Source: a virus. From it: a stretch of 51,708 bases of DNA. The notes under the pieces were generated by a model. That model ran no database searches and was not told the DNA's origin. It was given only the letters and a program-made list of their open reading frames with translations. Both the position numbers and the translations under genes were made by a program. Positions 1 to 51,708 of this stretch are shown one piece after another. Position 1 is the stretch's first letter, and each line of letters begins with the position of its first letter. Where the stretch lies: IMG/VR virus record IMGVR_UViG_3300043449_001420, positions 1 to 51,708 of that record. One strand, 5' to 3'.

Positions 1-124
1 CCGAACGAACGGTTTTGCCCATGCTTTCGGCGATGGTTTCCACAGTCACGCCAGCCGCATAATCGGCCACCATTTTTTCGGTTTGCTCTGGGGTATAGTT
101 GACAGTTTTGCTAGTCTTTTCCAT
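1..124 (-). CDS. HTH-like small DNA-binding protein, N-terminal part (cut by window edge)
   Basis: Reading from the ATG at 124 leftwards gives about 41 residues (MEKTSKTVNYTPEQTEKMVA...) before the window ends. They align closely with the start of the 107-aa protein at 4117-4440: both share KTVNYTPEQ and then a VE.IAE..GKTVRS stretch typical of a helix-turn-helix recognition helix. An AAGGA ribosome site lies about 9 nt upstream. A minus promoter (TTGAAA, 18 nt, TATAAT at 172-177) and one intergenic cassette lie just upstream. DNA binding is inferred from the HTH-like stretch and is not proven. Confidence 0.75.
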   Translation of the reverse strand, partial: MEKTSKTVNYTPEQTEKMVADYAAGVTVETIAESMGKTVRS

Positions 125-171
125 TTTAATTTCCTTTTTTAACCGTTTGCCCTTTGCTTCGGTATGTATCT

Positions 172-201
172 ATTATACACGGATTGGGCCAAAATTTTCA
201 A
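172..201 (-). promoter_or_regulatory. Minus-strand promoter for the first HTH gene
   Basis: On the minus strand TTGAAA (196-201) is followed after 18 nt by TATAAT (172-177) and then by AGATACATACCG. The stretch TATAATA-N-ATACAT recurs at the promoter-like sites near 2340, 3429 and 4598. It drives the partial gene at 1-124. Confidence 0.6.
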
Positions 202-218
202 GTTTGGATAAATTAAAG

Positions 219-361
219 TGTAACAGTTGCCAAAAATAAATTGTAACAAAGCGCAAATTATTTGCATTTTTTCCTTGACACGGGCAAAAATTATATGATA
301 TAATTTTGGCGCAGCCAGTACTACTTTTGTTTTCAATTTTGTCTTAAAACAAAAGTAGTAC
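219..361 (+). repeat. Intergenic cassette, copy 1 (opposing promoter, dyad, long hairpin)
   Basis: The copy holds, in order, two TGTAACA boxes (219-225 and 242-248), a perfect plus-strand sigma70 promoter (TTGACA 275-280, 18-nt spacer, TATAAT 299-304) whose -10 lies in an imperfect A/T palindrome, then GGCGCA, then a 16-bp perfect hairpin (318-333 with 346-361, 12-nt loop). The promoter points rightwards, against the surrounding minus-strand genes. Copies 2-4 share the layout. The function is unknown; operator, antisense RNA or small RNA are all possible. Confidence 0.7.
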
Positions 362-375
362 AAAAAATTTTGGGC

Positions 376-402
376 AAAAAAATACCCGCTTGCGCGGGTG
401 AG
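376..402 (-). terminator. Rho-independent terminator of the left-most membrane-protein operon
   Basis: A short G/C stem (ACCCGC 384-389, GCGGGT 394-399, loop TTGC) is followed on the minus strand by seven T. It lies just after the stop codon of the gene ending at 414. Confidence 0.8.
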
Positions 403-413
403 GTATTTGGTAT

Positions 414-629
414 TCAGAAAAAATTGTTATAAATTCCCAAAAGGTTGGCACAGAAAAATGTACCGTTTAGTACACCAAGTGCCTTGTCACGTTTACAAAA
501 GGCCACAATCAGCCATGAAAGTGAACCAAAAGTAAACAAAACATAGCCAATTTTAAACATTGCGCTTGCAACTGCAAACGAACCCAAAATTGAAACAAAA
601 GTACCAAACCAAGACAAGATATTAAGCAT
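414..629 (-). CDS. Small integral membrane protein, 71 aa
   Basis: Starting at MLNILSWFG the 71-residue product has about three hydrophobic helices with a short basic loop (CKRDK) before the last. This ATG overlaps the stop of the metalloprotease gene by 8 nt (ATGCTTAA), which suggests translational coupling; a longer upstream start would run through that gene. The pattern of a small inner-membrane protein with Gly, Trp and Asn in the helices is loosely like small PnuC- or PQ-loop-type proteins, but no family can be assigned with confidence. The terminator at 376-402 follows directly. Confidence 0.65.
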   Translation of the reverse strand: MLNILSWFGTFVSILGSFAVASAMFKIGYVLFTFGSLSWLIVAFCKRDKALGVLNGTFFCANLLGIYNNFF

Positions 630-1005
630 TTTTTCTGATTTCCATTGAGTGATAGGGGTTAGCATCAAGCCCATAGTTTACCATAATTTCACGCCATTTT
701 TTACCATGCCCGCAAATTTTTTCTGATTCTCCAAACAAATCGAAATCGGCTTGATGTATAATTTCATGCGGAAGTATTACATCCATCATGTTATTGAAGT
801 ATTCTGTTTTAGCTTTGAAAAATTTGTAACCCAATTGTATGCGGTTTTCAGCCTGAAAGCATTGTCCAGCGCAACGCCACAAGTAAGGATTAAGTTCTAT
901 TTTTGGTTCATTGTAGTGAACCAAAGGTGTATAAAGTTCGCAAAGTGAATCCCAAATCATTACAGTTTCGAGTTTCAGGTGTTTGAGTAAGGCTTTTTTG
1001 TCCAT
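622..1005 (-). CDS. SprT-like zinc metalloprotease domain protein, 127 aa
   Basis: The HEIIH motif at residues 80-84 is the gluzincin HExxH zinc site. It is followed by a third ligand in GHGKKW near residue 100, the HExxH...HG arrangement of the SprT/Spartan-like family. Family members cut DNA-bound or other proteins; the phage substrate is unknown. The start chosen is MDKKALL, since a longer reading would run into the promoter region of the upstream cassette. The stop overlaps the next membrane-protein gene. A TACAAT box lies about 8 nt before this ATG, so a very short or absent leader is possible. A second, smaller HExxH protein is encoded at 3613-3933. Confidence 0.7.
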   Translation of the reverse strand: MDKKALLKHLKLETVMIWDSLCELYTPLVHYNEPKIELNPYLWRCAGQCFQAENRIQLGYKFFKAKTEYFNNMMDVILPHEIIHQADFDLFGESEKICGHGKKWREIMVNYGLDANPYHSMEIRKNA

Positions 1006-1073
1006 GCTGAGATTGTACCACGAAAACGTGTTGTTTTTTAAACACACACAAAAAATAAGTTATTAAAAAATGC

Positions 1074-1197
1074 TTGACACGGCCAAATATTATATAGTAT
1101 AATATTGGCGCAGTTTTGAAAACAAAAGTATTCATTTTTGCAAATGCAAACTTTTGTTTTCAAAATGCCAAAAGCCCCATAATGGGGCTTTTATTAT
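1074..1197 (+). ncRNA. Intergenic cassette, copy 2: candidate small RNA of about 85 nt
   Basis: On the plus strand TTGACA (1074-1079), an 18-nt spacer and TATAAT (1098-1103) form a full-consensus promoter. A start near 1110 is followed by a perfect 15-bp hairpin (1114-1128 with 1151-1165) and then a terminator hairpin (AAAAGCCCC 1170-1178, GGGGCTTTT 1184-1192). No ORF of use lies between them. The result would be a short, doubly structured transcript pointing against the neighbouring genes. The terminator also works for the minus gene ending at 1194, so the small RNA is an inference. Confidence 0.5.
1168..1194. terminator. Bidirectional terminator hairpin
   Basis: AAAAGCCCC and GGGGCTTTT form a 9-bp stem with a 5-nt loop, with T-rich flanks on both strands. 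It sits directly after the stop codon of the PQ-loop gene (minus) and could also end the opposing cassette transcript (plus). Confidence 0.8.
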
Positions 1198-1442
1198 CTT
1201 TTGGGTTTAATCTTATAATATAAGATAATCCCGATAAATATTATGTTTGCAGTATAATTAAATATCAAGGGCCAATGCCATTTTGGGATAATATAAACAA
1301 TTGTAAATAATTCTCCCACGCCCCACATAATCAAAAATCCCCAAGTTAATCCGTCAGAGTTTTTGGTTTTAAATGATTCTATTGCCTGAGGTAATCCGCA
1401 AAATGCCAATAAAATCGAACCAATCCAGCCAATAGTTTCCAT
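1194..1442 (-). CDS. SemiSWEET / PQ-loop-like small transporter, 82 aa
   Basis: The 82-residue product has three hydrophobic helices and, at the end of the first, the GLPQAI segment with the Pro-Gln pair (residues 18-19) that defines PQ-loop proteins, followed by a polar KTKNSDGLTW loop. Size and layout match bacterial SemiSWEETs, half-size transporters that dimerise to move sugars or related solutes. An SD (CGGAG) lies 9 nt before the ATG, which overlaps the stop of the upstream 37-aa ORF (TAATG). Substrate and role in infection cannot be read from the sequence. Confidence 0.7.
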   Translation of the reverse strand: METIGWIGSILLAFCGLPQAIESFKTKNSDGLTWGFLIMWGVGELFTIVYIIPKWHWPLIFNYTANIIFIGIILYYKIKPKR

Positions 1443-1555
1443 TATATAATCTCCGTGACAGTTTGAATTTGAAAAGGGTTAATATCGTATTTTGTTTCTA
1501 GCCGCTTTTCCTCCAATAAATGAAGGCAAAGGGCGATTATATATAATGCTTTCAT
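1442..1555 (-). CDS. Microprotein, 37 aa
   Basis: A 37-codon ORF (MKALYIIALCLHLLEE...) starts at 1555. Its TAA overlaps the ATG of the PQ-loop gene (TAATG), the kind of junction used throughout this genome for coupled genes. The N-terminus is hydrophobic and the C-terminus polar. No strong SD is visible, and the start lies inside a 12-bp inverted repeat (1528-1563) that follows the exonuclease gene, so the ORF may be a chance reading of a structured spacer. Confidence 0.4.
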   Translation of the reverse strand: MKALYIIALCLHLLEEKRLETKYDINPFQIQTVTEII

Positions 1556-1563
1556 ATAATCGC
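1528..1563. other. 12-bp inverted repeat after the exonuclease gene
   Basis: GGGCGATTATAT and its reverse complement flank a loop of about 11 nt just past the exonuclease stop codon. No T-run follows, so it may stabilise or process the transcript, or be a weak terminator. Confidence 0.5.
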
Positions 1564-1571
1564 CCAGATAA

Positions 1572-2270
1572 TCAAGCGGCTTTGAAGTGGTCTTTTACCT
1601 GAAATTGTTTCCAATTATATGGGGTCATTTTCTCGCGCCAGTCACGCTTATTTACAATGGCTTGCAAAATCGGCAATTCAAAATCACGGGCATCTTCCAA
1701 TGCAGTATGCGGCTCGATTTTAAATTCACCATCAATAAATCCGCAAACTGATTCAGCCGTAGTGGAAAACGTCATATTGCGAAATTCAGTAGGCTTATTA
1801 AAAAGGTGATTTTGCAAAACAAAATCACGATATTGTTTTTTATTGCAAATATTGCCAATTGCGGCTTGCCACAAACAAAACTTATTTGAGAAACCCGACA
1901 AATCAATATTGGTATTTTGGCATTTATCCAAGTCAAAAGCCAGATTATATGCCGTCAAAATCGGGTCATATTTGCCAATGGCTTGATTAATCCATTTATT
2001 AATGGCATTCACGCTTGCAAGCATACGTGTGCCATTATCAAGCATTTTGACATAATTTGCTTTGCGTTTTTCCAAACCCGCATAACCCCAAATATCATTT
2101 GCTTTTTTGTCGTGAAACAATTCAAAATTGCCATAATGTTCATTTACCAAAACAGCGCATTGATTATGAATTTTGCCTTGACGGTCAACGATAATAATGG
2201 CAAAATCGGCCACAGTATTTTCAATTGTGGTTTCAGTGTCAAGAATTGCGAAGAATTGTTTTTTAGCCAT
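1572..2270 (-). CDS. DnaQ-like DEDDh 3'-5' exonuclease
   Basis: The 232-residue protein has the three exonuclease motifs of the DEDDh family. DTETT at residues 11-15 carries the first Asp and Glu, AYNLAFDLDK near the middle carries the second Asp, and PHTALEDARD near residue 190 carries the His and last Asp. Such enzymes remove nucleotides from DNA or RNA 3' ends; here it stands alone, not fused to a polymerase. The ATG at 2270 follows cassette copy 3 and a minus-strand TATAAT at 2335-2340. It belongs to the early small-gene block. Confidence 0.85.
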   Translation of the reverse strand: MAKKQFFAILDTETTIENTVADFAIIIVDRQGKIHNQCAVLVNEHYGNFELFHDKKANDIWGYAGLEKRKANYVKMLDNGTRMLASVNAINKWINQAIGKYDPILTAYNLAFDLDKCQNTNIDLSGFSNKFCLWQAAIGNICNKKQYRDFVLQNHLFNKPTEFRNMTFSTTAESVCGFIDGEFKIEPHTALEDARDFELPILQAIVNKRDWREKMTPYNWKQFQVKDHFKAA

Positions 2271-2334
2271 TTAGTTTCCAATTACCGGATACTGCCGGAA
2301 TTCGCAGATTGTAGCGTTTTGCTCCAATGAATGT

Positions 2335-2340
2335 ATTATA
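2335..2340 (-). promoter_or_regulatory. Minus-strand -10 element of the exonuclease gene
   Basis: TATAAT on the minus strand is followed by ACATTCATT, matching the TATAATA-N-ATACAT signature of the other early promoters. It is preceded by CCCGTG as at the promoter near 177. No good -35 box is visible at 16-18 nt. Confidence 0.45.
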
Positions 2341-2391
2341 CACGGGTTTTGCCCCAAAAGCCAGCCCCACGCAAAATTTTTTGAATTTAAT

Positions 2392-2523
2392 TTGTAACAA
2401 TCGCCGCCGACTGTTACAATTATTTTTGTTGTTTTTTGGCGAAACCCCTTGACAGGGGCCAAAATTATATGATATAATTTTGGCGCAAACTTGCAAACCA
2501 AAGTACTCATTTTTGGTTTGCAA
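2392..2523 (+). repeat. Intergenic cassette, copy 3
   Basis: The order is as in the other copies. A TTGTAAC/GTTACAA dyad (2392-2398, 2413-2419) comes first, then the plus promoter TTGACA (2449-2454), 18 nt, TATAAT (2473-2478). The -10 forms the right arm of a perfect palindrome (2459-2469 with 2473-2483, 3-nt centre). GGCGCA and a perfect 12-bp hairpin (2491-2502 with 2512-2523) with the shared loop sequence AAAGTACTCATT follow. The promoter faces the end of the 109-aa gene, against its direction. Confidence 0.7.
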
Positions 2524-2532
2524 ACCCAAGTA

Positions 2533-2862
2533 TTAATCTTGCCAGCCAAATAAAATTCTAGTATCTTCCTCATTTAATGTAACTGGATTACCATATTTAG
2601 CCAATAACAATAATTTATTGGCATTTTCCAAATCTTGCCAAGCATATTGTGAGTGCCAGCCAAAATAACTATTATTGTCTAGCCAGTTAATCGCTTGCTC
2701 ACGATTCATAAAATAGAAACCTTTACGCCAGCTAAATGTTTTATCAGCCATACGCCGATTAATTGCCTTTTCATCTTTAGTTTTGCGTTTTGCTAAAATA
2801 AATGCAATTGTTTTTTCAGCCGCTTCAATAACTTTATCAGCCGACATAATGATGGTTGCCAT
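2533..2862 (-). CDS. Unknown small protein, 109 aa
   Basis: I do not recognise a family. The product begins with a short Ala-rich helix-prone segment, has a basic stretch (LAKRKTKDEK) and several aromatic residues in the middle (FSWRKGFYF, YFGWHSQYAW), and ends acidic. It has no membrane segment or signal peptide. It lies 51 nt downstream of the HAD phosphatase gene on the same strand, so it is probably co-transcribed with it. The stop codon abuts the hairpin of cassette copy 3. Confidence 0.6.
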   Translation of the reverse strand: MATIIMSADKVIEAAEKTIAFILAKRKTKDEKAINRRMADKTFSWRKGFYFMNREQAINWLDNNSYFGWHSQYAWQDLENANKLLLLAKYGNPVTLNEEDTRILFGWQD

Positions 2863-2913
2863 TTTATATTCTCCAGATTAATTTGATTATATAATCCCCG
2901 AAGGGATTATATT

Positions 2914-3390
2914 TTAGTGACCTTGTTTGCTTGGAACATAAACCCCACGGATATTGAATCGGTCACAAACCGCTTTCAAATAGGTGGTATTATCTTCATA
3001 AAAAGTAAATTCAGCATCACGAAAGTTTTTCAAATTAAAGAATTTAGCCAAACCCGCGATTTTCAATTTACCGCCTGAAGTAGTATCTCCATCCATGCGT
3101 GAGATAATATAATCAGGTTCACCGAGAATATCACGAATAAATGTATTATCAGCTTCACGCAAAACGCGGGCAGTGGCAATAATCACAAAAGTATTTTCAT
3201 CCTTCAAATCTTGGCGATATTGTTGGGCCAATGGCAAAAGCGAATCATCCATTGCGCGGTATTCATTTTCGCGCCAGTAATTCAAATCAATACGCTCGCC
3301 ATTTTCGTCAACAATGGTACGATAACGGTGAAGTGAACACACAATAGTACCATCCATGTCGTAAATTGAAACTTTAGTAATCTTTGCCAT
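2914..3390 (-). CDS. HAD-superfamily phosphatase, 158 aa
   Basis: DMDGTIV at residues 11-17 is HAD motif I with the nucleophile and acid Asp. IIATAR in the middle supplies the motif II hydroxyl, and YEDNTTYL near the C-terminus the acidic motif. The compact form without a clear cap resembles the phosphatase half of polynucleotide kinase/phosphatase and phage 5'(3')-nucleotidase-like proteins, so a nucleic-acid end or nucleotide substrate is plausible but not shown. The start is MAKITK because AAGGA sits about 9 nt before it. A minus -10 (3424-3429) and cassette copy 4 lie upstream. Confidence 0.8.
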   Translation of the reverse strand: MAKITKVSIYDMDGTIVCSLHRYRTIVDENGERIDLNYWRENEYRAMDDSLLPLAQQYRQDLKDENTFVIIATARVLREADNTFIRDILGEPDYIISRMDGDTTSGGKLKIAGLAKFFNLKNFRDAEFTFYEDNTTYLKAVCDRFNIRGVYVPSKQGH

Positions 3391-3423
3391 TTTTTGCATC
3401 CTTGTTTGTTGCGGTATGTATGT

Positions 3424-3429
3424 ATTATA
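3424..3429 (-). promoter_or_regulatory. Minus-strand -10 element of the HAD gene
   Basis: TATAAT on the minus strand is followed by ACATACATACCGC, nearly identical to the sequence after the -10 at 172-177. The -35 is poor. It lies 34 nt upstream of the HAD start codon. Confidence 0.5.
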
Positions 3430-3471
3430 ACCCCAATTTTCCCGATTGTCCCCTATTTCCACAAAATAAAG

Positions 3472-3602
3472 TGTAACAATTTTCCCCGACTGTTACAATT
3501 AAATGTGTTGTTTTTATGGGAAAGCCCTTGACACGGGCCAATATTATATGCTATAATATTGGCGCAAATCTGCAAACAAAAGTATTCATTTTTGGTTTGC
3601 AA
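3472..3602 (+). repeat. Intergenic cassette, copy 4
   Basis: A TGTAACA/TGTTACA dyad (3472-3478, 3491-3497) is followed by the plus promoter TTGACA (3528-3533), 18 nt, TATAAT (3552-3557). The -10 lies in a perfect palindrome (3538-3548 with 3552-3562). GGCGCA and an interrupted hairpin of the GCAAAC...GTTTGC type around AAAGTATTCATT follow. It precedes the HAD gene on the minus strand and points against it. Confidence 0.7.
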
Positions 3603-3612
3603 ACCTTGGTAT

Positions 3613-3933
3613 TCATTCCTCATCAATTCCCGAAATATAAATTTCACGCAAACCAAAATCTTTTTCCATTTTGCGCGCACGTTTAATAAATGCAGGCCCG
3701 TGAATTTCGGTTAATTTCTTTTCTTCCTGCCAAGCATGGATTAATTCATGGGCAATTAATACATCAAAATCCCGTGTTGGATTTTTTGTATAAACAGTAA
3801 TAACGTGTTCGCATAGTTTGCCACGTTCTGTATATTCTGCCTCATATTCAGCATCACATTCAGGATTAATGCGTGGAATAATCCTGAGTGTAATGGGCTT
3901 TTTAAGTTGGAGATAATCAATAAATTGTTTCAT
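3613..3933 (-). CDS. Minimal HExxH zinc metalloprotease-like protein, 106 aa
   Basis: HELIHAW at residues 62-68 is an HExxH zinc-binding motif, and HGPAF at 78-82 supplies a likely third ligand, as in SprT/WSS1-like metallopeptidases. It is shorter than the SprT-like protein at 622-1005 and shares little beyond the metal site, so the two may be distant paralogues or separate gains. The ATG lies 1 nt after the stop of the 43-aa ORF (TAACATG), suggesting coupling. The substrate is unknown. Confidence 0.65.
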   Translation of the reverse strand: MKQFIDYLQLKKPITLRIIPRINPECDAEYEAEYTERGKLCEHVITVYTKNPTRDFDVLIAHELIHAWQEEKKLTEIHGPAFIKRARKMEKDFGLREIYISGIDEE

Positions 3934-3934
3934 G

Positions 3935-4066
3935 TTAAGCCCCTGTCATCATTGCAAAATAATCTTCAAATTCGGAATCCGTCCAAACCCATGCAGGGCA
4001 TGAGTTCATAATGGCATCATAGTATGCGCCCGACATATTGCCGACAATATATTGATTTGTGTTCAT
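3935..4066 (-). CDS. Microprotein, 43 aa, acidic
   Basis: The ORF MNTNQYIVGNMSGAYYDA... runs 43 codons from 4066 and ends 1 nt before the metalloprotease ATG. Its C-terminal half is aromatic and acidic (WVWTDSEFEDYF). An extended -10 (TGATATAAT, minus, 4073-4081) lies so close that transcription would begin at or next to the ATG, so either the message is leaderless or the gene is read from further upstream. No homologue is recognised. Confidence 0.55.
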   Translation of the reverse strand: MNTNQYIVGNMSGAYYDAIMNSCPAWVWTDSEFEDYFAMMTGA

Positions 4067-4072
4067 GGGTTT

Positions 4073-4081
4073 ATTATATCA
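4073..4081 (-). promoter_or_regulatory. Extended -10 promoter directly before the 43-aa gene
   Basis: On the minus strand TGATATAAT is an extended -10 with no recognisable -35, because that space is taken by the terminator hairpin at 4082-4110. Six bases (AAACCC) separate the -10 from the ATG. Confidence 0.45.
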
Positions 4082-4110
4082 CAAAAAATGCAGGGGATCT
4101 AATCCCCTGC
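4082..4110 (-). terminator. Terminator after the HTH-like gene
   Basis: GCAGGGGAT (4090-4098) pairs with ATCCCCTGC (4102-4110), a 9-bp stem with a 3-nt loop. On the minus strand ATTTTTTG follows. It lies just beyond the stop codon of the gene at 4117. Confidence 0.85.
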
Positions 4111-4116
4111 AATCTA

Positions 4117-4440
4117 TCAGGTCTTTTCAGCCTTGATGAAATCAGCGATTGCTTTCAATGCCGTTTTGTTGGCCTTGGTCAAGGAGTCGGCATCAGCCTC
4201 ACCCATGCCCAATGCCTGGGCAATGTAGTCTGCAAATTCATCCTTTTTAACCACGGCCTCACCCGTTTTGGTTTTGTAGGTCTTGGCTTGGTAAACCTTT
4301 TCGCGTGACAGTTTCGCAACAACTGAGCGCACAGTCTTGCCCAGTGTTTCAGCGATAGCCTCCACAGTAGTACCGGCTTGATAGTCGGCAACCATTTGGG
4401 CAGTTTGCTCGGGGGTATAGTTCACAGTTTTTGCAGTCAT
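4117..4440 (-). CDS. HTH-like small DNA-binding protein, 107 aa
   Basis: The N-terminal half (NYTPEQTAQMVADY, then VEAIAETLGKTVRSV) resembles a homeodomain/resolvase-type helix-turn-helix: a helix, a turn at LGKT and a recognition-like helix VRSVVAKL. The C-terminal half is Lys/Ala-rich and charged. The start is MTAKTVNY, because AGGAG precedes it by 7 nt. It is a close paralogue of the truncated gene at 1-124, so the pair flanks the early block. DNA binding is inferred and the target is unknown. Confidence 0.7.
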   Translation of the reverse strand: MTAKTVNYTPEQTAQMVADYQAGTTVEAIAETLGKTVRSVVAKLSREKVYQAKTYKTKTGEAVVKKDEFADYIAQALGMGEADADSLTKANKTALKAIADFIKAEKT

Positions 4441-4468
4441 TGTTTTCTCCTGAAAAGTCAAGGGTTAA

Positions 4469-4567
4469 TTAAGGTTTCATCACAAAAGCAAAGTATAACA
4501 CAAAAGGCAAGGCAATGCAAGCCATTGAGAGTGCCAAATCCAAAAATTCTTTTGTCTTGTTTGTCAT
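4469..4567 (-). CDS. Small membrane microprotein, 32 aa
   Basis: The ORF begins MTNKTKEFLDLALS and continues as a single hydrophobic helix ending VMKP. An AAGGAAACGAT ribosome site precedes the ATG, and a promoter (TTGCAC, 16 nt, TATAAT at 4593-4598) precedes that, so expression is well supported despite the size. Single-helix phage microproteins often modulate host membrane enzymes, but no function is assigned here. It is the first gene of the leftward block and is followed by the HTH-like gene. Confidence 0.6.
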   Translation of the reverse strand: MTNKTKEFLDLALSMACIALPFVLYFAFVMKP

Positions 4568-4592
4568 ATCGTTTCCTTGTTGCGATGTATCT

Positions 4593-4620
4593 ATTATATC
4601 AGGGTTTTTCGGTTGTGCAA
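4593..4620 (-). promoter_or_regulatory. Promoter of the leftward early block
   Basis: On the minus strand TTGCAC (4615-4620), 16 nt and TATAAT (4593-4598) are followed by AGATACATCGC, the shared downstream signature of this block. It reads into the 32-aa and HTH genes. Confidence 0.65.
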
Positions 4621-4923
4621 GCATTTGGACAATTATTTTCTAGGTAGTTACCCTATGAGGTAGTTGGTTCACAAATTGCTTTGAAAACAAAAGTACACAT
4701 AGGGCGGTTAGTAGACTAAAGTATTCATATAGGCCAGTGGGCCCACCCACACGCGGCCTATGATAAAAAAATCCGAAACCATTCACGGTGCCAATACACG
4801 CCCCAATCGACCCTAAGCTGCAGCAAACCGCCCCCACCGTCCCAAACTTTCCCGACCACCCCAAAATTCCCACTTGCTGCCGCGGTGCCCTTCATGCTAT
4901 AATCGCCCCAAGAGGACAAATTT
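4621..4923. other. Divergent intergenic control region
   Basis: About 300 bp with no convincing gene lie between the leftward early block and the terminase operon. It holds a direct repeat AGGTAGTT (4642-4649 and 4658-4665) and two AAAGTA-N-NCAT motifs (about 4689-4723) like those in the cassette hairpins. There is also a G/C-rich inverted segment around GTGGGCCCAC flanked by ATAGGCC and GGCCTAT, and a C-rich strand up to 4870. The rightward promoter is at its right end. It may be a control region or origin; nothing here proves which. Confidence 0.5.
4874..4903 (+). promoter_or_regulatory. Promoter of the packaging operon
   Basis: TTGCTG (4874-4879), an 18-nt spacer and TATAAT (4898-4903), with an extended TGC before the -10. 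An AGAGGACA ribosome site follows, then the terS ATG at 4924. Confidence 0.65.
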
Positions 4924-5400
4924 ATGACACAAAACTTACCTGCTGCCACTGTACAAATCGCCCCGGAAGCCTTGGAAGTGGCCAATTGCTATTTACAAGT
5001 GCAAGACGCCAAAAAGGTCGCATACGAGCTGGATCTCACCCCGGACTTGGTCACCGAAATTTTAAGGCGCCGTGAGGTCAAGGCCTATATCGACCATGTT
5101 TTTATGGATACTGGATTCAACAACAAGTTTGAAATGCGTGCGGCCATGGATGCCTTAATCAAACAAAAGTTTCAAGAGCTGCATGAAGCCGGTACAGGGT
5201 CAACCAAAGATATTGCTGAATTGCTGCAAATATCGCATAAAATGAGCATGGACTTGCTAGACCGAGAAATTCAATTGGAGAAACTGCGCAGTGGTCCTAG
5301 CGGCCCACAAAAGCAAGTTAATGTTCAAATCAACGAAGGCTTAGACGGATCAAAGTACTCTAGCCTTATTTCAAAGCTGATTTCAGGAGACGGCGTATAA
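4924..5400 (+). CDS. terS: Terminase small subunit
   Basis: The 158-residue protein has an N-terminal helical region with a helix-turn-helix-like segment (residues about 28-55, AKKVAYELDLTPDLVTEIL) for binding the packaging site. A helical oligomerisation region follows, then a flexible Gly/Ser-Pro tail. That is the usual plan of small terminases, which recognise phage DNA and regulate the large subunit. Position at the head of the packaging operon supports the call, because primary sequence in this family is poorly conserved. One nucleotide separates it from the next gene. Confidence 0.75.
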   Translation: MTQNLPAATVQIAPEALEVANCYLQVQDAKKVAYELDLTPDLVTEILRRREVKAYIDHVFMDTGFNNKFEMRAAMDALIKQKFQELHEAGTGSTKDIAELLQISHKMSMDLLDREIQLEKLRSGPSGPQKQVNVQINEGLDGSKYSSLISKLISGDGV

Positions 5401-5401
5401 C

Positions 5402-6553
5402 ATGAACAAAATATTACAAACCCTAGTTGAACTTGAAACTCTGCGTCAAGCTAACACCATTGAACTTATTGCGTCAGAGAACTTTACCAGTAGTGCTGTG
5501 CAGGAACTTTGTGGCAGTGTGTTAACCAACAAGTATGCAGAAGGCTTACCAGGCCGTCGTTATTACAATGGTTGTGAGCACGTTGATGCTGTGGAAACCC
5601 TAGCCATTCAATATGCCACACAACTGTTTAATTGTGCGTATGCCAATGTGCAACCGCATAGTGGAGCCAACGCCAACTTAGCAGTGTTCAAAGCATTTTT
5701 ACAGCCCGGTGATTGTGTGGTTGGCATGGACTTGAGTTCTGGCGGACACTTATCGCATGGAGCTGGTGTTAATGTAAGTGGAGCTTGGTTTAAATCTGTT
5801 AGTTATGGTGTGGATGCTAGTGGAATGATTGACTATGCGGCTGTGCAAAAGCTGGTTGAAACAGTCAAACCCAAGCTACTAATTGCTGGTGCCAGCGCCT
5901 ATTCGCGTGTGATCAACTGGGCCAAATTTCGTACAATCGCGGATAGTGTAGGTGCCATTTTAGTATGCGACGTATCACACTATTCGGGATTGATTGTGGG
6001 CGGTGCTTATCCCAATGCATTTCCAAGTGCAGATGTGGTTACTAGTACCACACACAAAACTCTCAGAGGACCACGTGGTGGCATTATACTATGGAATGAC
6101 GAGGCATACTCACGCCGTATCAATTCCGCAGTATTTCCAGGCACACAAGGCGGTCCGCTAATGCACACAATTGCTGCCAAAGCACAGTGTTTTAGTGAAG
6201 CTCTCGAACCAGAGTTTGCGGCGTATGCCGGTGCTGTGGTTGCCAACGCACGTGCAATGTGCGCACGATTCTTAGAACATGGTGTAGCTGTGGTTAGTTC
6301 GGGCACTGATTCACACCTGTTTACACTAGACTTGAGAACCGAGTCCATGAGTGGTCGTGAGCTTGCTGATCGCTTAGAGCTGGTGGGTATCACAGTTAAC
6401 AAAAACGGTGTTCCAGGTGAGACTCGTGGTTTTGCAGAAACTTCGGGAATTCGTATTGGAGTGGCCGCAGAAACCACTCGTGGACATGATGCTCAGTGGT
6501 TTTGCAATATTGCAGATCGCATAGTTGCTGTACTGCGAGGTTCGCAATGCTAA
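5402..6553 (+). CDS. glyA: Serine hydroxymethyltransferase (PLP enzyme)
   Basis: This 383-aa protein is a full-length SHMT that matches bacterial GlyA across its whole length. It keeps the PLP lysine in TTHKTLRGPRGG (K219), the PLP-ring Asp and His (D190, H193), H116 in GGHLSHG, E47 and Y54/Y55 of the substrate site, and the carboxylate-binding Arg in SGIRIG (R351). The enzyme converts serine and tetrahydrofolate to glycine and 5,10-methylene-tetrahydrofolate, the one-carbon donor for thymidylate or hydroxymethyl-pyrimidine synthesis. It ends about 30 residues earlier than E. coli GlyA. It sits between terS and terL, with its stop overlapping the terL ATG. A role in modified-base synthesis is inference. 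Confidence 0.93.
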   Translation: MNKILQTLVELETLRQANTIELIASENFTSSAVQELCGSVLTNKYAEGLPGRRYYNGCEHVDAVETLAIQYATQLFNCAYANVQPHSGANANLAVFKAFLQPGDCVVGMDLSSGGHLSHGAGVNVSGAWFKSVSYGVDASGMIDYAAVQKLVETVKPKLLIAGASAYSRVINWAKFRTIADSVGAILVCDVSHYSGLIVGGAYPNAFPSADVVTSTTHKTLRGPRGGIILWNDEAYSRRINSAVFPGTQGGPLMHTIAAKAQCFSEALEPEFAAYAGAVVANARAMCARFLEHGVAVVSSGTDSHLFTLDLRTESMSGRELADRLELVGITVNKNGVPGETRGFAETSGIRIGVAAETTRGHDAQWFCNIADRIVAVLRGSQC

Positions 6554-7833
6554 CTATCAGTCGCCCTGACGTTAACTGTGATGAGATTCAAGAGTTTGAT
6601 GCTGGTCAACGATTTATCAAGCTGCCTATTACCAACTACTTGAAGTTGTTGGGTATTTACGAGTCAATCAACCGACCCCAAATCGCACTAATCAACGCAG
6701 TCAACGACCCCAAGTACCGTTTTGTATGCGCCGCGCTTGCGCGCCGATTGGGTAAAACCTACATAGCCAACGTGGTAGGCCAGCTGGTGAGTTTGGTACC
6801 TGGATGTAATGTCTTAATCATGTCGCCCAACTATAACCTATCCGGCATTTCGTTTGAGCTACAACGCAAATTAATCAAGCACTTTGACTTAGAAGTGTCG
6901 CGCGATAACTTAAAGGACAAAATCATTGAGCTCTCAAATGGTTCTACCATACGTATGGGCAGTTTGTCTACTGTCGATAGTTGTGTGGGTCGTAGCTACG
7001 ATCTTATTATATTTGATGAAGCAGCGCTGGGCTCGGATGGAGAAGCTGCTTTCAATGTGGCACTTCGACCTACACTAGACAAGCCAAATGCCAAGGCAAT
7101 TTTTATCTCCACACCGCGTGGTCGCAACAACTGGTTCAGCCAATTTTGGAATCGTGGATTTGACTCAAACTTTCCTGAATGGGTTAGCCTACAGGCTGAC
7201 TATTCGGAGAACACTCGCATGGCTGAGTCGGATGTGGCTGAAGCTCGCAAGTCGATGAGCAAAGCTGAATTTGAACAAGAATACTTGGCCAGCTTCACAG
7301 TGTTCGAGGGTCAAATTTACTCGCTAGCTGAAACGGATGTTTGTGAAGTGCCACCAGATTTAATAGGTGAGGCTATTGCTGGCTGTGACCCTGGCTATCG
7401 TGACTATACTGCTTTTGTTGTAATCATCTATGATGCGGTTAATGACGTGTTTTGGATTGTGGATGAGTACTTGGAAAATGAAGCAACCACTGCACAACAC
7501 GCAGAAAGTTTCCGCGAGCTTTGTAGTAAGTGGGGTGTGGAAACAATCTTTATTGATAGTGCAGCAGCACAGTTTGCTTCAGACCTTGCATACATCTACG
7601 ACTTGGCATCAACCAAAGCTAAAAAGGATGTCTTACCCGGAATTGCATATGTGCAAACACTGGTGGCTCAGAATCGTTTAAAAGTAGCCCCTCACTGTAC
7701 ACACGCATTAGCGGTGTTTGACCAGTATCGCTGGGATACCAAAGAAGGTTTACAGAAAGAACGTCCAAAGCATGATGACTACTCTCACATGGCTGATGCA
7801 ATTCGTTATGCTCTTTATACATATACTTTGTAA
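6547..7833 (+). CDS. terL: Terminase large subunit (ATPase-nuclease packaging motor)
   Basis: The start is MLTISRPDVN at 6547, overlapping the SHMT stop (ATGCTAA) with GAGG upstream, giving 428 aa. The ATPase half has an atypical Walker A, LARRLGKT (64-71), Walker B LIIFDEAA (153-160) and the coupling motif FISTPRGRN (about 186-194). The RNase H-like nuclease half shows its acidic residues in CDPGYRDYT (D281), IFIDSAAA (D337) and the C-terminal DDYSHMADAI. It translocates DNA into the prohead and cuts it. The 3' end overlaps the convergent GIY-YIG gene by 19 nt. Confidence 0.95.
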   Translation: MLTISRPDVNCDEIQEFDAGQRFIKLPITNYLKLLGIYESINRPQIALINAVNDPKYRFVCAALARRLGKTYIANVVGQLVSLVPGCNVLIMSPNYNLSGISFELQRKLIKHFDLEVSRDNLKDKIIELSNGSTIRMGSLSTVDSCVGRSYDLIIFDEAALGSDGEAAFNVALRPTLDKPNAKAIFISTPRGRNNWFSQFWNRGFDSNFPEWVSLQADYSENTRMAESDVAEARKSMSKAEFEQEYLASFTVFEGQIYSLAETDVCEVPPDLIGEAIAGCDPGYRDYTAFVVIIYDAVNDVFWIVDEYLENEATTAQHAESFRELCSKWGVETIFIDSAAAQFASDLAYIYDLASTKAKKDVLPGIAYVQTLVAQNRLKVAPHCTHALAVFDQYRWDTKEGLQKERPKHDDYSHMADAIRYALYTYTL

Positions 7834-8396
7834 TTAAAAAGTCTGTCAAACCAGTTGAGTTTGTTTAATCGCTTGAGCTCGGCTTCAGCTTCTTTATACT
7901 CATCGTGCCAGTGTTGTGCTGCGTCTACTACTTCAGTATAGTCGCTATCAATAATATAACCAGCTTCTTTGTACTCTTTTACAAGTGCTTCTGCTGCTGC
8001 TTGCTTTTGATCTGCAGCATCTATTTCGGCTTGAGCACCATGAATAATCTCCAAGTGCTGTATGGTACTCAAGTGTAGTAGTTCTTTACTTTTATTGATT
8101 AATATAGCTACTTCATCAGTACGTTCTACCGCCGGATAAGTTGTGTTTAACATATCCAAGCTTTTTTCTTGGTCGATTAACAACTCTTCTAGTATGTCAA
8201 TATGGTCTTTGTGACAGTAGATTAGTACTTCTGTTTTGGGCAAGCCACAACGATCGTACTCAATTTGCATTGGTCGTGCTGCTTTGCCTGTGGCAAATTT
8301 ATTAAAGTGCTGTTTCCATCTGGTTTCCAAGTCCAGTGACTTGCCAATGTAGTATTTACCCGAACTAAACGTTAATCTATATATTCCTGAGGCCAT
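7815..8396 (-). CDS. GIY-YIG endonuclease, counter-oriented
   Basis: GIY at residues 4-6 and YIG at 16-18, the conserved Arg (R26) and a long helical, coiled-coil-like C-terminus define a GIY-YIG nuclease of about 193 aa. It lies on the minus strand inside the plus-strand late operon, with its own promoter (TTGAAC, 17 nt, TATAAT at 8417-8422), and its end overlaps terL. The start is taken as MASGIYR because transcription from that promoter begins at about 8409 and leaves GGGA just upstream. The layout is typical of a free-standing mobile nuclease; homing activity is not demonstrated. Confidence 0.85.
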   Translation of the reverse strand: MASGIYRLTFSSGKYYIGKSLDLETRWKQHFNKFATGKAARPMQIEYDRCGLPKTEVLIYCHKDHIDILEELLIDQEKSLDMLNTTYPAVERTDEVAILINKSKELLHLSTIQHLEIIHGAQAEIDAADQKQAAAEALVKEYKEAGYIIDSDYTEVVDAAQHWHDEYKEAEAELKRLNKLNWFDRLFNYKVYV

Positions 8397-8416
8397 GAGT
8401 TTTCCCATAAAATTAT

Positions 8417-8445
8417 ATTATACTCGATTCTGGCCGAACGTTCAA
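8417..8445 (-). promoter_or_regulatory. Promoter of the GIY-YIG gene
   Basis: On the minus strand TTGAAC (8440-8445), 17 nt and TATAAT (8417-8422). It is divergent from the plus promoter at 8481-8509. Confidence 0.65.
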
Positions 8446-8480
8446 GTTAAAATGTCCGACCTGCAACAAAAATTCGGGTA

Positions 8481-8509
8481 TTGACTTTTTTGTGCTAACC
8501 ATGTATAAT
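8481..8509 (+). promoter_or_regulatory. Late promoter before the HNH/portal/capsid section
   Basis: TTGACT, 17-nt spacer, TATAAT. The spacer carries TGTGC exactly 8 nt before the -10, as do the promoters at 17306 and 29580. Confidence 0.8.
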
Positions 8510-8539
8510 ACTAGTAATCTCCGAAGGTCCAAATAAAAA

Positions 8540-8971
8540 ATGGCCAAGAACACAAACAAACGTATCCCGGTTAAGTGGGTTCGCGATCGCGCGAAGGCGG
8601 CATACGATAAAAAATCCGAGTGTTTTATTTGTGATAGTACAAAAGACTTGGAACTACACCACTTACATTCGATAACAATACTCTTAGAAACGTGGGCCGA
8701 CAGAAACGGTTACGATATCTCAACTGACGAAGGCATTTTAGCTGTTCGTGATGAATTTATTGCAGAGCATAAAATTGAGTTATATGAAAAGGTTTACACC
8801 CTATGTAATCCGCATCATGTAGCACTACACGCCGTATACGGTAAAGCTCCTGCAGTTGGCTCAGAGCCCAAACAGCAGCGTTGGATTGACCTACAGCGAG
8901 AAAAGCACGTTTCAGGTGAGCGTTCCGTAGTTGCTTCTAATCACATCTCACTGTTCTCAAGATTTATATAG
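8540..8971 (+). CDS. HNH endonuclease
   Basis: The 143-aa protein has CFICD (C28, C31), ELHHLHSI (H40, H41) and a second metal-binding part CNPHHVALHAVYG near residues 88-100, the beta-beta-alpha-metal fold of HNH nucleases with a structural zinc. HNH proteins encoded next to terminase and portal in HK97-like phages assist DNA cutting during packaging; that role is probable here from position. A homing nuclease is the alternative. The start has GAAGG about 12 nt upstream. Confidence 0.8.
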   Translation: MAKNTNKRIPVKWVRDRAKAAYDKKSECFICDSTKDLELHHLHSITILLETWADRNGYDISTDEGILAVRDEFIAEHKIELYEKVYTLCNPHHVALHAVYGKAPAVGSEPKQQRWIDLQREKHVSGERSVVASNHISLFSRFI

Positions 8972-8979
8972 GGAACACG

Positions 8980-10164
8980 ATGAATATATTTACAAGAAGT
9001 GCAGATTGGTTTCGCGAAAAACTAAATCCTGCGCAGACACGAATTGCAGAAGGCGAAGGTTCCCAAGTCGGAACAGTTGCCAAAATAGCTTACACACAAG
9101 CATTTAAAAAGTTGGAGTCAGTTAACAGACCTGTTAATATGTTGACTTCTGCTTGTAGTTCATTGGACTACGACATTAAAGATAAAGTACATGATGGGGT
9201 TGTAGTTGGTGTTCGTCAAAAGACGCTTAATACACTACTTAACTTTCGCCCTAATCCGTATCAAAGCGCACAAGATTTTCGTACTGCACTGTTCACAGAC
9301 TTTGTCCTAGAAGGCAACGCGTTTGTACACTTTGACGGTACTTTTATGTATCACTTACCTGCAGCAGCTGTAGAAATCTTAACAGATAGCAAAACGTTTA
9401 TTCGTGGGTTTCGTTACAACGGTGCGGTTGATTTTACTGAATCAGAAGTATTTTACTTTCGAGATTTGAGTTCAGACAGTATTTATCGTGGAGCTAGCCG
9501 ACTACAAAGTGCTGAGCGTTCAGTGAATATTCTTTACTCAATGCAACAGTTTCAGGAAAGTTTCTTTGACAACGGTGCTATATTTGGTTTAGTGCTTACT
9601 ACTGATAATACGCTGTCGCAAGTTGCCAAAGAAAAGACAATTCAGTACTGGCTACAAAAATACAATACCAAGCTAGGTGCCAAGCGTCCTGTTATCTTGG
9701 ATAGTGGACTAAAGCCGCACGCACTGGCCCAAACAAATTTCAAAGACATGGATTTTGATCAGAGCATCAAAACTCATGCAGAAAAAATCACACAAGCAAT
9801 TGGTGTACCGCCTATCTTACTAGAAGGCGGTAATAATGCTAACATCTCGCCTAACTTACGTTTGTTCTACTTAGAAACAGTACTACCAATTAATCGTAAG
9901 TTTATTAGTGCAGTAGAGCGTTATTTTGGTTATGACGTAGAAGCTATTACTAGCTCCGTTAGCGCCCTACAACCAGAGCTAAAAGACATTGCTGCGTATC
10001 ACAGCACACTAGTTAATGCCGGTATTATTACACCAAACGAAGCTCGTACTGAGTTACGTTATACCACAATAACTGGTAACGATGATTTACGAATTCCTGC
10101 AAATATTGCAGGTTCAGCCGCAAATCCTAGTACTGGAGGACGACCCGCCTCCGCTAAGGAATAA
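8980..10164 (+). CDS. Portal protein (HK97 family)
   Basis: At 394 aa it has the length and features of HK97-type portals: an N-terminal wing with VNRPVNMLTSACSS, the central NALVHF-like segment (EGNAFVHFDG), the stem region with QAIGVPPILLEGG and the clip/crown region FYLETVLPINRKFISAVE. The C-terminus is a Gly/Pro/Ser tail. It forms the dodecameric ring at one capsid vertex through which TerL pumps DNA. An AGGGAA ribosome site lies 5 nt before the start, and it is immediately followed by the capsid gene. Confidence 0.92.
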   Translation: MNIFTRSADWFREKLNPAQTRIAEGEGSQVGTVAKIAYTQAFKKLESVNRPVNMLTSACSSLDYDIKDKVHDGVVVGVRQKTLNTLLNFRPNPYQSAQDFRTALFTDFVLEGNAFVHFDGTFMYHLPAAAVEILTDSKTFIRGFRYNGAVDFTESEVFYFRDLSSDSIYRGASRLQSAERSVNILYSMQQFQESFFDNGAIFGLVLTTDNTLSQVAKEKTIQYWLQKYNTKLGAKRPVILDSGLKPHALAQTNFKDMDFDQSIKTHAEKITQAIGVPPILLEGGNNANISPNLRLFYLETVLPINRKFISAVERYFGYDVEAITSSVSALQPELKDIAAYHSTLVNAGIITPNEARTELRYTTITGNDDLRIPANIAGSAANPSTGGRPASAKE

Positions 10165-10178
10165 CACAAAGGGGTATT

Positions 10179-12095
10179 ATGGTAGATAAAAATAAAGTGC
10201 TGTTTTTAAACAGTTCTTTTACTAAGAGTGAACCTCTACCAACTGCTGACGGCAAAATTGATAGCGTAACCATTGAAGGTTACGCCTCAACCAACGACGT
10301 TGACAGACACGGAGACGTTGTTCCAGCCAGCGTGTGGGAAGCCGGTATTAAGAATTACTTGAAAAATCCAGTAATTCTTGCTTACCATGACCACGATGAG
10401 CCGGTTGGACGAATGACAGATCACCGTGTTGACGAGAAAGGCTTGTATGTAAAAGCAAGAATTTCCGCAGCAGCTGAAGATGTTTTTAATCTTGTAAAAG
10501 ACGGCGTGCTAACCGCCTTTAGCATTGGTTTTCGTATCGTTGATGCGGAATATAATTCAGCCTTAGAGCTGTTTGTTGTAAAAGAACTGGAACTACACGA
10601 AATCTCAGTTGTGTCTGTGCCAGCAAATCAAAATACACTATTTAGTCTTTCTAAGGCGTTTGATACGGCCGAAGAATTTAAGAGTTTCAAAATGCAATTT
10701 GCTACCCCAAGCGACTCAGCTAAAGGGCTAGAAGCCTCCGGCGAAGCAAAGAGCGATATTAAGAAGGAATTGGAAATGACTCCAGAAGAACTACAAAAGA
10801 TGATGGCCGCTGCTGCTGAGCAAGCCACTAAGTCCCTGCTAGCTGCTCAAGAAAAAGCTGCTGCAGAAAAAGCTGCAAAAGAAAAAGCTGACGCTGATTT
10901 CGAAGCACGCGTTAAGGCTGCTGTTGCCGCTGTAACTCCAACTGAAACTGGCGCTGAGAAGCTGCTAGCTGAAGTTGAAAAACGCCTAGAAGCACAAGCT
11001 GAATCAAGCAAGTCTGCTCTAGCCGGTTTAGAAGCTGCTCTGGCTGAAAAGTCTAAAGAGCTAGAAGCTATTACTAAGTCACGTATGCAATTCACAGACG
11101 GTAAAGTTGGTGAAATGTCTTATGCAGACAAAGAAAAGGCAGTTCTGCTAGCTAAGGCTGCTGGTAAATCTCTAGAAGACACCAAATTTGGCCGTGAAAT
11201 GGTACAAAAGTATGGTGCTCACGTTCCAAGCGCAACTTGGGAACTAGAAGTTAGCCTAAATATGGAAAACGAAGTTCGTCGTCGTTTAGTCATTGGCCCT
11301 ACTCTGCGTAACATTGCAATGCAAACTAACGTTATGACTATTCCTGTAAACCCAGAAGCTGGTGTTGCAACATGGATGGCTAACACAGCATTTGGTACAA
11401 CAGCTTCTACTGGTAACAATGCAACACACGCATTAAAAGAGATCACTCTAAATGCGTACAAAGTTGCTACAAACGAATACATGGCTTACGAAGAAGAAGA
11501 AGACAGTTTAATTGCTATTCTGCCTGTTGTTCGTGACGCTATGATCCGTCGTGTTGCCCGCGCAGTTGATCGCGCTATGCTACGTGGTACAAACAGCGGT
11601 AGCGATCCAGTTAAAGGTCTAGTTGCTTATGACGCAGTAAGCGCCGTAACTCTAGATATCTCTGATGCTGCTAAAATGACTGTTGCTAAGCTGCAACAAA
11701 TGCGTCGTGATCTAGGTGCTTGGGGTCTAGACCCAGCAGAACTAGTTTATGTCGTAAGCACAGAAAACTACTACGACCTGTTAGAAGATCCAATCTTCCA
11801 AACAATGGACAAAGTTGGTGCACAAGCAACTGTTCTAACTGGCCAAATCGGTACAGTTGGTAACACTCCAGTTCTAGTATCTGCTGAGTTTGAAGACAAA
11901 GCTGCCGGTGCTGCTGGTGCACTTGTATATCACCCAGGTAACTTCATTGTTGGTAACCAGCGTGGTCTGCGTATCGACACACAAGACCTAGTTGAAACAC
12001 AACGTAAAGTTATGGTTGCAAGTCTGCGTACTGGTATGACTCAAGTTACAACTAACCTAGGTGCTGGCGTTTCAGCTCTACGTTACGTAGCTTAA
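10179..12095 (+). CDS. Prohead protease fused to major capsid protein
   Basis: This 638-aa polyprotein joins two usual genes. Residues about 28-160 are an S78 (HK97-type) prohead protease with the catalytic His in ILAYHDHDEP (H70) and Ser in LTAFSIGFR (S115). Residues about 195-310 are an Ala/Lys/Glu-rich coiled coil resembling a scaffolding delta domain. From about residue 320 an HK97-fold capsid protein follows (MQKYGAHVP-like N-arm to the C-terminal TNLGAGVSALRY). The protease presumably excises itself and the scaffold after assembly. No separate protease or scaffold gene is present. A terminator follows. Confidence 0.92.
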   Translation: MVDKNKVLFLNSSFTKSEPLPTADGKIDSVTIEGYASTNDVDRHGDVVPASVWEAGIKNYLKNPVILAYHDHDEPVGRMTDHRVDEKGLYVKARISAAAEDVFNLVKDGVLTAFSIGFRIVDAEYNSALELFVVKELELHEISVVSVPANQNTLFSLSKAFDTAEEFKSFKMQFATPSDSAKGLEASGEAKSDIKKELEMTPEELQKMMAAAAEQATKSLLAAQEKAAAEKAAKEKADADFEARVKAAVAAVTPTETGAEKLLAEVEKRLEAQAESSKSALAGLEAALAEKSKELEAITKSRMQFTDGKVGEMSYADKEKAVLLAKAAGKSLEDTKFGREMVQKYGAHVPSATWELEVSLNMENEVRRRLVIGPTLRNIAMQTNVMTIPVNPEAGVATWMANTAFGTTASTGNNATHALKEITLNAYKVATNEYMAYEEEEDSLIAILPVVRDAMIRRVARAVDRAMLRGTNSGSDPVKGLVAYDAVSAVTLDISDAAKMTVAKLQQMRRDLGAWGLDPAELVYVVSTENYYDLLEDPIFQTMDKVGAQATVLTGQIGTVGNTPVLVSAEFEDKAAGAAGALVYHPGNFIVGNQRGLRIDTQDLVETQRKVMVASLRTGMTQVTTNLGAGVSALRYVA

Positions 12096-12102
12096 TATAT
12101 TT

Positions 12103-12130
12103 GACAAGGAACTTCGGTTCCTTGTCTTTT
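12103..12130 (+). terminator. Terminator after the capsid gene
   Basis: GACAAGGAAC (12103-12112), a TTCG tetraloop and GTTCCTTGTC (12117-12126), followed by TTTT. It probably lowers read-through after the very abundant capsid message. Confidence 0.8.
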
Positions 12131-12160
12131 ATAAGGGTTCTATGAGCTCTTATAAAAGAC
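12124..12160 (+). other. 12-bp hairpin over an upstream ATG before the connector gene
   Basis: GTCTTTTATAAG (12124-12135) pairs with CTTATAAAAGAC (12149-12160). The 13-nt loop contains the ATG at 12142, leaving GAAGGG (12163-12168) free for the ATG at 12175. It shares three bases with the preceding terminator stem. Confidence 0.6.
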
Positions 12161-12174
12161 AAGAAGGGATATTT

Positions 12175-12750
12175 ATGGGTAAGAACCTTATAACAAAAGC
12201 AGAATATAAAACTTACGCAGGTATCTCTAGTACGAATCAAGATTCAGAAATCGACCTGCTAATACCAAAAATTTCGGACTTAATTAAAACGTACTGCCGT
12301 AGAACTTTTATTGATTACTACGATGAGCCTTTGGCAGAAAAAACTTCTGGTGGTTTTGAAAAGATACTATTAAAAGAAGCACCGGTTGTACAAATTTTAT
12401 CGGTTGAAAAAAGCACAGACTACGGACAGACATACGCAAACTTAACAGAGTTTACAGACTGGGTATTAGATGCTGCCGATGGTAGCGTAGTTTCATTATC
12501 TAATACAGGATTTCCTGCACTAATAAACGGCTATGTTGTTACTTATTTTGCAGGCTACGAAACGACTCCAGAAGACTTAAAACTAGCTGCACTAGATTTA
12601 GTTACATACTACCGTAAAAATGACGCCTCTGTACACAACAACAAATCCCCTGGTTCAGGCGGCAGTGTACAGCTAGAGTATATTATGAATACTAACTTTC
12701 CAGCACATATTAAACGTGTATTGGACCAATATGTATCGGACTATACATGA
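12175..12750 (+). CDS. Head-tail connector (gp6-like adaptor)
   Basis: From MGKNLITKAEYK the product is 191 aa and matches the gp6-like head-tail connector family. It has helices at both ends, a central part on irregularly structured proteins with the RTFIDYY and FEKILLKEAPVVQI segments, and a C-terminal ALDLVTYYRKN helix. It would form the ring under the portal. This start is preferred over the in-frame ATG at 12142 because GAAGGG precedes it by 6 nt while the other lies in a hairpin loop. The end overlaps the next gene by 4 nt. Confidence 0.75.
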   Translation: MGKNLITKAEYKTYAGISSTNQDSEIDLLIPKISDLIKTYCRRTFIDYYDEPLAEKTSGGFEKILLKEAPVVQILSVEKSTDYGQTYANLTEFTDWVLDAADGSVVSLSNTGFPALINGYVVTYFAGYETTPEDLKLAALDLVTYYRKNDASVHNNKSPGSGGSVQLEYIMNTNFPAHIKRVLDQYVSDYT

Positions 12751-14426
12751 GTGTAGGAGAAATGAGTGCAACTCTGCAAAATAAAATAGCAGAGAGTATT
12801 GAAAACGCTATAACTAATGGCGGAAAACTACAGTTAAATGTAAGAAATCAAACAGCGCACTTAGATTATGCTTCACAAGAAAGTATTCGTAAAGATACTG
12901 ATACTGTAAAAGGTAAGCATGAAAGTATTATGTCTAGGGGTGCCTTAGATAAGTTAAAAGATTCATTAAATAAATATAATATTGAATCTAATATTATTGG
13001 TCTTACAGACGAGATAATAGCTGGATTAAATTTAGAAGATTTCGTAACTTTTATACTAGATACTTATGGTGACAAACAAGTCCCTACAAAAAGTTCTAGT
13101 AGATCCGACCCTAATTTTGAGTATACTGCACCAGTTAGACTTGGTAAGACTGCTACAAGATTAATTGTAGGTAAAAATACGTCAGGTGATACTAGTCGAG
13201 ACTTATTAGTATTAAAAAATATACCTCATGGTACTCTTGTAGAATACTTTACAGAATACGTTAAAACTAAAGCAGATTTAACAGGTATTGACCCTAAAGT
13301 ATTCACAAAAGAATTAAAAGCTTTATTTAACGCAGGTCACTTAACTGGCGTTTTTACTGGTAGATTACTACGTACTTTTGGTGTAAAAAATAAAACTTCA
13401 TTTAGTGTTGCTGGTGGCGACACTGAAGTAGCAAACATAGTTCAAGCAGCAATAGATTTAGCTACTACAGCAGACTTTTTAAGTAGTAATATTTACGACG
13501 ATCCAGAACTATTTTTACGTACTAACAAACGTTTGTATGAAAACTCTGTTTCGCTTAGACTGACTACCGAAGTTCAGTTTGCCCGTACCGTTGGCGGAGA
13601 AAAGGGTAACCAAGATGTTGGTCAGCTACTTTCTACTGCAGGCAGATATTTATCTAATGCTATTAAAGCTATAAAGTCTGATATTTCAAAGCCTGGGCGA
13701 GCAAAAGCCGCAGGTACAGCAGTACAGAAACTATTTACAGAATTAGAAAAAATTAATGGGTATATAAAAGATCGTGAAGCCGTTCTATCTAAGCAACCCA
13801 ATATTGGTCCTGGACTACAAAAAGCACTGGCTCAAGCTTCTGCCACAACAAAAATATTTGAGGACTTAATAAACTCAAAAGGCTCAGATACTATTCTTGA
13901 GCATATAAGTAAAAGTATGGCCAAAGGACTAGATCCTACTATACGCTTAAAAACTGGTGAATCTAATGCTAAAGCCAACAAGACTTTAAAAAAGGCTGGG
14001 GCAGCTAAACCAAAAAAGATAAAATCAGTTGTAAAACAAAAATTAAACTCTATAACTGCAACTATAAAAGCACAAGCTTCTAAAGGTCCAGAGTATATAG
14101 AATCATTGTCAAGTTTGCAAGCATTATTAAATGCTAACTTGGTAATGCAAATAAAACAAAACATGGGAAGTGGCAGTCGCCGCGACATATTAAACTTACG
14201 TAGTGGACGCTTAGCAGAAAGTGCAAAAGTAGAACGTTTAAGTGAATCTAGAGCAGGAATGATAACCGCTTTTTATTCGTATATGAAAAATCCGTATGCT
14301 ACTTTTAGTGACGGAGGCCTACAAGGCAGTCCAAAAACCCGTGACCCTAAATTGCTGATAAGCAAATCAATTCGTGAAATAGCTGCTCAACAAGTAAGCA
14401 ATCGTTTAAGGGCCGTAAACATATGA
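12747..14426 (+). CDS. Large neck/connector-region structural protein, 559 aa
   Basis: I do not recognise a defined family for most of it. The N-terminal two thirds are helical and Lys/Asn-rich. The C-terminal 100 residues (NLRSGRLAES, FYSYMKNPYATF, GGLQGSPKTRDP) resemble the short HK97 gp10-like neck or head-closure proteins normally encoded here, so it may be a neck protein with a long N-terminal extension. It overlaps the connector and tail-terminator genes by 4 nt each (ATGA), which argues for a coupled assembly set. An ATG at 12762 with AGGAG only 2 nt before it is an alternative start. Confidence 0.6.
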   Translation: MSVGEMSATLQNKIAESIENAITNGGKLQLNVRNQTAHLDYASQESIRKDTDTVKGKHESIMSRGALDKLKDSLNKYNIESNIIGLTDEIIAGLNLEDFVTFILDTYGDKQVPTKSSSRSDPNFEYTAPVRLGKTATRLIVGKNTSGDTSRDLLVLKNIPHGTLVEYFTEYVKTKADLTGIDPKVFTKELKALFNAGHLTGVFTGRLLRTFGVKNKTSFSVAGGDTEVANIVQAAIDLATTADFLSSNIYDDPELFLRTNKRLYENSVSLRLTTEVQFARTVGGEKGNQDVGQLLSTAGRYLSNAIKAIKSDISKPGRAKAAGTAVQKLFTELEKINGYIKDREAVLSKQPNIGPGLQKALAQASATTKIFEDLINSKGSDTILEHISKSMAKGLDPTIRLKTGESNAKANKTLKKAGAAKPKKIKSVVKQKLNSITATIKAQASKGPEYIESLSSLQALLNANLVMQIKQNMGSGSRRDILNLRSGRLAESAKVERLSESRAGMITAFYSYMKNPYATFSDGGLQGSPKTRDPKLLISKSIREIAAQQVSNRLRAVNI

Positions 14427-14860
14427 GTCGCAGAACCTCAATAGTAAAAGCTCTAACTGAAAAGTTTAAGCTTATAGACGGCCAAGAGCCGTACAATATA
14501 AACCTATTCAACAATGCTTATCCCAAATTAAAATTCTGGGACGAAGTAGAAGACTTTCCCGCTGTGTATTTAACTCCTGGTTCGGAGCAGCGTGAATATT
14601 TACCAGGAGACTTTACGTGGTGTTATCTAGGCGTCTCGGTAAAAGTATATTGTCGCGGTGAATCCGCACAAGAAGATCTAGAAAACTTACTAGTAGACTT
14701 AGAAACTGTTATTGACGCCAATCGTGTATTGGTATATGACGCAGATAAAGGATACGAGACCACCGAAATATTGATTAACTCAATAACAACTGATGAAGGG
14801 CTTTTAGCTCCGTATGCAGTCGGTGAAATTAATTTACAAGTGCGATACTCGCAGATGTAA
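14423..14860 (+). CDS. Tail terminator / tail-completion protein, 145 aa
   Basis: Length, the alpha/beta pattern and position between the neck protein and tail tube match the gpU/gp17-like tail terminators, which cap the tail tube and join it to the head. The segments FPAVYLTPGSEQREYLPGD and LGVSVKVYCRGESAQEDLE are typical of the central beta-sheet and following helix in such proteins. The start overlaps the upstream stop (ATGA). The assignment rests on layout as much as on sequence. Confidence 0.65.
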   Translation: MSRRTSIVKALTEKFKLIDGQEPYNINLFNNAYPKLKFWDEVEDFPAVYLTPGSEQREYLPGDFTWCYLGVSVKVYCRGESAQEDLENLLVDLETVIDANRVLVYDADKGYETTEILINSITTDEGLLAPYAVGEINLQVRYSQM

Positions 14861-14941
14861 CCAAGTAGTATATGAGTACTAACGCAGATAAATATCTAGT
14901 AGATGTACTTTAGTATACTATAAACTCATAAAGGAAAGATT
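14861..14941 (+). promoter_or_regulatory. Leader of the tail-tube gene with interrupted inverted repeat
   Basis: This 81-nt spacer contains TATGAGT...ACTCATA and ACTAA...TTAGT inverted segments, and an AAAGGAAAG ribosome site. No clear -35/-10 pair is seen. It probably shapes stability or translation of the abundant tail-tube message. Confidence 0.4.
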
Positions 14942-16408
14942 ATGCCATTAAATTTAGTTCGTAATAGTAAAGTATTTTTTACTACAAACGTAGACGCAAA
15001 CGGTAAGGTTGGTTCTACTGGCTTCACTGGAGCCAATACTCAAGAAATCCAAGTATTAGACGGTTTCTCATTCTCACAAAACACAAACGCAGATACAGTT
15101 ACAATCATGGAAGCAGGTGCTTCACCTGTTCGTGGTCAACGTAACTTTAACACTAGTTTAGCTCCAGTTGATTTTGCTATGTCAACTTACCTGCGCCCAA
15201 AAAATGCCGCTGGTTCAATTACTGCTGAAGAATCAGTATTGTGGAACGCTCTATTTGGTGATCAAGCTATTAGTGCTACCCCAAGCAGCACATTAGCAGC
15301 AGTTACAGGCGTAACATACGCATTCAATAATACCACAGGTACCGGAACTGTTACACTTGCTGGTACAGCAATTACAGGTACACTACCAACAATTGGTGAT
15401 ACAGTTGTTATTGGTGGTATCTCTACTACAACTCCAGCAGGTCAAGAAACATTCTTAAATGCAGCTGGTATTGTTAAAACAGCTGCTGTTAGCGGCGTTA
15501 CTATTGAGCTGATTAACCCAGGTAAAACTGCTGTAACAGCAGTTACTTTCCAAACAGCTGGTACCATTCGTTTATTTAAATCAGCGTGGGCACCAACAAA
15601 CGCAGCTTTTAGCTATGTTTCTAGCAGTGCCAGTGACAAGCACCAACTACAAAAATTTGGTATGCTATTTATTGTTGACCAGGTTGTTTATGCAGTTGAC
15701 AATGCCGCAATGAACCAAGTAAGCGTTGACTTTGGCTTAGATGCTATTGCAACAGCTGCCTGGACTGGTCAAGGTACTCAGTTACGTCAAGTAGCAACTG
15801 CTGCTACTGCTATTGGTGGTACTTTTGGTGGTGGTACACTAACAGGTACTTACACACAAAAAGTAACAGATGCACAGTACATTACCAACAAACTATCAAC
15901 CGTTTCACTAACACTAGTTAATAGTATCAAAGACTCTCTAGGCGCTACTCAAGGTGCTGCTGGTGACGTTTACACTATCGCTATTACTGGTGGTTCTATT
16001 ACCATCAATAACAATATTACTTATATCACACCAGCTAACCTAGGTACTGTTAACACTCCAGTTACATACTACACAGGTAGTCGTGCTATTACAGGTACAC
16101 TAAATGCTTACCTACGTACAGGCGGTACTCGTGATACTGGCGAGTTACTAAGCGATATGCTAAATGCAGCTTCTGCAACAATTGAGCCAATGGCAGCACT
16201 AACAATCAACATTGGTGGTGCTAACACTGTTAAAGTTGTACTAGATATGCCAGCAACAGTTATTAGTGTTCCAACAGTTGACGTTCAACAAGTTGTTTCT
16301 ACTGCAATTAACTTTACTGCACAAGGTATGGTTCCAAATACTACAGTCGATGGTAATACCTTTGACTTAACAGAAACTAACGATATTGCAATTCGTTACT
16401 ACGCTTAA
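14942..16408 (+). CDS. Major tail (tube) protein with inserted beta domain
   Basis: The 488-aa protein starts with a tube-protein N-terminus (FSFSQNTNADTVTIMEAG, then PVDFAMSTYLRPK) and resumes tube-like sequence near residues 240-290. Between them (about 115-215) lies a Thr/Gly-rich segment with the VTLAGTAITGTLPTIGDTV pattern found in FCCH-like beta modules of other virion proteins in this window. The C-terminus (VDVQQVVSTAINFTAQGMV) again fits a tube ring. Such insertions decorate the outer surface of the tail. Its abundance is consistent with the flanking leader and terminator. Confidence 0.8.
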   Translation: MPLNLVRNSKVFFTTNVDANGKVGSTGFTGANTQEIQVLDGFSFSQNTNADTVTIMEAGASPVRGQRNFNTSLAPVDFAMSTYLRPKNAAGSITAEESVLWNALFGDQAISATPSSTLAAVTGVTYAFNNTTGTGTVTLAGTAITGTLPTIGDTVVIGGISTTTPAGQETFLNAAGIVKTAAVSGVTIELINPGKTAVTAVTFQTAGTIRLFKSAWAPTNAAFSYVSSSASDKHQLQKFGMLFIVDQVVYAVDNAAMNQVSVDFGLDAIATAAWTGQGTQLRQVATAATAIGGTFGGGTLTGTYTQKVTDAQYITNKLSTVSLTLVNSIKDSLGATQGAAGDVYTIAITGGSITINNNITYITPANLGTVNTPVTYYTGSRAITGTLNAYLRTGGTRDTGELLSDMLNAASATIEPMAALTINIGGANTVKVVLDMPATVISVPTVDVQQVVSTAINFTAQGMVPNTTVDGNTFDLTETNDIAIRYYA

Positions 16409-16428
16409 TTTGGTGTAGTTTTTACACA

Positions 16429-16459
16429 AGGGGTGGCTTGATCACCACCCCTACTTTTT
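16429..16459 (+). terminator. Terminator after the tail-tube gene
   Basis: AGGGGTGG (16429-16436), an 8-nt loop and CCACCCCT (16445-16452), then ACTTTTT. Confidence 0.85.
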
Positions 16460-16485
16460 CATTATATAATAGGATAAAAATCCAA

Positions 16486-16896
16486 ATGGCAAATATTTCC
16501 CTGAAAACACTTTTAGTACCAAGCAAAGCCTTAGAGGTAGAATACCCAGGAATGCCGGACTTTAAAGTTCAAGTAGCATTTTTAAGTCGTGAAACACTTC
16601 AAACTATTCGCAAAAAAGCTACAAAAACCAGCTTTAAGAATCGTCAACCAGTTGAAGAATTAAATGACGAAGTATTCTTAGACCTTTATGTTAAAAGCGC
16701 AATCAAAGGTTGGAGTGGTTTAAAACTAAAATACTTAGAGCAATTGGCTCCTGTTGATTTAACTGGACAAGATGCTCAAGCAGAACTAGAGTATTCAGAA
16801 GAAAATGCTTTATATCTAATGAAAAATTCTTCTAACTTTGACTCGTTTATTAGTGAACAGGTAACAGACCTGGGAAACTTTTCTACGAGCAAATAA
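16486..16896 (+). CDS. Tail assembly chaperone, short form (gpG-like)
   Basis: The 136-aa product starts at MANISLKTLL; an upstream in-frame ATG lies inside the terminator region and is rejected. It is small and acidic and lies between tail tube and tape measure, the conserved place of lambda gpG-like chaperones that bind the tape measure. Near its 3' end GGGAAAC (16872-16878) lies exactly in the X XXY YYZ register, so a fraction of ribosomes should slip -1 and make the longer fusion. Confidence 0.8.
   Translation: MANISLKTLLVPSKALEVEYPGMPDFKVQVAFLSRETLQTIRKKATKTSFKNRQPVEELNDEVFLDLYVKSAIKGWSGLKLKYLEQLAPVDLTGQDAQAELEYSEENALYLMKNSSNFDSFISEQVTDLGNFSTSK
16872..16878 (+). promoter_or_regulatory. 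-1 ribosomal frameshift site GGGAAAC
   Basis: The heptamer reads G GGA AAC in the frame of the short chaperone. Slipping -1 continues with CTT TTC TAC, and that frame stays open from 16857 through 17267. Lambda uses GGGAAAG at the equivalent place. Confidence 0.8.
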
Positions 16897-17267
16897 CTGA
16901 AGTAAAAGCTGCAATAAAGTTATATTTACAAAACGCTGACGTTCACATGACAAAGGAAACTTACTTTGAAATGTGTGAAATGTTGGGACAAGACCCCAAC
17001 GAAGACGAGATACCGGTTGATTTAGAAGATCTACCTGATTTAGCTCAACAATGTTTTGTACTTTATAATATACTTTCAGATAATTGGGATCCTATGGGTG
17101 GTAATTACTTAGGTAAAGATTACTCAATTGTATTCAAACTATTTGATGTGTATGAAATCAATGACAACGCAGAAAAATTACTGTGTTTGGAGTTTTTGCA
17201 GCAAATAGACAGTATTCGCTCAAAATTAATACACGATAAAAATAAAAGAACTAGCCCACAGCAGTAG
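16878..17267 (+). CDS. Tail assembly chaperone, frameshift extension (gpT-like part)
   Basis: This 129-codon frame continues from the slippery site (LFYEQITEVKAAIKLYLQ...) and would fuse to the short form, giving a protein of about 260 aa. The first good ATG in the frame is at 16947, but the 23 codons before it already read like protein, and no ribosome site precedes that ATG. Both observations favour frameshifting over independent initiation. The acidic segment DPNEDEIPVDLEDLPD is notable. The fusion is expected to recruit tail-tube subunits to the tape measure. Confidence 0.75.
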   Translation, partial: LFYEQITEVKAAIKLYLQNADVHMTKETYFEMCEMLGQDPNEDEIPVDLEDLPDLAQQCFVLYNILSDNWDPMGGNYLGKDYSIVFKLFDVYEINDNAEKLLCLEFLQQIDSIRSKLIHDKNKRTSPQQ

Positions 17268-17287
17268 CCTGCTTGTGGGCTTTTTTG
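17253..17287 (+). terminator. Terminator overlapping the chaperone stop codon
   Basis: AGCCCACA (17253-17260) pairs with TGTGGGCT (17274-17281), followed by TTTTTTG. The stop codon of the frameshift product lies in the hairpin. Confidence 0.85.
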
Positions 17288-17305
17288 TACCTAAAAATTT
17301 TTGGG

Positions 17306-17334
17306 TTGACAGAATTGTGCCTATGTGATATAAT
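17306..17334 (+). promoter_or_regulatory. Late promoter of the tape-measure section
   Basis: TTGACA, 17 nt and TATAAT, perfect consensus with an extended TGA before the -10. TGTGC lies 8 nt before the -10. A short hairpin (CTATGGTTA...TAATCATAG) lies in the leader. Confidence 0.9.
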
Positions 17335-17399
17335 CGTGTTAACTATAAATCTATGGTTATTTTTTAATCATAGAAAGTGTCCCGCTATTAGGAGAACAA

Positions 17400-20300
17400 A
17401 TGGCCACACAAAACGTAAATATTGGCGTAAACATTAGTGATAATGGTACCGCTAATAAAACATTAAAGAATGTAAAAGATATACATTCAGAATTAAAAGC
17501 AACTCAACAAACAGCCCAATCGCTGAATATACCAACACCTGGAGGTACTCCTGGGTCTCGCGCAGTTTATGCCAAGTCTGCCCCTACTGGTTCTCAACAG
17601 CAAATGAGCGGAGAAGAGTATGGGCGAGCCCGTGGTAGCACAGGATCTACTGGTGCAAGTGCTCGTGACTTTGCAAACCAAGCACAAGGTCTTGGTGGCT
17701 TGGTTCGTCTATATGCAACATACGCAGCTAATTTATTTGCTGTAAGTGCTGCTTTTACAGCACTTAAAAATGCAGCAGATACCTCAAACTTGGTCAAAGG
17801 TATGGACCAACTAGGTGCTCGCAGTGGTGTAGCTTTAGGTACTTTAAGTAAACAATTAGTAGAAGTAACCGATGGCGCAATTAGTATGCGTGAAGCAATG
17901 GAAACTGTTACCAAAGCTACAAGTAGTGGCTTAAGCTCTAAACAAGTATTAGAGCTTGGTAACGTAGCAAAAAAGGCTTCTCAAGCTTTGGGTGTTGGTA
18001 TGGAAGATGCTGTAAGTAGACTTACACGCGGTATTACAAAACTAGAACCAGAATTACTAGATGAACTAGGTATTTTTACTAAAATAGACCCAGCTGTTCA
18101 AAAGTATGCACAAAGTATTGGTAGAGCTGCTACATCGTTAACAGACTTTGAACGTCGCCAAGCTTTTGCAATTGCAGTATTAGATGAAGGTAATAAAAAG
18201 TTTGGTTCTCTGGATTTAGATGCAAACCCTTATTCAAAGTTTTTAGCAACATTAAAAAATGTTGGGCAAACGGTACTAGAAGTAGTTAATAAAGCTGTTA
18301 TACCTTTGGTAGATTACTTATCAAAAAGCCCTACAGCACTTTTAACAGTATTAGGTGGAATAGCCACCCTTATAGTTCGTCAAGCATTACCAGCGTTTGG
18401 ACAACTTAAAGCAGGTTTAGAAAGTGCTGCTGAATCTGCACAGAAAAAAGCATTAGCTAGAGCTGAAGATGCTAAAGCTGCTCAGTTAAGTATTGCAGAA
18501 TCTGTTAGAAGAGCGGCGGACGCAAAAGTGGAAGCTCAAGTAGAAAAAGTAGTTGCCGCCGAAAGTAAGATTAATGAGTTAAAGTCAACAAGTATCAAAA
18601 AACAGTCAGCACTTTATAAGATTCTGGAAAAAGACTTAGAAAGTATAACTGATAAAGATCTTAAACGTATAGATACTTCTGCAAAAGGTTTGGAAACTCG
18701 TGGTTTAGTAGACCAGGCAAAAGCTTATAGAGATACAGCACAAGCTGTTCGTGATTACCAAAAAGAAAAAGGTAATTATGATATTGCTCTTAAAAAAGAA
18801 GAAGAACAGTTAAAGAAAAACTTAAAATGGTATAGTATAGAAGCTATTACTATGGAAACAGCAGAAGCTGCTAAAAGACAAGCAGTACGTGCTTCTATAG
18901 TAAGTAATGCAGCCTACCAAGCAAGTTTAGTAGGCGTAGCAAGAGCCATGGTTGCTGTTAATGCTGCAATCGTTGAGCAAGGCATTGTAGGTTGGGCAGC
19001 TTTTACTTTACGTGTAAAAGCAGGTGCAGCAGCAATAGGTGGCGCTTTAGCCACTGTAGGTTCTGCCATTAATAAGTTTTTAGGTGTTATAGGAATACTA
19101 ACTACTCTATACAGTATCTTCGATAGTTTTTTAGATGGTGCATCAGAACAAGTAGGTAAGTTTGATAGCGCAATAGATAAAGCTAAATCTAGTGCTGACA
19201 ACCTTAGTAAAACTTACGAGGCTATTTATAAAAATGATCCTTTTTCCTCACAGTCAGTACAGGCTAGAGGAAATGCTTTAATGGAAGTTGCTGATGGGTT
19301 TAAAGAAGTAAACAAAGCTGCTCGTGAAGCTCAAGACGCTATTGACAAAAGCTGGTGGGCACAGTTAAAAGAAGGAATTGGCTTAAGCGGAGTAGGGCGT
19401 AATTTCGGAAAAAGCATAGCTACTCAGTTAACTTCTGCATTAAAAAATATTGATGATCCAGCTGCAAAAAAAGCTCTAGAAGATACTGTTAAAAATCAAT
19501 TAAATATTACAGAAGTAAATTTTGATAATATCGTTGCCGGAGCTAAAAGAGTAGGGGCTTCTTCTATTGAAATACAAAAACTACAGGATACTCTACTTGG
19601 TTTAGCTACGCAAGCAAAGATTGCCGGCGTAGCAAGTGCACAATTTGGTGAGTCTTATACTAAAATAACCGATCAAATTGCAAAAATAAATCAAAAGTTT
19701 GCTGTTACAGATGACATAGCATTATTTGCTATTAATAGTGGAAATGCCTTAAATGATTTAGATAACCTACTATCTCAAGGCATAACTAAATCTGTAGATG
19801 GTCTAGTTACTGCATTAGAAGGTATTGGTAAAGGCACTAATATATTTGGTAATATGTCAGGCGAACTAATCCCATTAGTTGAGGAAGCTAAATCTTTTAA
19901 ACGAGAGTTTTCTGAAGGCTCTAAACAAGTAAAAGAATTAGGGGAACAATTAGATTTATTAAAAAATAAGAAAATTGATTCTAGTAAATTTACTGAAAGT
20001 ATAGATGGTCAAATGGTTTTTGACCAAGAAGCTTTTAATGCAGCAGTACAAGAATTGAGTCGTCAACGAGGTGAAACTGCTAGAAGTTTAACTCAAGCAG
20101 AATCACGTACATCTAAAGCTAAAGTAGAACTAGAAAAAGTTTCGTTAAAAGTCCAAGAAACATTACCCAAAGCATTAGCTGATAGTACTAATCAATTAGG
20201 TATTAGATTAGCAGGACAATTAGCTAAAGCTAGTACACAAGTACTACAAGGTGCATACGCTTCTTTTGATGCAATACCAGAATTAGTAGCAAAAAGCTCT

Positions 20301-23300
20301 CAACTTAAAATTCAGGAAATTGATGCTCAAATTGCTAATACCAAAGCATTACGAGAGCTAACTACAGCCACCGTAATTAGCTCTGCACAGCAAAAAGTTA
20401 CTTCAGCTGAAACCAGTTTGTCTAATGCAGGAGATGCTGGAAAAGAAGTTGCTGCAGCTAATTTAAAAACCGCCAAAGCAGAATTGTCTTTACTAGAAAC
20501 CGCTGTAAAAGATCCTATACAAGCATTAAAGTTACTAGCAACAGAGCAAGAAAATAATACTGAAATAGGAAAACGTTTAGGTGGCCAAGTAAAAGACTTA
20601 GCTGCAAGAACAGTAGAATATACTAATTCATTAAAACAATTAAATCAGCAAAAACTATCAGAGCAGTTACAAGGTGAAATAGAGGTCAATGCAGCACGTA
20701 TAAAACAAGAACAAAATTTACTTAAGGTAAAACAAGATGCTATTAAATTGGACGGGGATAGACTGAACCTACTTGCTCAACAAGACTCTGTAGGATTAGA
20801 CGCAAAAGTTCAGTTAAATGACCAGATAGCTCTAAATCGTGAAACACAAATTGATCTAGTATATCAACAAAAATTATTGGATATAGCAAAAACATATGCT
20901 GAACAAGCAATTCGCGCCAGTGTGTTACCAAAAGCAGATAGAGAAGTAGCCTTACAAAGTGCAATTTCAACGTTTACTTCATCAAAAGACCTAGCTAATA
21001 CACAAAAACTACAGGATTTAGATAAATCTAGATTAGATCTATTTAAAGCACAAAGTGCTATTGTAGTAGAGCGATTAAATAGAGAAGAAAATGCTTATAC
21101 TATAACAGCCGATTATGACAAAGTAAATATAGATAGTGCACTACAGCTAAAGCAGATAAAGCTAGAAACTGAACAGGGCGTACAAGCTGCTATGTTGCAA
21201 AATATATCTTTAACCGATACAGCTAAAGCAATTATTGAATATCAGTCAAATTTAAAATTAGCTGCACTTGAGCGTGAACGCGCTAAAGTACAAGCTAATC
21301 AAGAATTTGAGAGACAAGCTACTGTTAACACTTTTGCAATCAGAAAGATATTAGCAGCTGATACTGGCGAAGATGGTATTACACAAGATAGTCAGCAAAA
21401 AATACAGCGTATTTTAGATGAAGAAAAAGTAAAAAAAGCAGGAAGAGATTCTGCTATATCTCAAGCAGATGCCTTATTTAATAAAACTGTTGCTATTGCT
21501 ACAGCTACAAAAGATGCTTCTTTACAACAAGAAGTATTTAATAGGTTAATTAAAGATAGTACTAGCTTTGCAGAAACATTAAAAGAAGTATTTGGAGAAG
21601 TAGGTGTAAACCTAGGTTCAATAGCTACTACTTTAGCAGATGTAGCTAAAGCTACTTCAGATAGGGCAATAGCAGAAATTAATCTACAAAAGAGATTGGA
21701 TAGTGCTAAAAAAGATAAAGACCCAGAAGCAATAAAAGATGCAGAAAAAGCTTTAGCCGATCAAAAGAAACAAAACGCAAAAGACGAGTTAAACGATAAC
21801 ATAAAAGTTATCAGCTCTACTAAAAAGGTATTTAAAGAAAAAACTGGGGCTTATAAAGTACTGGATACTATGGAAAAAGCTATGCATACCTATAAAATGG
21901 TAATGATGGCCGAAGAAATAGCTATGGACTTATATAAAACTGGTCAATCGGTTATTAATAGTATTCTAAGAATGACTCAGTCAGGCGAAGAAGCCGTAGT
22001 AAGTGGTGCTACAGCAGTTGTTGAACAAGGTAAAGGCGACCCATATACTGCTTTTGCTAGAATGGCTGCAATGGCAGTATTTGTTGGTGGTATACTTGCA
22101 AAAATTGGTAAAGGTGGTGGAAGCAGCAATGCTCCTTTTGTGCCTACATCAGAACAACGTCAAGAAACTCAAGGCACTGCAATGGGTTATGATAGCACCG
22201 GTAATAAAGTTCAAGTTCGTCGCGGAGTTTTTGGTGACACAGAAGCTAAGTCAGAATCTATCGCTAATTCTTTAGAACTTATTAGCAATAATAGTGTAAA
22301 AGGATTAGAGTATGACGATAAAATGCTACGCTCTTTACAAAATTTAGCAGACGCATTAAATACTACTGCTAAAGGTTTGTACAAAATTACAGGCTTACGA
22401 GCAGGTAGTTTGAGTGGGGTTGTAGAAGGCACTAATACTAGCGGCGGTTTACTTGGAATAGGCGGACTATTTAGCAAGAGTGTTTCTAAGAGTATAGTAG
22501 ACTCTGGATTACAGCTAAAAGGCACTTTCCTAGACTTAGTAAATGGAGTAGAAGGTACAATAAATACTTTTGAAACCGTAAGTACTACAGTAAAGCGTAG
22601 CGGATTTTTAGGTATTGGAGGCGGCACTAGCACTTCAGTAAATACTGCATTCAAGGAGTTAAATGTTGTAGACCCTAAAGCGTTTACTTCATTAGTTAAT
22701 GCCTTTGGATATGCTTCAGATTTATTGTATGAAATAGCAGATGTTGCTGGTAAAGATGCCGCAGTAGTAACAAAAGCAATGTCTGAGATTCGTGTAGATC
22801 AAATGGCAAGCTTACGTGGATTAACTGGTGAAGCTTTTGCAACAGAATTAAGCGCAGTAATTGGTTCAGTACTAGACGATACAAGTTTAGTTATTTTTGC
22901 AGAATTTGAAAAGTTTGCTAATTTTGGCGAAGGCATGCTGGAAACAGTTGTACGTGTTATTGATTCCAATAAAAAGGTATTACAACAATTAAGCAACTTA
23001 AGTAGTGCAAGCAGCATTGTATTGGAAGTTGGAATGACTTCTATGCAAATAACTGAAAATTTAGTTAACATTGCTGGTGGCCTTGACAAGTTTCTAGAGC
23101 AGTCAAACTATTTCCTTGAAAACTTCTTTACTGAAGGTGAACGTGCTATACCTGTGCAAAAGGCAGTAGTTAAACAACTTGCAGCCCTAGGCTATGCAAG
23201 TGTTGATACTAAAGCGGAGTTTAAAGCCCTAGTACAAAGTTTAGATCTAACTGATACTAATGCCCAGAAAACTTACCAAAGTTTAATGGATTTGGCACCT

Positions 23301-24098
23301 GGATTCATCGAAGTAATGGATGTAATAGATTCTCAGAGTCAAGCACTAAAAGATGCGGCAACTAGTTTCCGCGATTTTATTGTGCAAATTCGTGAGTTTA
23401 AAAACTCATTGCTACTTGGAGCAAGCTCTATTCTTACTCCTGCAGAAAAGTACGTTGAAGCTAAGGCTCAGTTTGATACTACGTATGCGCAAGCATTGGC
23501 TGGTGACAAAGTTGCTATGTCAAATGTAACAAACTCAGCACAGAATTTCTTAGAAGCTTCTAAAACTTATTTTGCATCAAGCGAAGCATACACCACAGAC
23601 TTTAATACTGTATTAAGCAAGCTAGACGCTGCTAGTATAAGTGCTGGAGCTAGTGCAAGTGTGGCAGAATTACAGCTAAATGCGCTAAGTATTCATACTA
23701 CATTATTAACATCTATTAATGCTAATATTGCAGCAATTGCCGGCGTTCCTCAAGCAGCTAGTGGTGGTCGCGTAAGCGGTTTAACACTGGTTGGTGAAAT
23801 GGGCCCTGAACTAGTAGACTTTAGTACACCTGGCCGAGTTTACGATGCAGATCAAACTGCTGGTATGTTTGTTGCAGGACCAAGTAACTCAGGACAGCAA
23901 CAGCTAATCCAAGAAGTACGAAACTTACGTCAAGAAGTAGCAAGACTTCGTGACCAACAAAGTGTAGAGACAGGACACCTGATAAATGCTACTTACGATG
24001 CGCAAACTAAAAACGCAGAGCAAGTAACGGAGGGTGTTACAGATGCGGCAGCCAAACAGGCATGGGCTAACCAAGTTCGTCAAAACGCTTTAATTTAA
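17400..24098 (+). CDS. Tape measure protein, 2232 aa
   Basis: The largest gene here encodes a long, mostly helical Ala/Gln/Lys/Glu-rich protein with coiled-coil stretches. It has hydrophobic segments near residues 100-130, 320-335 and 540-575, and others near 1500-1570. Its C-terminus has the Gly-rich GGRVSGLTLVGEMGPELVDF motif common in tape measures. It follows the frameshifting chaperone and precedes distal tail genes. It sets tail length and is ejected with the DNA. AGGAGAACAA precedes the start, and it has its own promoter. Confidence 0.95.
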   Translation: MATQNVNIGVNISDNGTANKTLKNVKDIHSELKATQQTAQSLNIPTPGGTPGSRAVYAKSAPTGSQQQMSGEEYGRARGSTGSTGASARDFANQAQGLGGLVRLYATYAANLFAVSAAFTALKNAADTSNLVKGMDQLGARSGVALGTLSKQLVEVTDGAISMREAMETVTKATSSGLSSKQVLELGNVAKKASQALGVGMEDAVSRLTRGITKLEPELLDELGIFTKIDPAVQKYAQSIGRAATSLTDFERRQAFAIAVLDEGNKKFGSLDLDANPYSKFLATLKNVGQTVLEVVNKAVIPLVDYLSKSPTALLTVLGGIATLIVRQALPAFGQLKAGLESAAESAQKKALARAEDAKAAQLSIAESVRRAADAKVEAQVEKVVAAESKINELKSTSIKKQSALYKILEKDLESITDKDLKRIDTSAKGLETRGLVDQAKAYRDTAQAVRDYQKEKGNYDIALKKEEEQLKKNLKWYSIEAITMETAEAAKRQAVRASIVSNAAYQASLVGVARAMVAVNAAIVEQGIVGWAAFTLRVKAGAAAIGGALATVGSAINKFLGVIGILTTLYSIFDSFLDGASEQVGKFDSAIDKAKSSADNLSKTYEAIYKNDPFSSQSVQARGNALMEVADGFKEVNKAAREAQDAIDKSWWAQLKEGIGLSGVGRNFGKSIATQLTSALKNIDDPAAKKALEDTVKNQLNITEVNFDNIVAGAKRVGASSIEIQKLQDTLLGLATQAKIAGVASAQFGESYTKITDQIAKINQKFAVTDDIALFAINSGNALNDLDNLLSQGITKSVDGLVTALEGIGKGTNIFGNMSGELIPLVEEAKSFKREFSEGSKQVKELGEQLDLLKNKKIDSSKFTESIDGQMVFDQEAFNAAVQELSRQRGETARSLTQAESRTSKAKVELEKVSLKVQETLPKALADSTNQLGIRLAGQLAKASTQVLQGAYASFDAIPELVAKSSQLKIQEIDAQIANTKALRELTTATVISSAQQKVTSAETSLSNAGDAGKEVAAANLKTAKAELSLLETAVKDPIQALKLLATEQENNTEIGKRLGGQVKDLAARTVEYTNSLKQLNQQKLSEQLQGEIEVNAARIKQEQNLLKVKQDAIKLDGDRLNLLAQQDSVGLDAKVQLNDQIALNRETQIDLVYQQKLLDIAKTYAEQAIRASVLPKADREVALQSAISTFTSSKDLANTQKLQDLDKSRLDLFKAQSAIVVERLNREENAYTITADYDKVNIDSALQLKQIKLETEQGVQAAMLQNISLTDTAKAIIEYQSNLKLAALERERAKVQANQEFERQATVNTFAIRKILAADTGEDGITQDSQQKIQRILDEEKVKKAGRDSAISQADALFNKTVAIATATKDASLQQEVFNRLIKDSTSFAETLKEVFGEVGVNLGSIATTLADVAKATSDRAIAEINLQKRLDSAKKDKDPEAIKDAEKALADQKKQNAKDELNDNIKVISSTKKVFKEKTGAYKVLDTMEKAMHTYKMVMMAEEIAMDLYKTGQSVINSILRMTQSGEEAVVSGATAVVEQGKGDPYTAFARMAAMAVFVGGILAKIGKGGGSSNAPFVPTSEQRQETQGTAMGYDSTGNKVQVRRGVFGDTEAKSESIANSLELISNNSVKGLEYDDKMLRSLQNLADALNTTAKGLYKITGLRAGSLSGVVEGTNTSGGLLGIGGLFSKSVSKSIVDSGLQLKGTFLDLVNGVEGTINTFETVSTTVKRSGFLGIGGGTSTSVNTAFKELNVVDPKAFTSLVNAFGYASDLLYEIADVAGKDAAVVTKAMSEIRVDQMASLRGLTGEAFATELSAVIGSVLDDTSLVIFAEFEKFANFGEGMLETVVRVIDSNKKVLQQLSNLSSASSIVLEVGMTSMQITENLVNIAGGLDKFLEQSNYFLENFFTEGERAIPVQKAVVKQLAALGYASVDTKAEFKALVQSLDLTDTNAQKTYQSLMDLAPGFIEVMDVIDSQSQALKDAATSFRDFIVQIREFKNSLLLGASSILTPAEKYVEAKAQFDTTYAQALAGDKVAMSNVTNSAQNFLEASKTYFASSEAYTTDFNTVLSKLDAASISAGASASVAELQLNALSIHTTLLTSINANIAAIAGVPQAASGGRVSGLTLVGEMGPELVDFSTPGRVYDADQTAGMFVAGPSNSGQQQLIQEVRNLRQEVARLRDQQSVETGHLINATYDAQTKNAEQVTEGVTDAAAKQAWANQVRQNALI

Positions 24099-24108
24099 AC
24101 AAGCCTAG

Positions 24109-24169
24109 AGTAGTACCAGGCAACTGGTACTACTTCTAATCTATTATACTATAGTAGATTAGAAGTAGT
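24109..24169 (+). promoter_or_regulatory. Two mutually exclusive hairpins in the leader of the distal tail gene
   Basis: Stem 1 (24109-24119 with 24124-24134, GCAA loop) and stem 2 (24129-24143 with 24155-24169, 11-nt loop, 15 bp perfect) share 24129-24134, so only one can form fully. The AAAGGA ribosome site follows at 24174. An attenuator, RNA processing site or translation switch is possible. Confidence 0.6.
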
Positions 24170-24184
24170 CAAGAAAGGATTTTT

Positions 24185-25708
24185 ATGGCACTAACAGCAG
24201 CAGAATTTCAAGCCTGGCTAGAAAGTGATACAGCAGTAAGATGCACTCTGGTAGAAGTAACTGTTAATATTAATGGTACAGATACTTTACTTTATATAAG
24301 TAATAAGGCTTATAATACTTCTAGCTCAGACTCACCTGCAAATACTTCATATTTACCTATTTTAAAGAATAGTTTATCTTATAATGAATCATTGCCAATA
24401 GATGGGCAAGCTAATTTATCTTTTGGAGATATTAGTATAGATAATACTAACGGTGAATATGATTCTTGGATGAACTATGTTTGGTCTAATAGAACTATAA
24501 ATATATTTATCGGAGACCCACGTTTTTCCAGAGATAACTTTACAAAGATATACTCAGGAGTAGTATCAGATATTAGTTTTAGTGATCGTAATACTATAAA
24601 CATATCTATCCGTAGTTTAACACAAAAATTAAACACTACTTTTAATACCAGCAAAGTAGGCGGTACAGGGCCAAACAAAGACTTAATACGTCCGCTAATT
24701 TTTGGCGAAGTACATAATATAACTCCAATACAAACAGATCCTTCTACTTTAACTTATATGGTGCATAATGGCCCTATTGAGCGATTAATTGAAGTAAGAG
24801 ATAACGGCGTACCTCTACTACCTACAACAGGATATATTGCAGACTTAACAACAGGTACATTTAGATTATTGCGTGCTCCTATAGGAGTAATTACTTGTTC
24901 TGTACAAGGAGAGCAAAATACGGTCAACGGAACTACTGGAGCCTTACAGCTTGGTAATTGGGCTAGTACTGTTGCAAAAATTATACAGTTGATAATAGTA
25001 AAATATTCAAATGTTTTAGTAAGTCCTGCAGAAATGGATTTAGTAGCTTTTTCTGACTTTGATTTATTACACCAACAGCCCGTAGGTATATATCTGACCC
25101 AAGAATCTAATATAATCAGTGTTTGTCAAGAAATAGCGGCTTCTATTGGTGCTCAATTTACTTCTACTAAATCTGGTAAAATAACTTTGCTTAAACTAAC
25201 TTCTCCTGTAACGGATGTTGGAAGTAAAAGTATTACGGATGACGATATTGTACGCAACACTTTAAGTATATCACAAAAAATACCTGTTCAAGCTAGTGTT
25301 AAATTAGGCTATGTAAAAAATTGGACTGTACAAACCCAACTATTAACAGGACTGCCAGAAGAACATAAACTTATGTACTCAAAAGAGTACTATTATGTTT
25401 CCGCAGAAGATACAGTGGTACGAAGTATGTATAACTTATCTATGGAACCAGACCCCATAAATACTTTAATGCTAACCAACTCCAGCAGCCAAGTATTGAA
25501 TGAAGCTACCAGAAGATTAAACTTATGGAAGACTCCTAGATTTATATTTAGGTTTGAGTGTGTTCCAAAGTTTTTAAATATTAATCTTGGTGAAATGATA
25601 AAACTAACTCACTATAGATTTGGACTATCAACAACTAAATCTGCTCAAGTTGTATCTGTACAAACAGATTGGTATACAGGAAAAGTTACAGTAGAGGTGC
25701 TTGTGTAA
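24185..25708 (+). CDS. Distal tail / hub structural protein, 507 aa
   Basis: It follows the tape measure directly, the usual place for distal tail (Dit) and hub (Tal) proteins. The N-terminal part is beta-rich (LVEVTVNINGTDTLLYISN, LSYNESLPIDGQANLSFGD). A middle part reads FGEVHNITPIQTDPSTLTYMV, and the C-terminal half contains repeated SSSQVLNEATRR-like helical turns and a closing beta region (VVSVQTDWYTGKVTVEVLV). That plan fits a tail-tip ring protein. The stop overlaps the next start by one base (TAATG). Confidence 0.65.
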   Translation: MALTAAEFQAWLESDTAVRCTLVEVTVNINGTDTLLYISNKAYNTSSSDSPANTSYLPILKNSLSYNESLPIDGQANLSFGDISIDNTNGEYDSWMNYVWSNRTINIFIGDPRFSRDNFTKIYSGVVSDISFSDRNTINISIRSLTQKLNTTFNTSKVGGTGPNKDLIRPLIFGEVHNITPIQTDPSTLTYMVHNGPIERLIEVRDNGVPLLPTTGYIADLTTGTFRLLRAPIGVITCSVQGEQNTVNGTTGALQLGNWASTVAKIIQLIIVKYSNVLVSPAEMDLVAFSDFDLLHQQPVGIYLTQESNIISVCQEIAASIGAQFTSTKSGKITLLKLTSPVTDVGSKSITDDDIVRNTLSISQKIPVQASVKLGYVKNWTVQTQLLTGLPEEHKLMYSKEYYYVSAEDTVVRSMYNLSMEPDPINTLMLTNSSSQVLNEATRRLNLWKTPRFIFRFECVPKFLNINLGEMIKLTHYRFGLSTTKSAQVVSVQTDWYTGKVTVEVLV

Positions 25709-27891
25709 TGGCAAATATTTTAAACGACAGAGACATAACTCTAAGTAATACCGCAGTTAGATTAGTAAATGTACCTTCCAATTATATAGAACTGTATTCA
25801 GATATAGCATCTTTTACAGTTACCAACGGTGTGCCAAATCTTACAGATGCCAGAATTACTGCAGTTTTACGCGGTCAGCTAATTGGTACTCCAACAATAA
25901 CTATTGTATCTGGTGCGTCTACTATTACACAACAAATATTAGATGGTAATAGAGTAGCGTTTCTTAACTACTTTAATTTAACTGCTGATGAAGCTATTTT
26001 ACGAGCTTCATTAACATATCTTGGTGTTACTTATACAACAGATATATCCATAGGTGGTCAAACACTAAGACCTTCAGTACCAACTGGACTAGCAAGATCG
26101 GTGTATGGTGCAGATATAAAACTAGTGTGGAATAAAAACATAGACGCAGACATAGCTGGTTATGAAGTACGTACTGCTGATACAAATTGGGGTACTAATA
26201 ATGCCTATGTATTTCGTGGAGCAACTAACTCTTGCTTAATTCCACCAAGCAGTATTAATACAAGCACTACTTGGTACATTCGAGCATTTGATACTAGTGG
26301 ATTGTATTCAGCAACTTCTGCTAGTACAAGCTATACCACAGATGCTCCACCTAATATCACTGATTTAAAGTATGAATATGCAGATACTAGTTTAACTAAT
26401 GCTACTATAACTTTAAGGTGGGATCCTGTAGCCCCTCCATTTGGTTTGCGAGAATACCAAATAACTTACTACAGCGAATCACTTGCGCAAAACGTGACTT
26501 TTTCTGTGCGTGATAACTTAATTATACTTCCAGCAGATTGGTTAGGTAATAAAACTTTTACAGTTAAAACAATAGATAATTTAGGTAATAGTAGTACTGG
26601 GTACTCAGAACCAATAGCTAAGTTACCGCCTAATCCAGTAACTAATTTAAAAGCGCAGATTATTGATAATAACGTTCAACTATCTTGGACTTTGCCAGCT
26701 AAAACTAGCTTACCTATTGCACACGCATTAATAAAGCGAGGTACTTCTAATAGTACTTGGAACACCGCAACGGTAGTTGGAACAAAAGCTGGAGAATTTA
26801 CTACATTACAAGAATTAGTAAAAGGTAATTATGTTTATTGGGTAGCGGCAGTAGATACTGATAATAACGAATCAACTCCCGAATTTATACCTGCTACAGT
26901 TCAACAAGCTGCAGACTTTACTTTTAATAAAGAATTTAATTCTACATTTACAGGCACTAAAGTAAACGCGGTAGTAGAATCATCAGCACTAGTTTTCCCA
27001 GTTAATACAACGGAAACTTGGGCACAACATTTTACTAATAATTCTTGGACAACTCCAAGTAGTCAAATTTCAGCAAAATACCCTGTATACATACAGCCAG
27101 GAACAGCAACAGCTAGCTACACAGAAATATTTGATTATGGCAGTGGCAGTAATCTAATATTAAGTAGTTCTAGTATTACTGTATCTTTATCAGGAACAAA
27201 TATAATAGGCACTACTAGTATAGGTACTACTATTGCCACTTCTGCAGACGGAATAACTTACAGTACACCAGTAGCCGGAACAAACATATTTGCAACCAAT
27301 TTTAGATTTATAAGAGTGGTAATTACTGCCACTAGAGGTACTGGAGACGGTATTACTAATCTAGGAAGTGTTTATTTACTAACAGGTATTAATGTAAGAT
27401 TAGATACAAAATTACGCACAGACTCCGGTACAGTAACTACTACTGTTGCTGACCCTGACGGTGGTGGCGGTAACTACGTTAATTTTAATAATGAGTTTTT
27501 AGACATATCTTCTATTAACTTAACCGCTGCAGGTACAGCTCCAAGAAACTGTGTATATAGTTTTATGGATGAAATATTTACAGGTACTTACAGTATTGTT
27601 TCAGGAGTATTAACTGCTACAATAACCAGCGGTAGTAGTTCCGGAGCTATTACTGACCATAAGTTATACCCTGGACAAAAAGTGCGCCTATCTTCAGCAA
27701 GTGGCGCAGTACCGGCCCAAGTATACACTATAGTAACTAGGCCTTCAGCTACTACATTTACAGTAGCAACAACCGAACCTAATAGCAGCGGTGCAATCTA
27801 TATGTATCCTAACTCTATGAGAGTTTATGTGTTTGATAATTCTGGTACTAGACAAGCACAGGTAGTATCGTGGACAGTAAGAGGTAGTTAA
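25708..27891 (+). CDS. Tail-tip protein with fibronectin type III domains, 727 aa
   Basis: The start is MANILNDRD at 25708, in a TAATG junction with AGAGGTG upstream; a longer upstream reading overlaps the previous gene. After an N-terminal beta domain come at least three fibronectin type III-like repeats: near residues 125-210 (PTGLARSVYGADIKLVWNK), 215-310 (TLRWDPVAPP) and 310-410 (NPVTNLKAQIIDNNVQLSW). A Thr/Ser-rich beta region and an FCCH-like module near 630-700 (VLTATITSGSSSGAI) follow. FnIII repeats are typical of siphophage tail-tip and host-contact proteins such as lambda J. Confidence 0.8.
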   Translation: MANILNDRDITLSNTAVRLVNVPSNYIELYSDIASFTVTNGVPNLTDARITAVLRGQLIGTPTITIVSGASTITQQILDGNRVAFLNYFNLTADEAILRASLTYLGVTYTTDISIGGQTLRPSVPTGLARSVYGADIKLVWNKNIDADIAGYEVRTADTNWGTNNAYVFRGATNSCLIPPSSINTSTTWYIRAFDTSGLYSATSASTSYTTDAPPNITDLKYEYADTSLTNATITLRWDPVAPPFGLREYQITYYSESLAQNVTFSVRDNLIILPADWLGNKTFTVKTIDNLGNSSTGYSEPIAKLPPNPVTNLKAQIIDNNVQLSWTLPAKTSLPIAHALIKRGTSNSTWNTATVVGTKAGEFTTLQELVKGNYVYWVAAVDTDNNESTPEFIPATVQQAADFTFNKEFNSTFTGTKVNAVVESSALVFPVNTTETWAQHFTNNSWTTPSSQISAKYPVYIQPGTATASYTEIFDYGSGSNLILSSSSITVSLSGTNIIGTTSIGTTIATSADGITYSTPVAGTNIFATNFRFIRVVITATRGTGDGITNLGSVYLLTGINVRLDTKLRTDSGTVTTTVADPDGGGGNYVNFNNEFLDISSINLTAAGTAPRNCVYSFMDEIFTGTYSIVSGVLTATITSGSSSGAITDHKLYPGQKVRLSSASGAVPAQVYTIVTRPSATTFTVATTEPNSSGAIYMYPNSMRVYVFDNSGTRQAQVVSWTVRGS

Positions 27892-28728
27892 ATGGCCAAT
27901 AATTTAAGAGTAATATTCAATAATGTAGCAGATACTGCTACTACAATTACATCTACTAGTACTAGTTCCGGGTATCCACTAGCTAATACTAAAAAAGATA
28001 CAAAAGGTTTAGTTTGGAGATCTGTTGCGGCTGTAACTTCTGTTACTATAGACTTAGTTTGGGCTACGGCTCAAACTATTTCCGCAGTTGTTTTACCTTA
28101 CACTAATTTAAGTGCTACTGCAACTATGAGAATAAGATTGTATTCAAACAATACGTTTGCTACATTGATTTATGATTCTGGTACAGCTGTAGCTGTGCCA
28201 GCAGTATTAACTAATCTTTACACAACTGAAACTTCTAATTACAGATATGCTTTTGGTGGTGGTTCTTGTGCACGTAGATATATACCGCAACAATCAAATT
28301 GTATAGCTATGCGCATAGATATAGTAGATACAGCAAATACAGATACCTATTTAGAAATATCTAGAATTATATCCGGTACCTATTGGTCCCCAAAGTATAA
28401 TACTCAGTTTGGTTTATCCGTAGGTATTAATGACTCAAGTACACATACTAGAAGTCAAACAGGCAATCTTATTACTGATATAGGTACTAGTAATAAAAAA
28501 TTAACGTTTGATTTGAATTACATGGTACAATCAGACAGAGATATTTTGTTTAATATTCTAAGAACTATAGGTATTAAAAAATCCTTATATGTATCACTTT
28601 TTCCAGAAGACAGTGAGCCAACAAAAGAACAAACTTATCAGATATATGGTAGACTAACAGATTTAGCTACTATATCAAACCCAATGTATAGTATTTATGC
28701 TTCAAGTATAAATATAGAGGAAGTATAA
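27892..28728 (+). CDS. Tail-tip associated structural protein, 278 aa
   Basis: It begins immediately after the previous stop codon. The N-terminal 160 residues form a beta-rich pattern (VTIDLVWATAQTISAVVLPY, TATMRIRLYSN) reminiscent of discoidin-like carbohydrate-binding modules. The C-terminal part (DFDLNYMVQSDRDILFNILR-like, then YQIYGRLTDLATIS) looks like a tail-tip attachment domain. A role in host contact or as a tip subunit is inferred from position. No confident family assignment. Confidence 0.55.
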   Translation: MANNLRVIFNNVADTATTITSTSTSSGYPLANTKKDTKGLVWRSVAAVTSVTIDLVWATAQTISAVVLPYTNLSATATMRIRLYSNNTFATLIYDSGTAVAVPAVLTNLYTTETSNYRYAFGGGSCARRYIPQQSNCIAMRIDIVDTANTDTYLEISRIISGTYWSPKYNTQFGLSVGINDSSTHTRSQTGNLITDIGTSNKKLTFDLNYMVQSDRDILFNILRTIGIKKSLYVSLFPEDSEPTKEQTYQIYGRLTDLATISNPMYSIYASSINIEEV

Positions 28729-28730
28729 TA

Positions 28731-29537
28731 ATGGCAGATTTTAGTACAACAACACCAGTACCTAGTATAACCTCAACATATACTGACGTACTACAGATCA
28801 TAAACAACAAGTTTACAGATTTAGTAAAAGGATTAGATACTTCGCCTACTAATTTGCCTGTAGATTCAATAGCTTGGTCAAATGCTGCATCAAAATGGCG
28901 TAAGTGGAATGGAACCACTTGGGCAGACCTAGCTGCTAAATTTGCAATCAATATTAGTGGAAAAGCAGATACTGCTGGTATTGCTGATAGCGTGACTGGC
29001 GGTGTATATATAACAGGTGATCAGTCTATTGATGGTGTAAAAGCTTTTGTAAAACAAATAAAAATATCTAGCGGTACAGCTACAGTACCTTCCATAGCTT
29101 TTAGTGCTGACGGGGCTGTTGACACAGGATTATATTGGACTGCGGATGGTTACACTAATTTTACAAATAACGGCGTGTACTCCGGATCGATGGGCCCTGG
29201 AGGTAACTTTTTAGTAGTTGGTAATATAACTGCTTACGGAAGTATTACAGCTCCTTCTGATATTAGATTAAAGACTAATATTACTAAAATTGATAACGCC
29301 TTAAATAGAGTATTACAGCTAAACGGAATAACGTACGATAGAACAGATATTTCTTGCAATAGGCAAACAGGTGTAATTGCTCAAGAAGTTCAAAAAGTAC
29401 TACCAGAAGCAGTAATAACTTTGACTGATGAAAATCAAACAATGACCGTATCTTACGGTAACATGGTTGGTTTATTAGTAGAAGCTATCAAAGAGTTAAA
29501 AGCTGAATTGGATACTTTAAAAACAAAAGTTAACTAA
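28731..29537 (+). CDS. Tail fibre with S74 intramolecular chaperone, 268 aa
   Basis: The N-terminus is a tail-attachment-like segment, the middle a short beta region, and the last 90 residues a Peptidase S74 chaperone: the SDIRLK motif with the autocleavage Ser and Lys five apart, GVIAQEVQKVLPEAV, then a coiled coil (LVEAIKELKAELDTLKTK). Such domains trimerise fibres and cut themselves off. Its start lies 2 nt after the previous stop, with GAGGAAG upstream. A strong terminator ends this operon section. A second S74 fibre is encoded at 38778-41030. Confidence 0.85.
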   Translation: MADFSTTTPVPSITSTYTDVLQIINNKFTDLVKGLDTSPTNLPVDSIAWSNAASKWRKWNGTTWADLAAKFAINISGKADTAGIADSVTGGVYITGDQSIDGVKAFVKQIKISSGTATVPSIAFSADGAVDTGLYWTADGYTNFTNNGVYSGSMGPGGNFLVVGNITAYGSITAPSDIRLKTNITKIDNALNRVLQLNGITYDRTDISCNRQTGVIAQEVQKVLPEAVITLTDENQTMTVSYGNMVGLLVEAIKELKAELDTLKTKVN

Positions 29538-29544
29538 GTATAAG

Positions 29545-29577
29545 AATACCTACCCCAAAAGGGTAGGTATTTTTTTG
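29545..29577 (+). terminator. Terminator after the first S74 fibre
   Basis: AATACCTACCC (29545-29555) and GGGTAGGTATT (29561-29571) form an 11-bp stem with a CAAAA loop, followed by T7. Confidence 0.92.
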
Positions 29578-29579
29578 TG

Positions 29580-29608
29580 TTGCAAGAACTGTGCTCTTAT
29601 GTTATAAT
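29580..29608 (+). promoter_or_regulatory. Late promoter of the fibre-array section
   Basis: TTGCAA, 17 nt, TATAAT, with TGTGC 8 nt before the -10. The same GAA(T/C)TGTGC core is found in the promoter at 17306. Confidence 0.8.
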
Positions 29609-29734
29609 AGTACAAATTATTTATGGGTATTCGTATTTTTTCGGCTAACGACCCTAAGCCGTTAAAATCGCTAAATCCCTAGAAACCATTAGATACTACA
29701 CTAACATCCTGCTAGTAATGAGAGGAAACATTAT
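29609..29734 (+). promoter_or_regulatory. Long leader (about 120 nt) of the fibre-array operon
   Basis: The untranslated leader holds a CGGCT...AGCCG stem and a 19-codon ORF starting ATGGGTATTCG without a ribosome site. GAGAGGAAAC follows before the real start at 29735. The other late promoters have leaders of only 25-60 nt. Confidence 0.4.
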
Positions 29735-30088
29735 ATGTTAGAAACAAACCCCGAGAGTGTGCTTCAAGTACTTGGCACAGTAGCACTAGCAGTCATTGCA
29801 GTTTTTGTTGGTGTGCAAAAACTGCGTAAAGATTGGCAAAGCAACAGTGCTGAAAGCTCTATTATCTCATTAATGCACACCGAACTAGAACGCATGGCTC
29901 AGCAGAATACTCAGCTTAGTGTAGAGCTAGGAAGATTGCACAATGAAGTAATCAACCTAAATACTCAACTGCAAAAACTAACAGTTGAAAATCAGTGTTT
30001 ACAAGCAGAAGTTGTTGCTCTTACCCGAGAAGTAGCTCGCCTGCAATCTGTGCTACACAAAGGAGAACCAGATGGCAGCACCAATTAA
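29735..30088 (+). CDS. Membrane-anchored coiled-coil protein, 117 aa
   Basis: One N-terminal transmembrane helix (about residues 10-26, VLGTVALAVIAVFVGV) is followed by a short basic segment and a long heptad-type coiled coil (about 40-108) of MHTELERMAQQNTQLSVE type. This is the topology of an inner-membrane spanin (Rz-like), and no other spanin is evident beside the holin and endolysin. Yet it sits at the head of the fibre operon, about 11 kb from the lysis genes, so a different membrane role is possible. It overlaps the next gene by 17 nt. Confidence 0.65.
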   Translation: MLETNPESVLQVLGTVALAVIAVFVGVQKLRKDWQSNSAESSIISLMHTELERMAQQNTQLSVELGRLHNEVINLNTQLQKLTVENQCLQAEVVALTREVARLQSVLHKGEPDGSTN

Positions 30089-30662
30089 GTTAAATTTAAA
30101 AATATATCAGGGCAGCACGTTTAAGCAAGTATTGCGTTGGGAATCGTCTACAAAAGTATACGTACCAATTACAAATATTTCAAAAAGTGCTCCAGTTGTA
30201 ATAACAGCACCAAACCACGGTATACCCTTGGGTTGGCGTGCTCGCGTAACTGGTGCTGGTGGCATGAAAGAAGTCAATTTGTTAGATTATCAAATTGCAA
30301 CGGAAACTACCGCCGACACAATTACCTTTAACCAAGTAAATTCGCTTGGGTTTACAGCCTATACAAGCGGCGGTATATTGGAGTATAACAAGCCAGTACA
30401 GCTTAATAACCTAACTGCGCGTATGCAAATTCGTGAAAAAGTTAATTCACCCACAATTATTCATGAACTAACCACACAAAATTCAGGAATAGTATTTAAC
30501 GATACTTACAAAACCATTACATTAAATATTCCAGATTCAGCAACCACAGCGTTTGCCTTTACAAGTGCAGTATACTTGCTGGAGTTCGTTAATACAGGTT
30601 CTGGAGAAGTTTATCCGTTTGCAAAAGGTTCGGTATCATTAGAGCGCGAGGTAACACGTTAA
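30072..30662 (+). CDS. Virion structural protein (BppU-like N-terminus), 196 aa
   Basis: The start MAAPIKLNLKIYQGSTF resembles the N-terminal module of baseplate/tail proteins that bind the tail tip, and the end (VYLLEFVNTGSGEVYPFAKG) closes the same beta-sandwich. Between them (about 38-100) a 60-residue insertion has the pattern VITAPNHGIPLGWRARVTG of FCCH-like beta modules also seen in the 951-aa protein. An AAAGGAGAACCAG site precedes the start, inside the coiled-coil gene. Its stop overlaps the next ATG (TAATG). Confidence 0.6.
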   Translation: MAAPIKLNLKIYQGSTFKQVLRWESSTKVYVPITNISKSAPVVITAPNHGIPLGWRARVTGAGGMKEVNLLDYQIATETTADTITFNQVNSLGFTAYTSGGILEYNKPVQLNNLTARMQIREKVNSPTIIHELTTQNSGIVFNDTYKTITLNIPDSATTAFAFTSAVYLLEFVNTGSGEVYPFAKGSVSLEREVTR

Positions 30663-30955
30663 TGGATAAAATAGTAGTCGCAACAGAAAGCAGCGTACTA
30701 CCAAATCCTGAAAACGTTTTAGAAAGCGTACTTGTTTCAGAACAAGAGGTTGTGGTAGTTACCTCTGATACTACTGGAGTTGTAGTAACAGGAATAATGG
30801 GACCGCCTGGTGATAATGCAAAAATCTCCGAGGCTTCCGACATAGACAAAACAAATTTAGTAAATGGTGCCACATTAGTGTATGCATCTAATACTTCCAA
30901 GTGGGTGGCCACTAGATTATTAGAAAACCAGATACTAGAAGCAGGCCAATTTTAA
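30662..30955 (+). CDS. Small tail-fibre linker protein, 97 aa
   Basis: A Val/Thr/Glu-rich N-terminus is followed by a short collagen-like GPPGD and then a segment (LVNGATLVYASNTSKWVATR) that is common in fibre and baseplate proteins of tailed phages and presumably forms a trimeric knob. It is coupled to the previous gene through TAATG, with GAGG upstream. Likely an adaptor at the base of the following fibre; the exact role is unknown. Confidence 0.55.
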   Translation: MDKIVVATESSVLPNPENVLESVLVSEQEVVVVTSDTTGVVVTGIMGPPGDNAKISEASDIDKTNLVNGATLVYASNTSKWVATRLLENQILEAGQF

Positions 30956-30965
30956 AGGATAAATT

Positions 30966-32846
30966 ATGGCATCTATTATTAAGATAAAACGCTCAGAGGT
31001 TTCTGGTAATCCAGCAGTCCTTGGTGCCGGTGAATTAGCCTACTCTGGTTTAGCGGATAACGGCTCAAACGGTGGAGATCGCTTATACATCGGTATGGGC
31101 ACCGAAACTGCAGGCAATGCAGTTAATCGCATAGTTATTGGTGGTAAGTTTTTTACTGATCAAATTACAGCAGCCACAGCTGCTAACACGGCAAACACAC
31201 TGGTTCGTCGTGACGCAGGTGGTAACTTTGTAGCAGGTACAATTACTGCTGCATTAAGTGGTAATGCAGCAACAGCAACAAAATGGGCTACAGCCCGTAA
31301 CTTGAGTTTAACTGGTGATGCAACTGCAACACTAAGTGCTGTAGATGGTAGTGCAGCAGTAAGTGCTGCAATCACCCTGGCTACAGTTAACTCAAATGTT
31401 GGTGCTTTTGGTAGTACTACACAAATTCCAGTTATTACTGTTAACGCAAAAGGTTTAGTTACAGCCGTAAGTACTGCTTCAATTAGTACTTCACTAAACA
31501 TTGCTGGCGGAATTGGCACTGATTCAGTTGCTCTAGGCACAGATACACTAACATTTGCTGGCGGTACTGGTGTTACTACAACAGTAACAAACAACCAAGT
31601 TAGTTTTGCAATTGGTCAAGCAGTTGGTACTACAGACAACGTAACGTTTAATAACGTTGCTGTTAATGGTACGCTAAGTTCAGACGACATTACGGCCGCT
31701 AACATCAGCGTAGCAGGTAATGCAACCATCACAGGTAACTTAACTGTTCAAGGTACAACAACCACTATTAACTCCACAGCAGTTGCCGTTAGTGATGTTA
31801 ATTTAACACTAGCCAAAGATGCTACCACAGCTGCTGCTGCCAATGGCGCAGGTTTAACGGTTGCTGGTCCAACAACACAAGCTACACTTACTTACACAAG
31901 CGCAGATGATCGCTGGAACTTTAACAAAGGTTTAAACGTTGCCAACATTTACGGTGCATTAACTGGTAACGCTAGTACAGCTACCACACTGCAAACTGCT
32001 CGTAACATTAACGGCGTAAGTTTTAACGGTAGTGCAGATATTACAGTTACTGCAAATACTACTAACGCCTTAACAATCGGTACAGGTTTAAGCGGAACAA
32101 GCTTTAATGGTAGTAGTGCAGTAACAATTGCAATTGACTCAACAGTTGCATTACGCGCAGATACCCATTATATTGGTACAACAGCAGTTACCCTAAACCG
32201 CGCCAGTGCTAACCTTGCACTAACCGGTATTAGCAGCGTAACACTACCAGGTGCTACATCGGGTACCGTTCAACTTGTACCAACCGCAGTCGCAGGTACA
32301 ACAGTAATTACCCTACCAGCAACAACTGGTACAGTTGTAACAACTGGAGATACTGGTACAGTTACTAACACAATGCTGGCAGGTAGTATTGCCAATGCAA
32401 AACTAACGAATAGCAGTGTAACCATCGGTACTACTGCAATTGCACTGGGCGCATCAAGCACTACATTAGCTGGTTTAACAAGTGTTGCATCTACAAGTTT
32501 CACAGGTGCCTTAACCGGTAACGCTTCAACAGCTAGTGCACTTGCTACTGCTCGTGCTATTACAGCAACTGGTGATGCGTCTTGGACAGTTAACTTTGAT
32601 GGATCTGCGGCGGTTAGTGCAGCACTTACACTAGCAACTGTTAACACAAACGTTGGTGCTTTTGGTAGTGCTACAGCTGTACCGACAGTAACTGTTAATG
32701 CCAAAGGTTTGGTAACTGCGGTTTCTACTACAGCAATCCCAACAGCTAGTACTAGTGTAGCAGGTTTAGCACGATTTGATGGTACTGATTTTGCAGTAAC
32801 TGCTGGGCTGGTAACTGTTGCACAAATAGACGGCGGAACGTATTAA
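30966..32846 (+). CDS. Repetitive tail fibre protein, 626 aa
   Basis: A short attachment domain (MASIIKIKRSEVSGNPA, then GELAYSGLADN) leads into a Thr/Ala/Gly-rich shaft with internal repeats. The module TLATVN(S/T)NVGAFGS...VTVNAKGLVTAVS occurs near residues 138 and 557, and NLTVQGTTTTINSTAVAV matches the DLVVNGTTTTVNST segment of the 666-aa fibre. Such triple-beta shafts are typical of fibres in tailed phages. The C-terminus is short with no chaperone domain, so it may need a partner for folding. Confidence 0.8.
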   Translation: MASIIKIKRSEVSGNPAVLGAGELAYSGLADNGSNGGDRLYIGMGTETAGNAVNRIVIGGKFFTDQITAATAANTANTLVRRDAGGNFVAGTITAALSGNAATATKWATARNLSLTGDATATLSAVDGSAAVSAAITLATVNSNVGAFGSTTQIPVITVNAKGLVTAVSTASISTSLNIAGGIGTDSVALGTDTLTFAGGTGVTTTVTNNQVSFAIGQAVGTTDNVTFNNVAVNGTLSSDDITAANISVAGNATITGNLTVQGTTTTINSTAVAVSDVNLTLAKDATTAAAANGAGLTVAGPTTQATLTYTSADDRWNFNKGLNVANIYGALTGNASTATTLQTARNINGVSFNGSADITVTANTTNALTIGTGLSGTSFNGSSAVTIAIDSTVALRADTHYIGTTAVTLNRASANLALTGISSVTLPGATSGTVQLVPTAVAGTTVITLPATTGTVVTTGDTGTVTNTMLAGSIANAKLTNSSVTIGTTAIALGASSTTLAGLTSVASTSFTGALTGNASTASALATARAITATGDASWTVNFDGSAAVSAALTLATVNTNVGAFGSATAVPTVTVNAKGLVTAVSTTAIPTASTSVAGLARFDGTDFAVTAGLVTVAQIDGGTY

Positions 32847-32894
32847 ATAACAGCAAGGCTTTTTAGCCTTGTTTAAATCCTTTTTAGGGCTCAC

Positions 32895-33422
32895 ATGGCA
32901 CAGATTACTATTAAAAAGTCATCCGTTGCTAATAAAGTACCACTTAGTACTGATTTAGCTTACGGGGAATTAGCGCTTAATTACCAAGACGGTAAACTAT
33001 ATTTTAAAACAGCCACAAATACTATTGAGTATTTTAACATGGCTGACCCTATAGTTGTAATTACCAAGTCATTAACAATGACTACAGATTGGCAAGATAC
33101 TGGAATTAAATCAAATGATCTTACAACCGGTACTTATATAGTTCAACTATTTGCTAATGATACTGGCTCAGGCGGAACCAATAATAACGAATATTATTCA
33201 GGAACTATGAGTTGGTACAGTGGAGATACTAACTCTGCCATGGAACTACCTACTGATGAGATTACACTACACCGTGCCGGCGGTAGTGGGGACGGGGCTT
33301 TATACTTAAGAACGTATAGGACTCCAACCGCAGATATCAATAACTTAAAACTTCAGATCTATTCAAACACAGCCAATGCGTCAGCCGCTAATTATGTGTT
33401 TAAATTTAGACGTATTATCTAA
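32895..33422 (+). CDS. Short tail fibre/tip protein, 175 aa
   Basis: The N-terminus (MAQITIKKSSVANKVP, GELALNYQDGKLYFK) is the same attachment module as in the 626-aa fibre. The rest is a beta-rich single domain (LTMTTDWQDTGIKSNDL to NYVFKFRRI) that could be a trimeric receptor-binding head. It lies between two long repetitive fibres. A CAAGGC/GCCTTG hairpin in the 48-nt spacer upstream may reduce read-through from the previous gene. Confidence 0.6.
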   Translation: MAQITIKKSSVANKVPLSTDLAYGELALNYQDGKLYFKTATNTIEYFNMADPIVVITKSLTMTTDWQDTGIKSNDLTTGTYIVQLFANDTGSGGTNNNEYYSGTMSWYSGDTNSAMELPTDEITLHRAGGSGDGALYLRTYRTPTADINNLKLQIYSNTANASAANYVFKFRRII

Positions 33423-33434
33423 CAGGAGCATTAA

Positions 33435-35435
33435 ATGGCTTTTAAAATTAAAGACGGTGTCCGAATTGGTACCGTTGACGTATTCAATAATGCTGGTGGA
33501 TTACTGGTTGCAGCTCCTAGCGTAGCTAATAGTTTAACTGCTGGTGCTGGTTTAACAGGCGGCCCTTACAATGGCTCTGGTGCTGTTACACTTGCACACA
33601 GCAACACAGTAACAGCAAGTACTGCAAGTGAAGGCGGTGTAACACGTACACTTACTGCTGGCGGCACATTCAACATCCCTAGCGTTACATATGACGCTAA
33701 TGGACATATTACTGGTAAAGGTAGTATTACACTAACCTTACCAACAGCTGGAGCAGCTCCTAACAATGGAGCTTTAACACTTGGTATTGGTACTGCTGCA
33801 GCAACTAATACTACAGTTACAATTGGTACTGGTACTGGTTTCAGTGCAGATACTGCGAGTAACTTAACTTATGATATTAAGGTAGGTCCTGCACTTACAG
33901 CACTAGCCACATTAATGACAACAGCAGGTGCTGGTTTCATTAGACGTGGTGCAACTGCAGATACGTATACAATTGATACAAGTACCTATCTAACAGCTAA
34001 CCAAAACATCTCCGTAACTGGTGATGCAACTGGTAGCGGTACTACTGCAATTACACTTACATTAGCTAACAGTGGTGTTACTGCTGGCACATACAACAAC
34101 GTTACTGTTAATGCCAAAGGCTTGGTTACAGGCGGATCAAATGTAGCGTATTTAACTTCCTTAACTGATACTTTACAAACAGTAACAAGTCGTGGAGCTA
34201 CCTCCAGCGTAGCTACTATCTCACTAACAGGCGGTACAGCTTCAACAAACACAGGCACAGGTACTCTAGTAGTTACAGGCGGTGTTGGTGTAAGCGGTGC
34301 ACTTAACGTTGGTGGTGCAACCAACATTGGTGGTACGTTAACCGTAACAGGCGATTTGGTTGTAAATGGTACAACTACTACGGTTAACTCAACAACAATC
34401 ACCGTTGACGATAAAAACCTAGAGTTAGGTTCAGTTGCTAGCCCAACAGATGCGGGTGCAGATGGTGGTGGTATTACCTTAAAGGGTACTACTGACAAGA
34501 CATTTAATTGGGTAAATGCTACAAACTCATGGACTTCAAGCGTAGCACTTTCTGCTCCTACGTTAGTTTCTACAGTTGCAACAGGTACTGCACCGCTAAC
34601 AGTAACTTCTACTACTTTAGTAACTAACCTTAACGCTGATTTACTTGATGGTAACCATGCTAGCGCATTTGCACTAGCTTCAAGTGTTAATAATGGTACA
34701 TTTGCTGTAAGCGTTGGTACTGCTGGTGCTACTAACACCACAGTTACCTGGGGAACTAGCACAGGATTTAGCGCTAATACAGCAAGTAATTTAACTTACG
34801 ATATTAAAGTAGGTCCAGCACTAACTGCTCTTGCAACCTTAATGACCACAGCAGGTGCTGGTTTCATTAAACGCGGTGCTACTGCAGATACGTACACCAT
34901 TGATACTAACACGTATCTAACCAGCTATACTGAAACTGATACACTAGCTACTGTAACTGGTCGCGGAGCTACAACTGCCACAGCAATCACACTAACTAAT
35001 GCTACTAATGCCACAAGCACTAGTACAGGTGCTTTAGTTGTTACAGGCGGTGTTGCAGTTGGAGCAGACCTTGTATTAAAAGGTATGTTAGTTGACACTA
35101 ACAGTGCCGGCACAATTATTAGTGCTCGCGATACTGTACAAGCTACAGTAGCTACTACAACTACTACTGCAACAGATAGTTGGGCTATTGCAACTTATCG
35201 TGCAGTTAAATATTTAGTACAAATTACACAAGGTAGTAACTATCAAATTTCTGAAATTATGGTACTACACAATGGTACGACTACCACAATGACAGAATAT
35301 GCCGTACTTGAATCCGGTAGTTCATTAGGTACATTTACAAGCGATATTTCTGGTGGTAATGCTAGATTATTAGTAACAATGGGTGCTGCCACCTCAGCAA
35401 CAATCAATATTCAACGCACCTTAATGGTAGTGTAA
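33435..35435 (+). CDS. Repetitive tail fibre protein, 666 aa
   Basis: After the start MAFKIKDGVRIGTVDVFN the protein is a Thr/Gly/Ala-rich repeat shaft. Two 75-80-residue modules (about 110-185 and 415-490) share SNLTYDIKVGPALTALATL and GATADTYTIDT almost exactly, and single copies of the DLVVNGTTTTVNSTTI module link it to the 626-aa fibre. The last 120 residues (VKYLVQITQGSNYQISEIMV, GNARLLVTMGAATSA) form a distinct beta domain, a likely receptor-binding head. AGGAG lies 8 nt before the start. Confidence 0.8.
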   Translation: MAFKIKDGVRIGTVDVFNNAGGLLVAAPSVANSLTAGAGLTGGPYNGSGAVTLAHSNTVTASTASEGGVTRTLTAGGTFNIPSVTYDANGHITGKGSITLTLPTAGAAPNNGALTLGIGTAAATNTTVTIGTGTGFSADTASNLTYDIKVGPALTALATLMTTAGAGFIRRGATADTYTIDTSTYLTANQNISVTGDATGSGTTAITLTLANSGVTAGTYNNVTVNAKGLVTGGSNVAYLTSLTDTLQTVTSRGATSSVATISLTGGTASTNTGTGTLVVTGGVGVSGALNVGGATNIGGTLTVTGDLVVNGTTTTVNSTTITVDDKNLELGSVASPTDAGADGGGITLKGTTDKTFNWVNATNSWTSSVALSAPTLVSTVATGTAPLTVTSTTLVTNLNADLLDGNHASAFALASSVNNGTFAVSVGTAGATNTTVTWGTSTGFSANTASNLTYDIKVGPALTALATLMTTAGAGFIKRGATADTYTIDTNTYLTSYTETDTLATVTGRGATTATAITLTNATNATSTSTGALVVTGGVAVGADLVLKGMLVDTNSAGTIISARDTVQATVATTTTTATDSWAIATYRAVKYLVQITQGSNYQISEIMVLHNGTTTTMTEYAVLESGSSLGTFTSDISGGNARLLVTMGAATSATINIQRTLMVV

Positions 35436-35481
35436 TTTTAGCAGGGCCTAGTGCCCTGCATATTCGTGGATAGGGAAGCGA

Positions 35482-35901
35482 ATGGCAAACGAATTTAAAG
35501 TAAAAAACGGTATAAAGTTTCAAGATGGCTCGGTGCAGCTAACAGCTGCATATTTTCAAGAAGTTATCCTGAATGACATATCTCCACAATTTGACGGTGT
35601 ATGCGGAGCGTTTGATCTAAAACTAGATCAAGATCTAGTAACTACCATTACGGATTCTAAAAACTTAGAAGTTGTAGTAAGCGGTAAAAAATTAACGCCT
35701 TATGTGAAAACTTTAACCTATCCATGGCTAACCGAATATGATGTAGTCAAGGGTTTTAGAGTTAGAGATAATAAGGTAATTTTATATAATCCTCCTGATA
35801 TAGGAGAGAGCGCTTTATTAGTACAAAAATCGCCTGGAACAACAGTAGTCCAGACTAAAAAATACCCGTATTCCGCAACAACCGTTGCATTTGGAGATTA
35901 A
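35482..35901 (+). CDS. Small fibre/tip protein, 139 aa
   Basis: The FKVKNGIKFQDGSVQLTAA opening is an attachment motif common to phage fibres. The C-terminal 115 residues (NLEVVVSGKKLTPYV, VRDNKVILYNPPDIGES) form a beta domain seen in small proteins beside fibres of other tailed phages. A GCAGGGC/GCCCTGC hairpin precedes the gene. The role, perhaps as a connector between fibre and tip, is inferred. Confidence 0.6.
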   Translation: MANEFKVKNGIKFQDGSVQLTAAYFQEVILNDISPQFDGVCGAFDLKLDQDLVTTITDSKNLEVVVSGKKLTPYVKTLTYPWLTEYDVVKGFRVRDNKVILYNPPDIGESALLVQKSPGTTVVQTKKYPYSATTVAFGD

Positions 35902-35907
35902 TTTAAA

Positions 35908-38763
35908 ATGGCAAAACACGTAATTTTAGAAAGCTATGCTTTCACACCTAGTACAAGAACAATTGTAGTAACTGGCAAAAATATTCGAAGAGAACAGTTA
36001 TTACTAATTACTAATACTACAACCGGTACCGTTCTATATAACTTTAGTGATCCAGCACTACTTGCAACTAGCTACACTAATTCTACTAATGCAGTTACTG
36101 GGCAAGAAACAACAACAATAGTATTAGCCTATAATACTACTGCAATGGGCTCTAACGACAAATTAAGTATCTTGGTTGAAGAAACCTATACTGAAATTAT
36201 GCCAGCAGAAGTAATGCGCGATCCAGTCGATAAGATGCGCGTAAGTACTCCACAGTCGTTAATTGATACTGACTTTGAGTATGGTCAACAGCCTACTAAG
36301 TGGGAAAGCTTAAACTTGATGAATAACCGCCCATGTGCATTTTATGATGCTACACAGGGTATTAGTAATACTTCAAGAAGTGATCTAACATTTCCAGGCG
36401 CTACACTTACTTCGTATCAAATTACTAACGTAACTGCTAGCGGTAAAGTAGTAACGGTTGCCATTAGCAATACGACTGGTATTACCGTAGGCTTACCAAT
36501 TTTTATTCAAGGTACTCTTGATACTGCCAATGCCGATGGTTGGTGGGTTGTTGAATCCGTAACTGCTAATACTAGTTTTACCTACTCTACTATTATTGCA
36601 CCAGCTGCTGCACTATTTGATGCGACTAAAACATTTGTATTTATCGGTGCGTACTATACAGGTGCAGGTATTCCTACAACTAGTATTACCTTATCAGGTA
36701 CAGTTGGTACAGTAACTACTACTGGTAGTCATGGATTTCAGCCAGGTAATACTTTTTATATTACCGGTACAACAGGTGCATCCGGTACATTAAACTCTAG
36801 TTGGACTGTAGCAACCACTCCTACTAATAATACGTTTACATTTGCTTGTACTTTTACAGGTACTATTACTTTAGCTGGTGGTGCTAACAACAGCGTGTAT
36901 GCTCGTCCAATGGGTTATGTACAACACAGACCATTTGATGGTGGAGTGCAATTTAGTAATGTAAGCCCATATCAAGGTTATCAAGTTATTCGTCAAACAC
37001 GACGTCAATTCCGTTACCAATCTGGTAAAGGGATTCAGTTTTCTACTGGTAGTATTTTAAAGCCAGCAGTATTTTTGGATAATTTAACCAGTAGCGGCAC
37101 AACAGTTACAGTAACATGTAAATACCCTCATGGTATACTACCTGGTGCAGTAGTAAGAGTAAGTGGTGCCACAGAATCAGCCTATAATGGAACTTTTACT
37201 GTAGTAACTGCTCCTAATGCATTAACATTTACGTATACCGCACTATCAGCCCCTAGTGCTAGTCCAGCCACTGGTTGGCCAATCACAGTAGCTCCGCATA
37301 CTTGGTACGGAGCTAGTAACCGCGTAGGTATGTTTGACCACCAAAACGGTTTTTACTTTGAATTTGACGGACAAACATTATTTTGTGTAAGACGTTCTAG
37401 TACAGGACAAATATCTGGAAGCGTTTCAGTAACTGCAGGTAGTAATAGCTTAGTAGGTACAGCCACTAAATTCTCAAAAGAATTAATACCTGGTGACTGG
37501 ATTGTTATTCGCGGTCAAAGCTATATTGTTCAAACAATTACGAGCGATACACAAGCTTACATTTATCCAGAATATCGCGGAGTTACAGCAGCCAATTGTG
37601 TTGTTAGTAAAACCATCAATACTAGATACCCACAAAATTCATGGAACATTGATAAAATGGACGGAACTGGGCATAGCTTAATGACACTAGATCTATCTAA
37701 GATGCAGATGTTCTATGTGGATTATACTTGGTATGGTGCAGGAGCTATTCGTTTTGGATTTAAAAATAATCGTGGCGAAGTAGTTTACTGCCACCGTATC
37801 CCTAACAACAACGTTAATACAGAAGCATATATGCGTTCTGGTAACTTGGTAGCACGTTACGAGACAAATACACTAGCTCCATACACTATTATAACATCAA
37901 CTTTACTTAACTCTGCTACTACTGGCGCAACTATTTCTGTTGCGGATGTTTCTACTTGGCCACCAAGTGGTACTGCATTTTTAACACAAGCTGCTGCTAC
38001 AGGTGGGGCTATTGAATACATTACTTATAGTTCAAAAGTTGGATCAACAGGACTAGTTATTGCAGCTCGTGGACAACTTGGAGGTAGTGGAGCTACTACA
38101 TTCAACTACTCAGCAACTGCGCCAGTTCAAGTAGAGTTATTTAGTCCACAAGTAGCTAGTACAGTCAGCCACTGGGGTAGTTCAGTTATTATGGATGGAC
38201 GCTATGATGATGATAAGTCTTTGGTGTTTAATGCTGGTAATAATGCTGCGTTAAATAACTTGGCACAAGGTGTGCGTCAACCTATTTTAAGTTTACGTAT
38301 TGCTCCTACTGTTGATAACGGTTTAACAGGTCTATTAGGCGTACGTGAAATCATTAACCGTATGCAGTTGACCCTTCGTCAAATGGACGTATACACAACA
38401 GGTACTGCTTTCCGTATTGAAATTTTCTTGAATGGTAGACTAAGTGGCGGAACTTTTGCTGCAGTAGGTGGTTCAAGTTTAGCACAGGTTGCTTATCACA
38501 CTGCTGGACAAACTATTAGCGGTGGCGAATCAATCTTTGGTTTCTTTACTTCAAATACTGGCGCTATTTCTCAAGACTTGGTTCAAGTTCGAGACATTGG
38601 AAATAGTATTTTAGGTGGCGGTACAAGTTTAACTGTTCCAAATACTGCATTAAATATGTATCCGGACGGACCAGATATTATTACCATTTGTTGTACAAAT
38701 ATTACAGCAACAGCTACTAATACAATTAATAGTCGTTTAAGCTGGACTGAAGCTCAGGCTTAA
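35908..38763 (+). CDS. Large tail structural protein, 951 aa
   Basis: The N-terminal 150 residues carry DPVDKMRVSTPQSLIDTDFE and YGQQPTKWESLNLMNN, a motif set recurrent in large tail proteins of environmental phages. Three FCCH-like beta modules follow: near 175-240 (VTVAISNTTGITVGLPIFI), 260-325 (VTTTGSHGFQPGNTFYITG) and 395-455 (VTVTCKYPHGILPGAVVRV). The C-terminal half has aromatic-rich beta segments (FYFEFDGQTLFC) fitting a surface-exposed tip. Probably a tail-tip spike or fibre body. No catalytic motif is recognised. Confidence 0.65.
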   Translation: MAKHVILESYAFTPSTRTIVVTGKNIRREQLLLITNTTTGTVLYNFSDPALLATSYTNSTNAVTGQETTTIVLAYNTTAMGSNDKLSILVEETYTEIMPAEVMRDPVDKMRVSTPQSLIDTDFEYGQQPTKWESLNLMNNRPCAFYDATQGISNTSRSDLTFPGATLTSYQITNVTASGKVVTVAISNTTGITVGLPIFIQGTLDTANADGWWVVESVTANTSFTYSTIIAPAAALFDATKTFVFIGAYYTGAGIPTTSITLSGTVGTVTTTGSHGFQPGNTFYITGTTGASGTLNSSWTVATTPTNNTFTFACTFTGTITLAGGANNSVYARPMGYVQHRPFDGGVQFSNVSPYQGYQVIRQTRRQFRYQSGKGIQFSTGSILKPAVFLDNLTSSGTTVTVTCKYPHGILPGAVVRVSGATESAYNGTFTVVTAPNALTFTYTALSAPSASPATGWPITVAPHTWYGASNRVGMFDHQNGFYFEFDGQTLFCVRRSSTGQISGSVSVTAGSNSLVGTATKFSKELIPGDWIVIRGQSYIVQTITSDTQAYIYPEYRGVTAANCVVSKTINTRYPQNSWNIDKMDGTGHSLMTLDLSKMQMFYVDYTWYGAGAIRFGFKNNRGEVVYCHRIPNNNVNTEAYMRSGNLVARYETNTLAPYTIITSTLLNSATTGATISVADVSTWPPSGTAFLTQAAATGGAIEYITYSSKVGSTGLVIAARGQLGGSGATTFNYSATAPVQVELFSPQVASTVSHWGSSVIMDGRYDDDKSLVFNAGNNAALNNLAQGVRQPILSLRIAPTVDNGLTGLLGVREIINRMQLTLRQMDVYTTGTAFRIEIFLNGRLSGGTFAAVGGSSLAQVAYHTAGQTISGGESIFGFFTSNTGAISQDLVQVRDIGNSILGGGTSLTVPNTALNMYPDGPDIITICCTNITATATNTINSRLSWTEAQA

Positions 38764-38777
38764 TAAAGGAAAAATAG

Positions 38778-41030
38778 ATGTCATCTAGAGAAACTCTAAA
38801 ACATACAATATCGGTTACTGAGCCTGTAGGTGCATCTATCGGAGATGAGTGGTATAATCCGACCATTCCCACCTTGCTATATAAAAGGGTTGTAAAAAAC
38901 AATATAGTAGGGTGGTCTTCTCTACCTTTAGATGCCGCCGCTAGTGCAGGTACTGTTACCAGCGTAAACATGACTGTACCTACCGGACTAACCGTATCCG
39001 GAAACCCTATTACAACATCAGGTACTTTAGACGTAACTTTAACTTCCGGTTACTCAATCCCAACCACAGCTTCTCAATCTAACTGGGATGCTGCGTTTAC
39101 TAATGCTTTACGTTGGGATGGTGGAGCAACAGGTTTAACAGCATCAACAGGCCGTACTAGCTTAGGAGCTACTACACTAGGTAGTAACTTATTTACTCTC
39201 GCAAACGTAGCTGCTATTGCTTTCCCAAGAATCAATGCTGATAATACTGTAAGTACATTAGATGCTGCTACATTTCGTACAGCTATTGGAGCAGGTACTA
39301 GTTCTACAACAGGAACTGTAACTAGTGTTGGTGGAACAGGTACTGTAAGTGGTTTAACATTAACAGGAACTGTAACATCTTCTGGCAACTTAACTCTTGG
39401 TGGTACATTAAGCACTCCTGTAAGTACTATTAATGATAGTACTACATTAGGTCAAAACTTAGTTAAGTTAACTAACGTAACTGCTATTGCTTTCCCAAGA
39501 ATCAATGCTGATAATACTGTAAGTACATTAGATGCTGCTACATTTCGTACAGCTATTGGAGCAGGTACTAGTTCTACAACAGGAACTGTAACTAGTGTTG
39601 GTGGAACAGGTACTGTAAGTGGTTTAACATTAACAGGAACTGTAACATCTTCTGGCAACTTAACTCTTGGTGGTACGCTAAGTGTTACGGCCAGTAACTT
39701 TGCATCGCAAACTGCTAACACTGTATTAGCTGCACCCAACGGTGCTGCAGGAACACCAACATTCAGAGCACTAGTTGCTGCCGACATTCCGACCCTAAAT
39801 CAGAACACTACAGGTACTGCGGCAACCATTACTGGAGTTTATAGCGGAACTATTACTTCGTCGCAAGTAACAACAGGGCTTGGGTTTACACCCTATAACG
39901 CAACAAATCCTAGTTCGTATATTGCACTTTCATCTGCAATTACTGGTTATACTGCCGGAACAAATACTGCATTAGCTGCAACCGATACATTACTTGCAGC
40001 TTTAGGAAAGTTACAAGGCCAAATAACAGCTACACCTGGCACTGTAACAAGCGTAGGGGGTACAGGTACTGTAAGTGGTTTAACACTAACAGGAACTGTA
40101 ACATCTTCTGGTAACTTAACTCTTGGTGGTACACTAAGTGTTACGGCTTCAAACTTTGCTTCACAAACAGCCAATACTGTACTAGTTGCTCCCAACGGCT
40201 CCGCTGGAACACCAACATTCCGTACACTAGTTGCTGCAGATTTACCAACTATAACAGTTGCAAAAGGTGGCACAGGTCTTACAGCTATTGCTGCTCGCTC
40301 TATATTGGTGGCTAACACTGCTGATACTTATACAGCACTAACTCCAGCTGCTGGCCAATCTATAAGAGTTAATGCCGGTAACACTGCATGGGAAGTTTAT
40401 ACACCAAGTACTGGAGGTGCTGAAACAGATACTTTAGCTACTGTAACTGCTAGAGGTGCTACTACTTCTACTGCTACTACTTTTGGCACTATTACAATTA
40501 GTAAAACTACTACCAATACAGTTGGCAGTAGTACAACAGACCAATTTCAAATTCAAAACGCTGGTACTGGTGGGGCTATAATGTCTTTCCACAGAACTTC
40601 TGTTTATGCTATAAACTTAGGTTTAGATACAGATAACGTATTTCGTTTAGGTGGTTGGTCTAACGGTACTAATATATATCGTTGGCAATCTGATACTTCT
40701 GGCAACTTTACTGCACAAAGCAATGTAACTGCATACTCTGATGAGCGCCTTAAAAAGGATTGGAAAAATTTACCTAATGATTTTATTAGTAAGCTTTCCC
40801 TTGTTAAAAATGGTACATACACTAGAATAGATAATGCTTGCGTGCAGGTTGGCGTATCTGCACAAAGTTTACAACAAATATTGCCAGAAGCAGTAATAAC
40901 TGATAGTAACGGAATTTTATCAGTTTCATACGGTAACGCAGCTTTAGTTTCTGCAGTTGAATTAGCCAAGGAAGTAGTAGAACTTAGAGCTAGACTTGCT
41001 AAATTAGAAGCATTATTATTAAAGGATTAA
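38778..41030 (+). CDS. Long tail fibre with C-terminal S74 chaperone, 750 aa
   Basis: A repetitive Thr/Gly shaft has an internal 90-residue duplication: at DNA level 196 bp (39211-39406) recur without change at 39481-39676, and a diverged third copy starts near 40050. The C-terminus is a Peptidase S74 chaperone with SDERLKKDW (Ser/Lys pair five apart), VGVSAQSLQQILPEAVI and a coiled coil ending in KLEALLLKD. The precursor should trimerise, cleave itself and leave the shaft on the virion. It is the last gene before lysis. Confidence 0.88.
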   Translation: MSSRETLKHTISVTEPVGASIGDEWYNPTIPTLLYKRVVKNNIVGWSSLPLDAAASAGTVTSVNMTVPTGLTVSGNPITTSGTLDVTLTSGYSIPTTASQSNWDAAFTNALRWDGGATGLTASTGRTSLGATTLGSNLFTLANVAAIAFPRINADNTVSTLDAATFRTAIGAGTSSTTGTVTSVGGTGTVSGLTLTGTVTSSGNLTLGGTLSTPVSTINDSTTLGQNLVKLTNVTAIAFPRINADNTVSTLDAATFRTAIGAGTSSTTGTVTSVGGTGTVSGLTLTGTVTSSGNLTLGGTLSVTASNFASQTANTVLAAPNGAAGTPTFRALVAADIPTLNQNTTGTAATITGVYSGTITSSQVTTGLGFTPYNATNPSSYIALSSAITGYTAGTNTALAATDTLLAALGKLQGQITATPGTVTSVGGTGTVSGLTLTGTVTSSGNLTLGGTLSVTASNFASQTANTVLVAPNGSAGTPTFRTLVAADLPTITVAKGGTGLTAIAARSILVANTADTYTALTPAAGQSIRVNAGNTAWEVYTPSTGGAETDTLATVTARGATTSTATTFGTITISKTTTNTVGSSTTDQFQIQNAGTGGAIMSFHRTSVYAINLGLDTDNVFRLGGWSNGTNIYRWQSDTSGNFTAQSNVTAYSDERLKKDWKNLPNDFISKLSLVKNGTYTRIDNACVQVGVSAQSLQQILPEAVITDSNGILSVSYGNAALVSAVELAKEVVELRARLAKLEALLLKD
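39211..39676 (+). repeat. Exact 196-bp direct repeat within the long fibre gene
   Basis: 39211-39406 equals 39481-39676 base for base, with an offset of 270 nt (90 codons), so the frame is kept. The lack of any silent difference implies a recent duplication or gene conversion. Confidence 0.9.
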
Positions 41031-41031
41031 A

Positions 41032-41505
41032 ATGGTAATAGAAACACTACTAAGCGGAGTATTTGGCGGATTACTCCGCCTTGCTCCTGAAGCCATGAAA
41101 ATCTTTGATCGCAAAAATGAACGAGAGCATGAGCTTAAAATGCTGACTCTTGAACACGAATTTGCAAAAACCAAAGCCGAAGCTGCAATTCGTCAAGGCG
41201 ATCAGCAAGTTAACATCAAAGAGTTTGAAGCAATTAGTGCAGCTATTGAAGAACAGTCTAAAACTTCACAAGCTGCTGGTTGGTTTATAGCTGCAATTAA
41301 TGCACTAGTTCGCCCAACCACAACTTACCTATTTCTAGGCTGTTACTTTTTAGTTAAAGCAGCATTGTACTCAATGGCTACTGCAGCAGGAGCTCCTTGG
41401 AATGAAGTAGTTGTTGCATTATGGACAAAAGACGATATTGCTATCTTATTCATGATTATCTCATTCTGGTTTGTAGGACGAGTATATGAACGAAAAGGCA
41501 GTTGA
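41032..41505 (+). CDS. Holin (3TM, gene-transfer-agent type), 157 aa
   Basis: The N-terminal half is amphipathic and charged (KNEREHELKMLTLEHEFAKT). The C-terminal half has two to three membrane helices (AAGWFIAAINALVRPTTTY, FLGCYFLVKAALYSM, DIAILFMIISFWFVGRVYE). The RP-TTTY turn after the first helix and the charged N-terminus match 3TM holins of the GTA family. It opens the inner membrane to release the endolysin encoded next, which overlaps it by 20 nt. Confidence 0.75.
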   Translation: MVIETLLSGVFGGLLRLAPEAMKIFDRKNEREHELKMLTLEHEFAKTKAEAAIRQGDQQVNIKEFEAISAAIEEQSKTSQAAGWFIAAINALVRPTTTYLFLGCYFLVKAALYSMATAAGAPWNEVVVALWTKDDIAILFMIISFWFVGRVYERKGS

Positions 41506-41944
41506 GCTAGCCACACAATTATGCATACATTTTGAAGGCTTTTCTAGTACACCATACTTATGTCCAGCAGGATACTGGACTATAGGTTATGGTACTGTTT
41601 ATAAGCCGGATGGTAGTCGCGTTACAGCAGTACATCCGGATATATCTCGTGAAACTGCACTAGCCTGGTTAATACATGAAATAACCTACAACTATATGCC
41701 TGCTGTATTAAGTGCCACACCTAATGTAGCTAAATATCCATTGCTCTTAGGAGCTCTTACAGATTTTGCTTATAACTTGGGCGGTCCACGTTACCGCGCT
41801 AGTACACTAGCACGCCGTGTACGTGAAGAACGTTGGGCTGAAGCACAAGCCCAATTACTTTTATGGAACAAGGGCAGTGGCCGTGTACTGCCTGGCCTAG
41901 TACGTAGACGAGCCGCTGAAGCAAAATTCTTTCCACAAAACTAA
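41486..41944 (+). CDS. Endolysin, GH24 lysozyme
   Basis: The 152-aa protein has the T4/lambdoid lysozyme active-site spacing Glu-8-x-5-Thr: E17 in HFEGFS, C26 in the place of the usual Asp, and T32 in WTIGYGT. Cys at that place is known in some lambdoid endolysins and is functional. There is no signal sequence or anchor, so it depends on the holin. It hydrolyses the glycan strand of peptidoglycan. The start is at 41486 inside the holin gene, with GGACGAG upstream. PhoH follows under its own promoter. Confidence 0.9.
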   Translation: MNEKAVELATQLCIHFEGFSSTPYLCPAGYWTIGYGTVYKPDGSRVTAVHPDISRETALAWLIHEITYNYMPAVLSATPNVAKYPLLLGALTDFAYNLGGPRYRASTLARRVREERWAEAQAQLLLWNKGSGRVLPGLVRRRAAEAKFFPQN

Positions 41945-41952
41945 AAACTAGG

Positions 41953-41981
41953 TTGACACCAAAACCTAGACCTGGTATAAT
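41953..41981 (+). promoter_or_regulatory. Promoter of phoH
   Basis: TTGACA (41953-41958), 17 nt, TATAAT (41976-41981). The -35 lies inside CTAGGTT...AACCTAG, and a TTGTAAATA...TATTTACAA hairpin (41988-42021) follows in the leader. It lacks the TGTGC core of the other late promoters. Confidence 0.85.
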
Positions 41982-42035
41982 TTAAACTTGTAAATACCTA
42001 GCAGTATTTTTCTATTTACAAACCCAAGGAACCTC

Positions 42036-42794
42036 ATGGCAAGAAATAGTGGTAAAACCCATCGCACCTTCCCAGCAAAAAAGTCAAGCAAACAACCAAC
42101 ACGTGAACAGCAAAGTGCTTGGCGTGCTGAAAAACAAGCTGGCGAAGATGTGCCCAAAGTCTCCAGAAATTACACATTTAAAGAAGTTAAACCACTAAAC
42201 TTCATCCAAGGCGAGTACCTGGATGCTATTAGCTCAAATGACATAGTTTTTGGAATCGGATCAGCAGGTACTGGCAAAACATTTATTGCTGCCAGCTATG
42301 CAGCTGCTGAGCTATATTATAAACGTATCAATAAAATTATACTTACCAGACCCAATGTTGAAACTGGGCGAGGCATGGGCTTTTTACCAGGCGAGCTTGA
42401 CGAAAAGTACGCACCATACTTGCAACCTTTTGATCAAGTGTTTACACGAGCACTGGGCAAAGGCTTCTACGAATACTCGCTAAAAGTCAAAGATATCGAC
42501 CCTAAACCGCTGGGATTTATGCGCGGAGCAAGTTTTGAAGACTGCATTATCTTGGTTGATGAAGCACAAAACTTAACCAAAACAGAGTTTAAAATGCTGT
42601 TATCGCGCATTGGCAAAAATTGCAAAGTTATCTTAAGTGGTGACCCTAAACAAACGGATATTACTGATAGTGGACTTTTAGACGCCACCAAGCGTTTGAG
42701 TGGTATTCCTGGTGTTGAAGTAGTAACATTTCAAGATAGTGATATTGTGCGAAGTCAAATGTGTAAGCAAGTTATCTTAGCTTACAATAATTAA
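42036..42794 (+). CDS. phoH: PhoH-like P-loop ATPase
   Basis: The 252-aa protein has Walker A GSAGTGKT (75-82), Walker B CIILVDEAQN (about 170-179) and downstream ATPase segments (LSRIGKNCKVILSGDPKQTD) of PhoH, plus a basic N-terminus that may bind RNA. PhoH proteins occur widely in environmental phages. They are linked to RNA metabolism or phosphate stress, but the phage role is unsettled. It has its own promoter and a structured leader. Confidence 0.9.
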   Translation: MARNSGKTHRTFPAKKSSKQPTREQQSAWRAEKQAGEDVPKVSRNYTFKEVKPLNFIQGEYLDAISSNDIVFGIGSAGTGKTFIAASYAAAELYYKRINKIILTRPNVETGRGMGFLPGELDEKYAPYLQPFDQVFTRALGKGFYEYSLKVKDIDPKPLGFMRGASFEDCIILVDEAQNLTKTEFKMLLSRIGKNCKVILSGDPKQTDITDSGLLDATKRLSGIPGVEVVTFQDSDIVRSQMCKQVILAYNN

Positions 42795-42801
42795 GGAACA
42801 T

Positions 42802-43182
42802 ATGGCAGAAACATATAAGCCCACGGAAGGCATGGCCAGTGCCGCACGACGTGCATTAAAGTGGAAAGAAGAAGGCAAGCCAGGCGGTACCTTAGTTGGA
42901 CTAGCTCGCGCTAATCAACTAAAAGACCGTGAACCCCTAAGCGCTAGTACCGTGCTACGAATGTATAGCTTTTTTAGTCGGCATGAACCAGATAAAAAAG
43001 CCACTGGTTTTAACAGTGGCGAAGAGGGTTTTCCATCAAAAGGTCGAGTAGCTTGGGACTTATGGGGCGGAGATGGCGGATTTAGTTGGAGTCGTGAAAA
43101 ACGAGACCAAATTATGCGCGAACGAGAAGACGCTAAAGAACTTAATATTATAGCTCAGTTAATGAGTAAATTAGACGGCTAA
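42802..43182 (+). CDS. Conserved phage protein, 126 aa
   Basis: The motif series MASAARRALKWKEEG, RMYSFFSRHEPDK and GRVAWDLWGGDGG is a pattern I know from small proteins in many tailed phages and some bacteria, of unproven function. It is highly charged and mostly helical, without membrane segments or signal peptide. It follows phoH by 7 nt and ends in a strong terminator, so the two form a transcription unit. Confidence 0.6.
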   Translation: MAETYKPTEGMASAARRALKWKEEGKPGGTLVGLARANQLKDREPLSASTVLRMYSFFSRHEPDKKATGFNSGEEGFPSKGRVAWDLWGGDGGFSWSREKRDQIMREREDAKELNIIAQLMSKLDG

Positions 43183-43186
43183 AAGA

Positions 43187-43221
43187 AAAGCCCTTAACTA
43201 GCAATAGTTAAGGGCTTTTTG
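43187..43221 (+). terminator. Terminator at the end of the rightward operon
   Basis: AAAGCCCTTAACTA (43187-43200) and TAGTTAAGGGCTTT (43205-43218) form a 14-bp perfect stem with a GCAA loop, followed by TT. A-rich on the other side. Confidence 0.92.
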
Positions 43222-43261
43222 TTATGGTTGCATTGGCGCACCCTGACAAATTTTGACAACA

Positions 43262-43297
43262 AAAAAGCCCCCGAGTTTTGCAACGCGGGGGCTTTTC
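43262..43297 (-). terminator. Terminator at the end of the leftward replication operon
   Basis: AAAAGCCCCCG and CGGGGGCTTTT pair across a 12-nt loop, with T6 on the minus strand. The two operons converge here, each with its own terminator. Confidence 0.88.
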
Positions 43298-43310
43298 TTT
43301 TGGCTAAGTT

Positions 43311-43508
43311 TTATTCAGTAGGAGCTTCTTCGTTAGCAGCCTGTGGAGCTTGCATAGCAGCAATCTGTTCTTGAGCTTGAGCTTTGATTTTCTCGCTGAT
43401 AGGATTGCAGATTTTAGCTGGGATTTCCTGTAGAGCGGCTAAAATAATATTAGCTTCTTCAAGATTAAGTTCAAACGTGAAAGTTGGGTTTGGATTAGGT
43501 TGTGTCAT
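43311..43508 (-). CDS. Small conserved phage protein, 65 aa
   Basis: It starts MTQPNPNPTF just beyond the RNR stop (TAATATG); a longer reading overlaps the RNR gene out of frame. The core FTFELNLEEANIILAALQ followed by QEIPAKICNPISEKI is a pattern of small proteins common in environmental phages, of unknown function. The tail is Ala/Gln/Glu-rich. It ends the leftward operon. Confidence 0.6.
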   Translation of the reverse strand: MTQPNPNPTFTFELNLEEANIILAALQEIPAKICNPISEKIKAQAQEQIAAMQAPQAANEEAPTE

Positions 43509-43509
43509 A

Positions 43510-45477
43510 TTATTTAATTGGGCAAGCACCTGTAGCACATTCGGCATCGGTGATTTCATCAAAAGAGTTGGTGTTGTTCAAATCAACAACGCCAAGGGTG
43601 GAAACATATTCTTTGTAATCGTGTTCGGTTACAACTTCTTGTGGTAGGTACAAGTAACCTAGGTCTTTGGCTGTTTTAGTTGGGTCTGTGCGGTAGATAA
43701 AACTCACACCAACATAGCAGTCCCAATTGTCTAACAACCAGTCAATGATACCTGGAACTTCTGTTGGGTCATAGCTGATCGTAACACTAGTGTTTTGTTG
43801 ATTCCAGCTAGTTTGGATAAGGCGATAACGCTCTAGTTGCACAATGGCACTTTCAAGGTTAACTTCTTTACCCTCAACCACATCAAAGGGAACGCCTTCC
43901 CAAGCAACAGGGAATGTAACCAATACTCCCGAATCATCGACTGGGTGGTTAATAACACGGTAGTTAGCTTGACGTAGCTTTTCAACTACTGGATCGTGCT
44001 TAGAGAACTGAACATTGTTGAAAATGTACTTGCCTAGCGGCTTGTGCACACCTTCGGTAGTATCCATGATCTTTGACAATGTTCCTGACGGCTTAACACA
44101 GGTAATGTTTTTAGGAGCTGGTAAACCCAATTCCTGAGCCATGCCAATAGCAGCACCAGTTGCAGTACGCTTCAAATACTCATAGTCATAAGAACCCATA
44201 TCTGGACGCATAGCGATACCAGTTAGTCCCACTCCACAAAGTCGCATGAAATAGTTGTTAAGGTGCCAAGACTCTTGAAGAATACCGTCCTGTAAGTTAA
44301 CGCAGGTTTGTCGGTAGTTGGCACGAGCTGCCAGTCGAATAGCGTTGTGCAAACCGGCAGTGTCGCCTTTGAACTTGGCAATGTCAGTTTCGGTAAGGTT
44401 ACAGAAACTTTTGTTACCGAGTAAGATTTCAACGCATGGATTGGCTCCCTTAAACCACGGAGCGCGTCGTAGTGCTTCGACTTCATTAATAAACCCTGGT
44501 TCACTACCACCCGCTTCAACCATCATTGCAAAGATACGTTCTAGGTCGCTTTTAAGTGGTTTCTCTTTAAATACTAGCGAATTATTAGACTGTGTGCGGT
44601 GAGCATTGTTGTGCAACCACCAGTCTTTTTTGGCTACCGCAAATTCTTCCCATTCCGGCTGACCGTAATCGAAAAGTGCGATTTCAGCACTGCGACGGCT
44701 GGATAGAATAGTGCCAAGATGGTTAACAATGTCCAGAATATCCATCCGAGTAAGTAAACTATCAGCACGACCATTAAGTATATTGGCGATAGCAGTATAA
44801 GCAGCACTAATTGCAGCATCACCTGAGGAAATCCATCCATAACCTTTTAACCTTTCACCAGCTGGGCGAAGCTGACTAAAATCAAGAACAAGAGTATTCG
44901 CTGGATACTTACCTGCCAGTAGTTTACCAATGGATTTTGCCCATGCTTCTGCACTGTCACCAACTTGAATAGTCCATGTTTTAGTGTTTGGGTCAAATGT
45001 CTCGGTATTGTGTTCATTACCGCCTTTTTCGGTACGTGTTGAGCGTACTACTCGAATATTTTTAATTGGCTTTGAAAAGCCATTTAGTGTACCAACAATT
45101 GGCTTGAAACCTACACCACAACCTTGTAGCAATAGCCATAAAACGTCAACAACGTCATAGATTGTTTCAACGTGCGTAAAGCTGCAATTAAACTGTGACG
45201 CTTCACGTGTTTTGGCAACATTGGTTCCACCAAGCCAAAGTGTACGACCACTCATTGCAACTTTGCGATCTAGCATTAGTTGCTCAAGATCGTAAAGCTC
45301 TGCGTATTCTACGTCATTTAAGTCGCGTCCGACTGCTCGTTCCCACAACCATTGTTGATGGTCAATAACGCGGGCTACTGTTTCTTCCCATGTTTCAAAT
45401 TGTTTTCCGTCGTCTGAAGTTGGGCGATTATACGTACGACGTGTGATTACTTGTGCTCGTGTGCTTACTGCTGTCAT
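43510..45477 (-). CDS. nrdJ: Class II (adenosylcobalamin-dependent) ribonucleotide reductase, monomeric
   Basis: This 655-aa enzyme resembles Lactobacillus RTPR. It has the first redox Cys in FNCSF (C98), the radical Cys and Glu in NPCVEILLG (C348, E350), the second Cys in SFCN (C359, 11 residues later as in RTPR) and the C-terminal shuttle pair in CATGACPIK (C647, C652, three residues before the end as in RTPR). It reduces ribonucleotides to deoxyribonucleotides using vitamin B12 coenzyme and no oxygen or second subunit. AAAGGAAATC precedes the start. Glutaredoxin and dUTPase in the same operon support dNTP supply. Confidence 0.93.
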   Translation of the reverse strand: MTAVSTRAQVITRRTYNRPTSDDGKQFETWEETVARVIDHQQWLWERAVGRDLNDVEYAELYDLEQLMLDRKVAMSGRTLWLGGTNVAKTREASQFNCSFTHVETIYDVVDVLWLLLQGCGVGFKPIVGTLNGFSKPIKNIRVVRSTRTEKGGNEHNTETFDPNTKTWTIQVGDSAEAWAKSIGKLLAGKYPANTLVLDFSQLRPAGERLKGYGWISSGDAAISAAYTAIANILNGRADSLLTRMDILDIVNHLGTILSSRRSAEIALFDYGQPEWEEFAVAKKDWWLHNNAHRTQSNNSLVFKEKPLKSDLERIFAMMVEAGGSEPGFINEVEALRRAPWFKGANPCVEILLGNKSFCNLTETDIAKFKGDTAGLHNAIRLAARANYRQTCVNLQDGILQESWHLNNYFMRLCGVGLTGIAMRPDMGSYDYEYLKRTATGAAIGMAQELGLPAPKNITCVKPSGTLSKIMDTTEGVHKPLGKYIFNNVQFSKHDPVVEKLRQANYRVINHPVDDSGVLVTFPVAWEGVPFDVVEGKEVNLESAIVQLERYRLIQTSWNQQNTSVTISYDPTEVPGIIDWLLDNWDCYVGVSFIYRTDPTKTAKDLGYLYLPQEVVTEHDYKEYVSTLGVVDLNNTNSFDEITDAECATGACPIK

Positions 45478-45485
45478 GATTTCCT

Positions 45486-45683
45486 TTATCTAATACTGCA
45501 AGTCGGCATAGATACAATACGTATGCCGCTATCTGAATTATTTTGTTGTTGTGCTACTTTTTCTACTACTTGTAGACAGGTGTAGTAAGCCTTTGTGTTT
45601 TCTGCGTGGGTATATAGGTTATATCCTACAAGCATTGCAATAATAGATACAACAGCTACAGCTACTGTAGTTAGTTCACGCAT
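45486..45683 (-). CDS. Small membrane-anchored protein, 65 aa
   Basis: It starts MRELTTVAVA right after the dUTPase stop in a TAATATG junction. A single N-terminal hydrophobic helix (about residues 5-23) is followed by a polar part with Cys residues (TCLQVVEKVAQQQNNSDS; PTCSIR). It is not a clear lipoprotein, since no lipobox Cys is near the helix. The topology suggests a periplasmic or cytoplasmic tail anchored in the inner membrane. No family recognised. Confidence 0.55.
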   Translation of the reverse strand: MRELTTVAVAVVSIIAMLVGYNLYTHAENTKAYYTCLQVVEKVAQQQNNSDSGIRIVSMPTCSIR

Positions 45684-45684
45684 A

Positions 45685-46146
45685 TTATTGTCCGGTACTG
45701 CCAAAACCGCCGGTACCACGTTGTGTATCGTTCCATGCATCGTAAAATGTGGGAAGCTCTACACGCTGTACCACAAGCTGTGCGATTCGGTCGCCAGCCG
45801 TGATTACGTACGGGTCTTCGCCAATATTTTTTAGCAAAACTTTTAAATTTCCACGATAGTCAGCATCTATTACGCCAACACTATGAGGGATTGTAATCCC
45901 TTTCTTCCCTTGCGAACTCCTATTGAAAATAAAGCCCGCGAACCCTCGTGGAATTTTGACCGCTACTCCTGTATCAACAAGTTTTTGTTCGTTGGGATAA
46001 ATCTCACAGTTTTCACGCGAAAACAAATCTGCTCCGGCATCACTTGGATGTGCTCGCTCTGGGAGCTTAGCGCCAGGTTCGATTTTGCAAGCGATTGCGG
46101 GTTCTGGGATGCAGCTGCCGCTGGCAATTAAATATCCATTATTCAT
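45685..46146 (-). CDS. dut: dUTPase (trimeric type)
   Basis: All five motifs are present in order: HPSDAGADLFS, NRSSQGKKGI, GVIDADYRGNLKV with the catalytic Asp, GDRIAQLVV, and RGTGGFGSTG. The enzyme converts dUTP to dUMP, keeping uracil out of phage DNA and providing the precursor for thymidylate. At 153 aa it has the standard length. The ATG overlaps the exonuclease stop (ATGA). Confidence 0.95.
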   Translation of the reverse strand: MNNGYLIASGSCIPEPAIACKIEPGAKLPERAHPSDAGADLFSRENCEIYPNEQKLVDTGVAVKIPRGFAGFIFNRSSQGKKGITIPHSVGVIDADYRGNLKVLLKNIGEDPYVITAGDRIAQLVVQRVELPTFYDAWNDTQRGTGGFGSTGQ

Positions 46147-46988
46147 TTTAAGTAAAGTTCTAGGGTTTCGTCGATTGTTTTGAGATTGTCTTCACCAATG
46201 GCTTCACGGCAGTGTGTTACCAAATCCATTAGCTGATAGTTAAGCATTAGCAAGTCTTTACACTTGTTTAATTCCTGAATGTATTTGTATTTACCAGAAA
46301 TAGGGATACTAGCGATAATATCATAAGTACTACCCCATTCATTAACAAGAGTAACAGCACGCTTAGGCCCAATACCGGGAACACCAGCAACGTTATCACC
46401 AGTATCACCAGTAAGGCATTTAATACTAATGTAGTCTTCTGGATTAAATTCATAGTGAGTGTCCCAGTTGTCAAGGGTTACTTCTTTGCGAGTAACATAG
46501 CTAAATCGTGACACACCAGGTTGTACAAGCAAATCCCAGTCTCGATCACTTGAAATAAGCCAAATGTCGTCAGTGCTAAGTTTAGATTTTTGCGAAACAA
46601 TATACGCCGCAATATCGTCAGCCTCTACGCCTTGAAAACGTAACACAGGATAAGTGGTTGTGGTTTCTATGGTTTGAATAGTTGCAAGGAAATCTTCAAA
46701 GAAAATTTCAAATGCTGCACGCTCTGCGTCAGTTTGCTGTTCTTGTTTGTCTTTACGATTTTGCTTGTACTCAGGGCTAAGTCCTTTGCGATAACTAGAA
46801 CTACCTTGGTCGCAAGCAATAATAACGTGACTAGCTTTGTAACTTTTCTTTAGGCTATCTACTGTGCGAATATAATCTGTTGCAAAATCTGTGGCTCCAC
46901 TATGTTTATAGCGAAAAGCCAGGTTTAGTGCATCAACAATTAGCAAAGTATTATTTGATTCTGTTGCTTTTTTAAATGTAATACTCAT
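46143..46988 (-). CDS. 5'-3' exonuclease (FEN/T5-T7 type)
   Basis: At 281 aa it fits the phage 5' nuclease family. It has LLIVDALNLAFRY with the first Asp, VIIACDQGSSSYRKGLSPEY, an EADDIAAYIV motif, ISSDRDWDLLVQ, and CLTGDTGDNVAGVPGIGPKRA, the H3TH motif that binds DNA. Such enzymes remove RNA primers and flaps or make 3' overhangs for recombination. The ORF has its own promoter (TTGATT, 17 nt, TATAAT at 47015-47020). Confidence 0.92.
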   Translation of the reverse strand: MSITFKKATESNNTLLIVDALNLAFRYKHSGATDFATDYIRTVDSLKKSYKASHVIIACDQGSSSYRKGLSPEYKQNRKDKQEQQTDAERAAFEIFFEDFLATIQTIETTTTYPVLRFQGVEADDIAAYIVSQKSKLSTDDIWLISSDRDWDLLVQPGVSRFSYVTRKEVTLDNWDTHYEFNPEDYISIKCLTGDTGDNVAGVPGIGPKRAVTLVNEWGSTYDIIASIPISGKYKYIQELNKCKDLLMLNYQLMDLVTHCREAIGEDNLKTIDETLELYLK

Positions 46989-47014
46989 ATTGTATTCTTT
47001 GTGGTTAAGTGTAT

Positions 47015-47043
47015 ATTATACACTAATAACCTTGATTAATCAA
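47015..47043 (-). promoter_or_regulatory. Promoter of the exonuclease/dUTPase/RNR section
   Basis: On the minus strand TTGATT (47038-47043), 17 nt and TATAAT (47015-47020). The -35 lies in a perfect 14-bp palindrome CTTGATTAATCAAG (47031-47044), which also contains the stop codon of the upstream gene. Confidence 0.75.
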
Positions 47044-47498
47044 GTCACAAATTGTGGTTGCTCGTGTTGTAGCCAATCTTCAAGCAGTGCAACAAAAAAC
47101 TCGTGTTCATCACAATTTACAAAAACATAGCGATAGCGATTAGTTGAAGGCATTTCTTCAAATGCCACAAATACTTTACTGCGATCATATTTAAAGATTA
47201 AAAGTGGTTGTTTACTGACTTGATGGCCTTGACGTATAGTTTGTTTCCAAAACTCTATTAATTGAGGATTTTTTCCTGTTAATACAGCGCTGGTAAGGTG
47301 ATCTTCCGCGTAACCTTTTACTTCCACACACCAAAGGTTAGTTCTACCAGGAACGTAAAGATCACCTTTTAGCAGGTGTTTAGGGTCAAGAGCACCACTA
47401 CCAGGCACTCGTTCCCAGCCTAGTCCAGTATGTTTTTTTAAAAGGTCACGAACTGTGGTTTCAGTTCGTGCACCTTTAGCTCGCGCATCTACAGCCAT
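47040..47498 (-). CDS. Holliday-junction-resolvase-like PD-(D/E)xK nuclease
   Basis: The N-terminal pattern GARTETTVRDLLKKH with Glu13, PGSGALDP, GDLYVPG with Asp46 and CVEVKGY with Glu59 and Lys61 is the E-x-D-x-ExK set of Hjc-type resolvases. At 152 aa it is a compact single domain. Between the SbcCD-like pair and the exonuclease, branch resolution in recombination is likely. Another PD-(D/E)xK nuclease role is not excluded. The ATG overlaps the previous stop (TAATG). Confidence 0.75.
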   Translation of the reverse strand: MAVDARAKGARTETTVRDLLKKHTGLGWERVPGSGALDPKHLLKGDLYVPGRTNLWCVEVKGYAEDHLTSAVLTGKNPQLIEFWKQTIRQGHQVSKQPLLIFKYDRSKVFVAFEEMPSTNRYRYVFVNCDEHEFFVALLEDWLQHEQPQFVT

Positions 47499-47815
47499 TA
47501 TTTTTTAGCTGATCGTGGCGCAGGTTTAACAATTGCTGGTTTGACTACCGGAGCTTCCGCTTCAACTGAAGTTTCTACGGCAGTGGCACTCTGCTCTTGA
47601 CTTTTAGTGTCAACAGGTGCTTGTGGTGCATTAACACCAGCACTTACTTCAACTATTTCTGTTTCGTCTATTGTGTAAACTACCGAGCCAAGTTCAATTT
47701 CTAAACTAGCTAATTCGTCATTTGTCACATTCATGCCAACGTACACTGGCTGTGCCACATCGTTACGAATAATGGTAGCTTTAGCACCATTCTTTAGTTG
47801 TTCAATTTTAATCAT
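47498..47815 (-). CDS. Unknown protein with Ala/Pro/Val-rich tail, 105 aa
   Basis: The N-terminal 60 residues form a small beta-rich domain (MIKIEQLKNGAKATII, VYVGMNVTNDEL, SVVYTIDETEIVEV). The remainder is a low-complexity tail ending in basic APRSAKK. Encoded between SbcC and the resolvase, with one-base overlap to the latter, so co-expression with the recombination genes is near certain, but no function is assigned. Confidence 0.6.
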   Translation of the reverse strand: MIKIEQLKNGAKATIIRNDVAQPVYVGMNVTNDELASLEIELGSVVYTIDETEIVEVSAGVNAPQAPVDTKSQEQSATAVETSVEAEAPVVKPAIVKPAPRSAKK

Positions 47816-47816
47816 A

Positions 47817-49655
47817 TTATACCTCTATTTGGGATATGTTATTGCTTTTTACCACATTAACTTTTTCTAGTAGTGGGTGGCTAAAGCCATGAGACACTAA
47901 GAATGTATTTAAGTGCTCTTCTCGCAATAAAACCTCAATTAAACGCTCTTTGCCATCTACATCTAGTGCTTCCACTGTTTCGTCAAGTATTAACAAGTTA
48001 ATACGTGAGCTAGATAATGTCTGCATTAGTTTACGAATAGCAAGTAACGTCGCTACGTTTACTCTAGCACGCTCGCCTCCGCTAAGTGCTAGTATTTCAA
48101 TATCTCGACCATTATCCGTAATAACTACATTTAGTTTATCACTGGCCGAAACTTTAAAACCAATCTGAAATCGACCATCACTTAAGTCAACTAAATATTG
48201 GTTTGTAATTTCTTCTAAGTCTTTTACAAGACATTCTATTTTGTAAGCAACCAGTCCAGTTGTACTAAAAGTCTTGGTTAATACATTTACAATACTCATG
48301 CGTTCTGATAGCTTATGAAGTTTTTCGCTATAAGCTTCTAGTTCTTCATTCATTTCTACCATTTGTTTTGATATTATCTCTACTTTGGTATTGTGTGCAC
48401 TGGCTGTAGTATTATGTTTTTCTGCACGTGCAATAGCTGCTTTTAGAGTGGTAATGCTATTTTGAAGTTCTGTAAACTGTGCTTCAAGTTGTTCTTTGTC
48501 AAGCAAATCTTCTTGCATTGTGTTGTCGATAACTGCATGATACTTCTCCCACTCCTCAGTTGCACGATTAGCGGTTTCCCATATTTTTGTACGCTCTGCA
48601 ATATCAGCACGTATATCATCAAGTTCTTTGATTCTTGCAGTAATTTTAGTACTACTAGTACGCGCAGCATCTTGAATTTTTTGTTGTTCAGCAACTAACT
48701 CAGCAATTTTTGCTTCATTGATTTCTTGCAAACAAGTCGGGCACGTTCCGTGCAGTGCGCCTATCTTTTTAACAAATGCTTGCGAATCGCGTACAGTTTT
48801 TGCAAGCTCTACTGACTCGGTATTAAGTTTACCAGCTTCTGTTTGTAACGGTTTCGTATCCTCAGTGGGTTTGTCTGGAATAGGAAATAGCTTGATTTTA
48901 CTTTGAAGCTGCTTGTAAGTATTGTTTTGAGAAATCTTTTTGTTAGTAGATTCTACATTTTTAATACTGCTTGATAATTGTTCTAGTTTTAGTAACTGCT
49001 CAGCGTCCACAGTACTTACAGGTTCTAGCGTCATTGGTGTTAAGTCAGCTTTTGCATACTTATTTAACCATGCACTAACTGTACTAACTTGGGATTGAAC
49101 TGCAGTAATATCTTTGCTGAGTTCTTGTGCAGTTTCTTTAAAAACTTCTTGTGCTCGTGTGTACTTGCCTAGATTTAAAATTTCAATAAGAAACTTTTTG
49201 CGAGCAGTATCAGGTGCAGTTAAAAACTCTAGGCTACCTGCATTTGACTGATAAACAATTTGCGAAAATGTTTTATGGTCAAAACCTAAGATTTCTTCAA
49301 TATTTTTGTAGGTTTGTGTAGCAGTGTGCGCGCTAATATCTACACCAGACTTATAAAGTTTAACAGTTTGAGTAGTCCCACGTTTTGAGTCGATACGGTA
49401 CTCAGTACCGTCTTTGTCAAATACTAAACTAATACTATAAGATTTATCTTTTACATATCGGTTAAGTATATCTGCTTTTTTAATAGACTTGGAATTCTTG
49501 TTAAACAGTACTTCTTCAAGTACTAGGGCAATAGAGCTTTTACCATGACCATTTTTACCAACTAGTTGAGTTAATTGAGCAGACGAAAAATCAAGAGTAT
49601 TGTCTGCACCGTAACTAAAAGCATTAGACCATGTTAGTGTTTTTATTGTTATCAT
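47817..49655 (-). CDS. SbcC/Rad50-like recombination ATPase (gp46 type)
   Basis: The 612-aa protein has Walker A GKNGHGKS (33-40), two long coiled-coil arms, a zinc hook CPTC near residue 300, the ABC signature LSGGERARVN and Walker B LLILDETVEALD near the C-terminus. It is far shorter than E. coli SbcC (about 1050 aa) and close to T4 gp46. With the SbcD-like nuclease it processes double-strand ends for recombination-dependent replication. The start overlaps the glutaredoxin gene by 32 nt. Confidence 0.93.
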   Translation of the reverse strand: MITIKTLTWSNAFSYGADNTLDFSSAQLTQLVGKNGHGKSSIALVLEEVLFNKNSKSIKKADILNRYVKDKSYSISLVFDKDGTEYRIDSKRGTTQTVKLYKSGVDISAHTATQTYKNIEEILGFDHKTFSQIVYQSNAGSLEFLTAPDTARKKFLIEILNLGKYTRAQEVFKETAQELSKDITAVQSQVSTVSAWLNKYAKADLTPMTLEPVSTVDAEQLLKLEQLSSSIKNVESTNKKISQNNTYKQLQSKIKLFPIPDKPTEDTKPLQTEAGKLNTESVELAKTVRDSQAFVKKIGALHGTCPTCLQEINEAKIAELVAEQQKIQDAARTSSTKITARIKELDDIRADIAERTKIWETANRATEEWEKYHAVIDNTMQEDLLDKEQLEAQFTELQNSITTLKAAIARAEKHNTTASAHNTKVEIISKQMVEMNEELEAYSEKLHKLSERMSIVNVLTKTFSTTGLVAYKIECLVKDLEEITNQYLVDLSDGRFQIGFKVSASDKLNVVITDNGRDIEILALSGGERARVNVATLLAIRKLMQTLSSSRINLLILDETVEALDVDGKERLIEVLLREEHLNTFLVSHGFSHPLLEKVNVVKSNNISQIEV

Positions 49656-49896
49656 TTGCTAGTTTTTGTTTTAACTCAAGCAGTCCGCCAACGTATTCAC
49701 CATCTAGGAAAATCTGTGGCACACTGCGAGCATGAGGAACTTTTTCGATTAAGTCTTTTTTAGTGTAGCCATTGATGCCAAGCATACACTCTTCAATTTT
49801 AACGCCGCGTTGCTCTAGCAAGCGTTTGGCTTCATTACAAGCAGGGCAGTTTGTTTGTGACCATACTTGGGCTGATTTAATTGAGTTTGTCTGCAT
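49624..49896 (-). CDS. Glutaredoxin
   Basis: The 90-aa product is a glutaredoxin: VWSQTNCPACNEAKRLL with the CPAC active site (C17, C20), then the cis-Pro region SVPQIFLDGEYVGG. It may reduce the Cys pair of the class II RNR encoded downstream, although class II enzymes usually take electrons from thioredoxin; that link is inferred. The start MQTNSIKS has AGGAG about 10 nt upstream and lies inside the end of the SbcD gene. Both ends overlap neighbours, a tight arrangement. Confidence 0.9.
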   Translation of the reverse strand: MQTNSIKSAQVWSQTNCPACNEAKRLLEQRGVKIEECMLGINGYTKKDLIEKVPHARSVPQIFLDGEYVGGLLELKQKLANDNNKNTNMV

Positions 49897-50842
49897 GATT
49901 TTGCATCTCCTGTAGAACCTTATCAATAGTTGGTTCTGGTAGTTCTAAGATATAGGTTAAGTACTCTTTAACCTCGGCATCAAGAGACATTTCAGGGTCT
50001 AGCATTAATGCAGAGTCCGTGTCCCTTTTAATAACTTTACTGGCGATAAGTTCTGAATCTTCAAGCTCTCCGAGCTCTTGCATATCCCCTTGCACTTCAT
50101 AGATTGTGTGATCAAAGGTGGTGGCGGTGGCGGAGGTGGCGGCCTCTTGCGCCGATACTGTTCGCTTGAGTAACTGCGGGAGTTTGAACTTTCTCCACTC
50201 ATGATTGAGAGTATCAGCATCAAGGATAATAGCGCCAGTATCCACGGGGGAGCGGTGAAAACTAGTAGTATAAGGGCTACCAGGATAAAGAATATTGCGC
50301 TGAGAGTTTTCATAACTGTGTAGGTCACCGGCTAAGACAACATCCCAGCGGCTAAAAATATCCAAGTCTACTTCTGGCTTAACGTGCGGAGGAATTTCGC
50401 CGCGAACGTGTGTACACAAGATACGTCCACTGAACTCTTGACCATGCTTTTCAAAATCTTTTAGCTTGTTGTAGGGAATAATATCTACACCAAATCCGCA
50501 ATTTTCATAGTAGTCGTCTATAAGAGATACTAGTGGGTTTAGTCGGTGTGTGGATTTTTTAAGATAACTCAAGAATGTTGTGTCTTTTTTCAACATTTCA
50601 TGATTACCTGGATAGATAAGAGTTGGTTTGGTAAATGACTCTACAAAGTCAAAGTAAAGCTCTACTTCATCCATTGTTGGTAGGCGGTCAAAAATGTCTC
50701 CGCCTATGATAACTAAGTCTGCGTCTGCTTGCATTTCTGCAAACTGTTCAACAAACATCTGAAAACGATTGCGAGCCCATTCAATGGGAACGTTCTTTTG
50801 ACCTAGTTTAATATGTACATCTGCTGTGAAAAGTATTTTCAT
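49877..50842 (-). CDS. SbcD/Mre11-like nuclease (gp47 type)
   Basis: The metallophosphoesterase motifs appear in order: ADVHI (D8, H10), GGDIFDR, PGNHEMLKK, CTHVRGE and LAGDLHSYE. At 321 aa it is the size of T4 gp47. Residues near 235-245 (AATSATATT) are coded by a 27-nt run of GCC/ACC-type codons (50117-50143) unlike the A/T-rich codons around it, likely an inserted linker between the nuclease and C-terminal domains. Works with the SbcC-like ATPase. Confidence 0.93.
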   Translation of the reverse strand: MKILFTADVHIKLGQKNVPIEWARNRFQMFVEQFAEMQADADLVIIGGDIFDRLPTMDEVELYFDFVESFTKPTLIYPGNHEMLKKDTTFLSYLKKSTHRLNPLVSLIDDYYENCGFGVDIIPYNKLKDFEKHGQEFSGRILCTHVRGEIPPHVKPEVDLDIFSRWDVVLAGDLHSYENSQRNILYPGSPYTTSFHRSPVDTGAIILDADTLNHEWRKFKLPQLLKRTVSAQEAATSATATTFDHTIYEVQGDMQELGELEDSELIASKVIKRDTDSALMLDPEMSLDAEVKEYLTYILELPEPTIDKVLQEMQNHADKLN

Positions 50843-50856
50843 AAGTATGAGACAAA

Positions 50857-50890
50857 ATAGCCCGCTAAGCTTTTACGTTTAGCGGGCTAT
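50857..50890. terminator. Terminator after the single-stranded DNA-binding protein gene
   Basis: ATAGCCCGCTAA (50857-50868) and TTAGCGGGCTAT (50879-50890) form a 12-bp stem. TTTTG follows on the minus strand. It would make the abundant SSB message partly independent of the recombination genes. Confidence 0.8.
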
Positions 50891-50897
50891 GTTATTA

Positions 50898-51539
50898 TTA
50901 ACCTAGTTCTTTAACAGCTTCTTGTGCAGCTTCATCGCCTGCATCGCCGTCATCAGTGTTAGTAGTAATTTTCTCCAACAATGCTAATACATCAGCTTCA
51001 GTTGGGCGAGGGTACTTTTCGTCAATAGACTTGGCTTCAGCAACTGCTTGACGTTCTTCTGCGGTAAGTTTACGTGCTTTGCAACGTAACACGCTCAAGT
51101 CGTAGCTGATGTTAAAAGCCAGTGGGCCGGTCTTTGTGCGCTTAAACACAACATCCCAACCAGTATCTGGATCAGTAGGGTCGCCCAGGTCTTCTGCTGC
51201 ACTTACGATCTGCTCGAATAATTTTTTCTTTAAGTTGATTGCTACAACTTTACCAGACTTAGGGTCGATACAGTTAGCGGTGTAGCTCCATGAGCACTTC
51301 AGGTCTGGGAAGTAGGCTGGAACGTGATCTTTTTCCACGTTATCAAACTTTTCTTTGTCACGGCTAAAAGCCAAACATTCAATTGGAATGTCTTTGTTGT
51401 TAGCACCCTTAACCCAGTAAATGTATCGAGGAAGCACTCCACCAACCAAACGAACGGTGTTTTCACCATCCTTGTACTCGAATGCTTCTACTTTGTTAGA
51501 TTGTGCTTTGCCTTTAGTGTTTTTAAATGAAATTGCCAT
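50898..51539 (-). CDS. Single-stranded DNA-binding protein (gp32-like)
   Basis: At 213 aa it has a beta-rich core (NTVRLVGGVLPRYIYWVKG, SYTANCIDPKSGKVVAINL, GWDVVFKRTKTGPLAFNIS) of OB-fold type. A charged C-terminal region ends in a strongly acidic tail (TNTDDGDAGDEAAQE) as in SSBs that recruit partners. It opens the replication section and is followed by a terminator. Family assignment rests on pattern and context. The ATG follows the upstream gene's stop by 3 nt. Confidence 0.8.
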   Translation of the reverse strand: MAISFKNTKGKAQSNKVEAFEYKDGENTVRLVGGVLPRYIYWVKGANNKDIPIECLAFSRDKEKFDNVEKDHVPAYFPDLKCSWSYTANCIDPKSGKVVAINLKKKLFEQIVSAAEDLGDPTDPDTGWDVVFKRTKTGPLAFNISYDLSVLRCKARKLTAEERQAVAEAKSIDEKYPRPTEADVLALLEKITTNTDDGDAGDEAAQEAVKELG

Positions 51540-51542
51540 TTG

Positions 51543-51708
51543 TTAATTGCTTTCGTATTTGAAATATATTTTGTTTTGTTGTATGTCGAGCAGTGGGTTT
51601 TGTTTAATTATGTCTAAATCAATATCCTTGAAGTAACTAAGATCTAAATAAGTTGCTTTATAAAGTTTATATAAGCTATAGTCTCGCCTTCCTGCTAATC
51701 GGATATAT
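51543..51708 (-). CDS. C-terminal part of an unknown gene cut by the right edge
   Basis: An open frame enters from the right edge and ends at TAA (51543-51545). It encodes about 54 residues including RLAGRRDYSLYKLYKATYL and FKYESN at the end. The SSB ATG lies 3 nt later, so the genes are coupled. It is rich in Tyr, Leu and Asp, with no recognised motif. The N-terminal part lies outside the window. Confidence 0.55.
   Translation of the reverse strand, partial: YIRLAGRRDYSLYKLYKATYLDLSYFKDIDLDIIKQNPLLDIQQNKIYFKYESN

Follow-up and report, generated by a model that had tools for sequence, protein, structure and literature searches.

Promoter cassettes near the left end of the window

The window is a stretch of viral DNA of 51,708 nucleotides (IMG/VR record IMGVR_UViG_3300043449_001420). 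Four copies of an intergenic cassette lie near its left end, and the genes beside all four are on the minus strand. As the original prediction had described, each cassette carries on the plus strand an exact TTGACA-18-TATAAT promoter sequence, termed P+ (Table 1). Six TTGACA-N16-19-TATAAT sites were counted in the window against a chance mean of 0.08, and no shuffle reached six. GGCGCA follows the -10 element in 4/4 copies, and the -10 itself was confirmed as the right arm of a palindrome (H1) that is perfect across 12 bp in copies 3 and 4, has one mismatch in copy 1 and a one-base slip in copy 2. The H1 arms of cassette 4 differ from those of cassette 3 by a paired A/T exchange.

A second hairpin (H2) had been ascribed to every copy. 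The folding energies for cassettes 1-4 were -20.9, -17.7, -15.8 and -9.8 kcal/mol, and the hairpins of copies 1-3 were clear, whereas that of copy 4 was weak on its own because its z value was only -1.5. The sequence AAAGTA(C/T)TCAT was indeed common to copies 2-4. The H2 of cassette 3 ends 9 nt from the stop codon of the minus-strand gene at 2533-2862. In some copies a terminator lies behind H2 in the P+ direction, cassette 2 among them, and the P+ RNA predicted for cassette 2 would be about 80 nt long. The D5-like protein encoded beyond the cassettes is a candidate trans-acting factor.

The sequences AAAGTACACAT and AAAGTATTCAT precede the terminase gene, at 4690-4728. A tRNA search across the window found none, and a scan against Rfam 15 gave sub-threshold matches only, with no family at the curated threshold.

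Table 1. Coordinates of the cassettes and neighbouring features in the window
Feature	Position	Strand	Details
Minus-strand promoter candidate behind cassette 1	172-201	-	TTGAAA-18-TATAAT
Cassette 1 promoter P+	275-304	+	TTGACA-18-TATAAT, extended -10 TGA
Cassette 1 palindrome H1 around -10	284-310	+	one mismatch
Cassette 1 invariant GGCGC	308-312	+	
Cassette 1 hairpin H2	318-361	+	16 bp, 12-nt loop, z -6.1
Terminator-like hairpin just beyond gene 414-674	384-399	-	
Cassette 2 promoter P+	1074-1103	+	TTGACA-18-TATAAT, without TGN
Cassette 2 palindrome H1	1082-1109	+	one-base slip
Cassette 2 invariant GGCGC	1107-1111	+	
Cassette 2 hairpin H2	1114-1165	+	z -3.8
Terminator-like hairpin and T-rich tail, past cassette 2 in P+ direction	1170-1192	+	
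Cassette 3 promoter P+	2449-2478	+	extended -10 TGA
Cassette 3 palindrome H1	2458-2484	+	perfect 12-bp arms, z -4.6
Cassette 3 invariant GGCGC	2482-2486	+	
Cassette 3 hairpin H2	2491-2523	+	13 bp, z -3.6
Minus-strand promoter candidate behind cassette 4	3424-3452	-	GGGACA-17-TATAAT
Cassette 4 promoter P+	3528-3557	+	extended -10 TGC
Cassette 4 palindrome H1	3537-3563	+	perfect 12-bp arms, z -3.8
Cassette 4 invariant GGCGC	3561-3565	+	
Cassette 4 hairpin H2	3571-3601	+	bulged, z -1.5 (weak alone)
D5-like DNA-binding protein gene	4117-4440	-	phrog_323, E 2.4e-7

The cassette among related phages

The same element was found in hundreds of IMG/VR stretches, with several copies per genome, and the T5-like capsid gene of the window was present in 10/10 large cassette contigs tested. 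The carriers, uncultured T5-like phages, form a large group, and the element extends well beyond the window. A total of 507 non-redundant cassettes was collected out of 306 loci, and 428 of typical build were used for the structure counts. When named phages were searched with the 38-nt core, only short, chance-level matches were returned, none spanning 80% of it, and the left 5 kb of the window showed no similarity to named phages. A looser pattern run over 84,980 bacterial and archaeal genomes returned 16 stretches, and GGCGC was present in 0/15 of those re-read; the cassette is therefore not a host or prophage element.

The constant core consists of TTGACA-17/18-TATAAT plus GGCGC, and only about 35 nt are constant among cassettes. 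An exact TTGACA was found at 18 bp in 108/120 sites, although the search pattern contained no -35, and 95% of seed sites had an extended -10 (TGN), which was confined to the plus strand. The spacing between the -10 and GGCGC differs by 0-4 nt among cassettes. Paired TGTAACA boxes had also been noted, and they are present in copies 1, 3 and 4. However, the 7-mer shows no enrichment across the window (19 counted, 17.3 expected) and a pair within 120 nt upstream accompanies only 31/428 typical cassettes, so the boxes lie outside the core and were rejected as a component of it, being incidental.

The left half of the palindrome around the -10 was recognisable in 342/428 typical cassettes and mirrored the right half in 335 of these 342, whereas permutation gave a mean of 207 and a maximum of 223. 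Arm length, arm-to-arm distance and outer letters all vary while complementarity stays, and on these alignments it is kept by compensatory change. The suggestion that the structure is under selection is thus well supported by the comparison. H2, of about 12 bp, was found in 353/428 typical cassettes and mostly starts 6-13 nt past the -10, at the predicted RNA start, so the P+ RNA would begin with a hairpin. Its mean fold z was -3.7, compared with -1.0 further downstream. H2 falls into more than 100 sequence groups and persists at the same gene while its sequence is exchanged, which agrees with the prediction that stem letters differ and pairing is kept. H2 was equally frequent whether the upstream gene had a terminator (80%) or lacked one (83%), and therefore belongs to P+ and not to that gene.

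The T share in the 10 nt behind H2 was only 26-43%, and by sequence only 25/353 hairpins resembled an intrinsic terminator; the GC-rich stem followed by a T-run that defines such terminators is thus predicted to be lacking in most, and many P+ RNAs would be without an obvious end. Stem pairing is nearly perfect. Counts of wobble pairs gave no significant indication of the strand that bears the hairpin (G-T 18 vs A-C 28, p 0.18, with a terminator control that was powerless), and an early asymmetry (18 A-C vs 7 G-T) faded with larger data.

Relative to the nearest downstream gene, P+ was antisense in 287 cases and sense in 64, whereas ordinary consensus promoters on the same contigs were sense in 131 and antisense in 23. 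Minus-strand promoter-like sites were found behind P+ in 25% of cases, compared with 2% in shuffles. The cassettes sit amid small, apparently nonessential genes, and relatives also carry arrays of related sites of the form GCACT...GGCGC.

Proposed working and alternatives

The reading we favour, at a probability of roughly 45%, is that the cassette makes a hairpin-capped antisense RNA from P+, insulates leftward single-gene units and is provided with an off-switch in H1. P+ would be a working host sigma-70 promoter located immediately after the 3' end of a leftward gene, and often arranged back to back with the one that serves the next leftward gene. Host RNA polymerase would initiate at or beside GGCGC, and the 5' end of the nascent RNA would fold immediately into H2, which may shield the RNA from 5'-end-dependent decay. 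The RNA would end at a nearby terminator where one is present; otherwise it would continue, as antisense RNA, into the 3' end of the upstream gene. Firing of P+ against incoming polymerases, together with antisense pairing, would keep single-gene neighbours separate, in the manner of a transcription insulator. Insulation alone leaves the need for the H1 palindrome unexplained, and we infer that H1 may act as the switch, a hairpin or cruciform concealing the -10. The original prediction had also proposed a source of antisense or small RNAs, and the sequence comparison supports this well, given that H2 begins where the predicted RNA begins.

The same prediction had offered a dispersed operator as another role, through which a regulator encoded by the phage, a repressor or activator such as the D5-like protein, would shut P+ or the back-to-back promoter. 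Dyad symmetry across the -10 is typical of operators, and the commonest gene adjoining cassettes in relatives is the D5-like DNA-binding gene, of which the window has a copy. However, a dimeric protein normally needs half-sites of fixed sequence and spacing, and would not normally tolerate the variation in arm length, half-site distance and outer letters that H1 displays with complementarity kept; the operator is therefore unsupported, and we consider it very unlikely. It is less probable still that the structure is unselected, polymerase template-switching having copied arm onto arm while the cassettes spread as repeats. Such copying would yield the near-perfect pairing (about 2% mismatches) with no clear wobble preference, but it explains neither why the hairpins accompany GGCGC and an antisense promoter of full consensus nor why H2 has a fixed start relative to that promoter.

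It is also unlikely that the cassettes are mainly recombination modules, seams for the swapping of nonessential early genes with secondary effects on expression. Seams of this kind would resemble the promoter-early stem-loop (PeSL) cassettes known from T4-type phages, RB49 and phi1 among them, as these are cited in passages of PMC4503421 and PMC5348500. Upstream motifs and H2 families are swapped between phages in a mosaic, H2 7-mer sharing exceeds 0.3 in 25% of within-locus but 5% of between-locus pairs, and the surrounding genes are small and apparently nonessential. Homologous recombination, however, requires long identical stretches, far from the short constant part seen here; a mere seam would not be expected to show selection for pairing with changing letters, and comparable RB49 promoters run with the genes. 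Quite unlikely, finally, is a T5-type single-strand nick site at GGCGC between the two hairpins, with the promoter helping to open or mark it; nicking would expose a 3' end within H1 and a 5' end ahead of H2. The annotation of T5 gives its nicks as NPu|pGCGCN, on the strand that encodes the capsid (AY543070). The invariant TTGGCGC or ATTGGCGC of the cassettes fits NPu|GCGCN, and TG|GCGCN lies on the capsid-coding strand at 48/48 sites in ten genomes. GCAC-AAAA precedes the T5 nick at 9748 and a hairpin comes after it (AY543070), the arrays of relatives read GCACT...GGCGC, and the variable distance from the -10 would suit a GGCGC that is not tied to the start site. On the other side, the extended T5 consensus R/GCGCRGG (PMC3517423) does not match, the letters after GGCGC being variable; GCGC is a short motif, T5 nick sites are without a promoter, and a search for a T5 A1 homologue, run without a positive control, found none.

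The antisense-promoter reading, if confirmed, would make the cassette a compact insulator and antisense-RNA module exchanged among phages, and the sequences suggest a kind of antisense hairpin RNA, or of transcription insulator, that has yet to be described. We know of no textbook role for a repeated full-consensus sigma-70 promoter aimed at gene 3' ends. A still wider claim is tentative and somewhat doubtful: the cassettes might represent a novel type of regulatory element in phages, which combines a near-maximal antisense host promoter, a -10 held in a compensatory palindrome as hairpin or cruciform switch, and insulation of early genes by hairpin-capped antisense RNAs, and the arrays of related sites at the block edge may serve additionally as signals for T5-type nicking or DNA transfer. 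This would offer a possible connection to the T5 single-strand nicks, which to our knowledge have long been unexplained. With several hundred natural variants available, a reporter could test the structure rules directly.

Comparison with known systems

PeSL cassettes of T4-type phages were reportedly described by Arbiol in 2010 and Comeau in 2014. Like these, the present cassettes are short, intergenic composites of a strong sigma-70 promoter and a stem-loop that recur where genes are small and variable and are mosaic among relatives; a palindromic spacer, TTGACAGGGGATCGGTGATCCCCTATAAT, is likewise seen in some RB49 promoters. The resemblance nevertheless fails in two defining features. The PeSL promoter runs with the genes (18/20 RB49 promoters of this kind were on the reverse strand, which also carries the genes over the 40 kb that were read), whereas P+ mostly opposes them, and the effective terminator of PeSL has no counterpart in most H2 hairpins, judged by sequence only. 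Moreover, H2 lies behind the start site, mostly without a U-tract, the -10 forms part of a palindrome, and the carriers are T5-like and not T4-type.

With T5 nicks the cassettes share the motif, its strand and a hairpin directly behind, as at nick 9748, and the GGATTTGCAC repeats of the T5 nick/injection stop signal region resemble the array sites of relatives; unlike T5 nick sites, the cassettes carry a promoter and a palindromic -10. RNAs of the ompA type are protected by a 5'-terminal stem-loop. The cassette RNA would have no gene behind its hairpin, and the hairpin sequence is freely exchanged, in contrast to the ompA type, but as in those RNAs the hairpin would stand at the extreme 5' end of the predicted transcript.

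The left block and its cassettes

The window, a 51.7-kb IMG/VR viral record, groups near the T5-like phages by its gene content (capsid, portal, terminase, SbcC/D-like and dUTPase genes among others), and its closest named matches are Vibrio T5-like phages (~ 37% identity for the capsid-protease fusion, ~ 49% for the large terminase). The left 4.4 kb consists of small minus-strand genes. Inside this block, at exactly the positions of the original prediction, lie four cassettes, intergenic elements in which a plus-strand promoter (P+, TTGACA-17/18-TATAAT) directed against the neighbouring genes carries a palindrome around its -10 and is followed by GGCGC and a second hairpin. The two motifs at 4681-4740, common to cassette hairpins, lie near a CATAGGGCGGTTAGTAGAC stretch that has counterparts ahead of a relative's terminase gene.

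Features of the window and of the T5 region compared with it
Feature	Position	Strand	Remarks
P+ promoters, four	275-304; 1074-1103; 2449-2478; 3528-3557	plus	
Left-block gene products	left 4.4 kb	minus	DUF6552; PQ-loop; polynucleotide-kinase-like; D5-like DNA-binding protein
SprT-like proteins, two	left 4.4 kb	minus	one slightly under Pfam cut-off
Further left-block protein	left 4.4 kb	minus	sole match an unassigned phage family
Gene behind cassette 1	1-124	minus	interrupted by contig end; reads as second D5-like copy (cf. 4117-4440)
AAAGTA(C/T)(A/T)CAT motifs, two	4681-4740	plus	ahead of terminase gene
Structural genes	start at 4924	plus	
GIY-YIG homing-endonuclease-like gene	7815-8408	minus	terminase/portal genes either side, opposite strand
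T5 injection-stop region	AY543070 (locus L154) 9140-10149	minus	Fur-box-like repeats (TGATAATGATTCTCA) beside GTCGGATTTGCACA repeats

Promoter, palindrome and second hairpin

The promoter is the constant core of the cassette. In 120 non-redundant sites, the only set collected without the -35 in the pattern, TTGACA stood at exactly 18 bp in 108 and five of its six letters were present in 11 more; TGN preceded TATAAT (extended -10) in 95%, on the plus strand only, which palindrome symmetry does not demand. Where these contigs have a consensus promoter that lacks GGCGC, its spacer was mostly 16-17 bp, and a start codon often followed at a short distance. The larger set, for which TTGAC and GGCGC close behind the -10 were required, held 507 non-redundant cassettes from 306 loci (428 typical), which are not independent events because redundancy was filtered at 85% identity over ~ 130 nt.

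Up to 400 nt downstream, the closest gene was antisense for 287 cassettes and sense for 64, the counts for ordinary consensus promoters being 23 and 131. Gene calling was mechanical, with a minimum ORF length of 80 codons, and miscalls will account for some of the exceptions. Most commonly, a cassette had a gene on either side, each transcribed against the promoter. Minus-strand promoter-like sites were enriched behind P+, so that the cassette promoter and that of the next gene often stand back to back. Tandem cassettes, one directly behind the other's hairpin, were also seen (e.g. loci L044, L061, L002 and L017).

On sequence comparison, the palindrome is maintained by compensation. Its left half was recognisable in 342 of the 428 typical cassettes, and in 335 of these the letters from TATAAT to GGCGC were mirrored there (permutations: mean 207, maximum 223, n = 1000); the remaining 86, some without any palindrome, were left out of this count. 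Paired changes include CCAAAATTATA/TATAATTTTGG, CCAATATTAT/ATAATATTGG and CCGATTATAC/GTATAATCGG, and arm length varies as well.

The second hairpin is likewise evidently maintained while its sequence is exchanged. An inverted repeat followed GGCGC in 246/280 cassettes of a first set, against 15/280 after shuffling, and in 353/428 typical cassettes; arms averaged 12 bp with ~ 2% mismatches. Clustering by k-mers gave 116 groups, 79 of them single, and different phages carry wholly different hairpins at the same gene. Hairpins with AATGAGAATGATTCTCATT recur in this position in some relatives. The first base mostly falls 6-13 nt past the -10, at the predicted transcription start, and the RNA would thus open with a hairpin. 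Only 25 of the 353 were terminator-like, hence not typical terminators, and the hairpin was equally frequent with or without a terminator belonging to the upstream gene.

Distribution and neighbouring parS sites

At least 118 IMG/VR stretches matched TATATNNTATAATWTTGGCGC, the right palindrome half plus GGCGC, and four more palindrome-class patterns matched at least 120 in one case and 66, 60 and 104 in the others, these scans overlapping in the stretches returned. The window's capsid protein is encoded in all ten large contigs compared (57-86% identity), where 48/48 core matches, array sites counted, lay upstream of the capsid gene on its strand and aimed towards it, one strand per genome. 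Sequence search found no cassette in named phages, and GGCGC was absent from the bacterial-genome pattern matches that were re-read.

Chromosomal parS sites, exact or close variants, accompany some of the related cassettes: of 44 distinct contexts, spread over 36 loci (e.g. L017, L028, L048, L086 and L151), 39 had one 24-57 nt behind GGCGC. The exact site TGTTTCACGTGAAACA, a 16-mer identical to a published chromosomal parS (PMC7022226), occurred in 24 contexts; the window has no parS. Phages with a cassette-linked parS may recruit or titrate host ParB.

Possible roles and the T5 comparison

The sequence features above are demonstrated; from them we infer transcription from the cassettes, insulation and a switch role for the palindrome. 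The favoured model, held at a probability of about 0.45, is that the cassettes are a source of hairpin-capped antisense RNA, or an insulator: RNA from P+ would be antisense with the second hairpin at its opening, the cassette would insulate neighbouring transcription units, and the palindrome around the -10 would act as a switch. Reading the palindrome as a dimer operator is disfavoured, as its geometry varies, and template-switch mutation could add to its perfection. Shuffling like that of PeSL, the promoter-early stem-loop cassettes of T4-type phages, may operate alongside the antisense RNA or insulator role.

Close to the block edge, a related array occurs in some contigs: its promoter-like sites have GGNTTNNCACT within the spacer, and its repeats read CACTGGCGCA. 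In T5, the final GTCGGATTTGCACA repeat of the injection-stop region runs into the nick GCAC-AAAA/GCGC (slash, nick) and then a hairpin; nicks are annotated NPu/GCGCN on the capsid-coding strand, the strand that the cassettes use as well. This likeness is a lead only, because the cassettes do not match the longer T5 nick consensus.
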